Below are positions 1 to 64,000 of a stretch of DNA of 64,000 nt, piece by piece. The notes under the pieces were generated by a model, which saw only the letters and a list, made by a program, of their open reading frames with translations, was not told the DNA's origin and made no database searches. The stretch covers positions 1 through 64,000 of the forward strand of contig JAPPIG010000082.1 of NCBI GenBank assembly GCA_028820635.1. The letters are read 5' to 3'. Position 1 is the stretch's first letter. Each line of letters starts with the position of its first letter. The stretch is from Candidatus Poribacteria bacterium (GTDB lineage: Bacteria > Poribacteria > WGA-4E > WGA-3G). Both the position numbers and the translations under genes were made by a program.

Positions 1-29
1 TTGTTTTAAAATATTTTAAAATGGTGCGC

Positions 30-95
30 CGGGCACCCCCCCCCAAAACCCGACCGGTCGCGGCGCCCGGGGGGGGGGCCCCCCCCACACCCCCA
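30..95. other. GC homopolymer tract near window edge
   Basis: The first hundred bases contain long runs of C and G (a C run, then about ten G followed by seven or more C) around a short GC-rich palindromic core. Nothing else in the window has this composition. It sits next to the window edge and does not resemble the nearby hairpin repeats. It may be a true low-complexity joint or an assembly or sequencing artefact at a contig end; the sequence alone cannot decide. Confidence 0.6.
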
Positions 96-130
96 CCTAC
101 AATACTCTAAAATTGTAGGTATCAGCAATA

Positions 131-316
131 GTCGGGAATCGGAGTTCCCTCCTACAAAGAGCAGACAACATTGGTAGGAGCGATCTCCGATTCCCGACTA
201 TTACTCGCAAAATTTCGGTAAATACTCCAGTAGGTCGGGTAGAGCGCAGCGACACCCGACAATCTTAGTGTGGCAGTGCGGTCATGTCGGGTTTCACGTT
301 GCTCTACCCGACCTAC
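131..316. repeat. Cluster of GTAG-headed hairpin repeats
   Basis: Three units are visible. Positions 131-155 (minus orientation) carry a hairpin with stem GGGAA/TTCCC around a CTCCGA loop. Positions 174-198 (plus) carry the same flanks, but its left arm GCGAT and right arm TTCCC do not pair, so it looks like a chimera of two subfamilies. Positions 230-316 are an inverted pair of the second hairpin type, each half starting GTAG with stem GTCGGGT/ACCCGAC. The arrangement resembles REP/BIME units of other bacteria. Positions 199-229 also recur downstream of the REP pair near 59240. Confidence 0.85.
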
Positions 317-329
317 AAGACTATAAGGC

Positions 330-1604
330 TTATGCTGCCTGAATAATACCATTTTCTCTGAGTCTCTCTATCAGTTCTTCCTGTGTGCCGGTGCCTTTGG
401 CAGTGTTGCAGGCGTTACAGAGGAGTTGCAGATTTTCAATGCGGTCGGTGCCACCGTATTTTTGCGAAACGATATGATCAACGGTCATGTTGCGGAATGG
501 GAACAACACTTGACACCCGTTGCATCTGCCTTCCTGTTGTCCATATAGTGTGTGTTTATGCGCTTCGACACGGGGTAACCGTATCTGAATTGCGTCCCGC
601 ATATCGTCTGTCCGCTTCGGGGGGTCGGTTCGGACAGTCACCCTTTGTGATGGATTGGGGGCAGTTAAACGAACTTGCTCTGTCTCAGCATCCAAACGCA
701 ACTTTGTGATGTCCTCCGCTGATGGCGATATGTCTATGCCAATCCACTGCCGATGAAGTTGTTCTGCTGCCACACAAGCAGTAGCACAGCCGCAGAACGG
801 GTCCAGCACGATGTCGCCTTCATTGGTAGATGCTTCAATAATACGTTTGAGGAGCGCAAGGGGCTTCTGCGTTGGATACCCCGTCCGTTCCTTTGCTATC
901 TGATTTATTATTGAAATATCTGTCCAATGCGATAACACATTTTTCCCCTGCCCGTTGTAATATGCTTTTCTGTTCTGCTTTTTGGAATGCCAATAAAACC
1001 TGCCATTCTCGTCGGTATGTGGATATTTCTCTTCTATTTCGTGTTCTGATAGTGCTAAATACTGTCTATTGAATAGGTTTTTAGGCGTTCGCGTGTAGAA
1101 TAAAATGGTATCGTGCTTTCTTGGATATTGACCTGTCGGTGCTCTCCCTCTATCTGCATATCCCCATATAATCTCATTCCGAAAGTTGTCCTTTCCGAAC
1201 ACATCATCCATCACCATTTTCAGATAATGGCTGGCAGTGGGATCACAGTGTAGATAGATGCTCCCTGTGGGTTTGAGGATACGGTGCATTTCGAACAGAC
1301 GTACCGTCATCGCCATCAGATATATTTTCATAGATTTATCGTAGATGCGTTCGGACGCTTGAATGATTTGGTAGAGTTCCTCGTGTTCTTCAGCGATTTG
1401 TCCGTGCCATTCGTGTTTGATGTCCTCGTCTTCCCAGATGTCTTTGAACTCTGCACCTTCGGCGGGCGAACCGATGGGGGCTTTCCATTTTTTACCAGAT
1501 TTGAAGGGCGGGTCGAGATAGATAAGGTCTATACATTCGGAGTTGATACCACGCATGACATCAAGGTTATCCGCAACAAAAAGCGATCGGTTGGCTACGT
1601 TCAT
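330..1604 (-). CDS. DNA methyltransferase fused to C-terminal HNH domain
   Basis: Predicted SAM-dependent N4-cytosine or N6-adenine DNA methyltransferase of about 424 aa. The catalytic DPPF motif (motif IV) is at residues 31-34 and the SAM-binding FCGCAT segment (motif I) follows near residue 270, the beta-class order. The last 65 residues form an HNH nuclease-type zinc fold: CxxC at 361/364, the DH pair at 376-377, GGTD, then LCNACN with cysteines 396 and 399. Start choice: an upstream in-frame ATG at 1646 exists, but GAGG lies 8 nt before the ATG at 1604. No separate restriction endonuclease or specificity gene is adjacent, so it may act alone, for example as a modification enzyme with its own nuclease or as a phage-derived gene. 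The methylated site cannot be predicted. The methyltransferase call is secure; an active HNH nuclease is likely but unproven. Confidence 0.88.
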   Translation of the reverse strand: MNVANRSLFVADNLDVMRGINSECIDLIYLDPPFKSGKKWKAPIGSPAEGAEFKDIWEDEDIKHEWHGQIAEEHEELYQIIQASERIYDKSMKIYLMAMTVRLFEMHRILKPTGSIYLHCDPTASHYLKMVMDDVFGKDNFRNEIIWGYADRGRAPTGQYPRKHDTILFYTRTPKNLFNRQYLALSEHEIEEKYPHTDENGRFYWHSKKQNRKAYYNGQGKNVLSHWTDISIINQIAKERTGYPTQKPLALLKRIIEASTNEGDIVLDPFCGCATACVAAEQLHRQWIGIDISPSAEDITKLRLDAETEQVRLTAPNPSQRVTVRTDPPKRTDDMRDAIQIRLPRVEAHKHTLYGQQEGRCNGCQVLFPFRNMTVDHIVSQKYGGTDRIENLQLLCNACNTAKGTGTQEELIERLRENGIIQAA

Positions 1605-1701
1605 GCTCATATCCTCAGTGCGATAGCGTTTGCGCATATTATGCAATGTTTATCGCTATCGTGTCAAGTGCGTTTCTCTGAATAGCCATCAGCCGTCAGC
1701 G

Positions 1702-1728
1702 TTAGGCGCGTTTCCAAAACGCGCCTAC
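1702..1728. repeat. GTAG-type hairpin (GCGCGTTT stem)
   Basis: Read on the minus strand this is GTAG followed by the stem GCGCGTTT, a TGG loop and AAACGCGC. A close copy lies at 13849-13875. It sits just upstream of the WD40 gene promoter, in a stretch (1680-1800) that also contains degenerate repeats of the type CATCAGCCGTCAGC and CTGATGACTGATGG; a similar phrase recurs near 7950. Confidence 0.8.
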
Positions 1729-1808
1729 CTTGTATTGTAATTATTCCTTTTGTAACCGCACCACCCACTGATGACTGATGGTTTCCGACTGCTGACTGCC
1801 AATTCCCT

Positions 1809-1837
1809 TTGAGTTTCTGCCTTAGATATGCTATTAT
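1809..1837 (+). promoter_or_regulatory. Candidate sigma-70 promoter of the WD40 gene
   Basis: TTGAGT at 1809-1814 and TATTAT at 1832-1837 are separated by exactly 17 bp. Transcription would start near 1844, 22 nt before the ATG, with the ribosome site AAGGAG in between. The match is good but untested. Confidence 0.55.
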
Positions 1838-1865
1838 CTTAACCATCGCATAAGGAGACTTTACA

Positions 1866-4064
1866 ATGCTGAAATTCATTTATGCCAACCGACTTCTTAT
1901 AGGCGTATTCACAGGTGTCATTCTCATCGTTATCGGTGGGACATATTATCTCAAACACCTTGATAACGAGAAAACACTTGAAATAGAACGCAACATGCGT
2001 TTTAACTATCGGCAATGGCATTTACCGGAAGGTGCAAAAGCACGTATCGGCTCGGGGACAATCCGTGCGATGCAGTATTCACCAGATGGCAATCTGTTAG
2101 CCGTTGTGAGTGGTAGTGGTGTCTGGATTCTTGATGCACAAACAGCAGAACCGCAGCATCTACTTGCAGCGCATACCGGTGTTATCAACAGTATCTCATT
2201 TAGTTCTGATGGTCGCACCCTTGCCGTAGGCACTGAAAACGGAGAGGCGCAGCTTTGGGATATTGTTACCGGCGAACACCAGAAAACCTTTAAAAAATGG
2301 GATTATTATCCTGGTGTTGATACTGTCTTTTTGATGCCCGATGGTCGCACACTGGCAGTTATTCGTACCGCTATGGTTGACCTGTGGGACATAGCCACTG
2401 GAAAGAGCAAAAATACACTATCAGCAGTTGAAAATGAGACGGCTGACGATACCGTTAACAACAACCCGATCTTCTATATGAGTTTAGGGGGACACCGCAA
2501 TTCATTCAATTCGGATGGTAAAACAGTCGCGAGTGACAGTGGAGATGACGGCTTTCGTTTCTGGGATATTGCGACACGAAAAGAGATAAAAACACTGAAA
2601 GCGGAACCTTTGGGACGATACGGAGAATTAATATCCTATAGTTCAGATTTACAAACAGTGGCCATCGCAAGTTATAGTGATGAAAAACATGAACAGATTT
2701 GGAAGATCAATCTATGGGATGTCAATACCCAAACGCAGCGGACAATAATGGAAAAACAGAGTTATGGGCTTCCGTTTTTAGTGTTCAGCCCTGGTGGAAA
2801 CTTTGTTGCCAGTTCCGTTAATGGCATCATTCATATATGGGATGTCAACACAGGCAAACAAAAGAAAAAACTAAAAGGATATAGGCGCGCTATTTCGACG
2901 GTCGCTTTCAGTCCAGATAACCGAACGCTCGTCAGTGCCAGCTATGACGATACGTTACGTTTTTGGGATGTTGACACCGGCAAAGTAAAGAAAATAGTAG
3001 CAGGGTATGGGGCTTTGTTTAGAGATGTATCGCTGAGTCCTGACGCCCAAACGCTTATGAGTTTGTGTTATGGCAGCAGCACCGTTCGTCTATGGAATGC
3101 AAACACAGGTCAGCATCAAAAAAACTTTATAGGAGATAATAAATATGTTTGGGGCGCTGCTTTAAGCCCGGATGGAAGAAGGCTTGCGAGTTATTCAGGT
3201 AGTGATAATACTATCCATCTTTGGGATGTCAACACCGGTAAGCACAGTAAACTGAAGGGGCCCAAGAGTCACGTTTCTGGTATAGCATTGAGTCGCGATA
3301 GTCAAGTGCTTGCGAGTTGGGGGTCGTCGGGTAGAAGCAAATATGTTATCCAGTTCTATGACGCAGATACGGGTAGCAAACAGCGAACCTTGCAGCTAAC
3401 TTTCGAAAAAAGATTTCGTGTGCCAGCAGAGTTATATTTTGACAAGAAAATGTTCGCGGGTATCGGATTCGACGCGAATCTTTCCGTATGGAATTTGGTT
3501 ACAGGAGATTACAATATCACAGACTTGGGAGACATGAATATTGGTGTGGCACGGTTGAGTCCGGATGGGCGAGTGGTCGCAATTGTATTTGGTAGATTTG
3601 GTCGACAGTCACAGAGAATCGTGCTTCGGGATGTAGAAACAAGAGACCATATCCGCACCCTCATAGAACATACTGATAGCGTTGAGAGTCTTGCTTTTAG
3701 TCCGGATAGTAGAACGCTTGCCAGTGGAAGTAGAAGTATAATGAGAGAGAAACCGATCCTTTTATGGGATGTAGAAACAGGCAGCAGCAGAGTTGTCAAG
3801 GATCCAAGCTGGGCAGAAACTCCGCACAAATACGATGCCATAACCGCCTCGGCGCTTGCTTTCAGTCCTGATGGACAGACGCTCGCAAGTGGCATGAAGT
3901 TGGGTGATATTTACCTCTGGGAAACTGCTACGGGTGGGAAAAAGAAAATGCTTCGCGGACATAGTCTAAGGGTATCGCATCTTTTCTTTAGTGCTGATGG
4001 GCAAACGCTTGTCAGCGCGAGCGATGATGGAACGATTCTAATATGGGATTTGACACACCCGTAA
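1866..4064 (+). CDS. Membrane-anchored WD40 repeat protein, about 15 blades
   Basis: A 732-aa protein starting after AAGGAG with 9-nt spacing. Residues 9-28 form one hydrophobic helix with few charges before it, so the protein is probably anchored in the inner membrane with the rest outside the cytoplasm. The remainder is a string of WD40-type units, each with an FSPDG-like turn and ending in LWD-x-x-TG or a variant. Fifteen such ends can be counted, enough for two seven-bladed propellers plus one extra. The segment after the anchor (WHLPEGAKARIGSG) matches the start of the partial WD40 gene at 61701, so the two are paralogues. WD40 propellers act as binding platforms; no enzymatic domain is seen and the partner is unknown. 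Repeat elements fill both flanks, and no operon partner is visible. Confidence 0.85.
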   Translation: MLKFIYANRLLIGVFTGVILIVIGGTYYLKHLDNEKTLEIERNMRFNYRQWHLPEGAKARIGSGTIRAMQYSPDGNLLAVVSGSGVWILDAQTAEPQHLLAAHTGVINSISFSSDGRTLAVGTENGEAQLWDIVTGEHQKTFKKWDYYPGVDTVFLMPDGRTLAVIRTAMVDLWDIATGKSKNTLSAVENETADDTVNNNPIFYMSLGGHRNSFNSDGKTVASDSGDDGFRFWDIATRKEIKTLKAEPLGRYGELISYSSDLQTVAIASYSDEKHEQIWKINLWDVNTQTQRTIMEKQSYGLPFLVFSPGGNFVASSVNGIIHIWDVNTGKQKKKLKGYRRAISTVAFSPDNRTLVSASYDDTLRFWDVDTGKVKKIVAGYGALFRDVSLSPDAQTLMSLCYGSSTVRLWNANTGQHQKNFIGDNKYVWGAALSPDGRRLASYSGSDNTIHLWDVNTGKHSKLKGPKSHVSGIALSRDSQVLASWGSSGRSKYVIQFYDADTGSKQRTLQLTFEKRFRVPAELYFDKKMFAGIGFDANLSVWNLVTGDYNITDLGDMNIGVARLSPDGRVVAIVFGRFGRQSQRIVLRDVETRDHIRTLIEHTDSVESLAFSPDSRTLASGSRSIMREKPILLWDVETGSSRVVKDPSWAETPHKYDAITASALAFSPDGQTLASGMKLGDIYLWETATGGKKKMLRGHSLRVSHLFFSADGQTLVSASDDGTILIWDLTHP

Positions 4065-4085
4065 ATATGGTAAAATCGTAGGTCG

Positions 4086-4447
4086 GGTAGAGTTTACGAC
4101 ACCCATAAATCAACGGTATGAATGCCATCAGGCATTCCCCGGGTGTCAACTTAAGAAGACATCTACGTTTTGACGAGTGCTTCTCAACCCTTATAGTGAT
4201 TGAAACTGTCCCATATTTAGTCCCGTAGGGACGCTATGTTTATAGAAATATGTTACCCACCGCCTCTTGAGTTCCGTAGGAACGACATATCTGACTGGTG
4301 GACTGAGGCGACAACATACCGCCCCTACGGGGCTCAAGAGAGGGATTATCCGTTTTCTATAAACATACCGCCCCTACGGGGCTCAAGAGGGTTTTCCCTG
4401 TTTGAAAATTGCTTAAGTTGACACCTATGGGTAGAGTTTACGACACC
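4086..4447. mobile_element. MITE-like element B1 with 18-bp direct repeats
   Basis: The element spans 4104-4429. Its right end reads CTTAAGTTGACACCTATG (4412-4429); its left end is the complement, CATA at 4104-4107 continued by GGTGTCAACTTAAG at 4142-4155, and is split by a 34-bp insertion (element D1, 4108-4141). The 18-bp sequence GGTAGAGTTTACGACACC flanks it exactly on both sides (4086-4103 and 4430-4447). Removing element and one copy restores a GTAG-headed hairpin. The interior holds four short hairpins with GTA loops and stems GTCCC/GGGAC, GTTCC/GGAAC and GCCCC/GGGGC, in two orientations. Most of the interior is the reverse complement of element B4 at 34360-34652. No protein is encoded. 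Confidence 0.85.
4108..4141. mobile_element. Nested hairpin insertion D1
   Basis: A 34-bp insertion beginning AATCAAC, followed by an imperfect hairpin with arms AATGCC and GGCATT. It interrupts the left terminal repeat of element B1 between CATA and GGTGTCAAC. Other full copies are at 5757-5792, 10207-10240, 31013-31049 and 37142-37176, with a shortened copy at 28436-28459. Confidence 0.75.
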
Positions 4448-4482
4448 AACCTACACGCATTATTCGGAGTAAGTCAATTGTG

Positions 4483-5415
4483 TTACGTGCGTGGTGCGTC
4501 ATCCTGTGATATTTTCATTTCAATATCAAATCCTTCACGTTTAACACGCTGGTTAAAATAGATAAGCGTGATAGCGATTGCATGTAAAGGTTTGACAAGG
4601 ACTCCTATTACTGAATACAAGGATATGAGGATTATATAAGATGTTGAACCTACCTCGAAAGGTGGCGGCTTGCCACTGAAGTATCCAACAGATGACCTCA
4701 GCACATATTCTACGATGTCCCACACAGGCGCATCACCCATAAGTCCGAACATGCCCAACAATAGCACAAAAGAGGCAACGAAGATTATACGAATTGCCCG
4801 CAGAAGTATTTTGAGTGTAAAGATTGTGCTGAACACACGCCACCACGACTTTCTGATGAGTGCACGACTTCGGCGCATCGGTTTGGGTTTCATGCTACCT
4901 TCAACGACGATGACAGGCGCATACAATTGCCAAGTAATTAGAAAATAGGTGCGCACAATCTGAGTTAGCAAAAACAAAGAGATCAGTGTTACCACAGAGA
5001 AATATCTTATTCCCGCGAACACAATATCTTGGATAAGTGATAGGATTGATAAAGGGATCAGATAGATAAATACAGGGACAAGATAGCGAGGAGATATGTT
5101 TATGAAACGTTGGAGGGTGTCTCTTATTGTGATGTGTCTATTGAAATAGATTTCACTTGTAGCGATAACGAATACAACGATTACTAATTCAGAGAGTAGA
5201 TAGCTGATAAGTTCTTCTATCAGTCTGTAAGGATTATTTTTCCAGAGAAAATTAAATAATTTATCTTCAACGGAACCTACTATAAAATAGATGATAGAGA
5301 TACCGATGAAAAGTAGAAAATGTTTCCGATAAAGATGGAATACATTATCTATAATCTCCATCCAATTCATTATGCGAAGGTTCGTATATGTATCGGTACT
5401 ATTTTCTATTGACAT
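4483..5415 (-). CDS. Polytopic inner-membrane protein of unknown function
   Basis: A 310-aa protein with GAGGGG just upstream of the ATG at 5415. It shows an N-terminal amphipathic start (NWMEIIDNVFHLYRKHF) followed by about six hydrophobic stretches, with positively charged loops such as KPKPMRRSRALIRKSWWR. This layout, with a helix-loop start and a conserved arginine-rich cytoplasmic loop, resembles the membrane domain of glycerophosphodiester phosphodiesterase-like or DUF975-like proteins, but no catalytic domain is present and I do not recognise a specific family. The gene stands alone between two repeat clusters. Its AT-rich codons match the short TPR genes more than the methyltransferase. 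Confidence 0.75.
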   Translation of the reverse strand: MSIENSTDTYTNLRIMNWMEIIDNVFHLYRKHFLLFIGISIIYFIVGSVEDKLFNFLWKNNPYRLIEELISYLLSELVIVVFVIATSEIYFNRHITIRDTLQRFINISPRYLVPVFIYLIPLSILSLIQDIVFAGIRYFSVVTLISLFLLTQIVRTYFLITWQLYAPVIVVEGSMKPKPMRRSRALIRKSWWRVFSTIFTLKILLRAIRIIFVASFVLLLGMFGLMGDAPVWDIVEYVLRSSVGYFSGKPPPFEVGSTSYIILISLYSVIGVLVKPLHAIAITLIYFNQRVKREGFDIEMKISQDDAPRT

Positions 5416-5548
5416 ATTCCCCTCAGTTCAGCCAGATTGGTTTATATTTTATAGGTTTCTGATGGAAGTGTCAATGGTATAGGCTACCCAACAGGGCTAT
5501 TTAGTTTTATGAATTACCAGTTGATAAGTGTTACTGAAAGTTTACACC

Positions 5549-5864
5549 GTAGGTCGGGTAGAGCGAAGCGACACCCGACACGTTTCGTTCATGTCGGGTG
5601 TCGCTTCGCTCTACCCATAGCTGTCAACTTAAGGAATTTCGATTTTGAGTATATCTCTTCAGTCCCGTCGGGACGATATGTTTATCTTTCTATGCCGTTC
5701 CTACGGAACTCAAGAGGCGGAGGACAACATTTTTTCTATAAACATTCCGTCCCTACCAAATCAACGCTATGAATGCCTTTATGGCATTCAGCGGGACTAA
5801 AGATACTGCATAATACAAATCAAAATTCTTAAATTGACATTTATGGGTGTCGCTTCGCTCTACC
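5549..5864. mobile_element. REP pair with MITE-like element B2 inserted in its arm
   Basis: Positions 5549-5615 are an inverted pair of GTAG-headed hairpins (stem GTCGGGT/ACCCGAC). Element B2 (5616-5845) lies in the second hairpin, with the perfect 19-bp direct repeat GGTGTCGCTTCGCTCTACC at 5597-5615 and 5846-5864. Its ends are CATAGCTGTCAACTTAAG and CTTAAATTGACATTTATG. Inside are GTCCC/GGGAC-type hairpins; one (around 5749-5798) is split exactly at its tip by hairpin element D2 (5757-5792). No coding potential is seen. Confidence 0.85.
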
Positions 5865-5879
5865 CGATGGACGAAGAGG

Positions 5880-7853
5880 TTAACGCAACTGGACGGCACC
5901 GTGAATGACACGCCCACTGCCGATACTTTGCCTATTTTGTAGGCTTAATATAAAATAGGCGGTGCTGTCTATGCCGTGGTTATCGCCTTTGATTGCCTCG
6001 TCATCCCTGTTTGTGCCACGCATATTTTCATCATAAGTACAACTCAAGAACTCATCTGTGACTTCAAGCGGACGATATGTGTCCTTCAAATCTTCATCTG
6101 GCGGGTGGACAAGTCTATCCCGCAAGAAAAAGATTGCGGGTGCACCCGTTGCGTCTACCTTTAGGCGTTCCTTGATAGCGTCTATCTGTGTGGTACGCGA
6201 TTTTTTGGGTTGTCGGACACGGAATCCCGCTCGCTGTAGCTGCTCAACTGCATCCTGATCCGCGCTGTCTACCGCTGCGTATCGGATACGGTCTGAAGCA
6301 TCACAATTCGCTTTTATCATCCGTATGAAATCGGGTTTTGTGAGTTTTGTTTTGTATATCTCTTTGTATGCATAGATGCGGTCGTCTGGTGACCGCGCCC
6401 ACCAAATACAACACGACGGATTGCGAAATCCCCAGTCGATGCTGATGTAACGTTCCCACTTCGTTGAGATGGTGAAGTTGTCTATGACATGCACTTCAGG
6501 CAGAAATGTATCAAATACGAGTCCTTCGCCTGATACCCATTTGCCTTCGTATCCGCGTTTGTATCGTAATCCTTCAAGGTTTTGTAACCTTTGGACGCGT
6601 CGCTTGCCTTTTTCGGTTAACTCGCCGGTTTGTTGATTGTATATTTCGGGATTGTCTCTGAATGTCATCTCGAAATATGCAAGTTTTCCGGCTTTTGTCT
6701 GCTGTCGTATCCAGTGGTTCGGTGTGCTTGGATTACAATCACCGATTAAGAATGCGATTGGCAGTGTACCTGCGCGTTCTGATACTCTTGCGGTAAGTTC
6801 GTCCCATGTATCAAAGGAAACAAGCTCTGCTTGGTTGACGAATGCTGCATCAAAGAAGTCGGATAGCAGGTTTTGCGGTTTGTCTAATCCGTTCATGTAG
6901 ATGCGTGAACCGTTCCAGTATTCAAAGAAGTCGGGATGTTCGCCGCCGTATCGTGTAATGGGTGTAGGATTCGGGTCGGCGCGACTTCTGGGTCGGAATC
7001 CGAGATATTTTTCGTAGGTTGGGACAATGTTTTTGTATACTCTTTTGAGGCTGCGGTGGACGAAGGTGAGTCGTGCACCGGGGTAGTTCCGTGCTAATTG
7101 GTCTATGTATGCGACGCAGCTAAATGTTTTGCCTGCGTCATAGGTGCCGCCTGCAACTTTTATATTTGCATGCGATTTGAATAGGTCGCGCATCTGCCCG
7201 TGAGGACGGAATCCGTTGGGATTGTATGTGATGCGGGGCGGTTTTTGTTTAGGTGTTGGTTGTTTGCTGGCAGTCGCGATTTGGCGATCGCTTTTCGTAG
7301 CGTTTCGGAGATCGCTCCTACCAGTTTTATTCGCGTTTCGGAGATCGCTCCTACCAGTATCGTTTTTATCATCTTGCTTGGGTAGGCAGGATTGATACTG
7401 TTCCATTTCGGGATGCAGATGTGTGAGTTCTTGCGGTTCTTCGGCAGGTTGTTCAATTTCGTCGGATTGTTCTGGACGGTCGGATTGTTCTGGTTGCCCG
7501 TTCTGTGTGGCGTTGTGTTGTGATGTGTCGGTCTTTTGGTTTTTTGCTGCTTGTTCTTCCTTATATTTTTGTGCTGTGACATAAGCGTTGGTGTCGTATC
7601 CGCGACTTTCAATATTTTCGCGTCTGCACATCCTGTCTTTTGATAGCACGAGTCTACTGTGGGCGACAATGCATTGAAACATTTTCTTGGCTCTATCAGC
7701 GTTGTCTACCTCTTTCTTGGCTTTCTGAAATTCCACTTTAAGCTCGGATAACATTTCATTATACAAGGCATATTCTTGCTTAAATAGAACATATTCCTGT
7801 TCTTTCAGATGGTTATCTTGGATATTTTTGTGAGCGAGCGTTTGATTTTTCAT
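5880..7853 (-). CDS. Orphan phage-type terminase large subunit
   Basis: Predicted DNA-packaging ATPase/nuclease of about 657 aa. The ATPase domain has the Walker A motif GGTYDAGKT at 235-243, a Walker B-like FDAAFVNQAE with E343, and a GDCNPS coupling motif at 371-376. The nuclease domain has the acidic residues expected of the RNase H fold: D473 (SIDWG), D529 (AVDSAD) and D630 (GIDS). The first 210 residues are a charged, Gln/Asn-rich extension; residues 167-197 are encoded by intergenic repeat copies. Start: a TTG at 7922 gives 23 more residues without a visible ribosome site; the ATG at 7853 is preferred, though its site is also weak. No portal, capsid, small terminase or integrase gene is nearby, so this is probably a prophage leftover or a domesticated gene. 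The family call is secure, the function in this cell unknown. Confidence 0.85.
   Translation of the reverse strand: MKNQTLAHKNIQDNHLKEQEYVLFKQEYALYNEMLSELKVEFQKAKKEVDNADRAKKMFQCIVAHSRLVLSKDRMCRRENIESRGYDTNAYVTAQKYKEEQAAKNQKTDTSQHNATQNGQPEQSDRPEQSDEIEQPAEEPQELTHLHPEMEQYQSCLPKQDDKNDTGRSDLRNANKTGRSDLRNATKSDRQIATASKQPTPKQKPPRITYNPNGFRPHGQMRDLFKSHANIKVAGGTYDAGKTFSCVAYIDQLARNYPGARLTFVHRSLKRVYKNIVPTYEKYLGFRPRSRADPNPTPITRYGGEHPDFFEYWNGSRIYMNGLDKPQNLLSDFFDAAFVNQAELVSFDTWDELTARVSERAGTLPIAFLIGDCNPSTPNHWIRQQTKAGKLAYFEMTFRDNPEIYNQQTGELTEKGKRRVQRLQNLEGLRYKRGYEGKWVSGEGLVFDTFLPEVHVIDNFTISTKWERYISIDWGFRNPSCCIWWARSPDDRIYAYKEIYKTKLTKPDFIRMIKANCDASDRIRYAAVDSADQDAVEQLQRAGFRVRQPKKSRTTQIDAIKERLKVDATGAPAIFFLRDRLVHPPDEDLKDTYRPLEVTDEFLSCTYDENMRGTNRDDEAIKGDNHGIDSTAYFILSLQNRQSIGSGRVIHGAVQLR
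7272..7354 (-). repeat. GTAG hairpin repeats inside the terminase reading frame
   Basis: Two near-identical copies (7297-7321 and 7333-7354) of the intergenic GTAGGAGCGATCTCCGAA repeat, and a degenerate third (7272-7300), lie in frame in the terminase gene. They are translated as GRSDLRNANKT, GRSDLRNATKS and a following SDRQIATA segment. The position is the low-complexity linker between the N-terminal extension and the ATPase domain, where an insertion would be tolerated. Confidence 0.85.
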
Positions 7854-8037
7854 ACCGATATTATAACTGATGGTGAGTAGGTATCGGAAGTTTTTGTGGC
7901 GTGCGGAACAATAGATTTCCAATAGATATCCAATAGGTTTGCGGGGAGATGGCTATCGGCTATCAGCGGTCAGTTATCAGTTTTTGGTAGTCGGGTTTTT
8001 ATGGGGGATATGTTCGTTTTCGTAGAGGATGGTGCGA

Positions 8038-8061
8038 TCGCGAACTGGAGCTCGCTCCTAC
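8038..8061 (-). repeat. Single GTAG hairpin
   Basis: Minus-strand GTAGGAGCGAGCTCC followed by a TTCGC arm; a diverged copy of the GCGAT-stem family. It lies in the 220-bp gap between the terminase start and the end of the DUF1828 gene; the rest of that gap shows only a degenerate CTATCGGCTATCAGCGGTC-type repeat near 7950. Confidence 0.7.
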
Positions 8062-8100
8062 AGAACACTCTACAAAAGGTTACTATCATGACAACAATTG

Positions 8101-8877
8101 TTATGCTCCATTCAACATATAATTTTGTAGATATTCTTCAATTTTTGCACTGTTTTCTATTATGTCAGTAAAATATGTTTCGCAGACATCATTAAAACGC
8201 AAAAGCACATCGCCAGTAGGTTTTTTCTCAAATATACCAAGAGGCTGGCATTTAACATCCCATTCCTTGAATTGATGTAGTGCAAGTGCTGCTGCTTGAG
8301 TTTTGTTATCACTGTTTAGGGCAAATACAAAAAGAGGTTTATGCATTCCGTTAATTCTGCAATCCACTTTGTAAAGTCCTTTAGGATCGTGTCGCGGATG
8401 TTGCCAATCGAAAGTCATACGGTTTGATTTTACTTTCTGGGACAAAAAGGCGCGAAAATCATCCTTAAACGTGGATTTAACATTTTCTCTTGATAAGTAT
8501 GTAACGTCAATTATCTTGAGAAGTGCCTGAACAAAGTCAAATAAAGCTTGCCCAAAATCTTCATTCGGAATTTCTATTATCAGTTCCCCGTCATAATCTT
8601 CAACATCAAACATGGATCGAGCTTTTAAGATTAGTTTCTGGCGAGTCTCACTCAGTAGTGCCTTTTCGTCCATATAATATGTCAGATGCATAAAGGTATG
8701 TGCCTCGTCTGAGAGTACCCACTTATCACCCATCTTTTTCAATACAATTACTAACTGGTCTCCATCATTGAAATGAAACGGAGTTAAAACAAGGAAACGG
8801 TCTTTGCCATCTGCGGAAAGTTGTATCTCTGCAGAGACCTTATCAATAAAGTCTTTTTCTATTGTTTTGATTGACAC
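8101..8877 (-). CDS. DUF1828/DUF1829-type protein
   Basis: A soluble protein of about 258 aa. The N-terminal 90 residues (LTPFHFNDGDQLVIVLKKMGDKWVLSDEAHT) match the DUF1828 pattern, a conserved acidic glycine turn followed by a beta hairpin and an SDEAHT segment. The C-terminal half (VDCRINGMHKPLFVFALNSDNKTQAAAL) resembles DUF1829. Start: GTG at 8886 overlaps the AGGAGG itself, so the GTG at 8877, 8 nt after it, is preferred. Its ribosome site lies in the 12-nt gap behind the upstream gene at 8890-9339, so the two are co-transcribed. The biochemical function is unknown. Such pairs often sit in accessory regions, which would allow a defence or toxin-like role, but nothing in the sequence proves it. 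Confidence 0.75.
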   Translation of the reverse strand: MSIKTIEKDFIDKVSAEIQLSADGKDRFLVLTPFHFNDGDQLVIVLKKMGDKWVLSDEAHTFMHLTYYMDEKALLSETRQKLILKARSMFDVEDYDGELIIEIPNEDFGQALFDFVQALLKIIDVTYLSRENVKSTFKDDFRAFLSQKVKSNRMTFDWQHPRHDPKGLYKVDCRINGMHKPLFVFALNSDNKTQAAALALHQFKEWDVKCQPLGIFEKKPTGDVLLRFNDVCETYFTDIIENSAKIEEYLQNYMLNGA

Positions 8878-8889
8878 TGTTCTCACCTC

Positions 8890-9339
8890 CTAAAAAAGCG
8901 TCAACTGTGCGGGTAATTCAAAATTACCGTCTTGTATAAGACACTGTAGTGCCCCTTCAAAATCATGATAGCGGTCTGTTTCTTCAGCAAAGGTATCCTC
9001 ATCAAATCCGATTTTCTGATATCGCTCTGTTGCATAGTGAATATGATAACCGTATATTTTCTGTTTTTCAATCTTATTGTTGTGTGGACGCTTAGGCATG
9101 CCGTTATAGCGTCGAAGTCGAAAAAGCACATTTGTTTTAGGTTTTACAACCCCCAAGATCACCGAAAAATCAGAGAGATATTTTCTATTTTGTCTGGTGA
9201 TGATGCGGAAACGGTTGCCATTTTCTCCAATGAGAGGCAAACTATTATCCTTATCCAGCTGGGATCGCCAATTATCTGGTAAAATTTTACGTTCACTTAT
9301 TAATTCTGCTATTTGTTCATCGGTATATGTTACATCCAT
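8890..9339 (-). CDS. Small protein, operon partner of the DUF1828 gene
   Basis: A 149-aa soluble protein, first gene of a two-gene operon. Its central part (FRIITRQNRKYLSDFSVILG followed by LFRLRRYNG, then YGYHIHYATERYQKIG) alternates basic strands and ends in an acidic segment with ALQCLIQDGNF. The pattern suggests an alpha/beta fold with a conserved histidine pair (H-I-H-Y). I suspect the DUF6978 group, known to me as a frequent neighbour of DUF1828 proteins, but cannot confirm this. The start ATG at 9339 has only a weak AGGTAG site, while the promoter upstream is good. Confidence 0.65.
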   Translation of the reverse strand: MDVTYTDEQIAELISERKILPDNWRSQLDKDNSLPLIGENGNRFRIITRQNRKYLSDFSVILGVVKPKTNVLFRLRRYNGMPKRPHNNKIEKQKIYGYHIHYATERYQKIGFDEDTFAEETDRYHDFEGALQCLIQDGNFELPAQLTLF

Positions 9340-9388
9340 TATTGCTACCTATTGACAAACTTCTAATACGGCAAATCCACATAATGAA

Positions 9389-9417
9389 AGTATATCATAG
9401 TAGCAAAAAATTACCAA
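9389..9417 (-). promoter_or_regulatory. Promoter of the DUF1828 operon
   Basis: On the minus strand, TTGGTA (9417-9412), a 17-bp spacer and TATACT (9394-9389), with a TGA before the -10 that makes it an extended -10. Transcription would start near 9382, leaving a leader of about 43 nt. Confidence 0.6.
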
Positions 9418-9531
9418 TGCTTTTCGTTTTTGATGTGCTAAGTTTAGAACCATCTTGACCGAAATAGTAGCACGGAATTAATGTTATATTAATAATAACA
9501 TATTTATAAATATATTGACAATCTTTTCTTA

Positions 9532-9668
9532 TATAGTGAATTTTACAATTAACTTTACATTATTGAACTGTAGGAGGGAACTCCGATTCCCGACAGATAA
9601 TAGGTTGAGTCGTAATTCGGAGATCGCTCCTACAAGAAAAGACTTATGATAAAATGTACAAATTACTG
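9532..9668. mobile_element. Element C2 carrying a GTAG hairpin pair
   Basis: The left end is the TATAGT...GAATTTTACAATTAAC type end (9532-9558) shared with 10115-10141 and 34254-34228. Inside is an inverted pair of hairpins (9570-9594, stem GGGAA/TTCCC; 9609-9633, GCGAT family, reversed). The right end near 9640-9668 is only weakly related, so the boundary is uncertain. TA is present at the left end, as in mariner/IS630-type MITEs. Confidence 0.55.
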
Positions 9669-9821
9669 CAGAATTGAATGCCTCTGGCTAGAAGAACAGA
9701 AACTTTTCCGGCAAACTTATTGTAAATATATTGGATATCTATTGTCAGACGACTTGCAAAAACTTCTGACCATCACCTACAACAAGGTATAATATCAGTA
9801 TGTAGAACAGACCACTCTTCT

Positions 9822-9885
9822 GTAGGAGCGATCTCCGAATCGCGACCATAACCATTAGAAACCGGGAATCAGAATTCCATGCTAC
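9822..9885. repeat. Inverted pair of GTAG hairpins
   Basis: A plus-oriented hairpin with stem GCGAT/ATCGC at 9822-9846 and a minus-oriented hairpin with a decayed GGGAA/TTCC-type stem ending at 9885. The surrounding 9669-10072 region holds no convincing gene, only AT-rich DNA. Confidence 0.8.
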
Positions 9886-10072
9886 AGGCGAAAATGTCCA
9901 ATGAATCCTAAAATCTACGGTAATTAGCCTAATTTTTCAAAAAATAACCAAAGGAGTTTAGTCCTAAATCAAAAATTAATACCATAATAAAAAATCTATC
10001 CTAAACCTAATCATAGACTGGGTTTATAGCGGATTTAAAAATATACCGTGGTATGATTTTAGTAGAAAACGC

Positions 10073-10290
10073 GTAGGTTGGGTTGAGGCACGAAATCCAA
10101 CATTTACCAGCTATTATAGTGGATTCTACAATTAACTTTACTTATGAAGAACTGTAGGAGGGAACTCCGATTCCCGACTGAAGAAGGGTCGCGATTCGGA
10201 GATCGGAATCAACACCAAATGCGCGTTTGGCATTTGGCGCCTACAAAAGATATATTTGAAACATATCTAACTGCTAAATTGACATTTATA
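10073..10290. repeat. Composite: REP, element C3, hairpin D3, B-element remnant
   Basis: 10073-10101 is a GTAG hairpin with a GTTGGGTT/AACCCAAC-type stem, partly decayed. 10115-10141 is the end of a C-type element (TATAGTGGATTCTACAATT). 10154-10244 is an inverted GTAG hairpin pair whose right unit is interrupted by hairpin element D3 (10207-10240, AATCAAC head, arms CCAAATGC and GGCATTTGG). Around 10274-10290 is a right end of the B type (AAATTGACATTTATA) followed by half of a GTCGGGT-family hairpin; its left end is missing. Confidence 0.7.
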
Positions 10291-10416
10291 GGTGTCGCTG
10301 CGCGCTACCCAACCTAAGGTGATTTGGACAGAAGTAACCACTAAGACTAAGGTTACGTATATCTTTACACATTATAGAAGACAGGATTGTAAATTTTTCC
10401 GCCAAAATTCTTTTAA

Positions 10417-10445
10417 TTGACACTGTCAGGTTTAGGTGCTACAAT
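10417..10445 (+). promoter_or_regulatory. Near-consensus sigma-70 promoter of serA
   Basis: A perfect TTGACA -35 (10417-10422), exactly 17 bp spacer, and TACAAT -10 (10440-10445). Transcription would start near 10452. This places an upstream in-frame start at 10417 outside the transcript and supports the ATG at 10483. The -35 lies in TTTTAATTGACACTGTC, which resembles the outer end of the B elements. Confidence 0.75.
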
Positions 10446-10482
10446 TTTAAACGCCTATGCGTTAGCAGGAGGGATTTCAATT

Positions 10483-12066
10483 ATGGACAAAGTGCTGGTT
10501 AGCGATCTGCTATCACAGCAGGGATTAGACGTTCTCATCAAAAGCGGCGATTTCAAGGTTGATGTTGCGTTGGAGTTGCCCCATGAGGAATTGCTGGAAC
10601 GGATTGCCGATTATGATGCCCTACTGATTAGAAGTGAAACCAGAGTAACAGCAGATGTTATTGATGCAGCAAAGCGACTAAAGGTTATCGGGCGTGCAGG
10701 GGTTGGCGTAGATAACATTGATGTAGAAGCAGCAACCCAAAACGGCATATTAGTCGTCAATACACCTACCGGAAATACGATTGCAGCAGCGGAACATACG
10801 ATTGCGCTTTTATTGGCGATGGCACGAAACATTGTCCCTGCTGGCATCTCCCTCAAAAATGGAACTTGGCAGCGAAACGACTTTATCGGCGTTGAACTAT
10901 ACGGCAAGGTTTTCGGCACCGTCGGACTCGGCAGAATTGGACGTGAAGTCACGAAGCGGGCACTCGCTTTCGGTATGGAACTTATCGCTTTTGACCCTTA
11001 TATCTCTGCTAACGCGGCTGATAAAATGGGAGTCCGCCTCGTTGACCGTGAAACCTTATTCCAAGAATCCGATTATATCTCTGTTCATACCCACCTCAAT
11101 GCGGAGACATACCACAGCATCGGGGAAACCGAATTCCAACTGATGAAACCCACAGGACGTCTGATTAACTGTGCACGCGGTGGTATTATTGACGAAAAGG
11201 CACTCTATCACGCGCTGAAAGATGGGCAGATAGCGGGTGCTGCGCTTGATGTGTTTGAAGATGAACCCGCAACGGATAGTCCACTGCTTGAATTGGATAA
11301 TTTTCTCGCGCTCCCACACCTCGGTGCATCAACGACCGAAGCACAAGAACATGTTGCTATTGAAGTAGCACAACAAGTAATCAACGCACTCCGAGGAAAA
11401 CCCGTTGCCAATGCTGTAAATCAACCCAAAATTGACCCAAGAATGTTTGACATTTTGGGTCCTTACCTTCAACTTGCTGAAAAGATTGGAAGTTTCCACT
11501 CCCAAATTGTTGAAGGACAAATTTCGGCAATCAAAATCCACTATAGCGGCACCCTTTTTCAGAAAGAGGATGTAACACCCATCACTGTCGCTTTGCAGAA
11601 AGGGTTATTATCACCCGTGCTGACAGAGGTCAATTACGTAAACGCACCTTTTTTAATCAAGCAGCGCGGCATTTCGGTGACTGAAACCAAGAGCGACTCA
11701 CAGGCGGACTTTGCGAACTTGATGACCGTTACCGTCACCACAGATAGAGGCGATACAGTCCTTGCTGGGACAACTTTTGGACGCAAAGATATCCGCATCG
11801 TCCGCGTCAACCAACTTCACCTAAACGCTACACCAGAGGGATATATACTTCTCATTTACAACAGTGATCAACCGGGGATGATTGGATTAATCGGCACAAT
11901 TTTGGGGGAGCATGACATCAACATCGCGGATATGACGGTCGGACGTTCACGCATCGGAGAAGTTGCGTTGACACTTATTAATGTGGATAGTTTAGTGCCA
12001 CGGAACGTTATAAAAACCATTGCAGCGCAGAAAAAAATTGATTTCGTCAAGCAGGTTATTCTATAG
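10483..12066 (+). CDS. serA: D-3-phosphoglycerate dehydrogenase
   Basis: A 527-aa enzyme of the long SerA type. It oxidises 3-phosphoglycerate with NAD to 3-phosphohydroxypyruvate, the first step of serine synthesis, in the cytoplasm. Visible motifs: GRAGVGVDNID at 71-80, the Rossmann GTVGLGRIG at 145-153, ARGGIIDE with the catalytic Arg232, FEDEP with Glu261, and PHLGAST with His279. After the catalytic core come an intervening domain (about 320-450) and a C-terminal ACT domain (GYILLIYNSDQPGMIGLIG), the usual serine-sensing regulatory part. The start is set by AGGAGG 9-10 nt before the ATG and by the promoter. It stands alone as a monocistronic gene. All key residues are present. Confidence 0.95.
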   Translation: MDKVLVSDLLSQQGLDVLIKSGDFKVDVALELPHEELLERIADYDALLIRSETRVTADVIDAAKRLKVIGRAGVGVDNIDVEAATQNGILVVNTPTGNTIAAAEHTIALLLAMARNIVPAGISLKNGTWQRNDFIGVELYGKVFGTVGLGRIGREVTKRALAFGMELIAFDPYISANAADKMGVRLVDRETLFQESDYISVHTHLNAETYHSIGETEFQLMKPTGRLINCARGGIIDEKALYHALKDGQIAGAALDVFEDEPATDSPLLELDNFLALPHLGASTTEAQEHVAIEVAQQVINALRGKPVANAVNQPKIDPRMFDILGPYLQLAEKIGSFHSQIVEGQISAIKIHYSGTLFQKEDVTPITVALQKGLLSPVLTEVNYVNAPFLIKQRGISVTETKSDSQADFANLMTVTVTTDRGDTVLAGTTFGRKDIRIVRVNQLHLNATPEGYILLIYNSDQPGMIGLIGTILGEHDINIADMTVGRSRIGEVALTLINVDSLVPRNVIKTIAAQKKIDFVKQVIL

Positions 12067-12074
12067 TATATGTC

Positions 12075-12365
12075 GGATTTCGTAACCTCTATCCATAGGC
12101 ATCAATTTAGGGATAACCCTTTGTGGCAGTGTCTTCAGTCCCGTAGGGACGATATGTTTATAGAATTATGTTCAACTAACCTCTTTAGTCCCGTAGGGAC
12201 GGAATGTTTATGGACTCAAGTGGGTGGTGAAGACGTTTCTCTATAAACATATCGTCCCTATGTGACTGAATATGGGACAGTCTCAATGATAATGGGTATT
12301 GAACCACGTTCAAAAAATGCAATCGTTTTCTTAAATTGACAGTTATGGGTTTCGTAAACTCTACC
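12075..12365. mobile_element. MITE-like element B3 (aged)
   Basis: The element spans 12094-12347 with ends CATAGGCATCAATTTAGG and CTTAAATTGACAGTTATG. It is flanked by related 18-19 bp sequences, GGATTTCGTAACCTCTATC (12075-12093) and GGTTTCGTAAACTCTACC (12348-12365), which differ at a few positions, so this insertion is older than B2 or B4. The interior contains GTCCC-GTA-GGGAC hairpins followed by ATGTTTATAG. Confidence 0.75.
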
Positions 12366-12413
12366 CCACCTACGAACTATGGAAAGAATTGCACACCGTA
12401 AGGGAGTTTTAGT

Positions 12414-13823
12414 TTGGATGTAAAACAGATATGTTTGTTTATCAACGATGAGATACCGAAGGAAAAGTTATTTTCCAGCGAGAAACGTGATGTCCATCCT
12501 GATTGTAACACGTCATGGCGTATCTCACCAGAACCGTTTTGGATTTCACAAGAGGACTTGAATTGGTTTGAGGAACTCGGTCCTCACCTATTAAGTTTTT
12601 ATCGCGCCTGCAATTTGCTCTATTCCCAAAGCGCAAGAGGCATTCAACCTACTTGGGTAGCAGAATATTTAGATATTGGCAAGCCGGAGAATGTTATCCA
12701 GCAGGGACGGATGAACCGTTTCAAAAGTCAACTTCCCGGCGTTATACGTCCCGATATTTTGCCGACTACCGACAACAGCAAGGCGATAACCGAACTGGAT
12801 TCTATCCCCGGTTTCATCGGTGCAACGGGTTGTCTTGCGAGGCTATACACGAAACTCGGTTATCCTATCATCGGTGGGAAAGACGGTATGGTGAACGGAT
12901 ACGCTGAGATGATCCGTGCTTTGGCAAAAAAAGACGACCCTACGCTTGCAATTGTCGTTTCTGACGAATCTGAAGATTACCGTCCGGAGATGGTATGGCT
13001 CGCGAATGCGTTGTGTGATGCTGGACTCAGAACTGTAGCCGTCAAACCGCACGAGGTAATCTTCACCGAAGAAGGACTTTTGGTTCAGACTGAAGATAGT
13101 AAGATAGATATTGATGTCGTTTACCGTTTCTATGAGTTGTTTGATCTTCCCAACATCCCAAAAGCAGAACTCATCTTTTATAGCGCAAAGAAACGCACCG
13201 TTGTTTTGACACCCCCACCGAAAGCCTATTTGGAAGAAAAATTGTGTTTGGCACTCTTCCATCACCCATCACTTCAACCGTTTTGGCAACGTCAACTTGG
13301 TAAGAAAACCTATCCGTTTCTACAAGAAGCGATCCCACAGACTTGGATACTTGATCCGCGACCTTTACCGCCGCATGCTGTGATTCCAAACTTGGAAATA
13401 GATAATATGCCTGTCACAGACTGGCAACAACTCAGTAAGGTGACACAAAAACAGCGGGAATTGGTTATCAAGCCTTCAGGTTTTTCGGAATTTGCATGGG
13501 GTAGTCGTGGCGTAAAAATCGGACATGATTTGCCAACGGAAGAGTGGGAAGCTGCGATTGAAAATGGTCTTGCGTCTTTTGAGAAAACACCACACGTGCT
13601 ACAGCAATTCCACACGGCAGAACGCGTACGGATGCAATACTACGATTTTGAGACAAAGGATATGCAAGAGATGCCAGCCCGTCCGCTGCTCCGTCCATAC
13701 TATTTTGTTGTAGGTGATACCGTGAAACTCGGTGGAATTCAGGCGGCTGTGTGTCCTGCAGATAAGAAGATATTACACGGCATGGTGGATTCTATTATTG
13801 TACCTTGTGCAAAGAGGGAATGA
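12414..13823 (+). CDS. ATP-grasp-like protein of unknown substrate
   Basis: A 469-aa cytoplasmic protein beginning at a TTG, seven bases after AGGGAG; no in-frame ATG near the start fits better. The middle has Rossmann-like segments (GFIGATGCLARLYTKLGYPIIGGKDG and LAIVVSDESEDYRPEM). The last third has the features of an ATP-grasp nucleotide site: VIKPSGFSEFAWGSRGVKIG, an acidic segment, then VLQQFHTAERVRM and a final GGIQAAVCPADKKILHG. I read it as a possible ligase joining a carboxylate to an amine, as in glutathionylspermidine-synthase-like or other unorthodox ATP-grasp enzymes, but no family is recognised with certainty. The neighbours (serA, kelch operon) give no pathway. Confidence 0.6.
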   Translation: MDVKQICLFINDEIPKEKLFSSEKRDVHPDCNTSWRISPEPFWISQEDLNWFEELGPHLLSFYRACNLLYSQSARGIQPTWVAEYLDIGKPENVIQQGRMNRFKSQLPGVIRPDILPTTDNSKAITELDSIPGFIGATGCLARLYTKLGYPIIGGKDGMVNGYAEMIRALAKKDDPTLAIVVSDESEDYRPEMVWLANALCDAGLRTVAVKPHEVIFTEEGLLVQTEDSKIDIDVVYRFYELFDLPNIPKAELIFYSAKKRTVVLTPPPKAYLEEKLCLALFHHPSLQPFWQRQLGKKTYPFLQEAIPQTWILDPRPLPPHAVIPNLEIDNMPVTDWQQLSKVTQKQRELVIKPSGFSEFAWGSRGVKIGHDLPTEEWEAAIENGLASFEKTPHVLQQFHTAERVRMQYYDFETKDMQEMPARPLLRPYYFVVGDTVKLGGIQAAVCPADKKILHGMVDSIIVPCAKRE

Positions 13824-13848
13824 CTAATTGCCAATTTTTACTGCTTTG

Positions 13849-13875
13849 GTAGGCCCGTTTCCAAAACGCGCCTAC
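13849..13875. repeat. GTAG-type hairpin between convergent genes
   Basis: GTAGG at one end and CCTAC at the other, stem around GCGCGTTT with one mismatch (CCCGTTT). It lies between the convergent ends of the ATP-grasp-like gene and the kelch gene, where it could also serve as a bidirectional transcription end. Confidence 0.75.
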
Positions 13876-13906
13876 CAGGAGGATCAAGATAATTTGATAT
13901 AACACA

Positions 13907-14929
13907 TTAATTCTGAATTTTCATATTTCCCCAGAATGTGAGAAATTTATCCAATGCTGCCACGCTCAGACCACCAAGATTAAATTCCTCTACAGTAGGT
14001 AAAATATTGGGACCAAGTCCTTCAACCACACCGCCTACAGCGTAAATTTTGTTGTTGACAGTTCCTGCTCCCAAGAAAACACGCGCAGTTGGCATATCTA
14101 TACTTTTCTCCCATGTGTCTGTTAACGGATCGTAAAATTCAACTGTAGCCAAACCGGGGCCTTGTACGACAGAGGTTCCACCAATTGCGTAGATTTTTGA
14201 ATTGACTTTACCAACTGTAAGGGCAGTTCTTGAAGTTGGCATATTTGCTTTTTGTGTCCATCTGTCAGTACTTGGGTCATATTCTTCAACAGTTTTAACT
14301 GCGGGTCCTTGCACGTTTTGGACACCACCAATAAGATATATCTTATTTCTAAACACGATTGCAGCCATCCCGGATCGTGTGTTTGGCATATCTGCTTTTT
14401 GCGTCCATTTGTTAGTTGTCGGGTCATATTCTTCAACAACCGATAATACAGGTCCAACATTTTGTGCTACCCCACCAAATGTGTAGATTTTACCTGCTAC
14501 GACGGCAGCAGAAAAGAATGATCGCGGCGTAGGCATATCTGCTTTTTTTGTCCAAGTATCAGTTTTTGGGTCATATTCTTCAACTGTACCGAGAGCGGGA
14601 TTTTGACCATCCCATCCGCCGATTGCGTATATTTTCCCGTCAACTTCGCAGCTTACAACGCCTGCCCGGGCAGATGGTAAACTGGCTTTCTGAACCCATT
14701 TGTCTGTTTCAGGAATGTAAGCCTCAACGTTGTCAATAGGTGTAGCAAGCATTCCACCAATAACATATACCTCTTCACCAACGGTAGAAACTGAGAAAAA
14801 CAGCCTCGGATTCACCATATTTGCCTTTTGTGTCCATTCTTGTGCGTTAACACTGTTTAAAAAAGTAGATACACTTAATACGCTTAGTAGACAAATCCAC
14901 TGCACAATTGAAATTGTGTTTTTTTTCAT
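13907..14929 (-). CDS. Secreted six-bladed kelch repeat protein
   Basis: A 340-aa protein starting after AGGAG (6-nt spacing). Residues 1-29 are a signal peptide (KKN, hydrophobic core, SVNA before Gln30). Six kelch repeats of about 49 residues follow, each with I-Y-x-[IFV]-GG, then VEEYDP, W-x-x-KA-DMP and R. The N-terminal strand WTQKANMVNPR looks like the closing strand of the last blade, so a single complete six-bladed propeller is likely. A short tail (LDKFLTFWGNMKIQN) follows the propeller. It is the third gene of a minus-strand operon, 34 nt after the methyltransferase. Kelch propellers bind proteins or sugars; some bacterial ones are sialate-processing enzymes, but no such residues can be assigned here. 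Confidence 0.85.
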   Translation of the reverse strand: MKKNTISIVQWICLLSVLSVSTFLNSVNAQEWTQKANMVNPRLFFSVSTVGEEVYVIGGMLATPIDNVEAYIPETDKWVQKASLPSARAGVVSCEVDGKIYAIGGWDGQNPALGTVEEYDPKTDTWTKKADMPTPRSFFSAAVVAGKIYTFGGVAQNVGPVLSVVEEYDPTTNKWTQKADMPNTRSGMAAIVFRNKIYLIGGVQNVQGPAVKTVEEYDPSTDRWTQKANMPTSRTALTVGKVNSKIYAIGGTSVVQGPGLATVEFYDPLTDTWEKSIDMPTARVFLGAGTVNNKIYAVGGVVEGLGPNILPTVEEFNLGGLSVAALDKFLTFWGNMKIQN

Positions 14930-14963
14930 ATAATTCTCCTATTTAAATTTTATATTGTATCCA

Positions 14964-15563
14964 TCAACTGCGATAGATGCTAACTTCCATGCCATCGCGC
15001 CTTCGTTCCCTTTGATTATCACCCTCGTTTCCGCCACGTCTGCGCCGCCAACTTTCAAACCAATGCGTTTCGGACTCGTAGTTGGAACGGACATGCTCCA
15101 GATAATCTGCCATCTGATCCGCTCTACCGACGTTGTCTGCTACGATTGTTGCGGGGTCGGTTAACCGTGATTCAATCGCTTGGAAGCAGGAGAAATAACC
15201 ATCTTTATTGTTGTCAAGGAATAGGAAATCGACAGGGTCTTGGATAGTCTTTAGGACTTCTGCGGCATCGCCAATATGTGAATCTACAAGGTCTGCCACA
15301 CCCGCTTGTGCAAAATGCTCACGTGCTCGTTGTGCGCTATCAGGATTTATTTCTACGGTTATCAAACGTCCTGTGCCTAAAGTTTTCAAAACACGTAGAA
15401 TCCACAATCCAGAATAACCTATTGCAGTGCCACACTCTACAATAAGCGAGGGGTTTACTTTTTCAACACAACTTGCGAGGAGTTTCGCCTTTTCAGGTCC
15501 CAGCATTGGTACTCGTTCTGCGCGACATTGTTGCTCAACTTCTTCTAAGACTTTATCAAACAT
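14964..15563 (-). CDS. O-methyltransferase-like SAM enzyme
   Basis: A 199-aa class I SAM-dependent methyltransferase resembling the catechol/caffeoyl-CoA O-methyltransferase family (about 200-220 aa). The SAM site is VECGTAIGYSGLWIL (about 43-57), followed by acidic VEINPDSAQRAREH, GDAAEVL, and the DFLFLDNNKDGY metal-binding segment. The C-terminus is odd: a very Arg-rich stretch (WRRRRGGNEGDNQRERRRDG) separates the penultimate strand from the final MEVSIYRS. The start ATG shares its A with the TAA of the upstream DUF3500 gene, so translation is coupled; the site AAGGAG lies inside that gene. The substrate is unknown. Confidence 0.82.
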   Translation of the reverse strand: MFDKVLEEVEQQCRAERVPMLGPEKAKLLASCVEKVNPSLIVECGTAIGYSGLWILRVLKTLGTGRLITVEINPDSAQRAREHFAQAGVADLVDSHIGDAAEVLKTIQDPVDFLFLDNNKDGYFSCFQAIESRLTDPATIVADNVGRADQMADYLEHVRSNYESETHWFESWRRRRGGNEGDNQRERRRDGMEVSIYRS

Positions 15564-16744
15564 TAATGCTCCTTCTTGTTTTTGCCATCATTCAGATTAC
15601 CGATGTGATAATCAAATAGTGCATTGCTTAATTTGTGATGATCAGCCATAGCATAGTGTTCCAAAAGTGTTTTGGGACCACCATTCAAGGCAAAGATACC
15701 GTAGTCTTTCCCATTGGGAGAACGGGTAATCGTGTGGATATGATTTGTCCCTCTGCCTTCGTCATTGAATTCAATCCAGACTGCGGGGTTGAAGACACGA
15801 TAATAAATTGAATCGTTTTCAGTCGTACCGCCGATCCAAACGAAACAGGTGTCGTCAAATCCAGCATCAATATCTTTCATCCAGACATCCGCAAACTCGG
15901 TCTCAAGATTGTAAACGTAAGTCTTAATCAATTTCCGAAGATTATTTTTTTGCGTATCGTTCATCTCTGATGCCTTTAAACCGACACCCACGAAGTGAGA
16001 ATAATCGTAATTCAGGAAAGGATCGGTTGTTCTGCCCGGTCCAACTTTTAGACCACGTCGCCCCGTTTGTATTGCCTTGTCTTTCTGGTTCGCGTCAAGA
16101 TTATTGAGTAAGGCTAAAGCATTACTTCTTTCGCCTTCAAGGATGACAGTGCCGTTGATGGTAGTCGGAGAAGTTCCGAGATGTGTAGGGACGATAGTGA
16201 CTTCGTCACCATGAACCAAGAAGTTGAGAGACAAATGATGACCATCCAACTGGAATCCCCAAGAACCGTCTGTCTCCGGGTTTCCAAACAGTGCGATAAA
16301 ATACGGGCGTGAATTCCAAAAACTGTGTCTAATTTTGCGGAGATCTGTTTCAGCTTTCGTGGTAATCAGAGCAACTTTTGTGTAACCTTCATCACTCAAG
16401 AACGCATTCAAGACTTTATGGAAACGATCTAATTGATCTTCGGACAGCTTACTGAAACCAATACCGCCACGATCCTCGCCCCTTGCTGGTGGTAAATTGG
16501 ACCATGAATACAATTCTTTATGTCCAAGTGGATAAGAGGCATCGGCAAGCAGGTCTTCACTCAGTGAGTCGCGAAAACTTTTCATTGCTGTTGCCAATGC
16601 TACGATTGAAGGTTTTTCCGAAATTTCTGCGATTTCTGCCGCTTTCTCTGCGTCAACTTCAGCAGAATTAACAATGTTGAGCGTGAGTGTTACAATACAT
16701 GCTGTTGACATTACAGTAAGTAAGATCAGAATTTTCCGTAACAT
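15563..16744 (-). CDS. DUF3500 family exported protein
   Basis: A 393-aa protein, first gene of the three-gene operon, with GGAAGGA before the ATG at 16744. Residues 1-28 form a signal peptide (LRKILILLTVMSTACIVTLTLNIVNSA). The body carries the DUF3500 hallmarks: WGFQLDGHHLSLNF, PTHLGTSPTTINGTVILEGER, DYSHFVGVGLKASEM, CFVWIGGT, and the C-terminal VWIEFNDEGRGTNHIHTITRSPNGKDYG. The conserved His and Asp residues suggest a metal- or substrate-binding pocket, but no reaction has been assigned to my knowledge. Translation is coupled to the methyltransferase downstream. Confidence 0.88.
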   Translation of the reverse strand: MLRKILILLTVMSTACIVTLTLNIVNSAEVDAEKAAEIAEISEKPSIVALATAMKSFRDSLSEDLLADASYPLGHKELYSWSNLPPARGEDRGGIGFSKLSEDQLDRFHKVLNAFLSDEGYTKVALITTKAETDLRKIRHSFWNSRPYFIALFGNPETDGSWGFQLDGHHLSLNFLVHGDEVTIVPTHLGTSPTTINGTVILEGERSNALALLNNLDANQKDKAIQTGRRGLKVGPGRTTDPFLNYDYSHFVGVGLKASEMNDTQKNNLRKLIKTYVYNLETEFADVWMKDIDAGFDDTCFVWIGGTTENDSIYYRVFNPAVWIEFNDEGRGTNHIHTITRSPNGKDYGIFALNGGPKTLLEHYAMADHHKLSNALFDYHIGNLNDGKNKKEH

Positions 16745-16775
16745 AAATTCCTTCCAAATTTGGTTTATTGCTTTT

Positions 16776-16805
16776 AGTGTAAAAGATAGATTTTGTTTCG
16801 AGCAA
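16776..16805 (-). promoter_or_regulatory. Possible promoter of the DUF3500 operon
   Basis: On the minus strand TTGCTC (16805-16800), 18 bp, TACACT (16781-16776), about 32 nt before the start codon. A moderate match only. The rest of the divergent gap 16806-16951 is AT-rich without other visible features. Confidence 0.35.
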
Positions 16806-16951
16806 GTTTAATGTATTATGAGGCTTTTTTCTCATTTAGTCAATTCAAATTGGAAAAAGTTCGCGGGTTTTTTGGAAGCATTCGGAAAGACCATGAGCAA
16901 CTTTATAGATTTTTGCACATCTTTTCCATAAAGCGAGAATTTTAAAACCTG

Positions 16952-16980
16952 TAGAAAATAAATCTAAAATGTGATATAAT
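16952..16980 (+). promoter_or_regulatory. Promoter of the first PhyH gene
   Basis: TAGAAA (16952-16957), 17 bp, and a perfect TATAAT (16975-16980) preceded by TGA as an extended -10. The leader would be about 80 nt. Confidence 0.55.
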
Positions 16981-17067
16981 TCGTTTCACATATACGAGTT
17001 TTGTATCGTGACAATCGGCTTAATTATGAATTCTCCAATCAAATAGAAAGTAGGAAAATAGATTAAT

Positions 17068-17895
17068 ATGCAATTAACAGACACACAACTTGCGGACTTT
17101 CGAGAAAATGGATACCTCGCAATTGACGGCTTTTTCCCACCTATTGAAGCAGAAGCACTTCGACTTGAATTAGAACGGATATACAACACCGAACTTGAAA
17201 AAGGAACAGGTATCAATTGTGCTGTGCAAGAGGATGGCACTAAACGCGATAACGAAGGTGAACGCCAGAACCTGCAAGTTATTCCGCTAAACAACCGCAG
17301 CGACTTGCACAAAGCGTTACCTTTCCACCCGAAAGTTGTCTCCACTGTCAAGCAGCTCATCGGTGACGAATTCATGTTGCAATTGGATCAAGCGTTTTGG
17401 AAACCGCCGAAAGTCGGCATTGGTACCAGTTGGCATCAAGACAACGCCTATTTCAAAATCGCTGACCCGCTGCGCGGCACTGCCATGTGGATTGCGATTC
17501 ATGACGCTAACATTGAAAATGGATGTATCCATGTTATTCCCGGGAGTCATCGAGAACCCTATGAACACTACCGCGATCCGTTGAGCGACCACCATATTCG
17601 TTGCGATCCACCTGAAGAACGTGCTGTGCCGATTGAGTTACAAGCGGGGGGTGTACTCTTCTTCTGTTATGGGGTTGCTCACTGCACCAGATCGAATCTT
17701 TCTGACAAGGAACGCGCTGGGGTTGCCCTGCACTTTATACATAACGACTTTGGTGGTAAGGAACTCTGGGAAGGTGGTAATGCTACGAAACCGATGATTA
17801 CCGGTCCTTTGGCAACGGGTGGTGAAAAGGAGTTTGGTGAGAAGTTTGAGGGTAGGTGGCAAGAGGTAATGGGCAGTGTGCTTGCATCTGCTTAA
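17068..17895 (+). CDS. Phytanoyl-CoA dioxygenase family protein
   Basis: A 275-aa Fe(II)/2-oxoglutarate-dependent oxygenase of the PhyH family, probably cytoplasmic. The iron ligands are visible: His123 and Asp125 in SWHQDNAYF and His205 in GVAHCTRSN; Arg216 in KERAG is placed to hold 2-oxoglutarate. Other family signs are the N-terminal FRENGYLAIDGFF and HVIPGSHRE. The ribosome site is weak (AGGA about 14 nt before the ATG), but the promoter and leader agree with the ATG at 17068. The substrate cannot be inferred; bacterial PhyH proteins hydroxylate or halogenate varied small molecules. A second, distant member is at 58247-59059. Confidence 0.9.
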   Translation: MQLTDTQLADFRENGYLAIDGFFPPIEAEALRLELERIYNTELEKGTGINCAVQEDGTKRDNEGERQNLQVIPLNNRSDLHKALPFHPKVVSTVKQLIGDEFMLQLDQAFWKPPKVGIGTSWHQDNAYFKIADPLRGTAMWIAIHDANIENGCIHVIPGSHREPYEHYRDPLSDHHIRCDPPEERAVPIELQAGGVLFFCYGVAHCTRSNLSDKERAGVALHFIHNDFGGKELWEGGNATKPMITGPLATGGEKEFGEKFEGRWQEVMGSVLASA

Positions 17896-18007
17896 GAGAA
17901 TCTTCTTTTTAAGTATTCTATTTTACTGATGTATTGCATTTGAAAATCTTGTGATTCATAATAACAAATCCTTATTGAGATAATAGAGCGTATCTCAAAA
18001 ATCGCTT

Positions 18008-18080
18008 GTAGGGCGAGGTCCCCGCGCCTCGCCATCTCTCATAAAAGAGATAATGGGCGGGCACAGGGACCCGCCCCTAC
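18008..18080. repeat. Inverted pair of GTAG hairpins with GC-rich stems
   Basis: 18008-18033 is GTAG followed by GGCGAGG, a TCCCCGCG loop and CCTCGCC. 18055-18080, on the opposite strand, is GTAG followed by GGGCGGG, TCCCTGTG and CCCGCCC. Both heads face outward. Related single copies are at 30961-30984 and 47074-47099. The rest of the 17896-18211 gap shows only AT-rich DNA. Confidence 0.85.
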
Positions 18081-18211
18081 GATAAAAACGGATTCTATGA
18101 AAAGAACAACGTTTACGATTTATGAGACAGGTTATAGTATTCTGCCTTTTCCAATTTAGTGGATAGACATATTTCTTTCCGCACTCTCCTATTGCGGCAT
18201 GGAGGTCTTTA

Positions 18212-21200
18212 ATGCTCAGACACTTACACTTATTGGCTATTGTCTACCTGTTGTGTTTTATTTTTTCCACCCTATATTTCCCATTAACGGCTAATTCCCA
18301 AGATGAAGCGAGCGATGAGAAAATCATTGAACGTTATAAGCTGATGCTGAATCGTAAGCCGAAAGAGGGAAGTACATTTGACCGTCTCTATCAGTTCTAT
18401 CTTGAAGGTGCTGGTTTAGACGCTATGCTCAGTGATTATCAAGCAGATGCACAAGCAAAACCTAACGATTCCAATCTCCAGCTTATCTTAGGACATATAT
18501 ACAAACGGCTTGGCAAAGACACTGAGGCAATTGCAGCATATCAACGCGCTGTTGAACTTGCACCTGAAAATTATTATCCTCATTTTGCACTGGGGAAAAT
18601 GTATGGGACTTTGCGTCAGCATGAAGAAGCAATCCAAGCGTTGACGCAGGCTGCAGCATTTTCTGAACAAGCACAAGATATACCTCCTGAAGAATTAACA
18701 GGAATCTACAAGGCACTTGGACATGCATATTTCCGTCGCGATAGGGTGGACGAGGCAATTCAGGCGTGGCAAAAAATATCTGAACTTGATCCGCAAGACA
18801 TTTTCGCACGTATTGAACTTGCAGACCTTTTTCGTGAACAGGAATTATACCAACAGGCAATCGCCCAACATGAAGCAATAATTCAACTGAAAAAGGATGA
18901 CCCTTATAGGATCTGCTTGAGTCACAGGGAGATTGGCAATATTCATGAAGCAAAGGGTGATTATCAGGATGCCATCAAAAGTTTTGATGCTGCACTCGCC
19001 CTAACCGCTCCGGGCAACTGGTTACGCAAAGATCTGCAACACCGTATCATCGGTATCTTTGCGGCAGATAGCAATTGGGGTGGTTTAATCGAATACTATC
19101 AAGCAAGACTGGAAGCCACACCGAATGAGCCGGAACTGCTCGGATTGCTGGCAGCAGCATATATTGAAAATCAGCAGCTTGAAGAGGGTATTAGCACATA
19201 CCGAAAAGGACTTGAACTTGCCCCAACCGACACAAATCTACGCCTAAACCTAATTGCTTCCTTGCGAAATGCGGAAAAGTTTGCCGAGGCAGCGGCAGAA
19301 TACGAAGTCCTTAGTGAACAGGACCCTGACGATTTCGGTATCTATCGGGAACTGGGTGAGTTGTATCTACAACTCGGAAATCAGGATAAGGCTAAGGCGG
19401 TATACCAGAAAATGATTGACCGTGATCCAAACAATCCAAGCACACATCTTATTTTAGCAGAGATTTACACCGGACACGAATGGATAGAAGATGCTGTTTC
19501 TCAATATGAAAAAGCAATCTCATTAGCACCTCATAATCTTGACTACATTGAGTATTTTGGTGAATTTTATTTTCGTCAAGCGAACCGTGAGAAAGCACTT
19601 GAGACATGGAATCGGATGGTTGCTGATGAAAACGCTACCGCAGAAAATTATGACCGCCTTGCCCAACTGCTCAAAACCAAGAATTTCAAAGCTGAGGCGG
19701 TTGCTGCAAGCCGAAAAGCGGTTGAGTTGATGCCAAATGAATATCGCTATCGTGAAGCATTGGCAAAACACCTCATGGAAGACCAAGTTTATGATAAGGC
19801 ACTTACAGAATACACAGCGGCGATGGAACTTGCGCCAAACGAGTTTTTTGCCGAGAAGATGGATGATAAAAGGATTGAACTCTATCGTAGACAAGGCACA
19901 CTTGTTGATAAAATTGAAGCATTGGAAACTGAACTTAAGAAACCCGGTTTGGCTGATGCAGAGATGTTTGCACATCAAAAGCAACTCGTGAAAATGTACC
20001 TGAAGTTGGGGAATATAACCTATGCATTGGAAGTTTTGTTGAGTGCCAAGCAGCGCAAACCTGACGATATATCTATCAACCGATGGATTGCACAGGTTTA
20101 CACGCGTCAAGGTAGACGCGACGAGGCGAATGCAACCTACATGCACCTGATTGAAGTGGACAGTGCAAATGCTCGTGAATACCACGCGAACATCGCAGAG
20201 TCGTATTTGAACGTCATGGACTTTGATGCGGCAACAGCGGCAGCAAAACAGGTAATTGCACACAGTCCGCGCAATCCCGAAGGACACGAACTGCTTGCAC
20301 AAATTGCGAAACAATCCAGAAACTATGAAACAGCAATAGACAGTTTAAAACAGGCGATCCGCTTACGTCCAGAAGCAATTGACACTCGCTCAGAATTAGC
20401 TGCTACTTATAAACTTTCTGGCAAACTTCAACAAGCACTTGCACAGTATTGGCGGTGTTGGGACTTGAGCGATAACGTGAGCGACAAACTGACTTTTGTT
20501 AAACCCCTATCAGAAGTATATTACGACCTCGGCAGACGTGGCGATTTTGAAGAAAAATTAAAGCAATTGGCGAAATCAAATACAGGTCAGGTAGCACCCG
20601 TTTTAGCACTCGCTGAACTTCATCGAATGGAGGGTGACCTATCGAGTGCACGTTTCCAATTGGCACAAGCATTAAACAAACAACGTGAAAACCCAGAACT
20701 CTTAAGCCACTTAGCACAAATTAGTGTGGAACTTGGGGAGATTCAAGAGGCGGTTGCGTATCAGCAGCGGCTTGTCAAAGCAGACCCTAATTTAACTCAC
20801 CAGCAAAGACTTGGCGAATTGTTGTTTGATGCTGGACGTGAACAAGAGGCGATTCAAGCGTGGACGAAACTGCTGCACGCCAAAAATCAAACGCTTGAGG
20901 CTGAAGTCAAACTTGCTTCTTTACTGCTTCGGCACGGGTTGTCGGAAGATGCATTTTTGGTGCTTGACCGTGCAGCGGAAAAAATCACCGGCACCGATGC
21001 ACATATTCCGCTTTATCGACTGGGTGCAATGTTAGTTGGCATGAATGAATCAGAACGCGCACGTCCTTATTTCCATCGGATTCTTGACATGTCTGAACCG
21101 CTTGAAAATATTACGAAACAGTGGACAAAACAATCCTCAATTTATGCTTCCTCTACTATTCCGGGCGTTGACTACAACAAATTTGATCTTTCACGTACTA

Positions 21201-24200
21201 CGATTCGAGAGATTCAGAGTAAACCTACTTTATCGGGTAGTGGCATTGCATGGGTGCCGAAAACATTTGAAGAAGCGCAAGCTGGCGCACTTGTGCATTT
21301 GACTACAATTGCACAGCAACATGGCAAACTATCCGAACTTGTTCAACAATTTGAGGCTGATGCCGATGCAAATCCCACAGACATCAAGACACTTGAAACG
21401 TTAGCGAGACTCTATACCTTAATCCAACACAACGACAAAGCTAAAAGAACTATTGACAAGCTGATTGAGATTTCACCCAATGATTTGGCATATCAACCGC
21501 TACGTTTGCACCGTTCAATACAGGAAAACGCAAATTACGAAACGTTGAAAAAGCTACTTGACGATATACCTGGATTAGTTCCCGAAGCGCGTTACCGATA
21601 TATCGCAGAATATGCCAAAATGCTGTATCGGGATGAGAAAGAGGAAGATGCGTCAAAACTCCTGAGCGAAGTTGAGGAGGTAAAGGTTGCGGACTTCAAC
21701 ACGGGTTATGCGTTAGTTGATGCGTTTCATCTGATTGAAAAGACAGATATAGCAGAAAGAATCCTCCTTAGTCTGCCGAAACCGCCGCAAGCGCAGCAGT
21801 ACCAATATAGACAGTTGTTTGAAAAACTTACAGACTCCTACATTGAGCAAGCTGAGCCAGAAAAAGCGATTGAGCTCTTTTGGATTTTCTGTGAAAGAAC
21901 AAAACCGACGGGTGCGAATCCCAGACGGGTTGATGCACTTGCGCGGTCATCATCATATTATTATGGTTATAGACCCGTTCAGACGACTTATCCCACACCA
22001 ATCGTCTATTTTAATAGTCAGCGTTTAAACTACCTCAAATCCGTTTTCCGTGAGTTTTGGATAAGGGAACAACAAGGGAAGTTATTCACAAAATTCCAGA
22101 AAGAATTAGATGCAGCAGAAGGTAGAGATCGTATTTATCCGAGTTTAGCGATGAGTTACTGCTATTGGTGGGATGAGGAACGCGATAAGGCGCAAGAGAT
22201 CCTTTCCAGTTTACAGAAGGATTTCCCGGATGACCTGACGCTCAAGCTGAACGCAGCTATTGTCTCAATTCAGACGGGTAAATTTAGGGATGCGTTCATG
22301 ATGCTTGAGGACCTTGCTGAAGCAGAACCACGAAACCGTCGTCAATATAACGATCTACTCCTGCAGCTTGCCATTCATACAGGGGATACTGTCAAACTAC
22401 GAGAGTTGATGGCAAAACTTTTGAATTCACCAACGGGTACGCAAGAACTGTATCAGTTTTCGCAAAACCTACAGGATGCAGGTTTCACACAGTATGCGAT
22501 CGCTGCAGGTAAAAAAGCGATGGTATTGGCAATGACGCAGCGTAATGCCAATTTTCTGATGGAGTTAGGTGAACATCTGAGTGATCTCGGTAGAGGGCAG
22601 GACGCAGCGCTGCTTGCGGAACGCGCGCTACGGTTTACAAACCGACCTGACCGCTACGGACGGATGATGTATGCATATAATTTTCGACGGGCGACGAATT
22701 TGGTAAGTCGTTCAAAGGATATGCAGGAACGTGAAAACTTGCTCATTGCAGAGGTCGAAAAAAATCCGAAATCATACCAAACCCAAATTAAGTTAGCTAT
22801 TTTCTATGAAAGTGCGAACAAAATTGAAAAAGCAGCAGAAGCATTTAAGGCAGCATTGGCACTCCGACCGAATGACAGCAGCATACGTCTGCGATATGTC
22901 CGTATGCTGGAACGAAATAGTATGGGAGAAGAAGCCTTGCCTGAATATACGATTCTTCTCAAAAACAACTCAACTGCACTTGGTTACGATTATAGAAAAG
23001 CGATAGACGCGTTTGTTTCAGCAGGAAAATTAGATGATCTTATTGCACTTACAAAGGACATCATAATGCCTGTTGGACAATACGCAGGGAGCGATCTTAC
23101 CGTGGAGGTCGGACGTAGATGTCTGGCTGAAAACAGACCTCAACCCGCAATTGAGATATTCCAAAAGATACTTGAAGTTCACCCGAAATGGGATTACGTG
23201 CATCGAGATTTAGCATCTGCTTATGTTGCCGCTGGTGAACCGGAAAAGGCGATACAGTATTTGACAGAAAAACATGAAATTGGTAAGACATCGCTGTCGC
23301 AAACAGCGTTTCAATTGAAAATCGCTGAATACCATGAGGCTGCTGGTGGTCGTGAAAGTGCGATTCAATATTTGCAAGAAAAAACTGAAACTGGTGACCT
23401 CTCTAATACACAATCAACAGTTGTTTTGAAGCTTGCTGAATACTATGAGGTGAGTGGTGAATTAGAACAGTTCATTACAGAATATGAAGCAAAACTCGCG
23501 GAAGATCCGTCAAACACAAAACTGCTATATCTATTGGCATCAATGAAGATAAAAGCGAATGATATTGAAGGTGCAAACTTGCATATAAACGCGCTCATTG
23601 ACGATGCACTCTTGTCTGTAGAGACAAAGTGGCTTTATAACCTTGCGGATGTAAGTGAGAAGGCTGGTGTGCACGATCTTCAATTCCGTCTACTTGAAGC
23701 CGTTGCTGAGAAACTTGAAAATCAAAATTCATGGGCACTTGCAACATCTTACGAGAAACTGGGAGAAGCATACATCAAGAAAGAGGAGATGGAGAAAGCA
23801 CAAAACGCATTCCGTAAAATGGGCACCATCCAAACGATGCGGGATAGTTCAAGAAGTACGTACGAAAAAAGACAACTCGCCTCAAAATACATGCAATACG
23901 AAATGTGGGACGATGCTGAAACTCTCTACACAGAAGTCATTAACGACCTTTCAGCTTCTTCGTGGGAACGGGAGTCCGCCCAAGAACAATTCATGGAGAT
24001 AAAACAGCGGCGTGGTGATCTCAATTCACCCCAATTTGTTGAGAAAATCCAGGAGATGGGTATCAGCATGCAGCGCGCTATCGCACAAGAGTTTGCGCAG
24101 CGAAATCAGGTAGAGAAAGCGTTAGAGATATTTGAACGCATCTCAGAAACGATGCCGGAAGACTTAGAATCTCGCGCACAACTTGCTAAACTATATTCAC

Positions 24201-27200
24201 GTAAAAATGAGCATGACAAAGCCTCTGAAACATGGCAAATATTACTTGAATCCGATCCGGAAAACACAAAGTATCAAGACGGTCTGGTAAATAGTTTTCA
24301 CAATGCTGGCAAACTTGAGCAAGCCCTCGGCGTTGCTCAGCAGTATGTTGAAGCAGAGCCGGAAGTCGGTGTCCATTATGTCCGTCTTGCTAAACTCTAT
24401 TCCGATGAAGATAGGAAGGATGAAGCAATCGCTGCTTATGAAAAAGCAATTGAACTCGCGCCTGGCGATAGAAATGTTTATCTGAAAGTTGCAGAACTCT
24501 ATTTTCTTAATGATGACATCGCCGCTACTGAAGAAGCATATAAAAACGCCATTCAATACACGCCAAATGAATGGAATCGTAGAGGTATTGAGCGGCAATT
24601 GATGAACCTCTATCGTTATCAAGGCAATTTGGAAGAGATGTTACAGAAGGCTGAGGATGAAGGCACGCTTACACTTGAGATGGAAAAAGAACGAGCGAAC
24701 TACTATCTCAGTATAGGTGAACTTGAGAAGTCTGCGGAAGCATACAAAACAGCATTTGATATGACTACTGATTCCTATGATAAGAATAGGATCTCCAGTG
24801 ATTTGTTCAAGGTTTACATAAAACTTGGCAAGACTAACTCGGTCTTAGAGATTTACGAAAAGGCAATCCAAGCGAATCCTACAGGTCGATTGATCAGTTA
24901 CGGTTCAAGTAGTATTTCAGCCAGACCTTATGCTGATCGTGCACGCGATAATTTAATCAACGCTTACAAGGATCAAGGTAAGCTTGAAGACTTGCAGGCA
25001 CTTTTTGAAGGTAAACTGCAGGAGAATCCAGAGAATTCCAAAAATCTGAAAATGATGGCTAAGATTTTTTGGAGTAGAGAAGATTTTAATAAGTCGGCTG
25101 AAGTCTATCAGACGCTCAGTCTAACACAACCTAACGATGTCCTCAGTCTCTACAATGCAGGTGCAGCATTGAACAGAAGCGGTCAAATAGGATTGGCAAA
25201 AGAGATGTTCAACAAAGCATCAACCGCACTTGAATCCAGTAGCGATAAAGATGATATGTGGTTTATTGGAACGCTCGCTACAATCTGCCTTGAGAACAAA
25301 ATATATGATCAAGCGATTGAACTTGCAGAAGCTGCACTTGTTGAAAGTCGCAGCTACGGCGGTAGTTCAGTTCAGGAGACTTTACACGAAATGCTTGGTA
25401 AATCCTACCGTGAGACAAAACGCTATGAAGAGGCTGTCAATGCATATCGGCAAATGGCAAATGTAGCAAGATATGATTGGCCGCGGGAAAGAGCAGAGAC
25501 TGCCATTGAAGAAATTGCCAGAGAAGGAAAACTCTATGAAAAATGGATTCCTGAACAACTTAAAAAGGTTGAGGCGAATCCCGAAAATGCTAACTTACGT
25601 TTGAAACTTGCTCAAAATTACGAAGCGACAAACAGAGTTAAAGAGGCGGTAGAACAATATGAAAAAATCAGTAAACTTCAACCTGAGAACTCACAGTGGT
25701 TTAAAAAGCTTGGTGAATTCTATGACAACATGCCAATCAAGAGACACGAGGCAGGCGAGTCGGTTGAAGGCACAGCACTAAACCTAAATGGAAATAGGAG
25801 TTTTGTAGAAATCGATGAGAGTGAATCTATAAACCAAATTTCGGGACAGGTGACGGTGTCAGCGTGGATTAAACCGACTAATTTTCCAAATGAGTATTTC
25901 CCCATTGTCTCTAAAACTGATGAGTGGGATTCCGATTTCAAAAAACGAAGTTTCTTCCTGAATCTTAAAGGAGATGGATCGATTCAATTTGCGGCATCAC
26001 CTGATGGAGAGGATGATGCATCTATTTATTCTCCAAAAAGTATCATTGAACTTAACACTTGGCACTATATTGCAGGTGTTGTGGATACGGAGACCGACAT
26101 CATCAAACTTTTCGTTGATGGAATTCAGGTTAATCAGCGAGATTTTAAAGGGAAGAAAAGGATATATCAAAGCAAATTCCCACTCCGTATTGGGTGGAGC
26201 TATGAGGAGGTATCCGCCCATAAATCTTTTGTGGGACAAATTGATGAGGTGCGTGTGTGGAACGTTGCGCGGACTGAACAACAGATTCGCGCCGATATGA
26301 ACACACAACTCAATGGTGATGAACCCGGTTTAGTCGGATACTGGAAATTTGACGCTGAAAATCAAGGTGTTATTGCTGACGCAACACAAAACAGAAATGA
26401 TGGTAAACTGATTGGAAATGCTACGTTTGAACCTTATACGCGTCCAATTTTTGAAAGTTCAAGAGAGGAACGATTGGTGCAAGTAATCGCTGCATATCAA
26501 AAAGCGATTGAACTTGAACCTACCTCATACCAACATTATGACTTGTTGGCAAAGTTCTACGTGAAAACATCACAGACATCAGATGCCGAAGCGGTATACC
26601 GTCAAGCATTAGATGCGTCTCTAACACAGGACAACCATAATTCTGCAATTAAAGCTATCTCCGATCTTTACGCTAAAGATGGGCAAGAGAGCAAGCGCAT
26701 TGCTATCCTTGAAGAGATAAAACCTGATATGGAGAAAAGCGCGGTACTGCACGAACTTTTGGGTGATCTCTACAAAAAAACAGGGGATTCTGAAAAAACG
26801 GATCTTGCCTACGCTGAGTGGTTAAAGATACGGCAGAAAGAGACTGAAGGTCAACAAAGTGCAAGTAATTATCGCAATTTTGCTGAAGAACTTCTTAATA
26901 AAGAGCGTTTTCCAGAGATCGCACTGATATTCGCAAAACGTGCATTACAAAGTTATACAGGTTCATATTATTATTACCCCACAACACTTGGCGATGCGTG
27001 TATCGCTAACGGACTTTTTGAAGACGCACTCATACACTATAAACACGCGTTAAGCATCGTGCCATCAGGATATTCAACAGAGCAATTTTGGAAACGCGTC
27101 GCGGAGGCAGGCAAGAAGGCGAATGACAAAGAGGGTTACAGTCAAATGCTTAGTGCGTTGATAAATACTATTCCCTCAACAGATTCAAGTAATCACGCCA

Positions 27201-28405
27201 ATGCTTACCGTATGTTGGCACAGTTCTATAGTGATACCGAATCGTCTGAGTATGTGGAAAACAATCTGCTATCAAAAACGGGCTTTGTTCCTGAAATTCG
27301 TTGGATAACGCTTGGCCCCTTCAAGAGCATAGATTCTTATGGTTATGAAAACTCCTATATTCCTGAGGAGACCACACAAATTGACACAACAGCCAAATAC
27401 TATGGTAGAGATGGACTCATCAGTTGGAAAAAAACTAAATATAGATCATTAGATGGACATTATGTTTTCGTTGGTGACAACGATGCGAGCGCAGCTTATG
27501 TATGGGCAGTTGTTATTTCGCCAGATGAACGCGAAATTACCTTCCGATTCGACAGCGATGACCAAGGTGTTATCTGGTTAAACGGCAAGCGAGTATTTAG
27601 TCATGATAGAACAAGTGGGACGAGACTTGATCGTTACACCGTTCCTGTCACCCTGAAGCAGGGAGAAAACACTATCCTTATGAAGATATGCAATTCAACG
27701 CAATCTTGGGATTTTTTCCTGCGGCTTACTGACGCTGAAGGTAATCCGTTTGAGGATTTGAAATTTAAGACTGCAGACGAGTTGCTGAATGCGCCGCCAC
27801 CTGAACCGACTTTCCATGTGAATGTTAATCTCGGCATGGCTGAATATTACAGCAAAAACAACATGCCCGAGAAGGCAATGGAACAGATGCAGCAGAACGG
27901 TATCGTTCAAGAAGATGCGTGGTGGGTGCTTGGACCATTTGATAACACCGCGGGAATTGGATACAACACCGCATACATTTCTGAAGACATCACGCAGATT
28001 GACACAACGGCAAAATATGAAGGGGTTGGTGGTCAATTAAGTTGGAAAAAATTTACGGATGATGCATTTGACGGTTTTATTGACTTCGGTAGGAACGTCA
28101 ATTGGCGTGTTGCATATACATTTGCAACTGTCACTTCTCCTGACGAACGGCAAGTGCAATTCAGATTTGGTAGCGATGATCAAGCCAAGTTGTGGTTAAA
28201 TGGCAAAGAGGTGTTTGCGAGAGCAAATGCTGGATGGGTAGTTCTTGACAGAGACATAATACCGGTTACACTTAAGGCTGGTAAAAACACAATCCTTGTC
28301 AAAGTTTGCAATGAAGAATTGAGTTGGGGATTCTATTTTCGGATTACGGATGCTGATGGCAAACCTTTTGAAGATTTACATATTAACAATGCCCAAGTCG
28401 ATTAG
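18212..28405 (+). CDS. Giant exported TPR protein with LamG and two C-terminal GPFD domains
   Basis: A 3397-aa protein starting after GGAGG (6-nt spacing). Residues 1-29 are a signal peptide or anchor (hydrophobic core, TANS before Gln30). A conserved head follows (IIERYKLMLNRKPKEG), then dozens of 34-residue TPR helices pairs (pattern A-x-Y-x-x-A-I-x-L-x-P), broken near residue 1246 by a Tyr/Pro-rich linker (YYYGYRPVQTTYP). At about 2520-2740 is a LamG/concanavalin-A-like lectin domain (VSAWIKPT...FVGQIDEVRVWNVART...GLVGYWKFD). More TPRs lead to two tandem beta-sandwich domains (about 3030-3185 and 3238-3390), each starting W-x-x-LGPF and containing FRFDSDDQ, WLNGK and a final LRITDADG. The second copy is absent from the other giants. 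TPR arrays bind proteins, LamG and the terminal domains may bind glycans; an extracytoplasmic scaffold is inferred. No enzyme motif is seen. Confidence 0.9.
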   Translation: MLRHLHLLAIVYLLCFIFSTLYFPLTANSQDEASDEKIIERYKLMLNRKPKEGSTFDRLYQFYLEGAGLDAMLSDYQADAQAKPNDSNLQLILGHIYKRLGKDTEAIAAYQRAVELAPENYYPHFALGKMYGTLRQHEEAIQALTQAAAFSEQAQDIPPEELTGIYKALGHAYFRRDRVDEAIQAWQKISELDPQDIFARIELADLFREQELYQQAIAQHEAIIQLKKDDPYRICLSHREIGNIHEAKGDYQDAIKSFDAALALTAPGNWLRKDLQHRIIGIFAADSNWGGLIEYYQARLEATPNEPELLGLLAAAYIENQQLEEGISTYRKGLELAPTDTNLRLNLIASLRNAEKFAEAAAEYEVLSEQDPDDFGIYRELGELYLQLGNQDKAKAVYQKMIDRDPNNPSTHLILAEIYTGHEWIEDAVSQYEKAISLAPHNLDYIEYFGEFYFRQANREKALETWNRMVADENATAENYDRLAQLLKTKNFKAEAVAASRKAVELMPNEYRYREALAKHLMEDQVYDKALTEYTAAMELAPNEFFAEKMDDKRIELYRRQGTLVDKIEALETELKKPGLADAEMFAHQKQLVKMYLKLGNITYALEVLLSAKQRKPDDISINRWIAQVYTRQGRRDEANATYMHLIEVDSANAREYHANIAESYLNVMDFDAATAAAKQVIAHSPRNPEGHELLAQIAKQSRNYETAIDSLKQAIRLRPEAIDTRSELAATYKLSGKLQQALAQYWRCWDLSDNVSDKLTFVKPLSEVYYDLGRRGDFEEKLKQLAKSNTGQVAPVLALAELHRMEGDLSSARFQLAQALNKQRENPELLSHLAQISVELGEIQEAVAYQQRLVKADPNLTHQQRLGELLFDAGREQEAIQAWTKLLHAKNQTLEAEVKLASLLLRHGLSEDAFLVLDRAAEKITGTDAHIPLYRLGAMLVGMNESERARPYFHRILDMSEPLENITKQWTKQSSIYASSTIPGVDYNKFDLSRTTIREIQSKPTLSGSGIAWVPKTFEEAQAGALVHLTTIAQQHGKLSELVQQFEADADANPTDIKTLETLARLYTLIQHNDKAKRTIDKLIEISPNDLAYQPLRLHRSIQENANYETLKKLLDDIPGLVPEARYRYIAEYAKMLYRDEKEEDASKLLSEVEEVKVADFNTGYALVDAFHLIEKTDIAERILLSLPKPPQAQQYQYRQLFEKLTDSYIEQAEPEKAIELFWIFCERTKPTGANPRRVDALARSSSYYYGYRPVQTTYPTPIVYFNSQRLNYLKSVFREFWIREQQGKLFTKFQKELDAAEGRDRIYPSLAMSYCYWWDEERDKAQEILSSLQKDFPDDLTLKLNAAIVSIQTGKFRDAFMMLEDLAEAEPRNRRQYNDLLLQLAIHTGDTVKLRELMAKLLNSPTGTQELYQFSQNLQDAGFTQYAIAAGKKAMVLAMTQRNANFLMELGEHLSDLGRGQDAALLAERALRFTNRPDRYGRMMYAYNFRRATNLVSRSKDMQERENLLIAEVEKNPKSYQTQIKLAIFYESANKIEKAAEAFKAALALRPNDSSIRLRYVRMLERNSMGEEALPEYTILLKNNSTALGYDYRKAIDAFVSAGKLDDLIALTKDIIMPVGQYAGSDLTVEVGRRCLAENRPQPAIEIFQKILEVHPKWDYVHRDLASAYVAAGEPEKAIQYLTEKHEIGKTSLSQTAFQLKIAEYHEAAGGRESAIQYLQEKTETGDLSNTQSTVVLKLAEYYEVSGELEQFITEYEAKLAEDPSNTKLLYLLASMKIKANDIEGANLHINALIDDALLSVETKWLYNLADVSEKAGVHDLQFRLLEAVAEKLENQNSWALATSYEKLGEAYIKKEEMEKAQNAFRKMGTIQTMRDSSRSTYEKRQLASKYMQYEMWDDAETLYTEVINDLSASSWERESAQEQFMEIKQRRGDLNSPQFVEKIQEMGISMQRAIAQEFAQRNQVEKALEIFERISETMPEDLESRAQLAKLYSRKNEHDKASETWQILLESDPENTKYQDGLVNSFHNAGKLEQALGVAQQYVEAEPEVGVHYVRLAKLYSDEDRKDEAIAAYEKAIELAPGDRNVYLKVAELYFLNDDIAATEEAYKNAIQYTPNEWNRRGIERQLMNLYRYQGNLEEMLQKAEDEGTLTLEMEKERANYYLSIGELEKSAEAYKTAFDMTTDSYDKNRISSDLFKVYIKLGKTNSVLEIYEKAIQANPTGRLISYGSSSISARPYADRARDNLINAYKDQGKLEDLQALFEGKLQENPENSKNLKMMAKIFWSREDFNKSAEVYQTLSLTQPNDVLSLYNAGAALNRSGQIGLAKEMFNKASTALESSSDKDDMWFIGTLATICLENKIYDQAIELAEAALVESRSYGGSSVQETLHEMLGKSYRETKRYEEAVNAYRQMANVARYDWPRERAETAIEEIAREGKLYEKWIPEQLKKVEANPENANLRLKLAQNYEATNRVKEAVEQYEKISKLQPENSQWFKKLGEFYDNMPIKRHEAGESVEGTALNLNGNRSFVEIDESESINQISGQVTVSAWIKPTNFPNEYFPIVSKTDEWDSDFKKRSFFLNLKGDGSIQFAASPDGEDDASIYSPKSIIELNTWHYIAGVVDTETDIIKLFVDGIQVNQRDFKGKKRIYQSKFPLRIGWSYEEVSAHKSFVGQIDEVRVWNVARTEQQIRADMNTQLNGDEPGLVGYWKFDAENQGVIADATQNRNDGKLIGNATFEPYTRPIFESSREERLVQVIAAYQKAIELEPTSYQHYDLLAKFYVKTSQTSDAEAVYRQALDASLTQDNHNSAIKAISDLYAKDGQESKRIAILEEIKPDMEKSAVLHELLGDLYKKTGDSEKTDLAYAEWLKIRQKETEGQQSASNYRNFAEELLNKERFPEIALIFAKRALQSYTGSYYYYPTTLGDACIANGLFEDALIHYKHALSIVPSGYSTEQFWKRVAEAGKKANDKEGYSQMLSALINTIPSTDSSNHANAYRMLAQFYSDTESSEYVENNLLSKTGFVPEIRWITLGPFKSIDSYGYENSYIPEETTQIDTTAKYYGRDGLISWKKTKYRSLDGHYVFVGDNDASAAYVWAVVISPDEREITFRFDSDDQGVIWLNGKRVFSHDRTSGTRLDRYTVPVTLKQGENTILMKICNSTQSWDFFLRLTDAEGNPFEDLKFKTADELLNAPPPEPTFHVNVNLGMAEYYSKNNMPEKAMEQMQQNGIVQEDAWWVLGPFDNTAGIGYNTAYISEDITQIDTTAKYEGVGGQLSWKKFTDDAFDGFIDFGRNVNWRVAYTFATVTSPDERQVQFRFGSDDQAKLWLNGKEVFARANAGWVVLDRDIIPVTLKAGKNTILVKVCNEELSWGFYFRITDADGKPFEDLHINNAQVD

Positions 28406-28408
28406 CTC

Positions 28409-28560
28409 GTAGGTTGGGTTGAGGCACGAAACCCACTGAATTCCTTTTGGCATTCAGCGGGTGTCAACTTAAGGATATATCCGATTGTTGGAGGGCTTTG
28501 TAAGCCCGATTTAGATGTCAAAATCTCTCAATATCGGGGTTTTAAACCCCTCCAACAATA
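28409..28560. repeat. Composite repeat: GTAG hairpin, D remnant, truncated B element
   Basis: 28409-28435 is a GTAG hairpin of the GTTGGGTT/AACCCA type. A shortened D element (28436-28459, arms GAATTCC/GGCATTC) interrupts it. From 28460 runs the left end GGTGTCAACTTAAGG of a B-type element with the interior hairpins GGGCTT/AAGCCC (after TTGTTGGAG) and GGGGTTT/AAACCCC (before CTCCAACAA). The right terminal repeat is missing; the sequence runs directly into the start of the LRR gene. Confidence 0.7.
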
Positions 28561-28572
28561 GATCGTTTGGTC

Positions 28573-30855
28573 ATGAAGAATTATTATCTTTTATTTATAT
28601 TGCTCATAGTGATTGTTGGTTGTGCATCAGAACCTGTGGAGATACCTGATCCAAACTTGGCTGCGGCTGTGCGCGAGAAATTGGACATAGCTCCAGACAA
28701 ACCGATTCGTCTAAAGAAATTGGAAAAGTTGGAGAGTATTAATGCATGGGAAAAAGGTATAAGTGACTTAACGGGATTAGAAAAGATGACGGGTTTAACA
28801 AGTTTATATCTTGGCAACAATCAAATCCAAGATATAACACCATTAGCTGGATTGACACAACTGAGAAGTTTGGGTCTTTCCTATAATCCAATTGGCGACA
28901 TTACACCACTTGCTGGATTGACGCAACTTCAACACTTGGATTGCAGGAATTGTCAAATCAGTGACATTTCAGTCGTTACTGGAATGACGAATCTCAGGAA
29001 CTTAGACCTTTGGGAAAATCAAGTCCGTGACATTACGCCACTAACGAATTTGACGCAGCTTACGAATTTAGACCTCTATCACAACCAAGTCCGTGACATT
29101 ACGCCACTGACGAATTTGACACAACTCAAAGAGTTATTGCTTGGGACTAATCAAATAAACGACATAGGAGCACTTGCTAAATTAGATCAATTGACACGTT
29201 TGTGGCTTGGAAGTAATCAGATCAGTGACATCACTGCTCTCGCCGGATTAAAGCAGCTGGAAGAAATATCACTTGATTACAATCAGATCAGTGACATTAC
29301 GCCGCTCGCCAAATTAAAACGGCTTAAAGAGTTACAGCTTGCCAGAAATCAAATTGCGGACATTACGCCGCTTGCAGAATTGACACAACTAACAAAGTTA
29401 ACGCTTGGGGACAATAAAATTCGAAATGTTGCAGATGTTGTGACACTATTCTCTGGATTGAAGCAGCTTAGAGAGTTAGAACTTGACCAAAATGAAATCA
29501 GCGATATCAAACCCCTTACACAATTAAACCAGCTTACCGCGTTAAATCTTGGTGGAAACAAAATTGCGGACATTACGCCGCTCGCTAAATTAACAAAACT
29601 TAATGAGTTAAATATCTCCTATAATCAAATTTCGGACATCACACCACTTGCGGGATTAAGACAACTCTCGCGTTTACTTATATGGATCAATAAGGTTGAT
29701 GACATCACACCCCTCACAGATTTAACTCAGTTGACATGGTTAAATCTCAATAATAATCAAATTTCGGATATTACACCCCTTGCTGGACTAACAAAACTTG
29801 AAATCTTAAACCTTGAGCAAAATGAAATCAGCGACATCACACCCCTTGCTGGATTAACAAAACTTATGGCACTATCACTCGGTGAGAATAAAATTTCGGA
29901 CATCACACCACTCACAGATTTAACACAACTTAGGGAGTTACGTCTCAGTGCTCACCATTCGGATTCTCGCTATAGCCAAAATCAAATTCGAGACATCACA
30001 CCCCTTGCTGGATTAACGCAGCTGACTTACCTAACCTTAGCGAATAACGAAATCAGCGATATCACACCCTTTAGGGATTTTAAACAACTTCAACATTTAG
30101 AGCTTAAGCATAACAAAATCATTGATATAACACCTCTCGCAGATTTGATACATCTGCGTGCCTTATCGCTTAGTGATAATAAAATAAGTGATATAACACC
30201 CCTTGCTGGATTGACAGGGTTAACATGGTTAGTCCTTGACCAGAATGAGATTGATAACATCGCACCGCTCGCCGGGTTAACAAAACTCAATATTTTATAT
30301 CTCGGTGGAAATAAAATTCATGATACCAAACCACTCGCAGGATTAGGTGAACTTAGTATTCTTTCTCTTTATGACAATTCAATAAGTGATATTTCGCCAC
30401 TGGAGAAATTGACACAATTACCTGATTTACAACTGAGCGGGAATCAAATCACCGGTCTCACGCCTCTGGCAAAATTGATTCAACTCCGCCGCTTAGGACT
30501 TGGGAATAATCAAATTGCAGACATCACACCACTCACAGGCTTAAAAAACCTCGATTATCTTACTTTGATCAAGAACCAGGTTAGTGATATTGCCACTCTC
30601 TCGCAATTGACACAACTTCAGAGTTTATGGCTAACGGAGAATCAAATTTCGGACATCACACCGCTCACAAACTTAACGCAGCTTGCATATTTGGGGTTGG
30701 AGAAAAACCAAATTCGCGACATAAAATCTCTTGAAAACCTTAAGAACCTGAGAGTGTTACACATTAGTGAAAACCCAATTCAAAACATGTCTCCGATTCA
30801 AAGACTTCGTAAACAGAATCCAGATTTAAAAGTAAATCCAAAACGAAATCATTGA
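28573..30855 (+). CDS. LRR lipoprotein with 30 internalin-like repeats
   Basis: A 760-aa protein. The start ATG at 28573 is preferred over an in-frame TTG two codons upstream; neither has a strong ribosome site. Residues 1-17 end in IVIVG followed by Cys, a lipobox, so the protein is probably lipid-anchored. A cap (IPDPNLAAAVREKL...GISDLTGLEKM) leads into 30 leucine-rich repeats of 22 residues (T-x-L-x-x-L-x-L-x-x-N-x-I-x-DITPLAGL). Two repeats are longer: the tenth (26 residues) and the eighteenth (31, with insert SAHHSDSRYSQ). The repeat class is that of bacterial internalins, a binding surface for proteins. The very uniform repeats suggest recent internal duplication. It lies between a giant TPR gene and a transposase fragment. 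Confidence 0.88.
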   Translation: MKNYYLLFILLIVIVGCASEPVEIPDPNLAAAVREKLDIAPDKPIRLKKLEKLESINAWEKGISDLTGLEKMTGLTSLYLGNNQIQDITPLAGLTQLRSLGLSYNPIGDITPLAGLTQLQHLDCRNCQISDISVVTGMTNLRNLDLWENQVRDITPLTNLTQLTNLDLYHNQVRDITPLTNLTQLKELLLGTNQINDIGALAKLDQLTRLWLGSNQISDITALAGLKQLEEISLDYNQISDITPLAKLKRLKELQLARNQIADITPLAELTQLTKLTLGDNKIRNVADVVTLFSGLKQLRELELDQNEISDIKPLTQLNQLTALNLGGNKIADITPLAKLTKLNELNISYNQISDITPLAGLRQLSRLLIWINKVDDITPLTDLTQLTWLNLNNNQISDITPLAGLTKLEILNLEQNEISDITPLAGLTKLMALSLGENKISDITPLTDLTQLRELRLSAHHSDSRYSQNQIRDITPLAGLTQLTYLTLANNEISDITPFRDFKQLQHLELKHNKIIDITPLADLIHLRALSLSDNKISDITPLAGLTGLTWLVLDQNEIDNIAPLAGLTKLNILYLGGNKIHDTKPLAGLGELSILSLYDNSISDISPLEKLTQLPDLQLSGNQITGLTPLAKLIQLRRLGLGNNQIADITPLTGLKNLDYLTLIKNQVSDIATLSQLTQLQSLWLTENQISDITPLTNLTQLAYLGLEKNQIRDIKSLENLKNLRVLHISENPIQNMSPIQRLRKQNPDLKVNPKRNH

Positions 30856-30928
30856 TGAGGATAGTATATGGTGTTCGTAGGAGTTTGATTCACTGTCATT
30901 TCTTTCATTTTCTATCCTTGTATCGTAT

Positions 30929-31093
30929 AGTAGATTTTGGAATTACTTTGACACTCCACAGCGAGGTTAGGAAACCTCGCCTACCAGTGTGAATGTAAGC
31001 GAGGTTAGGAAGAAATCAACGGTGTGAATGCCATTTAGGTATTCCCCGCCTTGCCAGCAGAGGAATGTAAGAGGCGCAATGAATTGCGCGACT
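30929..31093. repeat. Composite repeat region after the LRR gene
   Basis: 30929-30955 resembles the end of a C-type element (TATAGTAGATTTTGGAATT). 30961-30984 is a GTAG hairpin (minus strand, stem GCGAGGTT/AACCTCGC). A second half-copy of that hairpin from about 30999 is interrupted by a D element (31013-31049, AATCAAC head). 31073-31091 is a palindrome GCGCAAT-GA-ATTGCGC, related to GCACAAT-GA-ATTGTGC at 34722-34737. Confidence 0.7.
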
Positions 31094-31232
31094 GCAAACG
31101 CTGCAAATGCCAATAATGTTCACTTAATTTATATGAGGGTGTTTCATAAATAATAGTTGTCAAAAGTCAGGATAAAAGGTACTCTTTGAATTAATTTTTT
31201 AGCAATAAGAAATTAGTTTCAAGGAGATACCC

Positions 31233-31682
31233 ATGAAATATCCTGACATAATAGAGTATACCACATTTCTTTTTTCGGTGTTAGATGAGTTTTTACTGAC
31301 CCAAGAAAGCGTCTCAAAAAGAGGGAGCCCCGAAACTTATCCGGATGCTTCTCTCATCGTCTTTTCCGCGGTTATGACACTCAAGGGGATTACCGCTATG
31401 CGCGCACAACAAGATTACTTATTTCACCATCCGCTCTGGCTCCAAAGATGTCGGCTCCCGGCGTGTCCGTCTCAGGTGACACTCGGACGTAGATACAAAG
31501 CGTTGACACCGATATACAGCGACACAAATCGAGACATGCCAAAAGGTACGAAAACTGCGATTGAACCCATCTTTGATTTGTTGAGCAAACTCTTGTCAAT
31601 CACAGGGAAGCATAAACCTTTACCCGTGCGAAACTTGGCATATGTTTCTACCTTTTTGGGCAAGGTAATACCTCCGCAGTAA
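31233..31682 (+). CDS. Transposase-like N-terminal fragment
   Basis: A 149-aa ORF with a good AAGGAG site (6-nt spacing). The segment YPDASLIVFSAVMTLKGI, then QQDYLFHHPLWLQRCRLP and PSQVTLGRRYKAL, resembles the N-terminal DNA-binding part of IS4/IS982-like DDE transposases. The catalytic DDE core is absent and the sequence stops after 149 residues, so it is a fragment or decayed insertion sequence. No clear terminal inverted repeats were found at its edges. It is unlikely to be active alone. Family identity is tentative. Confidence 0.5.
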   Translation: MKYPDIIEYTTFLFSVLDEFLLTQESVSKRGSPETYPDASLIVFSAVMTLKGITAMRAQQDYLFHHPLWLQRCRLPACPSQVTLGRRYKALTPIYSDTNRDMPKGTKTAIEPIFDLLSKLLSITGKHKPLPVRNLAYVSTFLGKVIPPQ

Positions 31683-31768
31683 ACAATTGTGTTAAGAATT
31701 AGATTGTTTTTAGATTTGAAACATGGAGTAAAAGATGGATTTGTTACGAGGCATTCTAAGTTAATTCC

Positions 31769-33928
31769 CTATTGCGTAATTATCTCCAAATCATCATAGG
31801 GTTTTCCATCTGTGTCGGTAATTCGCAGATAAAATCCCGAACCTCTGGTCTCTTCACACACCTTGATGAGAATACTATTTTTTCCTGAAGAGAGGGTCAC
31901 AGGAATAATATCTCTATCAATATCTGTAGCATAGGTTCTTGTGTGTGCATGCATCTCTATACCGTTTAGCCAGACTTTACCTTGGTCATCGGAATCAAAA
32001 CGGAATTCGACTTCCCGTTCATCTGGAGAATGGACAGTTGCGAATGAATATGCAACACTCCAATTAACGGTGGGTTGGATACGGATATAGCCGTCTATGA
32101 AATTATCTTGACATTTTTGCCAACCCACTTGTCCATTTTTTCCATCGTATTTTACGGTGGTATCAATCTGCGGCAAGTTTTCCGGAATGTATTTGGTATT
32201 AAAGCCGATTCTATCAACATTGTCAAACGGACCAAGTATTGCCCATGCGTCTTCAGTGATAAATCCTGTTTTTTGGACAAGTGCTTCTGCTTTTTCATGC
32301 TGGTTATTGACTGTATAGAATTGGGCTAAAGCCATGATGGTATTTAATTGTGCAGGTAGATCAAAAGTCAAATTATCAATAAGTTGATTCAACATCACAA
32401 TATATCCATCTTTGTCTTTGACATTTTTTCCTGCCTGAACAATTCGTTCAAACATGCTACGTTCAGTATATTCATAATACCCAGCATTGAGAAAACTGCT
32501 AATTTGGTGAAAAGCCTCATCGTAGAACTCATTTACGAGTAATGCATGGGCACAGGTAATCATATATCTTGAGCCAGATATTCTTGCCAATGCAATTTCC
32601 GCCAATTCCAACGCAGTATCAGGAAAAAGATTCTTCTTAAGTAGTTCTTCAGCAAGGTTGCGATATTCAGACGCACGAGCTTGCATTTTAACTTCCTTCA
32701 TTCGGATGTTAAGCCACTGTGTATAGGCAAGATCAGCTTTTTCTTCCTGACCAGCGTTTTTATAGGCATCACCTAATAGTTCGTGTAGAACAGAACTTCC
32801 TTGCATTCTTGGTTTCAGTTCTTCAAGTATTGTAAGGAATTCATCTACTGCATCTCTCTCGGTGTAAAGTCTCCAGAGGTCTCTTATTGCATCGTTTTGT
32901 TCGCTTTGCGTGAAGTCTACCTTTAATGCACGTAAATAGACCTTTTCAGCATCTGAAAAACGTTCTGTTTTGATATATATTTCGGCAAGATAACGGAACG
33001 TTTCATAATAGTTTGTTCCCTGAGAGAGTGCCTTTTCATAAGCAGTTGCTGCTTTTGCCAGTTGTTCCTTACTGGACAAGGCAGTAATTGGACGGATGTA
33101 TTCTGTCAGTTCTGAATTGCCTACCAATCTACCATCGTTACGATTTGGTGACATATCCGAGATGATACCGTCTGTTACTTCGTTAAATTTCCAATATCCA
33201 ACTAAGCCGGGTTCATCCCCGTTAAGTGGGTTAATCATATCAGATCGGATATCTGCATTAGTGCGTGCAATGTTCCAGATACGTACATCATCAATTTGCC
33301 CGATAAATGAAGATTGAGCAGTCCTATTTTCATGTGACCACCCAATACGTAGCGGGAGCTGACTTCTGTAAATACTTTCTTTCCATTTAAAATCACGGTT
33401 GCTGACTTCAATTCCATTAATAAATAGTTTCATGTAATTCTTTTCTGCATCAATAACGCCTGCTATATGTGTCCAGATGTTATGTTTGATGATACTATCT
33501 GGGGAATAAAGGGACGCTTCACCTTCACCAACAGGAGACGCTGCAAATTGAATTGAACCACCTTCCTTATAATTCAATATGAAACTTCGATGCATGATAC
33601 GGTCAACCCATGCATCCGTCTTTGATAGAATCGCTGTGTATCTATTTGGATTACTTGTCGGTCTTATCCACACTGACACTGTCAACTGTTCCGTAATATT
33701 GTTTAAAGTTTCACTGTCTACAATTTCTACATAACTCAATTTTCCGTCAAGATCAAGCGCAGTGTCCACAATTTTTCCATCATATTCGGTTGGATTAAGC
33801 TTATTGTTCTGGATACCATTCTCTTCATTCGCGGAATCTTGTGCAAAGATGTCATTAGAATAACTGATGTTAAATATGAATACCGATAGGACGCATACAA
33901 ATATAGGGAAGTTTCGTTGCATGGACAT
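31769..33928 (-). CDS. Exported LamG-TPR-GPFD protein (short paralogue A)
   Basis: A 719-aa protein with GGAGG 7 nt before the ATG at 33928. Signal peptide at 1-29 (cleavage before Gln30). A LamG-like lectin domain follows at about 55-275 (LTVSVWIRPT...SFIGQIDDVRIWNIART...GLVGYWKF), a short TPR set at about 285-560 (AATAYEKALSQGTNYYETFRYLAEIYIKTERFSDAEKVY), and one C-terminal GPFD beta-sandwich (about 570-715: WAILGPFDNVDRIGFNTKYIPE, FRFDSDDQGKVWLNG, FYLRITDTDGKPYDDL). It equals the last 700 residues of the giants joined to a signal peptide. Together with paralogue B it forms a tandem pair. The role is inferred as a surface or periplasmic binding protein. Confidence 0.88.
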   Translation of the reverse strand: MSMQRNFPIFVCVLSVFIFNISYSNDIFAQDSANEENGIQNNKLNPTEYDGKIVDTALDLDGKLSYVEIVDSETLNNITEQLTVSVWIRPTSNPNRYTAILSKTDAWVDRIMHRSFILNYKEGGSIQFAASPVGEGEASLYSPDSIIKHNIWTHIAGVIDAEKNYMKLFINGIEVSNRDFKWKESIYRSQLPLRIGWSHENRTAQSSFIGQIDDVRIWNIARTNADIRSDMINPLNGDEPGLVGYWKFNEVTDGIISDMSPNRNDGRLVGNSELTEYIRPITALSSKEQLAKAATAYEKALSQGTNYYETFRYLAEIYIKTERFSDAEKVYLRALKVDFTQSEQNDAIRDLWRLYTERDAVDEFLTILEELKPRMQGSSVLHELLGDAYKNAGQEEKADLAYTQWLNIRMKEVKMQARASEYRNLAEELLKKNLFPDTALELAEIALARISGSRYMITCAHALLVNEFYDEAFHQISSFLNAGYYEYTERSMFERIVQAGKNVKDKDGYIVMLNQLIDNLTFDLPAQLNTIMALAQFYTVNNQHEKAEALVQKTGFITEDAWAILGPFDNVDRIGFNTKYIPENLPQIDTTVKYDGKNGQVGWQKCQDNFIDGYIRIQPTVNWSVAYSFATVHSPDEREVEFRFDSDDQGKVWLNGIEMHAHTRTYATDIDRDIIPVTLSSGKNSILIKVCEETRGSGFYLRITDTDGKPYDDLEIITQ

Positions 33929-34106
33929 TGAAATACCTCCGAATAAAGCAAATATAACGTGAGTTTGAAAAAGTTTTCACCCACAGCGTTCTCTGTTATT
34001 TTTGGCAAAAAACGGCACAACCTAACAGGTTATGCTACAAAAATAGTGCTTTTTTTAGCCCTGAAAAGTGTTTAGAGCGAACTCACATTTTTATTATCAA
34101 ACTCAC

Positions 34107-34254
34107 GTAAATATAGTAAATTATGTAAATAAGTTTACATATATTCTGTAGGAGCGATCTCCGAATAGCGACGAAACCGCTAATAGTCGGGAATCAGAGT
34201 TCCCTCCTACAGCTCAGACGTAAAGTTAATTGTAAAATCTACTATAATACCATT
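34107..34254. mobile_element. Element C1, MITE-like with REP pair inside
   Basis: The ends TATAGTAAATTATGTAAAT (left) and, on the other strand, TATAGTAGATTTTACAATT (right) are imperfect inverted repeats of about 27 bp. Inside lies an inverted pair of GTAG hairpins (34148-34210): stem GCGAT (with a mismatch) and stem GGGAA/TTCCC. TA flanks the ends, as for mariner/IS630-like MITEs. Between 34280 and 34340 a decayed GTAGGTC hairpin follows. Confidence 0.6.
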
Positions 34255-34341
34255 TCTATATGATAATATAACATTATTTTGTAGGTCAAGTAGAAGCGGT
34301 AGCCAAACCCGACAAGTAGGATTAGATAGGGTTTCCATGTC

Positions 34342-34670
34342 GGTTTCGCAAGCTCTACCTATAAGTGTCAACTTAAGCAATTTTCAAACAGGGAAAACCC
34401 TCTTCAGCCCCGTAGGGGCGGTATGTTTATAGAAAACGGATAATCCCTCTCTTGAGCCCCGTAGGGGCGGTATGTTGTCGCCTCAGTCCACCAGTTAGAT
34501 ATGTCGTTCCTACGGAACTCAAGAGGCGGTGGGTAACATTTTTTCTATAAACATATCGTCCCTACGGGACTAAATATGGGACAGTTTCAATCACCATAAG
34601 GGTTGAAAAGCATTCATCAAAACGTAGACATCTTCTTAAGTTGACGCCTATGGGTTTCGCAAGCTCTACC
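34342..34670. mobile_element. MITE-like element B4 with perfect 18-bp direct repeats
   Basis: The element spans 34360-34652 with ends TATAAGTGTCAACTTAAG and CTTAAGTTGACGCCTATG. It is flanked by perfect copies of GGTTTCGCAAGCTCTACC (34342-34359 and 34653-34670), inside a GTCGGGT-family hairpin. Its interior is the reverse complement of B1 (4142-4429), with only scattered differences, including the hairpins with GTA loops. It carries no D insertion, so it shows the intact form of this subtype. Confidence 0.88.
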
Positions 34671-34779
34671 CGACCTACAGTTTGTTTATGACAATTTGTC
34701 AATTATAAATGGTATTAGAACGCACAATGAATTGTGCTACTACAAACTTTGGAACGCTTGAAACTGCAAAGTGCGTAGG

Positions 34780-36912
34780 TTAGTTTTCGTTTAGGTCAAC
34801 GATTTTCAAATCATCAAAGGGTTTGCCTTCAGTATCAGTGATCCGAAGATAAAATCCCCATCCCTGTGTTTCTTCACATACTTTGACAAGGATACTGTTT
34901 TTACCCGGTTGGAGTGTTACAGGAATAATGTAATTGTCAATTTCAGCGGTAAAAGTTTTTGTATGTGAAAACACTTCAATACCGTTTAACCAGATTTTCC
35001 CTTGGTCGTCAGAATCGAATCGGAATTCGACTTCACGTTCATCTGGAGAATTTACAGTTGCAAATGCATAAGCAACACACCAATCTATATCCCCACCAAG
35101 ATGTATGTGACCATATAGATTATCATCTGTACTTTTTTGCCAACTCACCTTTCCATTTATCCCATCGTATTTTGCGGTGAGGTCAATCTTAGGTAGGTTT
35201 TCTGGAATGTACGCTGTATTAAATCCAATCCCTCCGACATTATCAAATGGACCAAGAATCATCCAGGCATCTTCGGTAATAAAGCCGGTTTTTCGGATAA
35301 GTTCATTTGCTTCCTCGTCTTGGCCACTTTCTCTATAAAATTGTGCCAAAGCAAGTGTAGTACTTAGTTGTGAACGGGGATTGTCAGACATAGAGTCAAT
35401 CAGTTGATTTAACATTTCAACGTAACCTTCTTTGTCTTTAACATTTTTTCCAGTTTTGACAACCTGCGATAACAGATCACGCTCAACATACGGTAAAAAC
35501 ATCATGTCAAAGATGCTCTCAATGAGTTGATATGCGTTTTCATACTGTTCATTCACGAGAAATGCCTGCACGAGAGTAATTATGTAATCTGTACTTGATG
35601 GCCCTTCTGTTGCTTTAAACGCGAATTCCAAAGCCATTTCAGGAAACATGTTTTTCTCAAGAAGTTCTACAGCAAGATCGTAATATACCGATGCATCATT
35701 TTTTCTATCAACTTCTTTTTTCCTGATCTTTAGCCATTGGGAATAGGCGATTTTAGCTTCCTCTTCTTCACCAGCGTTTTTATAGGCATCCCCTAACAGT
35801 TGATGTAGAATAGCACTTTCTTCCATTTTTGGTCTCAGTTTTTCAAGTAGAATGATAAACTCCTCTTTTGTGCCATTCACAACGGAAAACTTATGGAGGA
35901 CTTGAATCGCATCATCATGTTCGGATTGCGTGAGATCAGCCTCTAAAGCACGAAGATAGATCTTTTCGGCATCGGATAGACGTCCTGTTCTGATGTATAT
36001 TTCTGCCAGAGAACGGTATATTTCATAAGAATTTGTATCACGAGTGAGAGCCTTTTCATAAACGGTAGCTGCTTCCTGCAGTTGTCCTGGGCCGGCAAAG
36101 GCTGAGAAAGGACGTATGTATCTGATTAGTTTTACGTCACCGATTAAGAAAGCATCGTTCTGATTTGATGAGATATCAGAGACGATGCCATCTGTTTGTT
36201 CATCAAATTTCCAATAACCTACTAAACCTTTTTCATCTCCTACCAACTGCTTTTTCATACAAGTTCGTATCTGATTTTCAGTCAAAGCAATGTTCCAGAC
36301 ACTAACCTCATCAATCTGACCGACAAAGGAGGAGTGGGTTTCTCTGTCATCTTCATGAGAATTCCCTATCCGTAATGGAAGTAAGCTTTCATAAAAACGC
36401 TGCTGTCCTCTAAAACTTGTCCTCCCAACTTCAAAACCATCTATGAAGACTTTGATAAAATTTCTTTGTGTATCAACGACACCTGCAATATGATGCCATT
36501 TGTTAAGTTTAATTGCCTCAGATGGAGAAAAGATATACTGTTCTTCCAGTCCCCTTGGTGATGACGCGAATTGAATAGCACCGTCGTCCCGTAAAAATAT
36601 GGCATAACTTCGATTACTTATATCAGAGGTGCTTCTATCTCCTTTGTAGATGATTGCAGCGTATCTGTTGGGAAAATCTGTCGCTTTTATCCATACAGAC
36701 ACAGTAACCTGTTCGCTAAGTGTATTCAACATATCGCTGTCAACAGTTTCAGCATAACTAAAATTGCCATCTAAATCCAAGGCAGTATCTTCAATAGATT
36801 CATCAAATTCGGTCTTGGAATCTTGTGCTGATAATTTGATGGAATAACTGAAGTTAAAGACGAATAGTAGTAGAATACATGCAATTATTAAGAAATTCCG
36901 TTGCGTGTACAT
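34780..36912 (-). CDS. Exported LamG-TPR-GPFD protein (short paralogue B)
   Basis: A 710-aa protein with GGAGG 8 nt before the ATG at 36912. It has the same order as paralogue A: signal peptide (1-29, LLFVFNFSYSIKLSAQ), LamG domain at about 45-265 (VSVWIKATDFPNRY...SFVGQIDEVSVWNIALT...GLVGYWKFDEQ), TPRs at about 275-550, and a C-terminal GPFD domain (WMILGPFDNVGGIGFNTAYIPE...WLNGIEVF...FYLRITDTEGKPFDDL). Its LamG is closer in detail to that of giant 2 (SNRSYAIFLRDDGAIQFASSPRG) than to that of giant 1, which points to a shared recent origin with its upstream neighbour. Confidence 0.88.
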   Translation of the reverse strand: MYTQRNFLIIACILLLFVFNFSYSIKLSAQDSKTEFDESIEDTALDLDGNFSYAETVDSDMLNTLSEQVTVSVWIKATDFPNRYAAIIYKGDRSTSDISNRSYAIFLRDDGAIQFASSPRGLEEQYIFSPSEAIKLNKWHHIAGVVDTQRNFIKVFIDGFEVGRTSFRGQQRFYESLLPLRIGNSHEDDRETHSSFVGQIDEVSVWNIALTENQIRTCMKKQLVGDEKGLVGYWKFDEQTDGIVSDISSNQNDAFLIGDVKLIRYIRPFSAFAGPGQLQEAATVYEKALTRDTNSYEIYRSLAEIYIRTGRLSDAEKIYLRALEADLTQSEHDDAIQVLHKFSVVNGTKEEFIILLEKLRPKMEESAILHQLLGDAYKNAGEEEEAKIAYSQWLKIRKKEVDRKNDASVYYDLAVELLEKNMFPEMALEFAFKATEGPSSTDYIITLVQAFLVNEQYENAYQLIESIFDMMFLPYVERDLLSQVVKTGKNVKDKEGYVEMLNQLIDSMSDNPRSQLSTTLALAQFYRESGQDEEANELIRKTGFITEDAWMILGPFDNVGGIGFNTAYIPENLPKIDLTAKYDGINGKVSWQKSTDDNLYGHIHLGGDIDWCVAYAFATVNSPDEREVEFRFDSDDQGKIWLNGIEVFSHTKTFTAEIDNYIIPVTLQPGKNSILVKVCEETQGWGFYLRITDTEGKPFDDLKIVDLNEN

Positions 36913-37009
36913 AATATTACCTCCATAATCAAGTAAGCAGCATTTGGTACATAACAGGATTTGAGTACAATCTGGATCGTTCGTATATTTAACCTAAATC
37001 GCTAAAAAC

Positions 37010-37103
37010 GCTCAATGAATTGTGCTACAACCGTTGGAAATCTGCAAATAAGCAGAAGTGTCTGTCGTAGTTGGTTTTGTGTTAGGTCGATGATTTTCAA
37101 ATC
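37010..37103 (-). pseudogene. Decayed duplicate of a paralogue 3' end
   Basis: On the minus strand 37103-37062 can be read as DLKIIDLTQNQ, matching the end of paralogue B (DLKIVDLNEN), but without the stop codon. The following DNA to 37010 also aligns with the region downstream of paralogue B, including the palindrome around CAATGAATTG (37010-37027 against 34722-34740). So 37010-37103 is homologous to the 3' end and trailer at 34722-34815, now cut off from giant 2 by mobile element B5. Confidence 0.65.
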
Positions 37104-37299
37104 CATAACTGTAAACTTAAGGATATATTCTATTGTTGGAGTAAATCAACGGTATGAATGCCTTTTGGCATTCCCCGGGTTTTCAACCCCGATTTTATAG
37201 GTTGAGACTCACAATATCGGGCTTACAAAGCCCTCCAACAAGAGATAATCCAGCAACTTTTTCTCAAGTTTACAGTTATGGGTCAGTGATTTTTAAATC
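37085..37299. mobile_element. MITE-like element B5 inserted in the 3' end of giant 2
   Basis: The element spans 37104-37280 with ends CATAACTGTAAACTTAAG and CTCAAGTTTACAGTTATG. It is flanked by GGTCGATGATTTTCAAATC (37085-37103) and GGTCAGTGATTTTTAAATC (37281-37299), 19 bp with three differences. The interior has hairpins after TTGTTGGAG with GGG-rich stems, as in the truncated copy at 28460, and a D element (37142-37176). The right end supplies the stop codon of the giant gene at 37276. Confidence 0.8.
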
Positions 37300-40200
37300 A
37301 TTGAAGGATTTACCTTCAGTATCAGTAATCCGCAGATAAAATCCCCAGGGAAGTGATTCATTACACACTTTAACGAGGATAGTATTTCGTCCAGCAGTAA
37401 GCGTCACTGGAATAGTTCGGCGGTCAATTACAGCGCCACGAGTTCTTCTGTGGGCATACACTTTATTACCGTTCAACCACACTTTCCCTTGGTCGTCACT
37501 ATCAAATCGGATTTGTGCTTTTCGTTCTTCAGGAGAGGTGAAAGTTATCCATGCATACGCGGCGTGCATTTTTTCTTCGGTACCAAAATCGAAGAACCCG
37601 TTATAGGTCTCATCAGTTGCTTGTTTCCAACCGACTTGTCCAGTAACTCCATCGTATTTTACTTCAGTATCAATCTGAGTTGTTTCTTCCTGAATGTATG
37701 CGGTATTGTAGCCGACTCCCTTCGTATTGTCAAATGGACCGAGGGTCAACCATGCAGTTTCAGGGAAGAAGCCAGTTTTCTGAATATATGTTTTTGCCAT
37801 TTCTGTCATTCCAAGTTGATGGCAGAATTCGGCTAATGATAGATTAGCATTTAACGGGTTGTCTGGTTGGTCAGGTATGGCATTAACCAAATTACCGATC
37901 ATCTCAATGTAAAGTGTTTTATCTTTTACATTTTTACCAATTTGAGAAATACGCGTTAGCAAATGTTCAATTCTATCTCCGCTAACTTTTCCAGATTGGT
38001 TCATAAGTTGAAGACTGGACTGAAAATTCTCTAATGCTTTATCGTACTGTTCATTAACAAGATAAGCATGCCCTAAGGTTGAATAGTAGGTTGAATCTGG
38101 TCGGGTTCCTGCTGCTTGTTTGGCAAGTTCCAACGCAATATCTGGCATGATATTCTGATTTAGAAGACGCTCGGCAAGTTGGAAATATTCTTGTGCGTAT
38201 TTTCCCTGATTAGGCTCATTTTTAAGAATTTCTAACCATTTTCTGTAGGCAGACGCTGCTTTATCCGTATCACCTGATTCAACATAAGTATCGCCTAACA
38301 TTTTATGTAGGAATGGGCTTTTTCCCGATTTTGATCCAAGTTCTTCAAGAATAGCAAGTCGCTTATCGGCATGTTCTTTACCTTTGTAAAGTTCCAAGAT
38401 GGCTTTGACAGCGGAATCATGTTCTGTTGGTTTGAGAGATGCTTGCAACGCTTGACGGTATACAGCTTCTGCTTTGGGAAGATCATTTTGTTTCGTATGA
38501 ATTTTTGCTACTAAGTTATAGAGTTCATACGAGTTAGGTTCAAACGAGATAGCTTTTTCGTAAGCCGCTGCTGCTTTTTCCAATTGTTCCGCGCTGGCAT
38601 CGGCAAAAACAGGAAAATTATACTCGATTAGTTTAGCATTGCCGATTATTTTTCCATCGTTCTTATTTGGTGATGCATCTGGAATAGATACTTCTGACTT
38701 TCTGTCAAAATCCCAGTGCCCTACTAAACCGGGTTCGTCCCCCGTCAATTTCTTTCTCATATTAGAACGAATTTGCTCTGGTGTCAGTGCGATATTCCAA
38801 ACACTTACGTTGTCAATTTGTCCAACAAAGGTTGCGTGGGTGGTCACTTCTTCTTCGTGTGAACCACCAATTCGGAAGGGAAGTATACTTTCATAAATAT
38901 TTGGTACACCACTATAATCTTGTTGCCCAACTTCAATACCATCAATGTAAAGTATTATGTAATTTCTTTGGGTATCAATGACGCCTGCTATATGATACCA
39001 TGTATTGAGCATAATTGATCCGCGTGGGGAAAAAACTTTGCGTTCGCCGAGTCCCTTAGGCGATGAAGCGAATTGAATAACACCATCATCCCGTAGCCAC
39101 AATGTGAAACTCCGATTACTAATGTCTGAATTTCGTCTGTCACCTTTAAAAATTATAGGCGTATATCTGTTCCGAAATTCAGTCGGTTTAATCCATGCAG
39201 ACACAGTAAGATGTTGATTTATGGTGTTTAGTGTGTTGCTTTCAACGACTTCAACAAAACTATAATTTCCGTCTAACTCCACCGCTGTATTCTTCTGAAC
39301 ACCGACCTCTGTCTCGCGTGGCTTTTGATAGAGATCTCCGATTTTTTTGTGCCATTGCGCTTCATCAGGTTGAAGTTCGCTAATCTTTTGGTATTGCACA
39401 ATTGCTTCTTCAACCTTATCGCTTGACTCATAAGTTTCTGCAAGCGCGAGACGGGCATCTACATCATTAGGATTGTCTTCAACTTTTTTTATCTGATTAG
39501 GAATCCTTTTTGCATGAAGGTTTCCATCTCTATATGCTTGTGCGATCGCTTTTTCGGCAGCTTGTTTTTTTCTATCATCACGAGCGATTTTTTTCAACTG
39601 CTGGTATGCATCAATGGCTTCTTCATATTGTTTTGTAGCAAGCGCACTTTTTCCGATGAGGTCATATAATATCTCCTCTTCCCATCTGTGCCCACCGTGT
39701 CTGTGCGTGTTAACAGCGATAGCGTCTTTAAAGAGTTTGATCGCAGGTGTATACATTTTAGCATCATAACAGATAGAACCGAGAGCACAGAGATACCACA
39801 TTTCGTTAGGACGGTTGCTGGATTCAAGAGCAGTATTGCCTTGCTTTAACAGTTTTTCAGCGAGTTCCGATTTTCCAGTTTTATTAAGTGCTGCGGCAGC
39901 GTAGTAAAAACCACGAACATTACTTGGATCCGCTTTACAGAGTGCTTGGTATGCCTCAGCAGTTTTCTCATGGTTACCAGCTTTTCGATGAATCTCGGCT
40001 ACAACCTCAAGGAGTATCGGGTTTGCAGGTTCTTTTTCGAGTTTAGCATCAAAAATTGTTTCCAACTGCTCCAATTTTCCTTTGTTTTTGTAGGCATCAA
40101 TCAAGATTTTGCGTGCTTCATCTCCACCGAAGGTGACAACGAAACCAGACTGGTTATGGGTGATAGAGGTAGTGAGTGAATTTGGCTGAGATATAGAATC

Positions 40201-43200
40201 GTGAAGTTCAATTGCCAAATCATCTTCACCACGTCGGACGTACTCCTGCATTAATTCGCTATAGACGTTATTTATTCCATAATCTCTGGATGACATGTTG
40301 ATAGCGTTCTTGTAGGCAGTAATCGCTTTATCGGATTCTCCTTTAGAACGATATTGCCGGGCAAGTTCCACTTGCATGGTAAAAGTAAGGGTGTCATTCT
40401 TTTCCGCTTCTTTTAACTTTTCTTCTAATTTTCCTTGCTTTCGATAAATAGTTATAATTTGGCGTTCAATATTACGCTGTTCATATTCATGAGGGGCAAC
40501 CTGAAGTGCTTTTGTATATGTCTTAGCGGCTTCATCTAACTTACCCTGATTCTGATAGTTGCGTGCAAGTTCCTTCAGCATATCAAAGGAAAGTGCCCCT
40601 TGATTTTCCACTTCTTTTAGGTATTCTTCAAGTTTACCTTGACGACGATAGATGTCTATCAATTGTCGTTGAATATTTTGATGTTGGTGTGTCTGTGCAG
40701 CATACTGAAGTGCTTCTTTGAATGCTTTCTCTGCATCATCCAGCTGATTACTCCGTAAATAGAGAACCGCCAATTTCTCATAAATATCGGCATTTCCTGG
40801 TGAAAGTTCAATTGCTTTTTTGTAGGATGCAATTGCTTCTTCACGTTGTCCCTTGCCGTAGTAAAGATGCGCGAGACGAGCGTGATGAAGACCGTTTTCA
40901 GGTTCGTCCTGAATATATTTCAGCGCGAGTGTTATTGCCTCCTCAGATTTTCCTGTGTTCTGATATGCCTCTATGATCCCATCTTGGTATTTGGTGTTTT
41001 CAGGATCGGCTTCAAGCAATGCCTTCCAGATTTCTAAAGCCTTTGCATGCTGGTTTTGGCGTGAATAGAGATTAGCGAGTTGAGAGCGGGATTCAAGGTC
41101 TTCTGGCATGGCTTTCGTGATTTGCTCATAAATTTTTATCGCTTCAGGGATCTGATTACGACGCTGGAGTTGCTGTGCCATTGATCGTTGCACACCAATA
41201 TTAATTCTTCCTGTTTTTACGTTTGAGTGTTGGTTTCCTGTAACACCATCTCGTCTCTGTTGGATTGTTACAAGTTGTTCTTGTGCACGTTCTTTATAAT
41301 ACTGTTGTGCTGAAAGATCGTTGATAACTTCGGTTAACAGGATTTCTGCTTCGTCCCACAATTCGTGTTTAATATACGTTTGAGCAACGTTCTCTTTTTC
41401 ATAATATTGTGGCATACCACGCCGCATAAGTCGGAGTGTTCCCATTTTCTTGATAGCATTCTGTGCCTTTTCTTTTTCACCTTTTTTAGAATATGCCGTT
41501 CCAAGTTTCATATAAACATCTGAAAGTTGCCAAGAATTCTGCGGATCAACTTTCTGGGTTGCAGCTTCAAGCATACTGATTTCGCGATTAAGGTCTAATT
41601 TTTCTCTGTATGTATTAGCTAAGGAACTTAGCCATTGAAGCCTTGACTGTGAGGGGATGTTTTCAAGGAGTCTATTGACAATTAGGTCAGAGCCTTCTAA
41701 GTCTTTTGTCACAATCTTCGTAACAGCGGCAAGATAAAGTGTTGACGGATCAACTTTTTCATCAGTGATCGCTTCGTCGTACTCTGTTACTAAAGTTTTA
41801 ATCTCATCTTGCGTTTCATCAAATTTTGCAAACTTTAAAACGATACCGACTTTTGATTCTGTATTTTCTGTTTTTAGTTTCTCGCGTAAGAGTTGGATCG
41901 CCTTCTCGCGTTGACCAGCGGCTGTATAAGCATCTGCTAATTGGCTATAGACATTCCTTCTACCAGATTCCATCATTTTTTCATAGATTTCAGCAGCAGC
42001 CTTTGGATATTTGTTTCTAACACATTCTTGAGCAGCTCTCATTGCGAATTCGTTTCCCATAGAATATTGGTTGCCTTCCCCAATTGCTTCTTTTGCGATT
42101 GCGACCAGTTTATCTATTTCTCTGGCATCAGTAAATGTGCGAACAATTTCCCAGTAGTTGTAGAATATAGTTTGAAAATTCTTTTTATCATTCATGAGAA
42201 TGCTGTATTGTTTTACAGCATTCTTTGATTGTCTATTTCGCTGTAACATTTGCGCATATCGCATGCGGGTAGAATTGTCTTTGGGGCGTAATACAAGTGC
42301 TGCATCGTAAGCTGCTGAAGCCTTATGTATCTGATTTTTGCCTTCGTAGTATGACGCTAATCTTAGCTGCGCTTGAAATGAATTTGGATTTTTTTCAGCT
42401 GCTTCAATTACTTTTGCTGCACGGTTTCCGCCAGACACAGACGTGGAACGACTGGCGAGACGCGATGCTTGTTGAAGATAATATGATTGTAACGTACGTC
42501 CAAAGCGGTCTTGTTGGTTTGCGAATTGTAGGGCGCGTGCTGCTATGCGCGCTGCATCTTGTCCTCTACCAAGCTGGGCCAAGTGTTGGCTTAATTGCAC
42601 GAGGAAGTTCGCGTCACGTTCACGCATCGCTAAGGTCGCTGTTTTCTTTCCAACAGCTATAGCGTATTGCGTCAGACCGTTCTCCTGAAGTTTTTTAGAA
42701 AACTGGAAAAGTTCGCGGACACTACTCGGTGAATTCAGCACTTTTGTGATCAAATCGCGGACAATGAGCGTATCACCTACGTGGACAGCGACTTGTAACG
42801 TTAGGTCGAAATATTGACGACGGTTCCTTGGGTCTGCATCCGCAAGGTTTTGAAGGAGTTCTAATGCTGTTTTATGTTCACCTGCCTGAATTGAGACCAG
42901 AACAGTATTGAGTTTAAGTGTGAGGTCATCAGCAAATTCCTGCTGCAGACGAGAGAGTATTTCTAAGGCAGTTTCACGTTTATTTTCCCACCAATAACAG
43001 TAACACATCGCTAAAGCAGGATAGATTCGGTCTCTACCTTCAGCAGCATCTAACTGTGTCTGTAAAACAGTATACAGTGCTTGATGTTGATCATTTATCC
43101 AAAACTGATTGAAAATTTGCTGTAGAGACTGCAACCGGTCTTGGGTGTAATAGGTTGTTGGTGCAGGAAAATTTGCTTGAATCTGGGAGTATCCGCCATA

Positions 43201-46200
43201 GGAGTAAGAAGTAGATGTGCTGAGCGCCATAGTCCGACGTGGATTCGTAACGCTTGGTTTCGTGCGTTCTAAATATTGCCAATAGATTGTTGCTGCTTTA
43301 TCATCTTTTCCATTACGGAGATATGTCGTAGCAAGTGTTTGATAGATGCGGACATGTTGTTGGGATAATTGGGGAGTTGTAGCCGAAAATTGCTCAATAA
43401 ATTTCTCTGCCGTGTCTGTTCTCCCCAACTGTACAAAAGTACCAACTAACATGGTAAAGACATTCGGGTTGATCACTTTTATTTTTTGAAGATCGTCTAA
43501 AAGTTTTTCTGCATCTTCTTTCTGATCTTGGTAGCTAAACCTTCTGGCAAAGTCTGCCATATACCATTGCCGATCTTCTGGTGTCAACCACGTCATCAGT
43601 TCAAGTTGATTCATTAACGTATCATAATTAAGTTTTTTCTGTGTTTGGAGAAGATTCAACTGCATACCCTGATACGCAGGATTATTTGGAGATGCAGCGA
43701 CTAACCTTTCGGTAATTTGTTCGGACTTCTCACGGTTTCCAGTCAAAACGTAAAGTTGTGCTAATTGTTCAAGTGTCTGTACATCTTTCGGATTCTCGGT
43801 AACATTTTTCTCAAATTGTGCAACAAACTCGTCTATTTTATCCTCTTCTTCCATGATAATTTTCAACTGAACAAGTGCACCAACTTGTGCCTCTTCGAAA
43901 CTTGTAGGTACCCACGCTTGTCTGCTTGTATAAACATAAGGTTGTCTTTGGATACGATTTAGAACATTTGACGCAAGTGCCAGTTTGTTTTTATTGAGTC
44001 CGGGAGGACCGTAATAGGGAGAGGGGACATTTGTTGAGGTATTATTAGATGTAACAGTCGCAGTAGAATCGGTAGCAGGTTCGGGCATTGCTAAAATTCG
44101 TTGAAAGTGAGGAATTGCTCTTTCCGCTTCGTTTATTTCAATAAGTTTTGCCCCGATTTGGTATAGTGCAAGATGTGCATCTTTGCCTGAAATCTTTTCA
44201 GCTGCGCTATCCAATGCAAAAAGTGCTTCCTCTAACAAACCGTATCGGATCAACAATCTTGCGAGTTTGACTTCAGCTTCAAGGGTTTGGTTTTTAGCGT
44301 GGAGTACTTTAGACCATGCTTGAATCGCTTCCTGCTCACGCCCAGCATCAAATAACAGTTCGCCCAGTTTTTGCTGATGTACTGGATCAGGATTTGCCTT
44401 GACAAGTCGCTGTTGGTAAGTGAGTGCTTCCTGCATATCGCCAAGGTCCGAACTTATATCTACGAGTTCAGATAGAAGTGCAGCATTTTCGCGTTGTCGG
44501 TCTAAGGCACGTGCAAGTTGAAAACGTGCGCTTGAAAGATCACCTTCAAGCCGATAGACTTGTGCAAGACCTAAAACTGCTCCTACACCAGATGTATTGG
44601 ATTTAGCCATCTGCTTTAGTTTTTCTTCAAGTTCTCCTCGTCTACCTAAGTCGTAATATGCTTCAGATAGCGGTTTAATGAAACTGAGTTTGTCACTTAT
44701 ATTATCGCTTAACTCCCAACATCTCCAGTACTGTGCGATTGCCTGCCGAGAGTTCCCTGAACGATTGTAAAGCGCAGCAAGTTCGACTCGGATGTCAATT
44801 GCTTCAGGTCGTAGTCTGATTGCCTGCTTATAACTATCAATTGCCTCTTCGTATTTTGTAGACTGTTTGGCAATTTCAGCAAGCAGCTGATGCCCTTCAG
44901 GATTGCGTGGACTGTGCGCAATTACCTGCTTTGCAGCGTCAATGGCAGCTTCAAAATCCATTCCTTTCAGATATGCTTTTGCAATATTCGCATGATATTC
45001 CCGGGCATTTGTGCTGTCAATTTCGGTTAAATGCTTGTAAATTACAATCGCTTCGTCACGTCTACCTTGTTTTGTATAGAGATTTGCTGTTTCACGATTA
45101 ACATCTATGTCATTCGGTTGAAGCACTTTGGCTTTCAAGAGGATTTCGAGGGCATAAGTCGTATTGCTTAACTTTAGATACATCTTTGCGAGTCGCTTCA
45201 ACTGTGTGAATTTGTCGGTATCAGAGAGTCCGGGTTTTTCAAGTTGTGTTTCAGCATCTTCAACCATTTCAACAAGTGTGCCTTGTTTGCGGTAGAGTTC
45301 AATTCGCTGATCATCCATCTGTTCCGCAAAAAATTCATTGGGGGCAAGTTTAATTGCTTCCGTGTATTCTAATAGTGCTTCATCGTATTGTTTGTTGTTC
45401 ATGAGTCGCTTTGCTAAAGCCTCACGAAAACGGTACGCATCAGGCATCAGTTCCACTGCTTTTTTACTCGCGTCAATTGCTTCGGTGGGAAACTTTTTTG
45501 CCTCTAACAATCGCGCTAACCGATCATAATTCTCAGGCGTGTTTTTGCCATCAGCAACCATCTGGTTCCACGTCTCAATCGCCTTTTCACGGTTAGCTTG
45601 ACGGAAATAGAACTCTCCGAAATACTCAATGTAATCGAGATTTTGCGGCGCGAGGGAGATTGCTTTTTGATACGCTGCGACGGCTTCTTCCATCCATTCG
45701 TGTCCGGTGTAAATTTCCGCAAGCGTAAGGTGTGTGCTTGCATTCTGCGGATCACGGTCAATCATCTTTTGATAGACTGCCTTTGCTTTGTCTTCATCTT
45801 CAAGCTGCAGATATAATTTGCCGAGTTCACGGTAGATACCGAAATCGTCAGGTTGCTGTTCACTGAGTGCTTCGTATTCAGTTGCTGCCTCTTCAAACTT
45901 TTCTGCATTGCGAAGTGCAGTGATAAGACTTAAACGGAGACTGGTATCTGTTGGCGCAAGCTCTAACCCTTTTCTATAGGTGTCTGTGCCTTCATCAAAT
46001 TGTTGATCTTCAATGTAAGTTGCAGCAAGTAAACCGAGTAATTCAACATCGTTGGGATCAGTTTCAAGTTTTCCTTGATAATAGGTAATTAGGTCTTTCC
46101 AATTTGCGTCCGTTGAGTAAATTGCAATGATTCGATGTTGCAGGTCTCTTCTAAGCCAATTACCAGGGGCAGTTAGGTCCAACGCCTTATCGTAATGTTC

Positions 46201-46965
46201 ACGCGCTTTATCATACTCACCTGTATCTTCGTGTATTTTACCGATTTCGCGCAGGCTGAGACATCTACGATACGGGTCGTCTTTTTTAGTATCTATAATC
46301 GCTTGGTGTTGTTCAATTGCTTGTGAATAGAGTTCTTTTTCTCGGAAAAGGTCGGCAAGTTCAATGCGTGCAAACACATTCTCTGGATCAAGTTCGGAGA
46401 TTTTTTCCCATGCCTGTATTGCATCGTCTAATTTATCTCGACTGAAATATGCTTGTCCGAGTGCCTTGTAAATTGCGGTTAATTCTTCAGGCGACACTGC
46501 TTGGGATTGCTCTGATAAGGTGACGGATTTGGTTAATTCGCGAATTGCATCTTCATGTTGACGTAGCGTCACGTGTAGTTGCCCGAGTGCAAAATAGGCA
46601 TAATAATTGTCAGGATCGAGTTCCACTGCGCGTTGATATGCTGTAAGTGCTTCCTTATCCTTACCGAGTCTTTTATAGATATGTCCTAATATGAGTTGGA
46701 TGTTTGGATCATTAGGTTTGGCTTCTGCTTCCGCCTGATAATCTGTGACCATTGACTCTAAACCATCACCTTCAAGGTAAAACTGATAAAGCCGATCAAA
46801 TGTGCTACCTTCTTTTGGTTTTTGGTTAAGCATTAACTTGTAACGTTCAATAATTTGGGCATCGTTTATTCCGTCTTGTGCCAGAATGATTGGTGAAAGC
46901 AGTAGGGTTGAAAATAAAAGACTTAACACACATAAAGCAATTGCGTATTTTTCACGTCCAAACAT
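37276..46965 (-). CDS. Giant exported TPR protein with LamG and GPFD domains (giant 2)
   Basis: A 3229-aa protein with AAGGAG before the ATG at 46965. Signal peptide 1-29 (ALCVLSLLFSTLLLSPIILA, then Gln30-Asp). The conserved head DAQIIERYKLMLNQKPKEG precedes dozens of TPRs, with the Tyr/Pro-rich linker at about 1250 (YSYGGYSQIQANFPAP). The LamG domain is at about 2558-2780 and the single GPFD domain at about 3070-3225. The C-terminus is shorter than in the paralogues: it stops at DLKITDP, because the last residue and TAA come from the end of element B5. It lies 523 nt downstream of giant 3 on the same strand; the gap is full of repeats, so separate transcription is likely. Role as for giant 1, by inference. 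Confidence 0.9.
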   Translation of the reverse strand: MFGREKYAIALCVLSLLFSTLLLSPIILAQDGINDAQIIERYKLMLNQKPKEGSTFDRLYQFYLEGDGLESMVTDYQAEAEAKPNDPNIQLILGHIYKRLGKDKEALTAYQRAVELDPDNYYAYFALGQLHVTLRQHEDAIRELTKSVTLSEQSQAVSPEELTAIYKALGQAYFSRDKLDDAIQAWEKISELDPENVFARIELADLFREKELYSQAIEQHQAIIDTKKDDPYRRCLSLREIGKIHEDTGEYDKAREHYDKALDLTAPGNWLRRDLQHRIIAIYSTDANWKDLITYYQGKLETDPNDVELLGLLAATYIEDQQFDEGTDTYRKGLELAPTDTSLRLSLITALRNAEKFEEAATEYEALSEQQPDDFGIYRELGKLYLQLEDEDKAKAVYQKMIDRDPQNASTHLTLAEIYTGHEWMEEAVAAYQKAISLAPQNLDYIEYFGEFYFRQANREKAIETWNQMVADGKNTPENYDRLARLLEAKKFPTEAIDASKKAVELMPDAYRFREALAKRLMNNKQYDEALLEYTEAIKLAPNEFFAEQMDDQRIELYRKQGTLVEMVEDAETQLEKPGLSDTDKFTQLKRLAKMYLKLSNTTYALEILLKAKVLQPNDIDVNRETANLYTKQGRRDEAIVIYKHLTEIDSTNAREYHANIAKAYLKGMDFEAAIDAAKQVIAHSPRNPEGHQLLAEIAKQSTKYEEAIDSYKQAIRLRPEAIDIRVELAALYNRSGNSRQAIAQYWRCWELSDNISDKLSFIKPLSEAYYDLGRRGELEEKLKQMAKSNTSGVGAVLGLAQVYRLEGDLSSARFQLARALDRQRENAALLSELVDISSDLGDMQEALTYQQRLVKANPDPVHQQKLGELLFDAGREQEAIQAWSKVLHAKNQTLEAEVKLARLLIRYGLLEEALFALDSAAEKISGKDAHLALYQIGAKLIEINEAERAIPHFQRILAMPEPATDSTATVTSNNTSTNVPSPYYGPPGLNKNKLALASNVLNRIQRQPYVYTSRQAWVPTSFEEAQVGALVQLKIIMEEEDKIDEFVAQFEKNVTENPKDVQTLEQLAQLYVLTGNREKSEQITERLVAASPNNPAYQGMQLNLLQTQKKLNYDTLMNQLELMTWLTPEDRQWYMADFARRFSYQDQKEDAEKLLDDLQKIKVINPNVFTMLVGTFVQLGRTDTAEKFIEQFSATTPQLSQQHVRIYQTLATTYLRNGKDDKAATIYWQYLERTKPSVTNPRRTMALSTSTSYSYGGYSQIQANFPAPTTYYTQDRLQSLQQIFNQFWINDQHQALYTVLQTQLDAAEGRDRIYPALAMCYCYWWENKRETALEILSRLQQEFADDLTLKLNTVLVSIQAGEHKTALELLQNLADADPRNRRQYFDLTLQVAVHVGDTLIVRDLITKVLNSPSSVRELFQFSKKLQENGLTQYAIAVGKKTATLAMRERDANFLVQLSQHLAQLGRGQDAARIAARALQFANQQDRFGRTLQSYYLQQASRLASRSTSVSGGNRAAKVIEAAEKNPNSFQAQLRLASYYEGKNQIHKASAAYDAALVLRPKDNSTRMRYAQMLQRNRQSKNAVKQYSILMNDKKNFQTIFYNYWEIVRTFTDAREIDKLVAIAKEAIGEGNQYSMGNEFAMRAAQECVRNKYPKAAAEIYEKMMESGRRNVYSQLADAYTAAGQREKAIQLLREKLKTENTESKVGIVLKFAKFDETQDEIKTLVTEYDEAITDEKVDPSTLYLAAVTKIVTKDLEGSDLIVNRLLENIPSQSRLQWLSSLANTYREKLDLNREISMLEAATQKVDPQNSWQLSDVYMKLGTAYSKKGEKEKAQNAIKKMGTLRLMRRGMPQYYEKENVAQTYIKHELWDEAEILLTEVINDLSAQQYYKERAQEQLVTIQQRRDGVTGNQHSNVKTGRINIGVQRSMAQQLQRRNQIPEAIKIYEQITKAMPEDLESRSQLANLYSRQNQHAKALEIWKALLEADPENTKYQDGIIEAYQNTGKSEEAITLALKYIQDEPENGLHHARLAHLYYGKGQREEAIASYKKAIELSPGNADIYEKLAVLYLRSNQLDDAEKAFKEALQYAAQTHQHQNIQRQLIDIYRRQGKLEEYLKEVENQGALSFDMLKELARNYQNQGKLDEAAKTYTKALQVAPHEYEQRNIERQIITIYRKQGKLEEKLKEAEKNDTLTFTMQVELARQYRSKGESDKAITAYKNAINMSSRDYGINNVYSELMQEYVRRGEDDLAIELHDSISQPNSLTTSITHNQSGFVVTFGGDEARKILIDAYKNKGKLEQLETIFDAKLEKEPANPILLEVVAEIHRKAGNHEKTAEAYQALCKADPSNVRGFYYAAAALNKTGKSELAEKLLKQGNTALESSNRPNEMWYLCALGSICYDAKMYTPAIKLFKDAIAVNTHRHGGHRWEEEILYDLIGKSALATKQYEEAIDAYQQLKKIARDDRKKQAAEKAIAQAYRDGNLHAKRIPNQIKKVEDNPNDVDARLALAETYESSDKVEEAIVQYQKISELQPDEAQWHKKIGDLYQKPRETEVGVQKNTAVELDGNYSFVEVVESNTLNTINQHLTVSAWIKPTEFRNRYTPIIFKGDRRNSDISNRSFTLWLRDDGVIQFASSPKGLGERKVFSPRGSIMLNTWYHIAGVIDTQRNYIILYIDGIEVGQQDYSGVPNIYESILPFRIGGSHEEEVTTHATFVGQIDNVSVWNIALTPEQIRSNMRKKLTGDEPGLVGHWDFDRKSEVSIPDASPNKNDGKIIGNAKLIEYNFPVFADASAEQLEKAAAAYEKAISFEPNSYELYNLVAKIHTKQNDLPKAEAVYRQALQASLKPTEHDSAVKAILELYKGKEHADKRLAILEELGSKSGKSPFLHKMLGDTYVESGDTDKAASAYRKWLEILKNEPNQGKYAQEYFQLAERLLNQNIMPDIALELAKQAAGTRPDSTYYSTLGHAYLVNEQYDKALENFQSSLQLMNQSGKVSGDRIEHLLTRISQIGKNVKDKTLYIEMIGNLVNAIPDQPDNPLNANLSLAEFCHQLGMTEMAKTYIQKTGFFPETAWLTLGPFDNTKGVGYNTAYIQEETTQIDTEVKYDGVTGQVGWKQATDETYNGFFDFGTEEKMHAAYAWITFTSPEERKAQIRFDSDDQGKVWLNGNKVYAHRRTRGAVIDRRTIPVTLTAGRNTILVKVCNESLPWGFYLRITDTEGKSFNDLKITDP

Positions 46966-46989
46966 GGCAGATCTCCTTTTGGATTAAGC

Positions 46990-47360
46990 TATAGTAGATT
47001 TTACAATTTCGATACATTATTGCTGGCGCGTTTAAGCAAGTTTGAATATTAAATAGGCACATTTTCTGTCAATGGCGGGCGGGGAAACCCCGCCCCTACG
47101 GGTTCAGTGCCTGCTGAAAAATTGGAAAACCAACAATTTATTATTTAATATTGCTTACATGAAGATTAAATAAATATTTTGGTAATTTCTTTAGTCCCGT
47201 AGGGACGCAATGTTTATAGAAAAATGTTGTCCCTCCCCTCTTGAGTTCCGTAGGAACGGCATATTTATTGTCGATGTGCTGCGAAACATATCGTCCCTAC
47301 GGGACTAAGAGATGAGTTGCCCGCGCTGCTATAAACATTGCGTCCCTACGGGACTGAAGA
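46990..47360. repeat. Repeat cluster between giants 3 and 2
   Basis: 46990-47008 is a C-type end (TATAGTAGATTTTACAATT). 47074-47099 is a GTAG hairpin on the minus strand (stem GGGCGGGG/CCCCGCCC). 47192-47360 contains four short hairpins of the GTA-loop family, two in each direction: GTCCC/GGGAC, GTTCC/GGAAC, then two reversed GTCCC/GGGAC units, each followed by an ATGTTTATAG-like tail. No B-type terminal repeats were found around them, so the element is truncated or of another type. 47361-47488 shows nothing further. Confidence 0.75.
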
Positions 47361-47488
47361 TCACTTAAAATGTTCTGAATATGCATAATTAAAAATTACC
47401 GAATTAAAAAATTAATCTTCATCAAAACTCGCCTACTATTAAAGGACACGTCTACAGACGAATGTCTATATTTTTATATTTCAACATG

Positions 47489-50400
47489 TCATTTTTCTTC
47501 TGAATTATTAAATTTCAGGTCTTTAAAAGGATTTCCGTCTGAGTCAGTAATTCGCAGATAGAATCCCCATGGTAACGTTTCGTTGCAGACTTTGACAAGG
47601 ATACTGTTTTTTCCTGCCATAAGTGTCACCGGAATAGCACGGCGGTCAATTACAGCGCCTCGATTTCTTCTATGTGCGTACATTTTCTTGCCGTTTAGCC
47701 ATATTTTACCTTGATCATCGCTATCAAATAGGAATTGTGCTTTTCGTTCATCAGGTGAAAAAATAGTTGTCAAGGCATATCCAGTATGCCAATTATCATC
47801 TGCACCGAAATCGATAAAACCATCATAGGTTTCATCAGCAATCTTCTGCCAACTTACCTTTCCGTTTATTCCATCGTATTTTGTAGTAGTGTCAAACTGT
47901 TTTTCGTTTTCTGGGATATAAGCTGTATTGTAGCCGACTCCCTTAGTATTGTCAAATGGTCCTAAAAATAGCCAAGCACTTTCAGGAATAAACCCAGTTT
48001 TGTCAATATATGTTCTTGCTATTTCGGTTAAACCGTGTTCACGGCAGAATTTAGCCAGAGCTAAGTTGGTTTTTAGTTCATTTGTTGAATTATCGGAGAT
48101 GGCATTTATCAATTGCGCCACCATTTCAGTAAAACGTTCTTTGTCCTGTGCGTTTTTACCAAATGCGGAGATACGCGACAATAATTGGCGTTCCACATCT
48201 TCTGGCTTCATGGTATTAAGATTACTTCTTAACTGTTCCAGAGCCTCATCATACTGCTCATTTGCGAGGTATGCCATTCCAAGCGTTAACCCATATTTTG
48301 GATTATCTCCAGTTTTTATCGCACGTTGCGCGTAATCCAACGCCACTTCTGGATATATATTTAGGTTTAGTAGCTGCTCAGCAAGTGTATTAAAGTCTCT
48401 ATGATATTGTCGCTTGTTCACCTGTTTCTGCCGAATCTCCAACCATTGAGAGCGGGCAAGTTCTGATTTCTCAGTGTTACCGACGTTTTTATATGCATCT
48501 GCTAACAACTCATGTAGTGTGGAACTTGTAGGCATTTTAGGTTTCAATTCTTCAAGGACAGCGATTCCTTTTTCCTGTTGCTTTTGCGAATCATAAAGTG
48601 CCCAGATTGCACTTACGACCCTATTGTATTCGTACTCATTAAGTTGTGCATCTAAAGCACGACGATAAACAGATTCAGCCTTTTCTAATTCCGATCCTTG
48701 TGTATAGATTTGTCCCAATTTTTCGTAAAGTTCATAAGTATTCGGTTCAAGTTTAATTGCTTTTTCATAAGCAGCAGTGACCTTTGCTAATCGTTCTGCC
48801 CCATGTGTTTCACGCGACCTTTGGTAGAGGTCGCCAATAGTTTTGTGCCATTCCGAAGTGTCAGGTTGGAGTTCAATAAGTTTTTCATATTGCTTTATTG
48901 CCTCGTCAACTTGATCGCTGGATTCATAACTTTTGGCAAGAGAAAGACGGACATCTGGATCATCAGGATTTTCTTCTGCCATTTTTACCAATTTTGGAAT
49001 TCGCGTTTCGTGAAGATTTCCTTCTCTGTAGGCACGTTGGATAGCCTTTTCCGCTTCTTTTCGTTTCCAATCACTTCTGGTTATGTTTGCCAACTGTTGA
49101 TACGCGTTTGCAGCTTCTTCATACTGCTTTGTCTCAAAATAGCATCTTCCAAGCAGTCCATAAGCACCGTCTTTGAAAATATCGCCTCCAGAGCCTTTGG
49201 TAACCGCTTGTTCAGCATATTTTACTGCTTGTTCAGCCATTTCACCTTCAAGACAAATAATTGCAAGTGCAACATGGACTAACATATCATTTCTATAGTT
49301 GCTTGAAGAGAACGCAGCCTCACCTCGATTAAGAAATTGTTTCGCCAATTCTGGTTGCCCGGTTTTATTTAATGCAGCAGCGGCATAATAATAACTGCGG
49401 ATATTATTGGGTTGTACTTCACTGAGAGTTTGAGATATCTCAGCAGCTTTTTTATAGTTGTGTGCCCTACGATAGATATCACTAAGAACTTGAAGGACAG
49501 CAACATCTTTTGGCTTTGACTTGAGCCGTTCTTCAAAGAAGGATTGCAACTTATCAAGTTTTCCTTGGTCTTGATAGGTCTTAATGAGATCATCTCGGAC
49601 ACTGTCGTTTCCGAATCTGATTGCCGTAATAGACATACCACTACTTCTGATTGACTTACCACCCAAAGAAATTGAATTTGGGTTATATGCCGTTTCAAAT
49701 AGTTCTAATACCGATTTATCCTCACCGAGTTTGGCATATTCCGCCATAAGCTGCAATGAGATATTGCGCCGCTCATGGTCTTGGGTTGCTAAGGTGAGTG
49801 CTTTCTGATAAGCAGTAATTGCTTTTTGCGATTCACCTTTATCTTTGTATTGTTTAGCAATTTCGGTTTGCATTTTAAGCGTAAGCGTGCCTTTTTCCTC
49901 TGCATCCTTAAGCACTTCTTCAAGTTTTCCTTGGCGACGATAGAGGTCCATCAGTTGCCGTTCAAAGTGCTCCTTATCCCAATCCCGTTCCGCGTATTTA
50001 ATCGCTTCCTTGTATGTTTTTTCAGCAGCGTCGAATTCATTATTTTGTGTGTAAAGCCGCGCTAAATTCTCATAAATTTGTCTGTCCCCAGGCTTAAGTT
50101 CAATTGACTTTTTATAGGCAGCGATGGCTTTTTCAACCTGTCCATCTGAGGAATAGAGTCTTGCGATACGTGCGTGATGGGCACTATTTTGCGGTTCTGC
50201 TGTCAGGTAATTCTGTGCCAGTTCAAGTGCTTCACTAATTTTGCCTGATGCACGATATGCATTGATGATACCATCCTGATACCGTGAGTTTTCAGGATCG
50301 GCTTTGAGTAACGCTTCCCAAGTTTTAAGTGCTTTATCGTGTTGTCTCTCGCGGGAATAGAGGCTTGCAAGTTGTGAGCGAGATTCAAAGTCTTCGGGCA

Positions 50401-53400
50401 TTGCTTTAGTGATTTGTTCATAAATTTGTATCGCCTCTTTGATTTTATTGTTTCTTGTATGCTGTTGCGCCAATGCTTTTTGCGAACCGATATTCATGTT
50501 CTGTGTTTTTTGAGGAGATTGAGTTGTCGCAGTTAATCCTCGCTGCATCTGTTTTATCATCATGAGCTGCCGTTGCGCCTGTTCACGACTGCTTTGGTTT
50601 GCTGAAAGATTATTGCTGATGTCGGTGAATAGTGCCTCAGCATCGTCCCACATAGCATATTGCATGAATGTTTGTGCAAGACGTTCTTTTTCCCAATAAC
50701 CGTGTGTGCCACCTCCCGACATGAGAATCGCGCCCATCTTCCTGAATGTATCTTGTCCCTTGGTTTTTTCGTCCTTCTGCATATAGGCAGTGCCAAGTTT
50801 CCTGTAACTTTCGGTAAGTCCCCATGAATTCTGAGGATTAACTTTCTGTGTAGCGATTTCAAGTACATGTATTTCTCGATCACGATCCCCCGCACTTTTA
50901 TATGCATCCGCAAGAAGGTTTGCCCATTCCAGATTTGCTATCAAAAGTGTATTCTTAAAAAGTTGTTCCACAAGAGGATCTGAACCTTCTAAATCATTTA
51001 AACCGATCTTTATCAACGCAACGGGGAAGATTAGTAAAGGGTCATTGGGTTTCTCAGCAAGTTTTACTTCATATTCAGTTGCCAATTCTTTTAGTTTTCC
51101 CGATTTCTTATAGAGTTCTATTAGTTTTAAGATGAACTCTACCTGGGCGAAGGGTTGTGTGGCATTAAGTAGATGCGTATTTTCCATACTTTCACGTAAA
51201 AGCTGCATTGCTTTTTCTGTTTCACCCACATTTTCGTAGGCAGAGATTAATTGTGTGTACAGGTACACGTTGTTCGGGATAACTTTAATTATTTTTTCAT
51301 AGATTTCAACTGCAGCTTTTGGATTATTGTGTCTAAGAAGGTGCTGCGCAACCCCTTGTGCGAAACTGAGGGCAGTGCCTTGTCCAAAAGACCCAAAAGA
51401 CGGAGCAATCATTTCCTTAGAATAAGAAACGAGTTCGTTAATTTTTCCTGCATTTGAGAAAGCATCAATTACGCGGTGAGAATTGTAACCCAATGCACTT
51501 GGATTTTCCTTGATCAGAATGTTATATTGGTCAACAGCCTTATTTACGTCTCCGCTCTGCTGGAGCATCTGCGCGTATTGTTGTCGGACTGTGCTGTCTT
51601 TAGGTCTGAGTGCGAGTGCTGCCTCATAAGCCTTTGACGCATTTTGGTACTGTTTGTTCCTTTCATAGAAGTTAGCCAAGTTGAGCTGCGCGCGGAACGA
51701 GTTTGGATTATTTTCTGCAGCTTCAAGCAACTTTGGTTCACGGTTTTGGACACCTGAAGTATTTCTGATGAGACGTGAAGCATGTTGCATATTCCACTGA
51801 TGTAAGGTTTGCCCATAACGATCACGTTGATTACCGAATCGTAAGGCACGTTCAGCAAGTTGTGCGGCATCTTGTTGCCTTCCCAACTTTTCTAAATGAC
51901 GGCTCAGTTGCATCAGAAAATTCGGGTCACGTTCTCCCTTCGACATATCTACCGCTTTTTTTGCTACAGCAAGGGCAAATTGTGTTAGACCAGTATTCTG
52001 GAGTTTTTGCGAAAACTGGTAAAGCTCACGCGTTCCACTCGGAGAATTTAGAAGTTTGGTCATTAACTCACGAATAATGACAGTATCACCAGTGTAAACT
52101 GCTAACTGGAACATCATCTGATTATATTGACGGCGATTCCGAGGATCTGCCTCTACAAGTTCCTTAAGTAGCGTAAGGGCAGTTTTATGTTCACCAACAT
52201 TCATAGAAACAAAACAAGTATTCAGTTTAAGTGATAAGTCGTTCGTGAATTCTTTTTGTAGTGCTGAGAGCATCTCTTGCGCTTTGTTACGTTTTGCTGC
52301 CCACCAATAACAATAACTTAACGCCAAGCCCGGATACATACGGTCCCTTCCATTAGAAGCATCCAGTTCAGCTTGTAATTTGCTGTATAAAACTTCTTGC
52401 TGGTTTTTTATTAACACAGTGTTGAAAAACTGTTGCAGGGAGCGTAACCTATCTTGGTTGTAATATATCGTGGGCGAAGGAAAACTTGATTGAACCGGCG
52501 TATATCCCCCGGATGAGTACGATGCGTATGTAAGTGGAGCGACACGTTTGGAATTGGTAGTTTTTGGCTTGGTACGTTCAAGGTGTGTCCAAAAATACTC
52601 AATTGCTTTTTCTGTTTGTCCGGCGTTAAGGTAAGCGATTGCAAGAGTAGAATAAATTTGACTGTGGAATCCTTGCTGTTGCATTGGAAAATATGGAACA
52701 CCAATTGGGGAGGTTTGGGGATTCGCTTGATTCACCGGTATCCGAATTTGAGCAAGCATTTTCTCAGCCTGATCCATTTTTCCCAATTCAGCAAGAATAG
52801 GTACTAACATCAACCCCGCGCTGAGGTCTGTAACTTTCATGTGTTCAAGTTCACTCAAGACTTTTTTTGCATTCTCTGTTCTTCCAGTGTAAAATGAAAT
52901 GGATGCGTAGTTTATAGCAAGCCAGGTTCGCGCGTCAGGAGTCAATGCTGTCATTTTATCGTAATGGGCTTTCCACGTTTCATAATCAATATTTTGTTGT
53001 GTTAACTGATTCAACCGCATGCGTTGATACGCTGGATCGTTAGGAGATATAGAAAGCAATTGCTCAGTAATCTCACTTACCCTTTTGGAGTTGTTGAATA
53101 AGGTATAGATTTGGAGTAATGTTTCAAGAGTCTTTATATCTTTGGGATTAGCGGCAGCATTCGTCTCATATTGCTCAATTAATTTATTCAATTTACCCTG
53201 TTTTTGTGCAATTGTTGTCAATTGTACGAGTGCGCCTGCTTGGGCGTCCTCAAAACTATTTGGCTGCCAAGTTTGCGCACTCCTACCACTATAATAATGA
53301 GGTTGTCGTTGAATTTGATTGAGGAGATTTCGCGGGAGGTTAAGTTTACCCATGTTGATAGTGGTAAATGCATAAGGCATATAAGGGGTATAAGGGGTTG

Positions 53401-56326
53401 CGTGTGGGATGTGAGTCGTTGTAGTTGCTGAAGCGGGTTTAGTTAGCGGTGTAGGCATTTCCAAAATCCGCTGAAAATGTGGTTCAGCGCGTTCTAATTC
53501 GTTCATTTCGACCAACATCGCCCCTATTTTATAGATGTCTTTTGCATCAGTTGCCTTTTCTCCAGCGCGATCAAGTGTAAGTAATGCTTCCTCAAGTAGT
53601 CCATGTCTTATAAGTAAGTTAGAGAGTTTTATTTCTGCTTCCAGCGTTTGATTTTTGGCGTGTATCAACTTTGTCCATGCCTGAATAGCTTCCTGTTCAC
53701 GTCCCGCATCGTATAACAATTCACCCAGTTTTTGTTGATGCACAGCATTAGGGTGTGCATCAACAAGCTGCTGTTGGTAGTTTAAGGCATCTTCTATATT
53801 ACCCAGGTCCGTATTAATTTTTACAAGTTGTTCCAGCAGCTCTTGATTGTCAGGTTGCCGATCTAAAGCCCGCGCAAGTTGGAACTTGGCATTAGACAGA
53901 TCCCCAATATCCTCGTAGATATTTGCAAGTGCAAGCACAGGTGCAACACTGGAGGTGTCAACTTTAGAAAGTTGTTTCAGTTTTTCTTGAAACTCGTTAT
54001 GTTGTCCGAGGTCGTAATATAACTCTGAGAGTGGTTTGACAAAGGCAAGTTTATCACTGACACTATCACTCAATTTCCAACACTGCCAATACTGGTCAAG
54101 TGCTTGCCGCAGATTTCCTGATAGTTTGTAAATTGACGCAAGTTCCGTGCGAATATCGGTTGCATCTGTGCGAAGTCGTATTGCTTGCTTGAGGCTGGCA
54201 ATAGCCGTATCATAATTGCCGGATCCTTTTGCGATTTGTGCTAACAGTTGATGTCCTTCTGGGTTCCGTGGACTATGTGCAACGACCTGTTTTGCCGCTT
54301 CCGTTGCTGCTTCAAAATCCATGGTATTTAGATGGGCACGCGCGATATTTGCGTAGTATTCGCGTGCATTTGCGGAATCTATCTCAATTAAATGTGTGTA
54401 GATAGCGTTTGCATCATCTTGGCGATTCTGCTGAGTATACACTTCTGCAAGCCTTCTGTTGACAACGATGTGATCCGGACGCAATGCTTTTGCTTCCAAT
54501 AGAACTTCAAGCCCGTAAGTAATGTTCCCCAACTTGAGATACATCTTAGCGAGGCGCATCTGCAATGCGAAAGTTTCCTCAACATTTGCCGTTTGCTTTT
54601 TCCGCTGCTCTTCTACTGTTCCAATTTCATCTAAAAGTGTTCCCTGCCGCCGATAGATTTCAATTCTCTGGTCACCCATCTGTTCAGCGAAAAACGCGTT
54701 TGGTGCAAGTTTCTCAGCCTCAGCGTATTCTGTAAGGGCATCTTCGTATTCTTGATTCTCCATGAGGCGCTTTGCCAACGCTTCGCGATAGCGATACACA
54801 TCGGGCATCAATTGTACTGCTTTTCGGCTTGCATCAATCGCTTGAGTAGGAAACTTTTTTGCCCCTAACAATCGCGCTAAACGGTCGTGATTCTCAGCAT
54901 TGCTTTTATTGTCAGCAACCATTTGATTCCATGTTTGAACTGCCTGTTCACGGTTGCCTTGACGGAAGTAGTACTCTCCGAAATACTCAATGTAATCCAG
55001 ATTGTCAGGCTCAAGAGAGATTGCATTTTGATATGCTGTAACAGCATCTTCCATCCATTCGTGTCCGGTGTAAATCTCGGCAAGGATAAGATGTGTGCTT
55101 GCATTCTGTGCATCGCGGTCAATCATTCTCTGATATACCGCTTTCGCTTTGTCTACATTTGCAAGTTGGACATACAATTTTCCAAGTTCTCTATAAATCC
55201 CAAAATCGTCAGGTTGTTGTTCAGTAAGAACTTCATATTCAGTAGCTGCCTCTTCCAACTTTTCGGCGTTGCGAAGTGCAGTAATCAGGTTGAGACGTAG
55301 ACTGGAGTCTGTTGGGGCAAGTTCCAATCCCTTTCGGTATGTCGTAATACTTTCATCAAGTTGTTGATTTTCAATATATGCTGAGGCAAGTAAACCGAGC
55401 AATTCAGGTTCATTTGGCGTTGTTTCAAGTTTGTTTTGATAGTAGGTGATTAATCCTTCCCAATTTCCGTCAGCGGCATAAATACCGATGATGCGTTGCT
55501 GTAGGTCTTTTCGGAGCCAATTTCCGGGTGCAGTCAATGCTAACGCCTCATCGTAATGTTTACGTGCTGCTTCATAAGTGCCAGTATCTTCATGGATTTT
55601 ACCGATTTCTCGCAGGCTGAGACATCTACGATACGGATCGTCTTTTTTGATCTCAAGGATGGCTTGGTGCTGTGCGATTGCTTGTGGATAGAGTTTTTGT
55701 TCGTGAAAAAGGTCAGCAAGTTCAATCCGTGCAAATATGTTTTCTGGGTCAAGTTCTGCTATTTTTGACCATGCGTTGATTGCCTCTTCCACTTTGTCAC
55801 GACTAAAATAGGAGCGTCCAAGGACTTTATAAATTTCAGTTAATTCTTCTGGAGAGGTAGATTGTACTTGTTTCGTCAACTCCACAGCCTTTGTCAATTC
55901 AACAATAGCATTCTCATGTTGACGTTGTGCTGCATACATCTTTCCCAAAGCAAAATGCGGATAGTAGTTGTTCCGTGAGAGTTCAACAGCGCGCTGGTAA
56001 GCAGTGAGTGCTTGCGTATCTTTCCCAAGTCGTTTATAAAGATGTCCCAAGATAAGTTGGACGTTAGAATCGTTAGGGTTCGCTTGTGCTTCTGCGTTAT
56101 AATCAGTAACCATAGCATCTAAGCCAGGTCCTTCAAGATAAAACTGATAAAGCCGATCAAAAACGCTCCCCTCTTTCGGCTTTTGTCTGAGCATTAACTT
56201 GTAGCGTTCGATGATTTTCGCATCGTTTGTTTCATCTTGTGCAAGGATGATTGAAGAAGTAGATAAAGAAAAAAATAAAATGTATAACACACATAAAGCA
56301 ATTGAAGATTTTTTACGTCCAAACAT
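47489..56326 (-). CDS. Giant exported TPR protein without LamG (giant 3)
   Basis: A 2945-aa protein with GGAGG 7 nt before the ATG at 56326. Signal peptide 1-29 (ALCVLYILFFSLSTSSIILA, then Gln-Asp), head DAKIIERYKLMLRQKPKEG, dozens of TPRs, Tyr/Pro-rich linker at about 1265 (YSSGGYTPVQSSFPSP), and one GPFD domain at about 2783-2940. Where the other giants carry the LamG domain, the sequence runs straight from GDLYQRSRETHGAERL into VTAAYEKAIKLEPN, so the lectin module of about 210 residues is absent without disturbing the TPR register. Otherwise it is collinear with giants 1 and 2 throughout. It is probably exported and acts as a repeat scaffold; the partner is unknown. Confidence 0.9.
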   Translation of the reverse strand: MFGRKKSSIALCVLYILFFSLSTSSIILAQDETNDAKIIERYKLMLRQKPKEGSVFDRLYQFYLEGPGLDAMVTDYNAEAQANPNDSNVQLILGHLYKRLGKDTQALTAYQRAVELSRNNYYPHFALGKMYAAQRQHENAIVELTKAVELTKQVQSTSPEELTEIYKVLGRSYFSRDKVEEAINAWSKIAELDPENIFARIELADLFHEQKLYPQAIAQHQAILEIKKDDPYRRCLSLREIGKIHEDTGTYEAARKHYDEALALTAPGNWLRKDLQQRIIGIYAADGNWEGLITYYQNKLETTPNEPELLGLLASAYIENQQLDESITTYRKGLELAPTDSSLRLNLITALRNAEKLEEAATEYEVLTEQQPDDFGIYRELGKLYVQLANVDKAKAVYQRMIDRDAQNASTHLILAEIYTGHEWMEDAVTAYQNAISLEPDNLDYIEYFGEYYFRQGNREQAVQTWNQMVADNKSNAENHDRLARLLGAKKFPTQAIDASRKAVQLMPDVYRYREALAKRLMENQEYEDALTEYAEAEKLAPNAFFAEQMGDQRIEIYRRQGTLLDEIGTVEEQRKKQTANVEETFALQMRLAKMYLKLGNITYGLEVLLEAKALRPDHIVVNRRLAEVYTQQNRQDDANAIYTHLIEIDSANAREYYANIARAHLNTMDFEAATEAAKQVVAHSPRNPEGHQLLAQIAKGSGNYDTAIASLKQAIRLRTDATDIRTELASIYKLSGNLRQALDQYWQCWKLSDSVSDKLAFVKPLSELYYDLGQHNEFQEKLKQLSKVDTSSVAPVLALANIYEDIGDLSNAKFQLARALDRQPDNQELLEQLVKINTDLGNIEDALNYQQQLVDAHPNAVHQQKLGELLYDAGREQEAIQAWTKLIHAKNQTLEAEIKLSNLLIRHGLLEEALLTLDRAGEKATDAKDIYKIGAMLVEMNELERAEPHFQRILEMPTPLTKPASATTTTHIPHATPYTPYMPYAFTTINMGKLNLPRNLLNQIQRQPHYYSGRSAQTWQPNSFEDAQAGALVQLTTIAQKQGKLNKLIEQYETNAAANPKDIKTLETLLQIYTLFNNSKRVSEITEQLLSISPNDPAYQRMRLNQLTQQNIDYETWKAHYDKMTALTPDARTWLAINYASISFYTGRTENAKKVLSELEHMKVTDLSAGLMLVPILAELGKMDQAEKMLAQIRIPVNQANPQTSPIGVPYFPMQQQGFHSQIYSTLAIAYLNAGQTEKAIEYFWTHLERTKPKTTNSKRVAPLTYASYSSGGYTPVQSSFPSPTIYYNQDRLRSLQQFFNTVLIKNQQEVLYSKLQAELDASNGRDRMYPGLALSYCYWWAAKRNKAQEMLSALQKEFTNDLSLKLNTCFVSMNVGEHKTALTLLKELVEADPRNRRQYNQMMFQLAVYTGDTVIIRELMTKLLNSPSGTRELYQFSQKLQNTGLTQFALAVAKKAVDMSKGERDPNFLMQLSRHLEKLGRQQDAAQLAERALRFGNQRDRYGQTLHQWNMQHASRLIRNTSGVQNREPKLLEAAENNPNSFRAQLNLANFYERNKQYQNASKAYEAALALRPKDSTVRQQYAQMLQQSGDVNKAVDQYNILIKENPSALGYNSHRVIDAFSNAGKINELVSYSKEMIAPSFGSFGQGTALSFAQGVAQHLLRHNNPKAAVEIYEKIIKVIPNNVYLYTQLISAYENVGETEKAMQLLRESMENTHLLNATQPFAQVEFILKLIELYKKSGKLKELATEYEVKLAEKPNDPLLIFPVALIKIGLNDLEGSDPLVEQLFKNTLLIANLEWANLLADAYKSAGDRDREIHVLEIATQKVNPQNSWGLTESYRKLGTAYMQKDEKTKGQDTFRKMGAILMSGGGTHGYWEKERLAQTFMQYAMWDDAEALFTDISNNLSANQSSREQAQRQLMMIKQMQRGLTATTQSPQKTQNMNIGSQKALAQQHTRNNKIKEAIQIYEQITKAMPEDFESRSQLASLYSRERQHDKALKTWEALLKADPENSRYQDGIINAYRASGKISEALELAQNYLTAEPQNSAHHARIARLYSSDGQVEKAIAAYKKSIELKPGDRQIYENLARLYTQNNEFDAAEKTYKEAIKYAERDWDKEHFERQLMDLYRRQGKLEEVLKDAEEKGTLTLKMQTEIAKQYKDKGESQKAITAYQKALTLATQDHERRNISLQLMAEYAKLGEDKSVLELFETAYNPNSISLGGKSIRSSGMSITAIRFGNDSVRDDLIKTYQDQGKLDKLQSFFEERLKSKPKDVAVLQVLSDIYRRAHNYKKAAEISQTLSEVQPNNIRSYYYAAAALNKTGQPELAKQFLNRGEAAFSSSNYRNDMLVHVALAIICLEGEMAEQAVKYAEQAVTKGSGGDIFKDGAYGLLGRCYFETKQYEEAANAYQQLANITRSDWKRKEAEKAIQRAYREGNLHETRIPKLVKMAEENPDDPDVRLSLAKSYESSDQVDEAIKQYEKLIELQPDTSEWHKTIGDLYQRSRETHGAERLAKVTAAYEKAIKLEPNTYELYEKLGQIYTQGSELEKAESVYRRALDAQLNEYEYNRVVSAIWALYDSQKQQEKGIAVLEELKPKMPTSSTLHELLADAYKNVGNTEKSELARSQWLEIRQKQVNKRQYHRDFNTLAEQLLNLNIYPEVALDYAQRAIKTGDNPKYGLTLGMAYLANEQYDEALEQLRSNLNTMKPEDVERQLLSRISAFGKNAQDKERFTEMVAQLINAISDNSTNELKTNLALAKFCREHGLTEIARTYIDKTGFIPESAWLFLGPFDNTKGVGYNTAYIPENEKQFDTTTKYDGINGKVSWQKIADETYDGFIDFGADDNWHTGYALTTIFSPDERKAQFLFDSDDQGKIWLNGKKMYAHRRNRGAVIDRRAIPVTLMAGKNSILVKVCNETLPWGFYLRITDSDGNPFKDLKFNNSEEK

Positions 56327-56774
56327 CTGAAGACCTCCATCAGAATAGGCGTTGTTGCAAATGACTTGTATTTCAATAATTCCTGTTAAGACCGTTGATG
56401 AAATTTTTCGATTACGGTATAGCGTTGATCAGTGGACTTTGTAAGCACGCTTAAACATATTTTCACCTATTTTCTACTTAGTGCAAATGCGGATATTTTC
56501 AAAATCAACTCAGATTTTTCAGAGTCGGTTCTCAGAGTTATATAGAAAACTTACGATGAATCCAGTCTCAATAAGGATTCTCAGCGTTTTTGATAAAACA
56601 ACAATTTCAGAGTGACTCTGAAATTTTCATATATGTTTGTAATGAATCTTTAAATTGTTACAACAACGTAAGTTAGAAACAAAGTCTTTAAAAATTCTCA
56701 ATTCTTATATCGAATTCATGTTAATTATAATTGAGACACCGCTGTGAAAGAAAATAGTTAATGCTTATTGAATC
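56327..56774. other. 448-bp gap upstream of giant 3
   Basis: No ORF or hairpin-family repeat is seen here. The DNA is AT-rich. The only marked structure is the palindrome at 56603-56625. The promoter of giant 3 must lie here or further upstream, but no convincing -35/-10 pair was found. Confidence 0.5.
56603..56625. promoter_or_regulatory. Perfect 11-bp-arm palindrome
   Basis: AATTTCAGAGT, one G, then ACTCTGAAATT. A one-base centre is too tight for an RNA hairpin loop unless the inner pairs open, so a protein-binding operator is possible; alternatively it ends the transcript of the gene at 56775. It is 277 bp upstream of giant 3. Confidence 0.45.
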
Positions 56775-57611
56775 TTACTTTTCGGTTTGATCTGTGGCGT
56801 TAGCAGTTTGACCAAAAGATGCCAACGTGAATGTATCGTGAAACCAACCTGTACAGTTGCTGTGTATATAGGTGATGTCATTTATCACAATACGACGATT
56901 GTTAGGAAACTTTTTAAGCAAATCACCACGTAGAAATCGTCCGTCATACCGTCTAAAGAAGACCGTTCGTCCGGTTTCTACTTCAATATAAACTTCCGCG
57001 AGTTCATCACCGTGCTCTTTGGTAATATCAGCATCTAAAACACGGAGACAGTGGAAAGTATTTTCGCCTATCGTCACATCATACGTGCCTGCACCAAACC
57101 CTTGCCCGTCCGTAAGTTTGTAGGAGCCATCAGGTTGAAGTTCATAGCGTCCATCGTCAACGATGCGGCGTTTGGCATCAGGTCCCCACTGGGCTTCAAA
57201 CCATTCATCCCCGATTGTATTGAAAATCCGTCTGCCATCAATTGTATTTACGACTGAAATCCACCTTGTGTGAGTTTCATCAATGCCAACGTACATCAAA
57301 TCTGGTGAGGGTGGCCAGTCCTTCGCAAGCCACTCATTGAATTGGATTTCAACGCAATCAATGTCTCGAATAATAGCAGGAGCGGTGGGAATCATCTCTG
57401 TTACAGCGTCTAACTTCTGTGTTTCGCCATCGTATTCTGCCCACATATAACGTTCACCCATCTTGGGGATAGCGAACCACCATTGTAGTTCTTGGCAATC
57501 TACCTCAGTTATACGATTTGAACTTTCAACTATCTTGATATCAGGACGGGTCGGCGGAAAAGGGTGATCTATTACTTTGCCCGGGTGTTCTATTGTGAAT
57601 TTCTGCTCCAT
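56775..57611 (-). CDS. Conserved-looking protein of unknown function
   Basis: A 278-aa soluble protein. The start at 57611 is fixed by AAGGAG with 9-nt spacing; an in-frame start at 57671 would add 20 residues without a site. It is rich in Trp, Asp and Tyr, with segments such as WWFAIPKMGERYMWAEYDGET, FNEWLAKDWPPSPDLMYVG, GIDETHTRWISVVNT and CLRVLDADITKEHGDELAEVYIEVETGRTVFFRRYDG. No signal peptide, transmembrane helix or cofactor motif is visible. The last part reads like a beta-rich sandwich. I do not recognise the family. It is the last of four same-strand genes after PhyH 2 and the two micropeptides. Confidence 0.7.
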   Translation of the reverse strand: MEQKFTIEHPGKVIDHPFPPTRPDIKIVESSNRITEVDCQELQWWFAIPKMGERYMWAEYDGETQKLDAVTEMIPTAPAIIRDIDCVEIQFNEWLAKDWPPSPDLMYVGIDETHTRWISVVNTIDGRRIFNTIGDEWFEAQWGPDAKRRIVDDGRYELQPDGSYKLTDGQGFGAGTYDVTIGENTFHCLRVLDADITKEHGDELAEVYIEVETGRTVFFRRYDGRFLRGDLLKKFPNNRRIVINDITYIHSNCTGWFHDTFTLASFGQTANATDQTEK

Positions 57612-57700
57612 CTTTCTATTCTCCTTAACCTTAAAAAACGTATCACTCATCTTTATTTTTAATGATTGCAAACAAATACAAAAGCAAATTTAAATCTTCC

Positions 57701-57793
57701 TCAATTTTTATTTTTCGTGACAATTACTATTCCCGCCAGTACAGCACCAACTAAGAATATGACAATTGCAAGTTCAACAAAGCCGATACCCAT
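57701..57793 (-). CDS. TatA-N-terminus-like single-span micropeptide 1
   Basis: A 30-aa peptide, MGIGFVELAIVIFLVG... ending in VTKNKN. AAAGGAG lies 9 nt before the ATG at 57793; a second ATG at 57802 directly abuts it and is less likely. A Gly-x-x-Glu start followed by a 20-residue hydrophobic helix and a short basic tail is the pattern of the TatA/TatB N-terminus (G-x-x-E-hydrophobic), but the amphipathic helix of true TatA is missing. A paralogue lies at 58091-58198. Real translation is supported by the ribosome site and by the conserved pair; the role is unknown. Confidence 0.65.
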   Translation of the reverse strand: MGIGFVELAIVIFLVGAVLAGIVIVTKNKN

Positions 57794-57996
57794 ACCCTGC
57801 ATCTCCTTTATTATTTATTCTTTTGACCTAACAAGAACTTGAGTTTGATAATATGATTCAATAACCACTGTGGGTTGGGTAGAACAGGATACACAATAAA
57901 ATCCGACATAAAGCGTGATTTATTTTCTATTTAATGCCGAAAGGACAGGGAAGTGAGTGAAACCCAACTCTTAATTACTTCCAAAACGGTTGAATT

Positions 57997-58025
57997 GTTG
58001 GGTTTCGTGCCTCAACCCAACCTAC
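57997..58025 (-). repeat. GTAG hairpin (GTTGGGTT stem)
   Basis: On the minus strand GTAG, then GTTGGGTT, loop, AACCCAAC. It separates the two micropeptide genes. The remaining DNA between them (57803-58090) has no other feature. Confidence 0.8.
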
Positions 58026-58090
58026 ATCTACTCATCTTTATTTTTACTGATTTCAGAACAAATATTAACGCCCATTTACGTTATTTTCAG

Positions 58091-58198
58091 TTAATGTTTT
58101 GGTTTAGCAAGTGCTATTATCGCAAGGACAGCACCTACAAAAAATGATCCGACAACTAATACGATAACAAGTTCTAAAGGACCTATGCCTATCATCAT
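58091..58198 (-). CDS. TatA-N-terminus-like single-span micropeptide 2
   Basis: A 35-aa peptide, MMIGIGPLELVIVLVVG... ending in LAKPKH, with AAGGAG 7 nt before the ATG at 58198. The IGIGPLELVIVLV start is very close to the TatA/TatB consensus for the transmembrane helix, including the Gly-Pro-x-Glu turn, but the protein stops right after the helix and a short basic tail. It shares the GAVLA core and length with micropeptide 1. It is 48 nt downstream of the PhyH 2 stop, so it may be co-transcribed with it. It could be a small membrane regulator or a minimal TatA-like subunit; both are inference. Confidence 0.7.
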   Translation of the reverse strand: MMIGIGPLELVIVLVVGSFFVGAVLAIIALAKPKH

Positions 58199-58246
58199 TT
58201 TAAGTCTCCTTTTTAGCAAATTCTGTGTAAACTTAATTGTGCTGGG

Positions 58247-59059
58247 TTAGTTTTCTTTCCAACGTTTGACCGCATCTAATTTCGCCTGCTGCCAATCTGT
58301 CCAGTCTTTTTTGCCTTCATATCTCACAACATCGTGAATCGTGGCACGCGGTTGATAGGTAATATAGTTTCCCGTGTGCCATGCAAGATTCCGATAAATC
58401 ATAAAATCTCCCGGTCCCAAATGCACTTGAATCGCACCCGGAAACTGCTGACAATGTTCTAAGTAAAGCCGTTCTGCCTCAACATTAGACTGTCCTTCAG
58501 TAGGTTTGCGCAATGTAGGATCACCAGTTGACTGCTCTTCTCCGGGCATGTCCCACTGCCGAAGGTGGCTGCCGGGAACAAACCAGGTGCAAGAATCCGC
58601 GTAGATCGCACAGTTGACCTGATTGAAGTGGCGCAAGTCATGCCACACTTCTGCAAGTTTTGCGTTTACGGTTTCATCACGTGCTTCAGGCGGCACCTCA
58701 ACCACACCATCACGATGCCAACCAATATGCCAAGGATGTTCAAGAGGCTCCACGAGTAATCCCATAATATCAACATGTCCGTGGGTGTAGTCATCACCAA
58801 GTAATTTCTGTACAGCGTCTTGAAGTTCAGGCAGTTCTGTGTAGTCATAAAACGGTTTCAATTCTAAATCGTCACCGTAGTTTGATAACGGTTGAATCCG
58901 CTGTGTCTGTGGTCCATTGAGTTTGTGTGCTAAGTGGCGTGCTTTTTCGGCCTCTCTGCGTAAATCGGTAAGCAGGGATGGCGGCACAATCCCTCGAAAA
59001 ATCAGAAATCCTTGCGAGAGATATTCGTTAACCATATAATCTTGAAATTCAAATGCCAT
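58247..59059 (-). CDS. Phytanoyl-CoA dioxygenase family protein 2
   Basis: A 270-aa Fe(II)/2-oxoglutarate oxygenase. The start ATG at 59059 has AGGA 7 nt upstream; an in-frame start at 59122 would add 21 residues that do not fit the family. Motifs: YLSQGFLIFRGIVPP at the N-terminus, His115-x-Asp117 in GWHRDG, WFVPGSHLRQWD, His228 in LAWHTGN and Arg238 in PRATIHD. It is a different subfamily from the gene at 17068: it has an extra histidine-rich approach (HPWHIGWHRDG) and a longer insert before the distal His. The substrate is unknown. Confidence 0.9.
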   Translation of the reverse strand: MAFEFQDYMVNEYLSQGFLIFRGIVPPSLLTDLRREAEKARHLAHKLNGPQTQRIQPLSNYGDDLELKPFYDYTELPELQDAVQKLLGDDYTHGHVDIMGLLVEPLEHPWHIGWHRDGVVEVPPEARDETVNAKLAEVWHDLRHFNQVNCAIYADSCTWFVPGSHLRQWDMPGEEQSTGDPTLRKPTEGQSNVEAERLYLEHCQQFPGAIQVHLGPGDFMIYRNLAWHTGNYITYQPRATIHDVVRYEGKKDWTDWQQAKLDAVKRWKEN

Positions 59060-59166
59060 TGTATTTCCTAATATGATTAGTCGTGAGTTTTCAAGCGATT
59101 CTTCACATTTTCCTGCGAGCAAATTAGACTATTGTTCTGTCTACACCAAAATTGCAAGTGTTAGTA

Positions 59167-59231
59167 GTCGGGAATCGGAGTTCCCTCCTACAAAGAGGGA
59201 TGTTCTGTAGGAGCGATTTCCGAATCGCGAC
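59167..59231. repeat. Inverted GTAG hairpin pair with flanking repeat
   Basis: 59167-59191 (minus, stem GGGAA/TTCCC) and 59207-59231 (plus, stem GCGAT/ATCGC, loop TTCCGA). The sequence after it (CGCAAAATTCGGTAGACACTCC) recurs at 200-229 behind a similar pair, and the sequence before it (GTCTACACCAAAATTGC) is a partial inverted copy, so the pair probably sits inside a further MITE type. Confidence 0.75.
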
Positions 59232-59322
59232 CTTTACCCGCAAAATTCGGTAGACACTCCACTATGTTGCTAATTCATTTCAAATATTATTATTACACAT
59301 TTTCGGATACATTTTTGTGCCT

Positions 59323-59790
59323 TCAACAAGCTGATAACTTACGCATTGCAGCAAGATATAACGCTTTGCTTTGATTATCAAACGGTCCTGGCTTGGATCG
59401 GTTTTCTGGAAAGTGCGAAAACAGTTTCGCTTCACTGACTTCGTTAGTATCCAATGGGGTGCCTAACTTTTGGATTTCTCCCAAATAAGCGATTCCCCAA
59501 TATTCAAGGTTGAACATAAAGCAGTGGAGGTGACACAACACTTCAAAATTTTTCAAAGTTGCCCCTGTTTCCTCCATGAGTTCACGATGTAAAGTTTCTT
59601 CAACCGTTTCCCCAGATTCAACGCGTCCACCAGGTAAAACCCAAATATTTTCATCACGCCATTTGCAGAAAAGCATCCGATTTTGTTGATATGCAAGACA
59701 ATTGACGAACTTGATTTGCCCTACATTTTTTGGAGGATTATCAAAATAGAGTAACATGTATCCATCTTGTTCTTCAATTCTTTGGACCAT
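59323..59790 (-). CDS. Nudix hydrolase
   Basis: A 155-aa protein with AAGGTGG before the ATG at 59790. The complete Nudix box is at residues 55-77: Gly55, x5, Glu61, x7, Arg69-Glu70-Leu71, then Glu73-Glu74-x-Gly76, with the metal-binding glutamates intact. It would hydrolyse a nucleoside diphosphate linked to another group; the substrate cannot be told from the box. Upstream is a stretch (59791-60036) without visible features except the start of the sulfatase promoter. Confidence 0.92.
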   Translation of the reverse strand: MVQRIEEQDGYMLLYFDNPPKNVGQIKFVNCLAYQQNRMLFCKWRDENIWVLPGGRVESGETVEETLHRELMEETGATLKNFEVLCHLHCFMFNLEYWGIAYLGEIQKLGTPLDTNEVSEAKLFSHFPENRSKPGPFDNQSKALYLAAMRKLSAC

Positions 59791-60036
59791 TTTTCCACCT
59801 TAAACACATACAAAACATCTGACAAAATAAGTTTAGTTTGAGTATTGTAGACTCACGGTTATAGCCATCTGTAGAGTCAGCAATTTAAGTTGTTGCAGGA
59901 GATATTCAGATAGCGTTCTATGTTGACTTGATAAAGTTTGACTGAAACTTAGATGAGGTTTGAAAAACCCTTAATTATTGTACTACAACCCGTATTTCTA
60001 TGTCAAATAGAAACGTATGTGCTACTATGTTTTTTG

Positions 60037-60064
60037 TTGACGATAATCTTATGCTATGTATAAT
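60037..60064 (+). promoter_or_regulatory. Promoter of the sulfatase gene
   Basis: TTGACG (60037-60042), 16 bp, and a perfect TATAAT (60059-60064). Transcription would start near 60071, 24 nt before the ATG. It lies over an apparent upstream start at 60056, which is therefore not used. Confidence 0.65.
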
Positions 60065-60094
60065 GAAATTCAGTACCGTTTACGAGGAGAAAGC

Positions 60095-61552
60095 ATGCAC
60101 ACTGAGCATCCCAATTTGCTATATATTCATTCTGATCAACACGATCCTTATGTCACTGGGTGTTATGGAGACCAGTTGGCGCAAACTCCGAATCTTGACA
60201 AACTCGCTGCAGAAGGGATTGTGTTTGAAAATACCTACTGTCCGTCACCAATCTGTGTGCCTTCCCGTATGTCAATGTTGAGTGGTCGATATCCTTATGA
60301 AAATGGCGTGTGGACAAATAGCCATATTCTTGATTCTGGGATTCCGACATTTGCACATGCGATGGGTGCTGCTGGGTATGACCCCGTTCTCATCGGGCGA
60401 ATGCACGCTTTGGGGTCTGATCAGATGCACGGTTATACTGAACGTCTTGTCGGTGACCACGGGCCGAATCATCCGGGTGGACGCGGTGTTGACCACGGTG
60501 AACTTTCTGGCACAGCGGGACCGGCACGGGTAAGTTTACAAAAATCTGGGGCAGGACAGAGTGCTTATCAGGTTCACGATGAGGATGTGACAGCAGCAAC
60601 AGTTGATTATCTCAATCGACTTGGCGTTCAGAAAAGAGCAGGACTGCTTGATAGGTCTTTTTCAATTTCTGTCGGGTTTATGTTACCGCATCAACCTTTT
60701 GTTGCGCGTCAGGAGGACTACCAATTATATGAAGGGCGGATGACAATGCCGCAAAACCCTGAGTCTTTTTCTGACAAATTGCATCCCTATTTTCGCTGGT
60801 GGCGTGAAAAGTGCGGCATAGTTGAAGTGTCTGATGATGAGATTCTTCGGGCGCGTACGGCATATTGGGCGTTGGTTACACGGATGGATATAATGATAGG
60901 GCAGATTTTAACCGCGCTCAGAGAAAACGAATTGGATCAAAACACGATTATACTTTATAGTTCTGATCATGGCGAACAAGTTGGTGAGCATGGACTTTGG
61001 TGGAAACAGACATATTATGAACACTCTGTGAAAGTGCCCGCAATCTTATCGTGGCGTGGTAACTTACCAGAAGGGGTCAGATGCGACCGGGTAATTAGTT
61101 CTCTTGATTTGAATGCAACAATGCTTGACGCACTCGGGGCACCGCCTTTGCCGAATTCTCGTGGACGGAGTGTCCTACCGCTTTTCCATAATGAAGATAC
61201 TAAGTGGGAGGGTATTGCATTCTCTGAATATTGCACCGATGAGGGATGCTATCATCGGATGGTTCGTTATGAGGATTGGAAGTTAAATTACTATCACGGG
61301 CAGCCGACTCAACTGTTTAACTTAAAGGAAGATCCAAACGAATTACGTGACCGATCAGATGATCCAGCATGCAAAGACATTTTGATGGCGTTGACCGAAA
61401 AGGTTTTGGAGGGATGGGATCCTGATGAGATTACTATGCAGATGGAGGCTAAACGTGCCGATACTCGTGTTCTTGGTCAATGGGCACGCAATACACAACC
61501 TTCTGACCAGTACCGATGGAATCTTTTACCAGAGATGGATTATTTGGATTGA
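60095..61552 (+). CDS. Cysteine-type sulfatase
   Basis: A 485-aa member of the alkaline phosphatase/sulfatase superfamily that would hydrolyse a sulfate ester. GAGGAG lies 5-6 nt before the ATG. The signature Cys54-Val-Pro-Ser-Arg58 followed by MLSGR is the site where Cys is turned into formylglycine, so the enzyme needs a maturase encoded elsewhere. The metal site is seen in HSDQHD (Asp14) and SSDHGEQVGEHGLWWKQ. The C-terminal part (EYCTDEGCYHRMVRYEDWKLNYYHGQPTQLFNLKEDPNE) is typical of the family. No signal peptide is visible, so it may be cytoplasmic, which is less common for sulfatases. The substrate could be a sulfated glycan from a host or from algae, by inference. Confidence 0.93.
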   Translation: MHTEHPNLLYIHSDQHDPYVTGCYGDQLAQTPNLDKLAAEGIVFENTYCPSPICVPSRMSMLSGRYPYENGVWTNSHILDSGIPTFAHAMGAAGYDPVLIGRMHALGSDQMHGYTERLVGDHGPNHPGGRGVDHGELSGTAGPARVSLQKSGAGQSAYQVHDEDVTAATVDYLNRLGVQKRAGLLDRSFSISVGFMLPHQPFVARQEDYQLYEGRMTMPQNPESFSDKLHPYFRWWREKCGIVEVSDDEILRARTAYWALVTRMDIMIGQILTALRENELDQNTIILYSSDHGEQVGEHGLWWKQTYYEHSVKVPAILSWRGNLPEGVRCDRVISSLDLNATMLDALGAPPLPNSRGRSVLPLFHNEDTKWEGIAFSEYCTDEGCYHRMVRYEDWKLNYYHGQPTQLFNLKEDPNELRDRSDDPACKDILMALTEKVLEGWDPDEITMQMEAKRADTRVLGQWARNTQPSDQYRWNLLPEMDYLD

Positions 61553-61642
61553 GAGAATATTGCAACACCCGTTATTGAAATTGTTACATTGAAGTTTAAT
61601 ATGTGGAGAAAACTTGGGAGTGTTTATACATAACTAAAAAGT

Positions 61643-61656
61643 TTGTTTATAAACAA
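61643..61656. promoter_or_regulatory. Perfect 14-bp palindrome upstream of the last WD40 gene
   Basis: TTGTTTATAAACAA, 45 bp before the start codon at 61701. Position and symmetry fit an operator, but there is no other copy in front of a related gene in the window to support it. Confidence 0.35.
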
Positions 61657-61700
61657 CATGATGATGCATCACTATCTGCGGAGGCAGATGAGGGGAAGAT

Positions 61701-64000
61701 ATGGAGAATTATCCGCAATGGAATCTACCAAAAGAAGCGAAAATGCGTTTAGGTAAGGGCGGTATGAGAGGTATTCAGTTTTCGCCAGATGGCACACAAC
61801 TTGCAGTGCGCAGCTCTATCGGTGTGTGGTTATACGATGTAGAAACGGGCAAGGAGATTTCCTTATTTCCAGATATATCTGGCACGCTTGCATTTTCCTC
61901 TGATGGACGATTTCTCACAAGTAAAAAAGGGGTTTGGGAAATCGCTACAGGACTCAGAGTTTCACAGCACGATACCCTTTCCGATGTTGATGTGGCATGG
62001 TTTTTGAAAGATCGCAAGACGTTTGTTAGTATGGGTGAAGCCAAAGACACAATTAGCATACTAAATACTGATACAGGACAGATGACTACCACCATAATAG
62101 GAGAAAGACCTGGTTATGCACATCTTGAAAATTATGCGCTTACAGAAGATAAAATTGCAATTGGAAGTCGAGATGGTAGGCTTGAGTTGTGGGACATAAG
62201 GACAGGCAAGAAGTTATCTACGCTCAGGGAACAAACAGAGAGGACGATTAATTTTCGAATTGGGGTGCCGCAAGAAAATCATTCTGTATCATTGGCATTT
62301 ACCGCTGATGGTGTAAAACTCGCCAGCGGAAATCTGGATGGAACGGTGCAAATATGGGATACCATCACTGGAGAAGAACGAATTTTCCTAAATAAGTCAA
62401 TGGACAAAATGAAGATGTTATTTCATTCTCCAGATGGGAATTTGCACACACATGAGCCATGGGAAAAGAGTAGTCCAGGTAGACCTACAGTGTTAGTATT
62501 CTCTCCAGATGGAAATATGCTGGCTATAGGAAATATCAATAGTTCTATTCAACTGTGGAATATCGTAACAACTGAATTGATCACCACCTTTACTGGGCAC
62601 ACAAGTAATGTTTCCAGATTGGCATTTTCACCAGATGGTAACACACTCGCAAGTGGAAGTTCAGATGGCACCATCCGGTTTTGGGATATTGAGACGAAAA
62701 AACCTCGCCAGACCAGCATTACTGGACATGCGTGGATAAGAAACGCGTCTTTTATAAAAGATAATTCCACACTCGCAAGTGTTTCATCAGATGGAATAGT
62801 CACCGCCTGGGATCTGAAGAATCACCATAAAACGACTCACAAAACCAAAAAGACACTTGAGATACCAAGATCATGGGGTTCTTACGTATCCCTTGTGCTT
62901 TCACCTGATGGAACAAAACTTCTCACCCGTGGTCTTGTCCACGATTCGTCTGACCCTAATTTTGATAATTACGAACTCCGTCTGACTGATGTTAAAACGG
63001 GACGTGAGTTGGCGGCTTTTCCAGACGATAATGAGAAAGTTTTTTCTCCTGACGGGAAAACCATTGCCGGTAGTCGCGGAAACACAATCTACATCTTAAA
63101 TGCGGAATCGGGTGAAAAACTTAAAATAATAACCTCAGACCACGGTGAGAATTTCGATGATGACGAATCTTTTGTTGAAACTGTAGCATTCTCACCAGAT
63201 AGTAAAAAGATTGTCAGCGGGAACGAGGGCGGACAGATTCAAATGTGGGACGTAGAAACTGGTGCTGAGTTAAGTTCCTACTATGAAGTGAAACCTCCAA
63301 AAGACTACAGTTATAGCGAACCTATCTTAAATTTTGCTTTTTCATCAGACAGCTCTCTACTTGCTGTGGGAAGTACGAAACGCATTCGTATGATAGGAAG
63401 AGCGAATCAAACCCACTTTCAGGAAGTGTCCGATGATGACATAAGTTACGAAGGATTACTGTTTTCGCCAGATGATTCTGTGCTTATTTGTGGTCATTTT
63501 GATGGTAGAATTCAACTATTGGATGTCACCACGGGAGACATACTCACGACACTTGATGAGCACACCAACATGATAGAAGCGTTGACATTTTCGCCTGATG
63601 GCAAAACACTTATTAGTGTTGGGGGAGGTACAATTCTCTTCTGGGACTGGGAGAAAGTTAACACGAGTGCGCGCAATAAGGATCAAAAACGTGAGGATGA
63701 TGTAGAAATTCACTCAAAGGAACAGACTGCGGAAAATGTGGTACAATTCATTGAAAGTTCATCACCAATAGCGAAAAGTTCAAAACATGCTTTGACTTTA
63801 GCAGAGGTATATCTCGCAAACGAATGGTATGAAGAGGCATTAGAACGGTACAAAAGAAACCTATATATTACTACATCAAAGACGTTTCCAACGCCGAAAG
63901 GAGACTTAAATGTCATAGCATCGCCAAAGTTAGAACGCAAGTTGTTCAGACAGATTAGCAGAGCCAGCAAAAACGTCAAAGACATAGAAGGTTACGCCAA
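61701..64000 (+). CDS. WD40-TPR protein, 3' end beyond the window
   Basis: An open reading frame of at least 766 codons running off the window, starting at an ATG 5 nt after GAGGGG; an in-frame TGA lies three codons upstream, so the start is firm. The N-terminus (PQWNLPKEAKMRLGKGGMRGIQFSPDG) matches the WD40 protein at 1866 just after its membrane anchor, but no anchor or signal is seen here. About a dozen WD40-type units follow (FSPDG...LASGSSDGTIRFWDIET). After about residue 650 the sequence changes: an acidic linker, then a TPR-like LAEVYLANEWYEEALERYKRN and finally ASKNVKDIEGYA, the same motif that precedes the GPFD domain in the giants and short paralogues (GKNVKDKEGY). It therefore probably ends in the same C-terminal module. 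Confidence 0.88.
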   Translation, partial: MENYPQWNLPKEAKMRLGKGGMRGIQFSPDGTQLAVRSSIGVWLYDVETGKEISLFPDISGTLAFSSDGRFLTSKKGVWEIATGLRVSQHDTLSDVDVAWFLKDRKTFVSMGEAKDTISILNTDTGQMTTTIIGERPGYAHLENYALTEDKIAIGSRDGRLELWDIRTGKKLSTLREQTERTINFRIGVPQENHSVSLAFTADGVKLASGNLDGTVQIWDTITGEERIFLNKSMDKMKMLFHSPDGNLHTHEPWEKSSPGRPTVLVFSPDGNMLAIGNINSSIQLWNIVTTELITTFTGHTSNVSRLAFSPDGNTLASGSSDGTIRFWDIETKKPRQTSITGHAWIRNASFIKDNSTLASVSSDGIVTAWDLKNHHKTTHKTKKTLEIPRSWGSYVSLVLSPDGTKLLTRGLVHDSSDPNFDNYELRLTDVKTGRELAAFPDDNEKVFSPDGKTIAGSRGNTIYILNAESGEKLKIITSDHGENFDDDESFVETVAFSPDSKKIVSGNEGGQIQMWDVETGAELSSYYEVKPPKDYSYSEPILNFAFSSDSSLLAVGSTKRIRMIGRANQTHFQEVSDDDISYEGLLFSPDDSVLICGHFDGRIQLLDVTTGDILTTLDEHTNMIEALTFSPDGKTLISVGGGTILFWDWEKVNTSARNKDQKREDDVEIHSKEQTAENVVQFIESSSPIAKSSKHALTLAEVYLANEWYEEALERYKRNLYITTSKTFPTPKGDLNVIASPKLERKLFRQISRASKNVKDIEGYA

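Follow-up and report, generated by a model that had tools for sequence, protein, structure and literature searches.

The locus examined here raises the question of which enzyme could have placed five short elements (B1–B5) exactly between two copies of an 18- or 19-bp sequence, REP hairpin tips among them, in a window (the whole stretch of DNA analyzed) of 64,000 nucleotides from a Candidatus Poribacteria bacterium. On reading of the window sequence, B1–B5 and their ends were confirmed at the positions given in Table 1, and what the first-pass annotation had described there proved correct in several respects: a MITE family with 18-bp ends, direct repeats of 18–19 bp that are perfect at B1, B2, and B4 and imperfect at B3 and B5, two truncated copies that are both real and adjoin a hairpin tip, and no enzyme, as a related transposase was not found in the window. 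Its view of hairpin tips as targets likewise stands, with tips as favored targets and with B5, located at the 3′ end of a large ORF without a GTAG hairpin, lying outside them. B1–B4 lie in the spaces separating ORFs of 100 aa or more, and B3 is probably an old copy. REP doublets are present in this DNA, for example at B2. Orthologous empty sites for B1, B2, and B4 were sought within the genus, and at the syntenic loci read (L302, L312, and L313) the intergenic DNA has diverged too far for such sites to be judged. An Rfam search of the window gave no match.

Table 1. Elements, flanking direct repeats, and truncated ends in the 64-kb window.
Feature	Position	Strand	Details
B1, MITE, 326 bp	4104–4429	.	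34-bp foreign hairpin (4108–4141) within left end
B1 left direct repeat, GGTAGAGTTTACGACACC	4086–4103	+	REP hairpin tip; 18/18, perfect
B1 right direct repeat	4430–4447	+	matches left copy 18/18
B2, MITE, 230 bp	5616–5845	.	
B2 left direct repeat, GGTGTCGCTTCGCTCTACC	5597–5615	+	19/19
B2 right direct repeat	5846–5864	+	matches left copy 19/19
Truncated element end	10274–10290	-	abuts hairpin tip 10291–10309
B3, MITE, 254 bp	12094–12347	.	
B3 left direct repeat	12076–12093	+	15/18 identity with right copy
B3 right direct repeat	12348–12365	+	15/18 identity with left copy
Truncated element end, hairpin insert before it	28460–28474	+	tip GGTTGAGGCACGAAACC at 28417–28433
B4, MITE, 293 bp	34360–34652	.	
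B4 left direct repeat, GGTTTCGCAAGCTCTACC	34342–34359	+	18/18
B4 right direct repeat	34653–34670	+	matches left copy 18/18
B5 paralogous empty site, GGTCAACGATTTTCAAATC, single copy	34794–34812	+	3′ end of neighboring paralogous ORF 34780–36912 (minus); by eye
B5, MITE, 177 bp	37104–37280	.	3′ end of 3229-aa ORF (37276–46965, minus)
B5 left direct repeat	37085–37103	+	16/19 identity with right copy
B5 right direct repeat	37281–37299	+	16/19 identity with left copy

The ends define a family that extends well beyond the window. The 18-mer end CATAGGTGTCAACTTAAG has eight matches in the window at up to three mismatches, against 0.07 expected, and 82 matches at up to two mismatches in the bacterium's own genome, where the reversed control gave none; at up to one mismatch, ends occur in 44 of 97 genomes (own genome included), the reversed control giving a single match (in G054). 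Over the first 18 positions, the consensus of 110 MITE ends and that of 18 IS ends agree at 17, and B1–B5 have what characterizes MITEs, being 177–326 bp long, without a transposase gene, flanked by direct repeats, and provided with ends common to an autonomous element. Some ends are interrupted by a 34-bp foreign hairpin (AATCAACGGTATGAATGCC..GGCATTCCCCG), which follows CATA inside the terminal repeat in elements differing in length; at the left end of B1 the order is CATA, the hairpin, and then GGTGTCAACTTAAG. Fourteen hairpin-inserted ends were found, two of which are both ends of a transposase remnant and one of which has no partner, while among the other 11 a direct repeat of 18–21 bp lies at the outer CATA in ten (seven perfect, three with one mismatch) and none is seen in one. 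This insert has the look of a small mobile hairpin in its own right, with a preference for the CATA spot. A variant, CATAGGTGGCAACTTAGG (five copies), was considered as a source of IS ends near contig ends and rejected, as its copies have no common gene inside and outside the end they have in common no more than a short stretch, which belongs to a different repeat with a GTAG..CTAC double hairpin. At six loci (L031, L032, L033, L034, L035, and L044), ATAGGTGGCAACTTAGG, which resembles the element end, follows a further double-hairpin repeat (GTAGCGCAAACTG...GATTGTGCTAC). Among viral contigs, 165 pattern matches yielded no confirmed relative.

Direct repeats recur at copies across the Poribacteria. 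Each plus-strand end was paired with the nearest facing minus-strand end at up to three mismatches per end, a rule that required no repeat and that includes false pairs, in stretches chosen for end matches or for a transposase (some 70 places among the matches listed); pairs were kept when their flanks reached at least 30 bases, so that the perfect 20-bp repeat of L167 is uncounted. At a score cut-off of 9, which was our own choice, a direct repeat abuts both ends in 64 of 177 pairs (63 of 17–21 bp and one of 9 bp, at L119 in a distant genus), whereas 200 shuffles of the flanks gave 2.6 on average and never more than 7. The first-pass annotation had asked whether most copies lack the repeat, and the answer is divided: when both ends have at most two mismatches (118 pairs), 59 pairs have it, far above shuffled flanks, and 59 do not, unmatched flanks being expected from recombination between copies. 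Adding 11 copies with the foreign hairpin in one end gives 74 sites of 17–21 bp (L119 excluded; for 63 of them lengths were drawn from 16–22 bp), at which the repeat measures 17 bp in five, 18 bp in 17, 19 bp in 29, 20 bp in 21, and 21 bp in two. Eleven of the 63 repeats abut the end of another element, and at one place (G000 C32:31427–32103; L003, L037) four identical 20-bp repeats alternate with three different elements, much like a repeat-spacer array. Elsewhere (L245, L286), elements were apparently inserted in the terminal repeats of other elements, with 19- and 20-bp repeats there. In distant Poribacteria, L119:3588–3815 and L114 have similar ends (CATGGG/CATTGG...) on GTAG hairpins, and the 9-bp tip repeat of L119 (GTCTGAGAC) may mean that one phylum holds both stagger lengths.

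Near-inverted flanks were seen in seven of the 59 repeat-less pairs (against an average of 1.2 and at most 5 under the null), a single array accounting for two or more of the seven, and exactly inverted flanks were seen by eye in two distant relatives (L195, L216). Reverse-complement flanks, near or exact, thus occur at L188/L137, L178, L197, L114, L195, and L216, in Poribacteria, Pseudomonadota, and Bacteroidota. Such flanks are not a product of simple insertion. A special mechanism, our first impression from these cases, was not retained; the preferred explanation would be recombination between copies or a correction acting between the two inverted halves (element plus arm).

The enzyme itself is found in relatives. 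A transposase match is present in 23 of 97 genomes, the bacterium's own included, where the search gave no intact copy and a single broken remnant, located on a different contig, with 78% identity to the query and one inner stop; as no intact transposase was found there, mobilization in trans within that genome is deduced from the likeness of the ends. The first-pass annotation had suggested looking for a full-length element with these ends around a transposase or integrase gene, and such elements, of about 1.43–1.47 kb and with the same or nearly the same ends on either side of the gene, occur in other Candidatus Poribacteria. Among 17 IS-sized pairs, nine have perfect direct repeats of 17–20 bp, four have near-inverted flanks (L188, L178, L197, L114), and four have neither (L136, L139, L180, L191). 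One three-contig genome (G034) holds five full-length copies with equal transposase scores, four of them with perfect direct repeats, at four places and on three different tips. Copies with an unbroken gene are 1427–1472 bp long and have one ORF, and the broken L115/L197 copy is 1528 bp; full copies of the clade described below have CAT ends, except that L157/L180 and one end of L170 have TAT, the first base in Herpetosiphon being uncertain. The IS copy of G017 (L115:2451–3978), both ends of which are perfect, shows by eye stops ahead of the long open frame and, judged by these stops, is probably inactive.

PF01609 and NF033592 (NCBIfam IS4_1) scored above cut-off in seven of seven proteins, one of which (L114) lies outside the clade, with NF033592 scores of 170–211 bits against a cut-off of 115. 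The catalytic residues, assigned by motif as D119, D191, and E324, have spacings of 72 and 133 that fit D(60–110)D(100–150)E in all 14 rows, and the R, E, and K of the YREK motif, Y(2)R(3)E(6)K, are likewise present in 14 of 14. The Tyr of this IS4 signature is present in none of the eight Poribacteria rows of the clade, the same position being Tyr in Methylobacter and Chlorohelix and Leu in Herpetosiphon. A sequence search for a solved structure of the transposase found none; an AlphaFold2 model (mean pLDDT 83.6) retrieved the Tn5 transposase as its best structural match (E 1.3e-8, TM about 0.5). On motif and modeled structure, the enzyme of these elements is an IS4-derived DDE transposase with a predicted fold like that of the Tn5 enzyme, and the earlier hint that so long a duplication argues against a DDE enzyme has to be given up, as the full-length elements encode one of IS4 type. 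The window elements very probably owe their movement to an IS4/Tn5-related transposase.

The long repeat follows a clade. Eleven rows with support of 100/98 group together (eight Poribacteria, Chlorohelix, Herpetosiphon, and Methylobacter), and direct repeats of 17–21 bp can be read in seven of them, five Poribacteria and two Chloroflexota (L164, L161, L167, L158, L168, L291, L292); three others (L157, L172, L176) have no readable repeat and take their tree label by kinship. A perfect 20-bp repeat flanks the plasmid copy of Chlorohelix, and a perfect 21-bp repeat (or 19 bp if the end starts one base further out) that of Herpetosiphon; the Methylobacter luteus copy has, by eye, 20-bp tips in exactly inverted orientation. 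Outside the clade, eight of nine rows with a readable repeat have 9–11 bp: 9 bp in L198, L207, and L208 (one mismatch), 11 bp in L204, L209, L294, and L295, and 10 bp in L298, which is ISH5; L217 has about 5 bp. No clear repeat was read in L199, L202, L206, L293, L222, or L114. The end finder used for non-Poribacteria ranks candidates partly by repeat, and the lengths given for them are those of the best candidates. L198, L207, and L208 are also inserted, by eye, at palindrome centers, and palindrome-center targeting may therefore be older than the long stagger. L114, which has like ends and belongs to another Poribacteria family, falls on a long branch, and its tree position is unsure; it is the sole copy found at E 1e-20 in a search of 82 genomes, and a 9-bp repeat for it, read from L116 and L117, is a guess.

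How the cuts are placed is best seen at type-1 REPs, defined by GTAGGTYG-type arms on both sides (T[CT]G|tip|C[GA]AC), which fit 21 of the 74 sites. There, repeat length follows tip length (Spearman 0.92) because the cuts fall at fixed positions on the arms, exactly in 15 of 21 and one base off in six, a precision measured within a pattern that allowed cuts up to three bases from the arms; five of nine 17-bp tips were cut as 18. Uninterrupted type-1 tips in the bacterium's own DNA (39 by pattern) also measure 17–21 bp, and thus no selection on tip length is seen. Twenty-four sites fall outside the REP filters (three belong to a single array, and some still look REP-like by eye); they have 18–20 bp repeats and weak inner palindromes, with pairing at positions 2–4 of 0.62, 0.50, and 0.42 vs. 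0.38, 0.37, and 0.28 for shuffled partners, and in one of them none of six positions pair. Target class also goes with end type: copies with two CAACTT ends occupy type-1 tips by 10:0 and copies with two CAATTT ends type-2 tips by 17:3 (p = 1e-5), in a comparison of 30 of 63 sites from which mixed ends (nine type 1, one type 2, nine other) and other targets (six and eight) were excluded, and in which classes are our own patterns and confounded by genome. With that caution, this suggests that sequence is read at the target, and hence that sequence matters.

It is possible that the enzyme attacks an extruded palindrome, either a cruciform or a single-strand hairpin, cutting each strand at the 5′ edge of the folded tip, such that the stagger equals the tip at any tip length. 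That repeat length tracks the tip from 17 to 21 bp with fixed arm cuts is what such an enzyme would produce and is not predicted by a rigid duplex stagger, and the palindrome-center sites of the three relatives with 9-bp repeats point in the same direction. However, the 24 non-REP sites are only weakly palindromic and yet have repeats of 18–20 bp, and the target sequence class is tied to end type; overall, we regard attack on an extruded palindrome as unlikely. The first-pass annotation had proposed recognition of extruded palindromes, a proposal that the cuts at fixed arm positions support and that the use of weak palindromes at those 24 sites does not. Rather unlikely, too, would be a DDE lineage that sets its cut by the folded shape of the target, with both strands attacked at the edges of the extruded tip, the duplication matching that tip and growing or shrinking with it, and the targeted palindromes being multiplied.

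Taken as a whole, the evidence read directly from the sequences (the ends, the repeats, the arm-fixed cuts, the presence of a transposase gene inside elements with these ends and repeats, and the clade) favors a model in which B1–B5 are MITEs that were probably moved in trans by an IS4-related DDE lineage that reads two inverted half-sites; mobilization in trans, the strand chemistry, gap repair, and the reading of half-sites on duplex DNA are what we infer. This model proposes that the non-autonomous B1–B5 were mobilized in trans by that lineage, of which autonomous copies of about 1.43–1.47 kb survive in other Candidatus Poribacteria. A pair of transposases would read two inverted half-sites, one marked by a G|GGT or G|GTG edge and the other by the mirror of that edge on the opposite strand, which would often be both arms of a REP hairpin. 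The 3′ ends of the element may then be joined to opposite strands at the edges of the half-sites, and gap repair would copy all DNA between these edges. With edges about two helical turns apart (17–21 bp), the whole hairpin tip would be duplicated and the length of the duplication would follow arm spacing, as if an IS4-like cut-and-paste enzyme held its strand-transfer sites about 19 bp apart with a play of about 2 bp. REPs, being near-perfect inverted half-sites, would thus be favored targets, and, as a complete tip is left on both sides, the target would be renewed and further insertions could build tip-element-tip-element-tip arrays. Hairpin extrusion is compatible with half-site reading and unneeded for the weak targets, on what is the simplest account.

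Other enzymes or processes fare far worse. An IS1202 family member could be considered, as duplications of more than 15 bp are described for a subgroup of that family (PMC10132070). The same report gives the elements described there 5′-TGT outer ends and a transposase modeled on TnsB (PMC10132070). However, the ends here are 5′-CAT, the enzyme scores as IS4_1, and its predicted fold matches the Tn5 transposase, which makes membership very improbable, IS1202 being compared by description. Alternatively, the repeats may not be target duplications at all, the REP tips belonging to a larger composite repeat mobilized as a whole, for example with a REP-associated tyrosine transposase. The REPs here are GTAG-headed, a type we take to be linked with RAYTs, and REP doublets occur. 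One source treats the GTAG-headed class alongside RAYTs (PMC3733652). However, the repeats vary in sequence between copies and match within a copy, well beyond the shuffled-flank null, repeats also flank the elements at the 24 sites outside the REP filters, and the paralogous site of B5 is single-copy, so that the composite-repeat reading, given hardly any credence, is already contradicted. Casposons make duplications of 14–15 bp, and a Cas1-type integrase (casposase) acting on arrays of palindromic repeats that resemble CRISPR arrays would recall the array in which four 20-bp repeats alternate with three elements, but is scarcely credible given that autonomous copies carry an IS4-type DDE transposase between the same ends.

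Short staggers are the textbook property of IS4/Tn5-type transposases. If moved as proposed, these elements would define a clade of IS4/Tn5 relatives whose stagger is close to two helical turns, variable, and set by the target, opening the testable question of how a DDE synapse fixes the distance between its two strand-transfer sites. Transposition could likewise, as a side effect, increase the number of REP palindromes and arrange them in arrays, and the exact recognition of such insertions in uncultured phyla becomes possible.

Comparison with known systems places the elements near, and apart from, several of these. As described in PMC2266710, the IS4 family (IS231, ISH8, IS4Sa, IS10, IS50) shares with them a DDE enzyme with PF01609, a single ORF, the D-72-D-133-E arrangement, and R..E..K; IS231 and ISH8 share 5′-CAT ends, and a length of about 1.45 kb falls within the IS4 range of about 1.15–1.8 kb. 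By contrast, groups of that family have repeats of 7–13 bp, about one turn of the helix (PMC2266710), rather than 17–21 bp, the Poribacteria members are without the YREK Tyr, and REP hairpin tips are the main targets here. ISRm22, of the IS4 family, also inserts on the axis of a REP palindrome, but duplicates 6 bp (PMC1525189), whereas the whole tip is duplicated here and the length tracks the tip. IS1549 and IS1634 are IS4-related and have long, variable repeats, which range from 8 to 514 bp by copy (PMC2266710), and not from 17 to 21 bp as set by the target arms. The IS1202 subgroup resembles the present elements in its DDE enzyme and in duplicating more than 15 bp, and differs in transposase and ends (PMC10132070). 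REPINs and RAYT-moved REPs (PMC3116915, PMC2817692) also involve palindromic REPs, which for the present elements serve as targets and not as building material. No IS4 elements with tip duplications of about 20 bp were found in open-licence literature, as represented by titles and the starts of abstracts, with ISfinder outside this scope. The elements are thus filed as IS4 by descent and motif, and as a new IS4-related lineage rather than an ordinary IS4 member because the Poribacteria members miss two published hallmarks of that family, a repeat of about one helical turn and the YREK Tyr.
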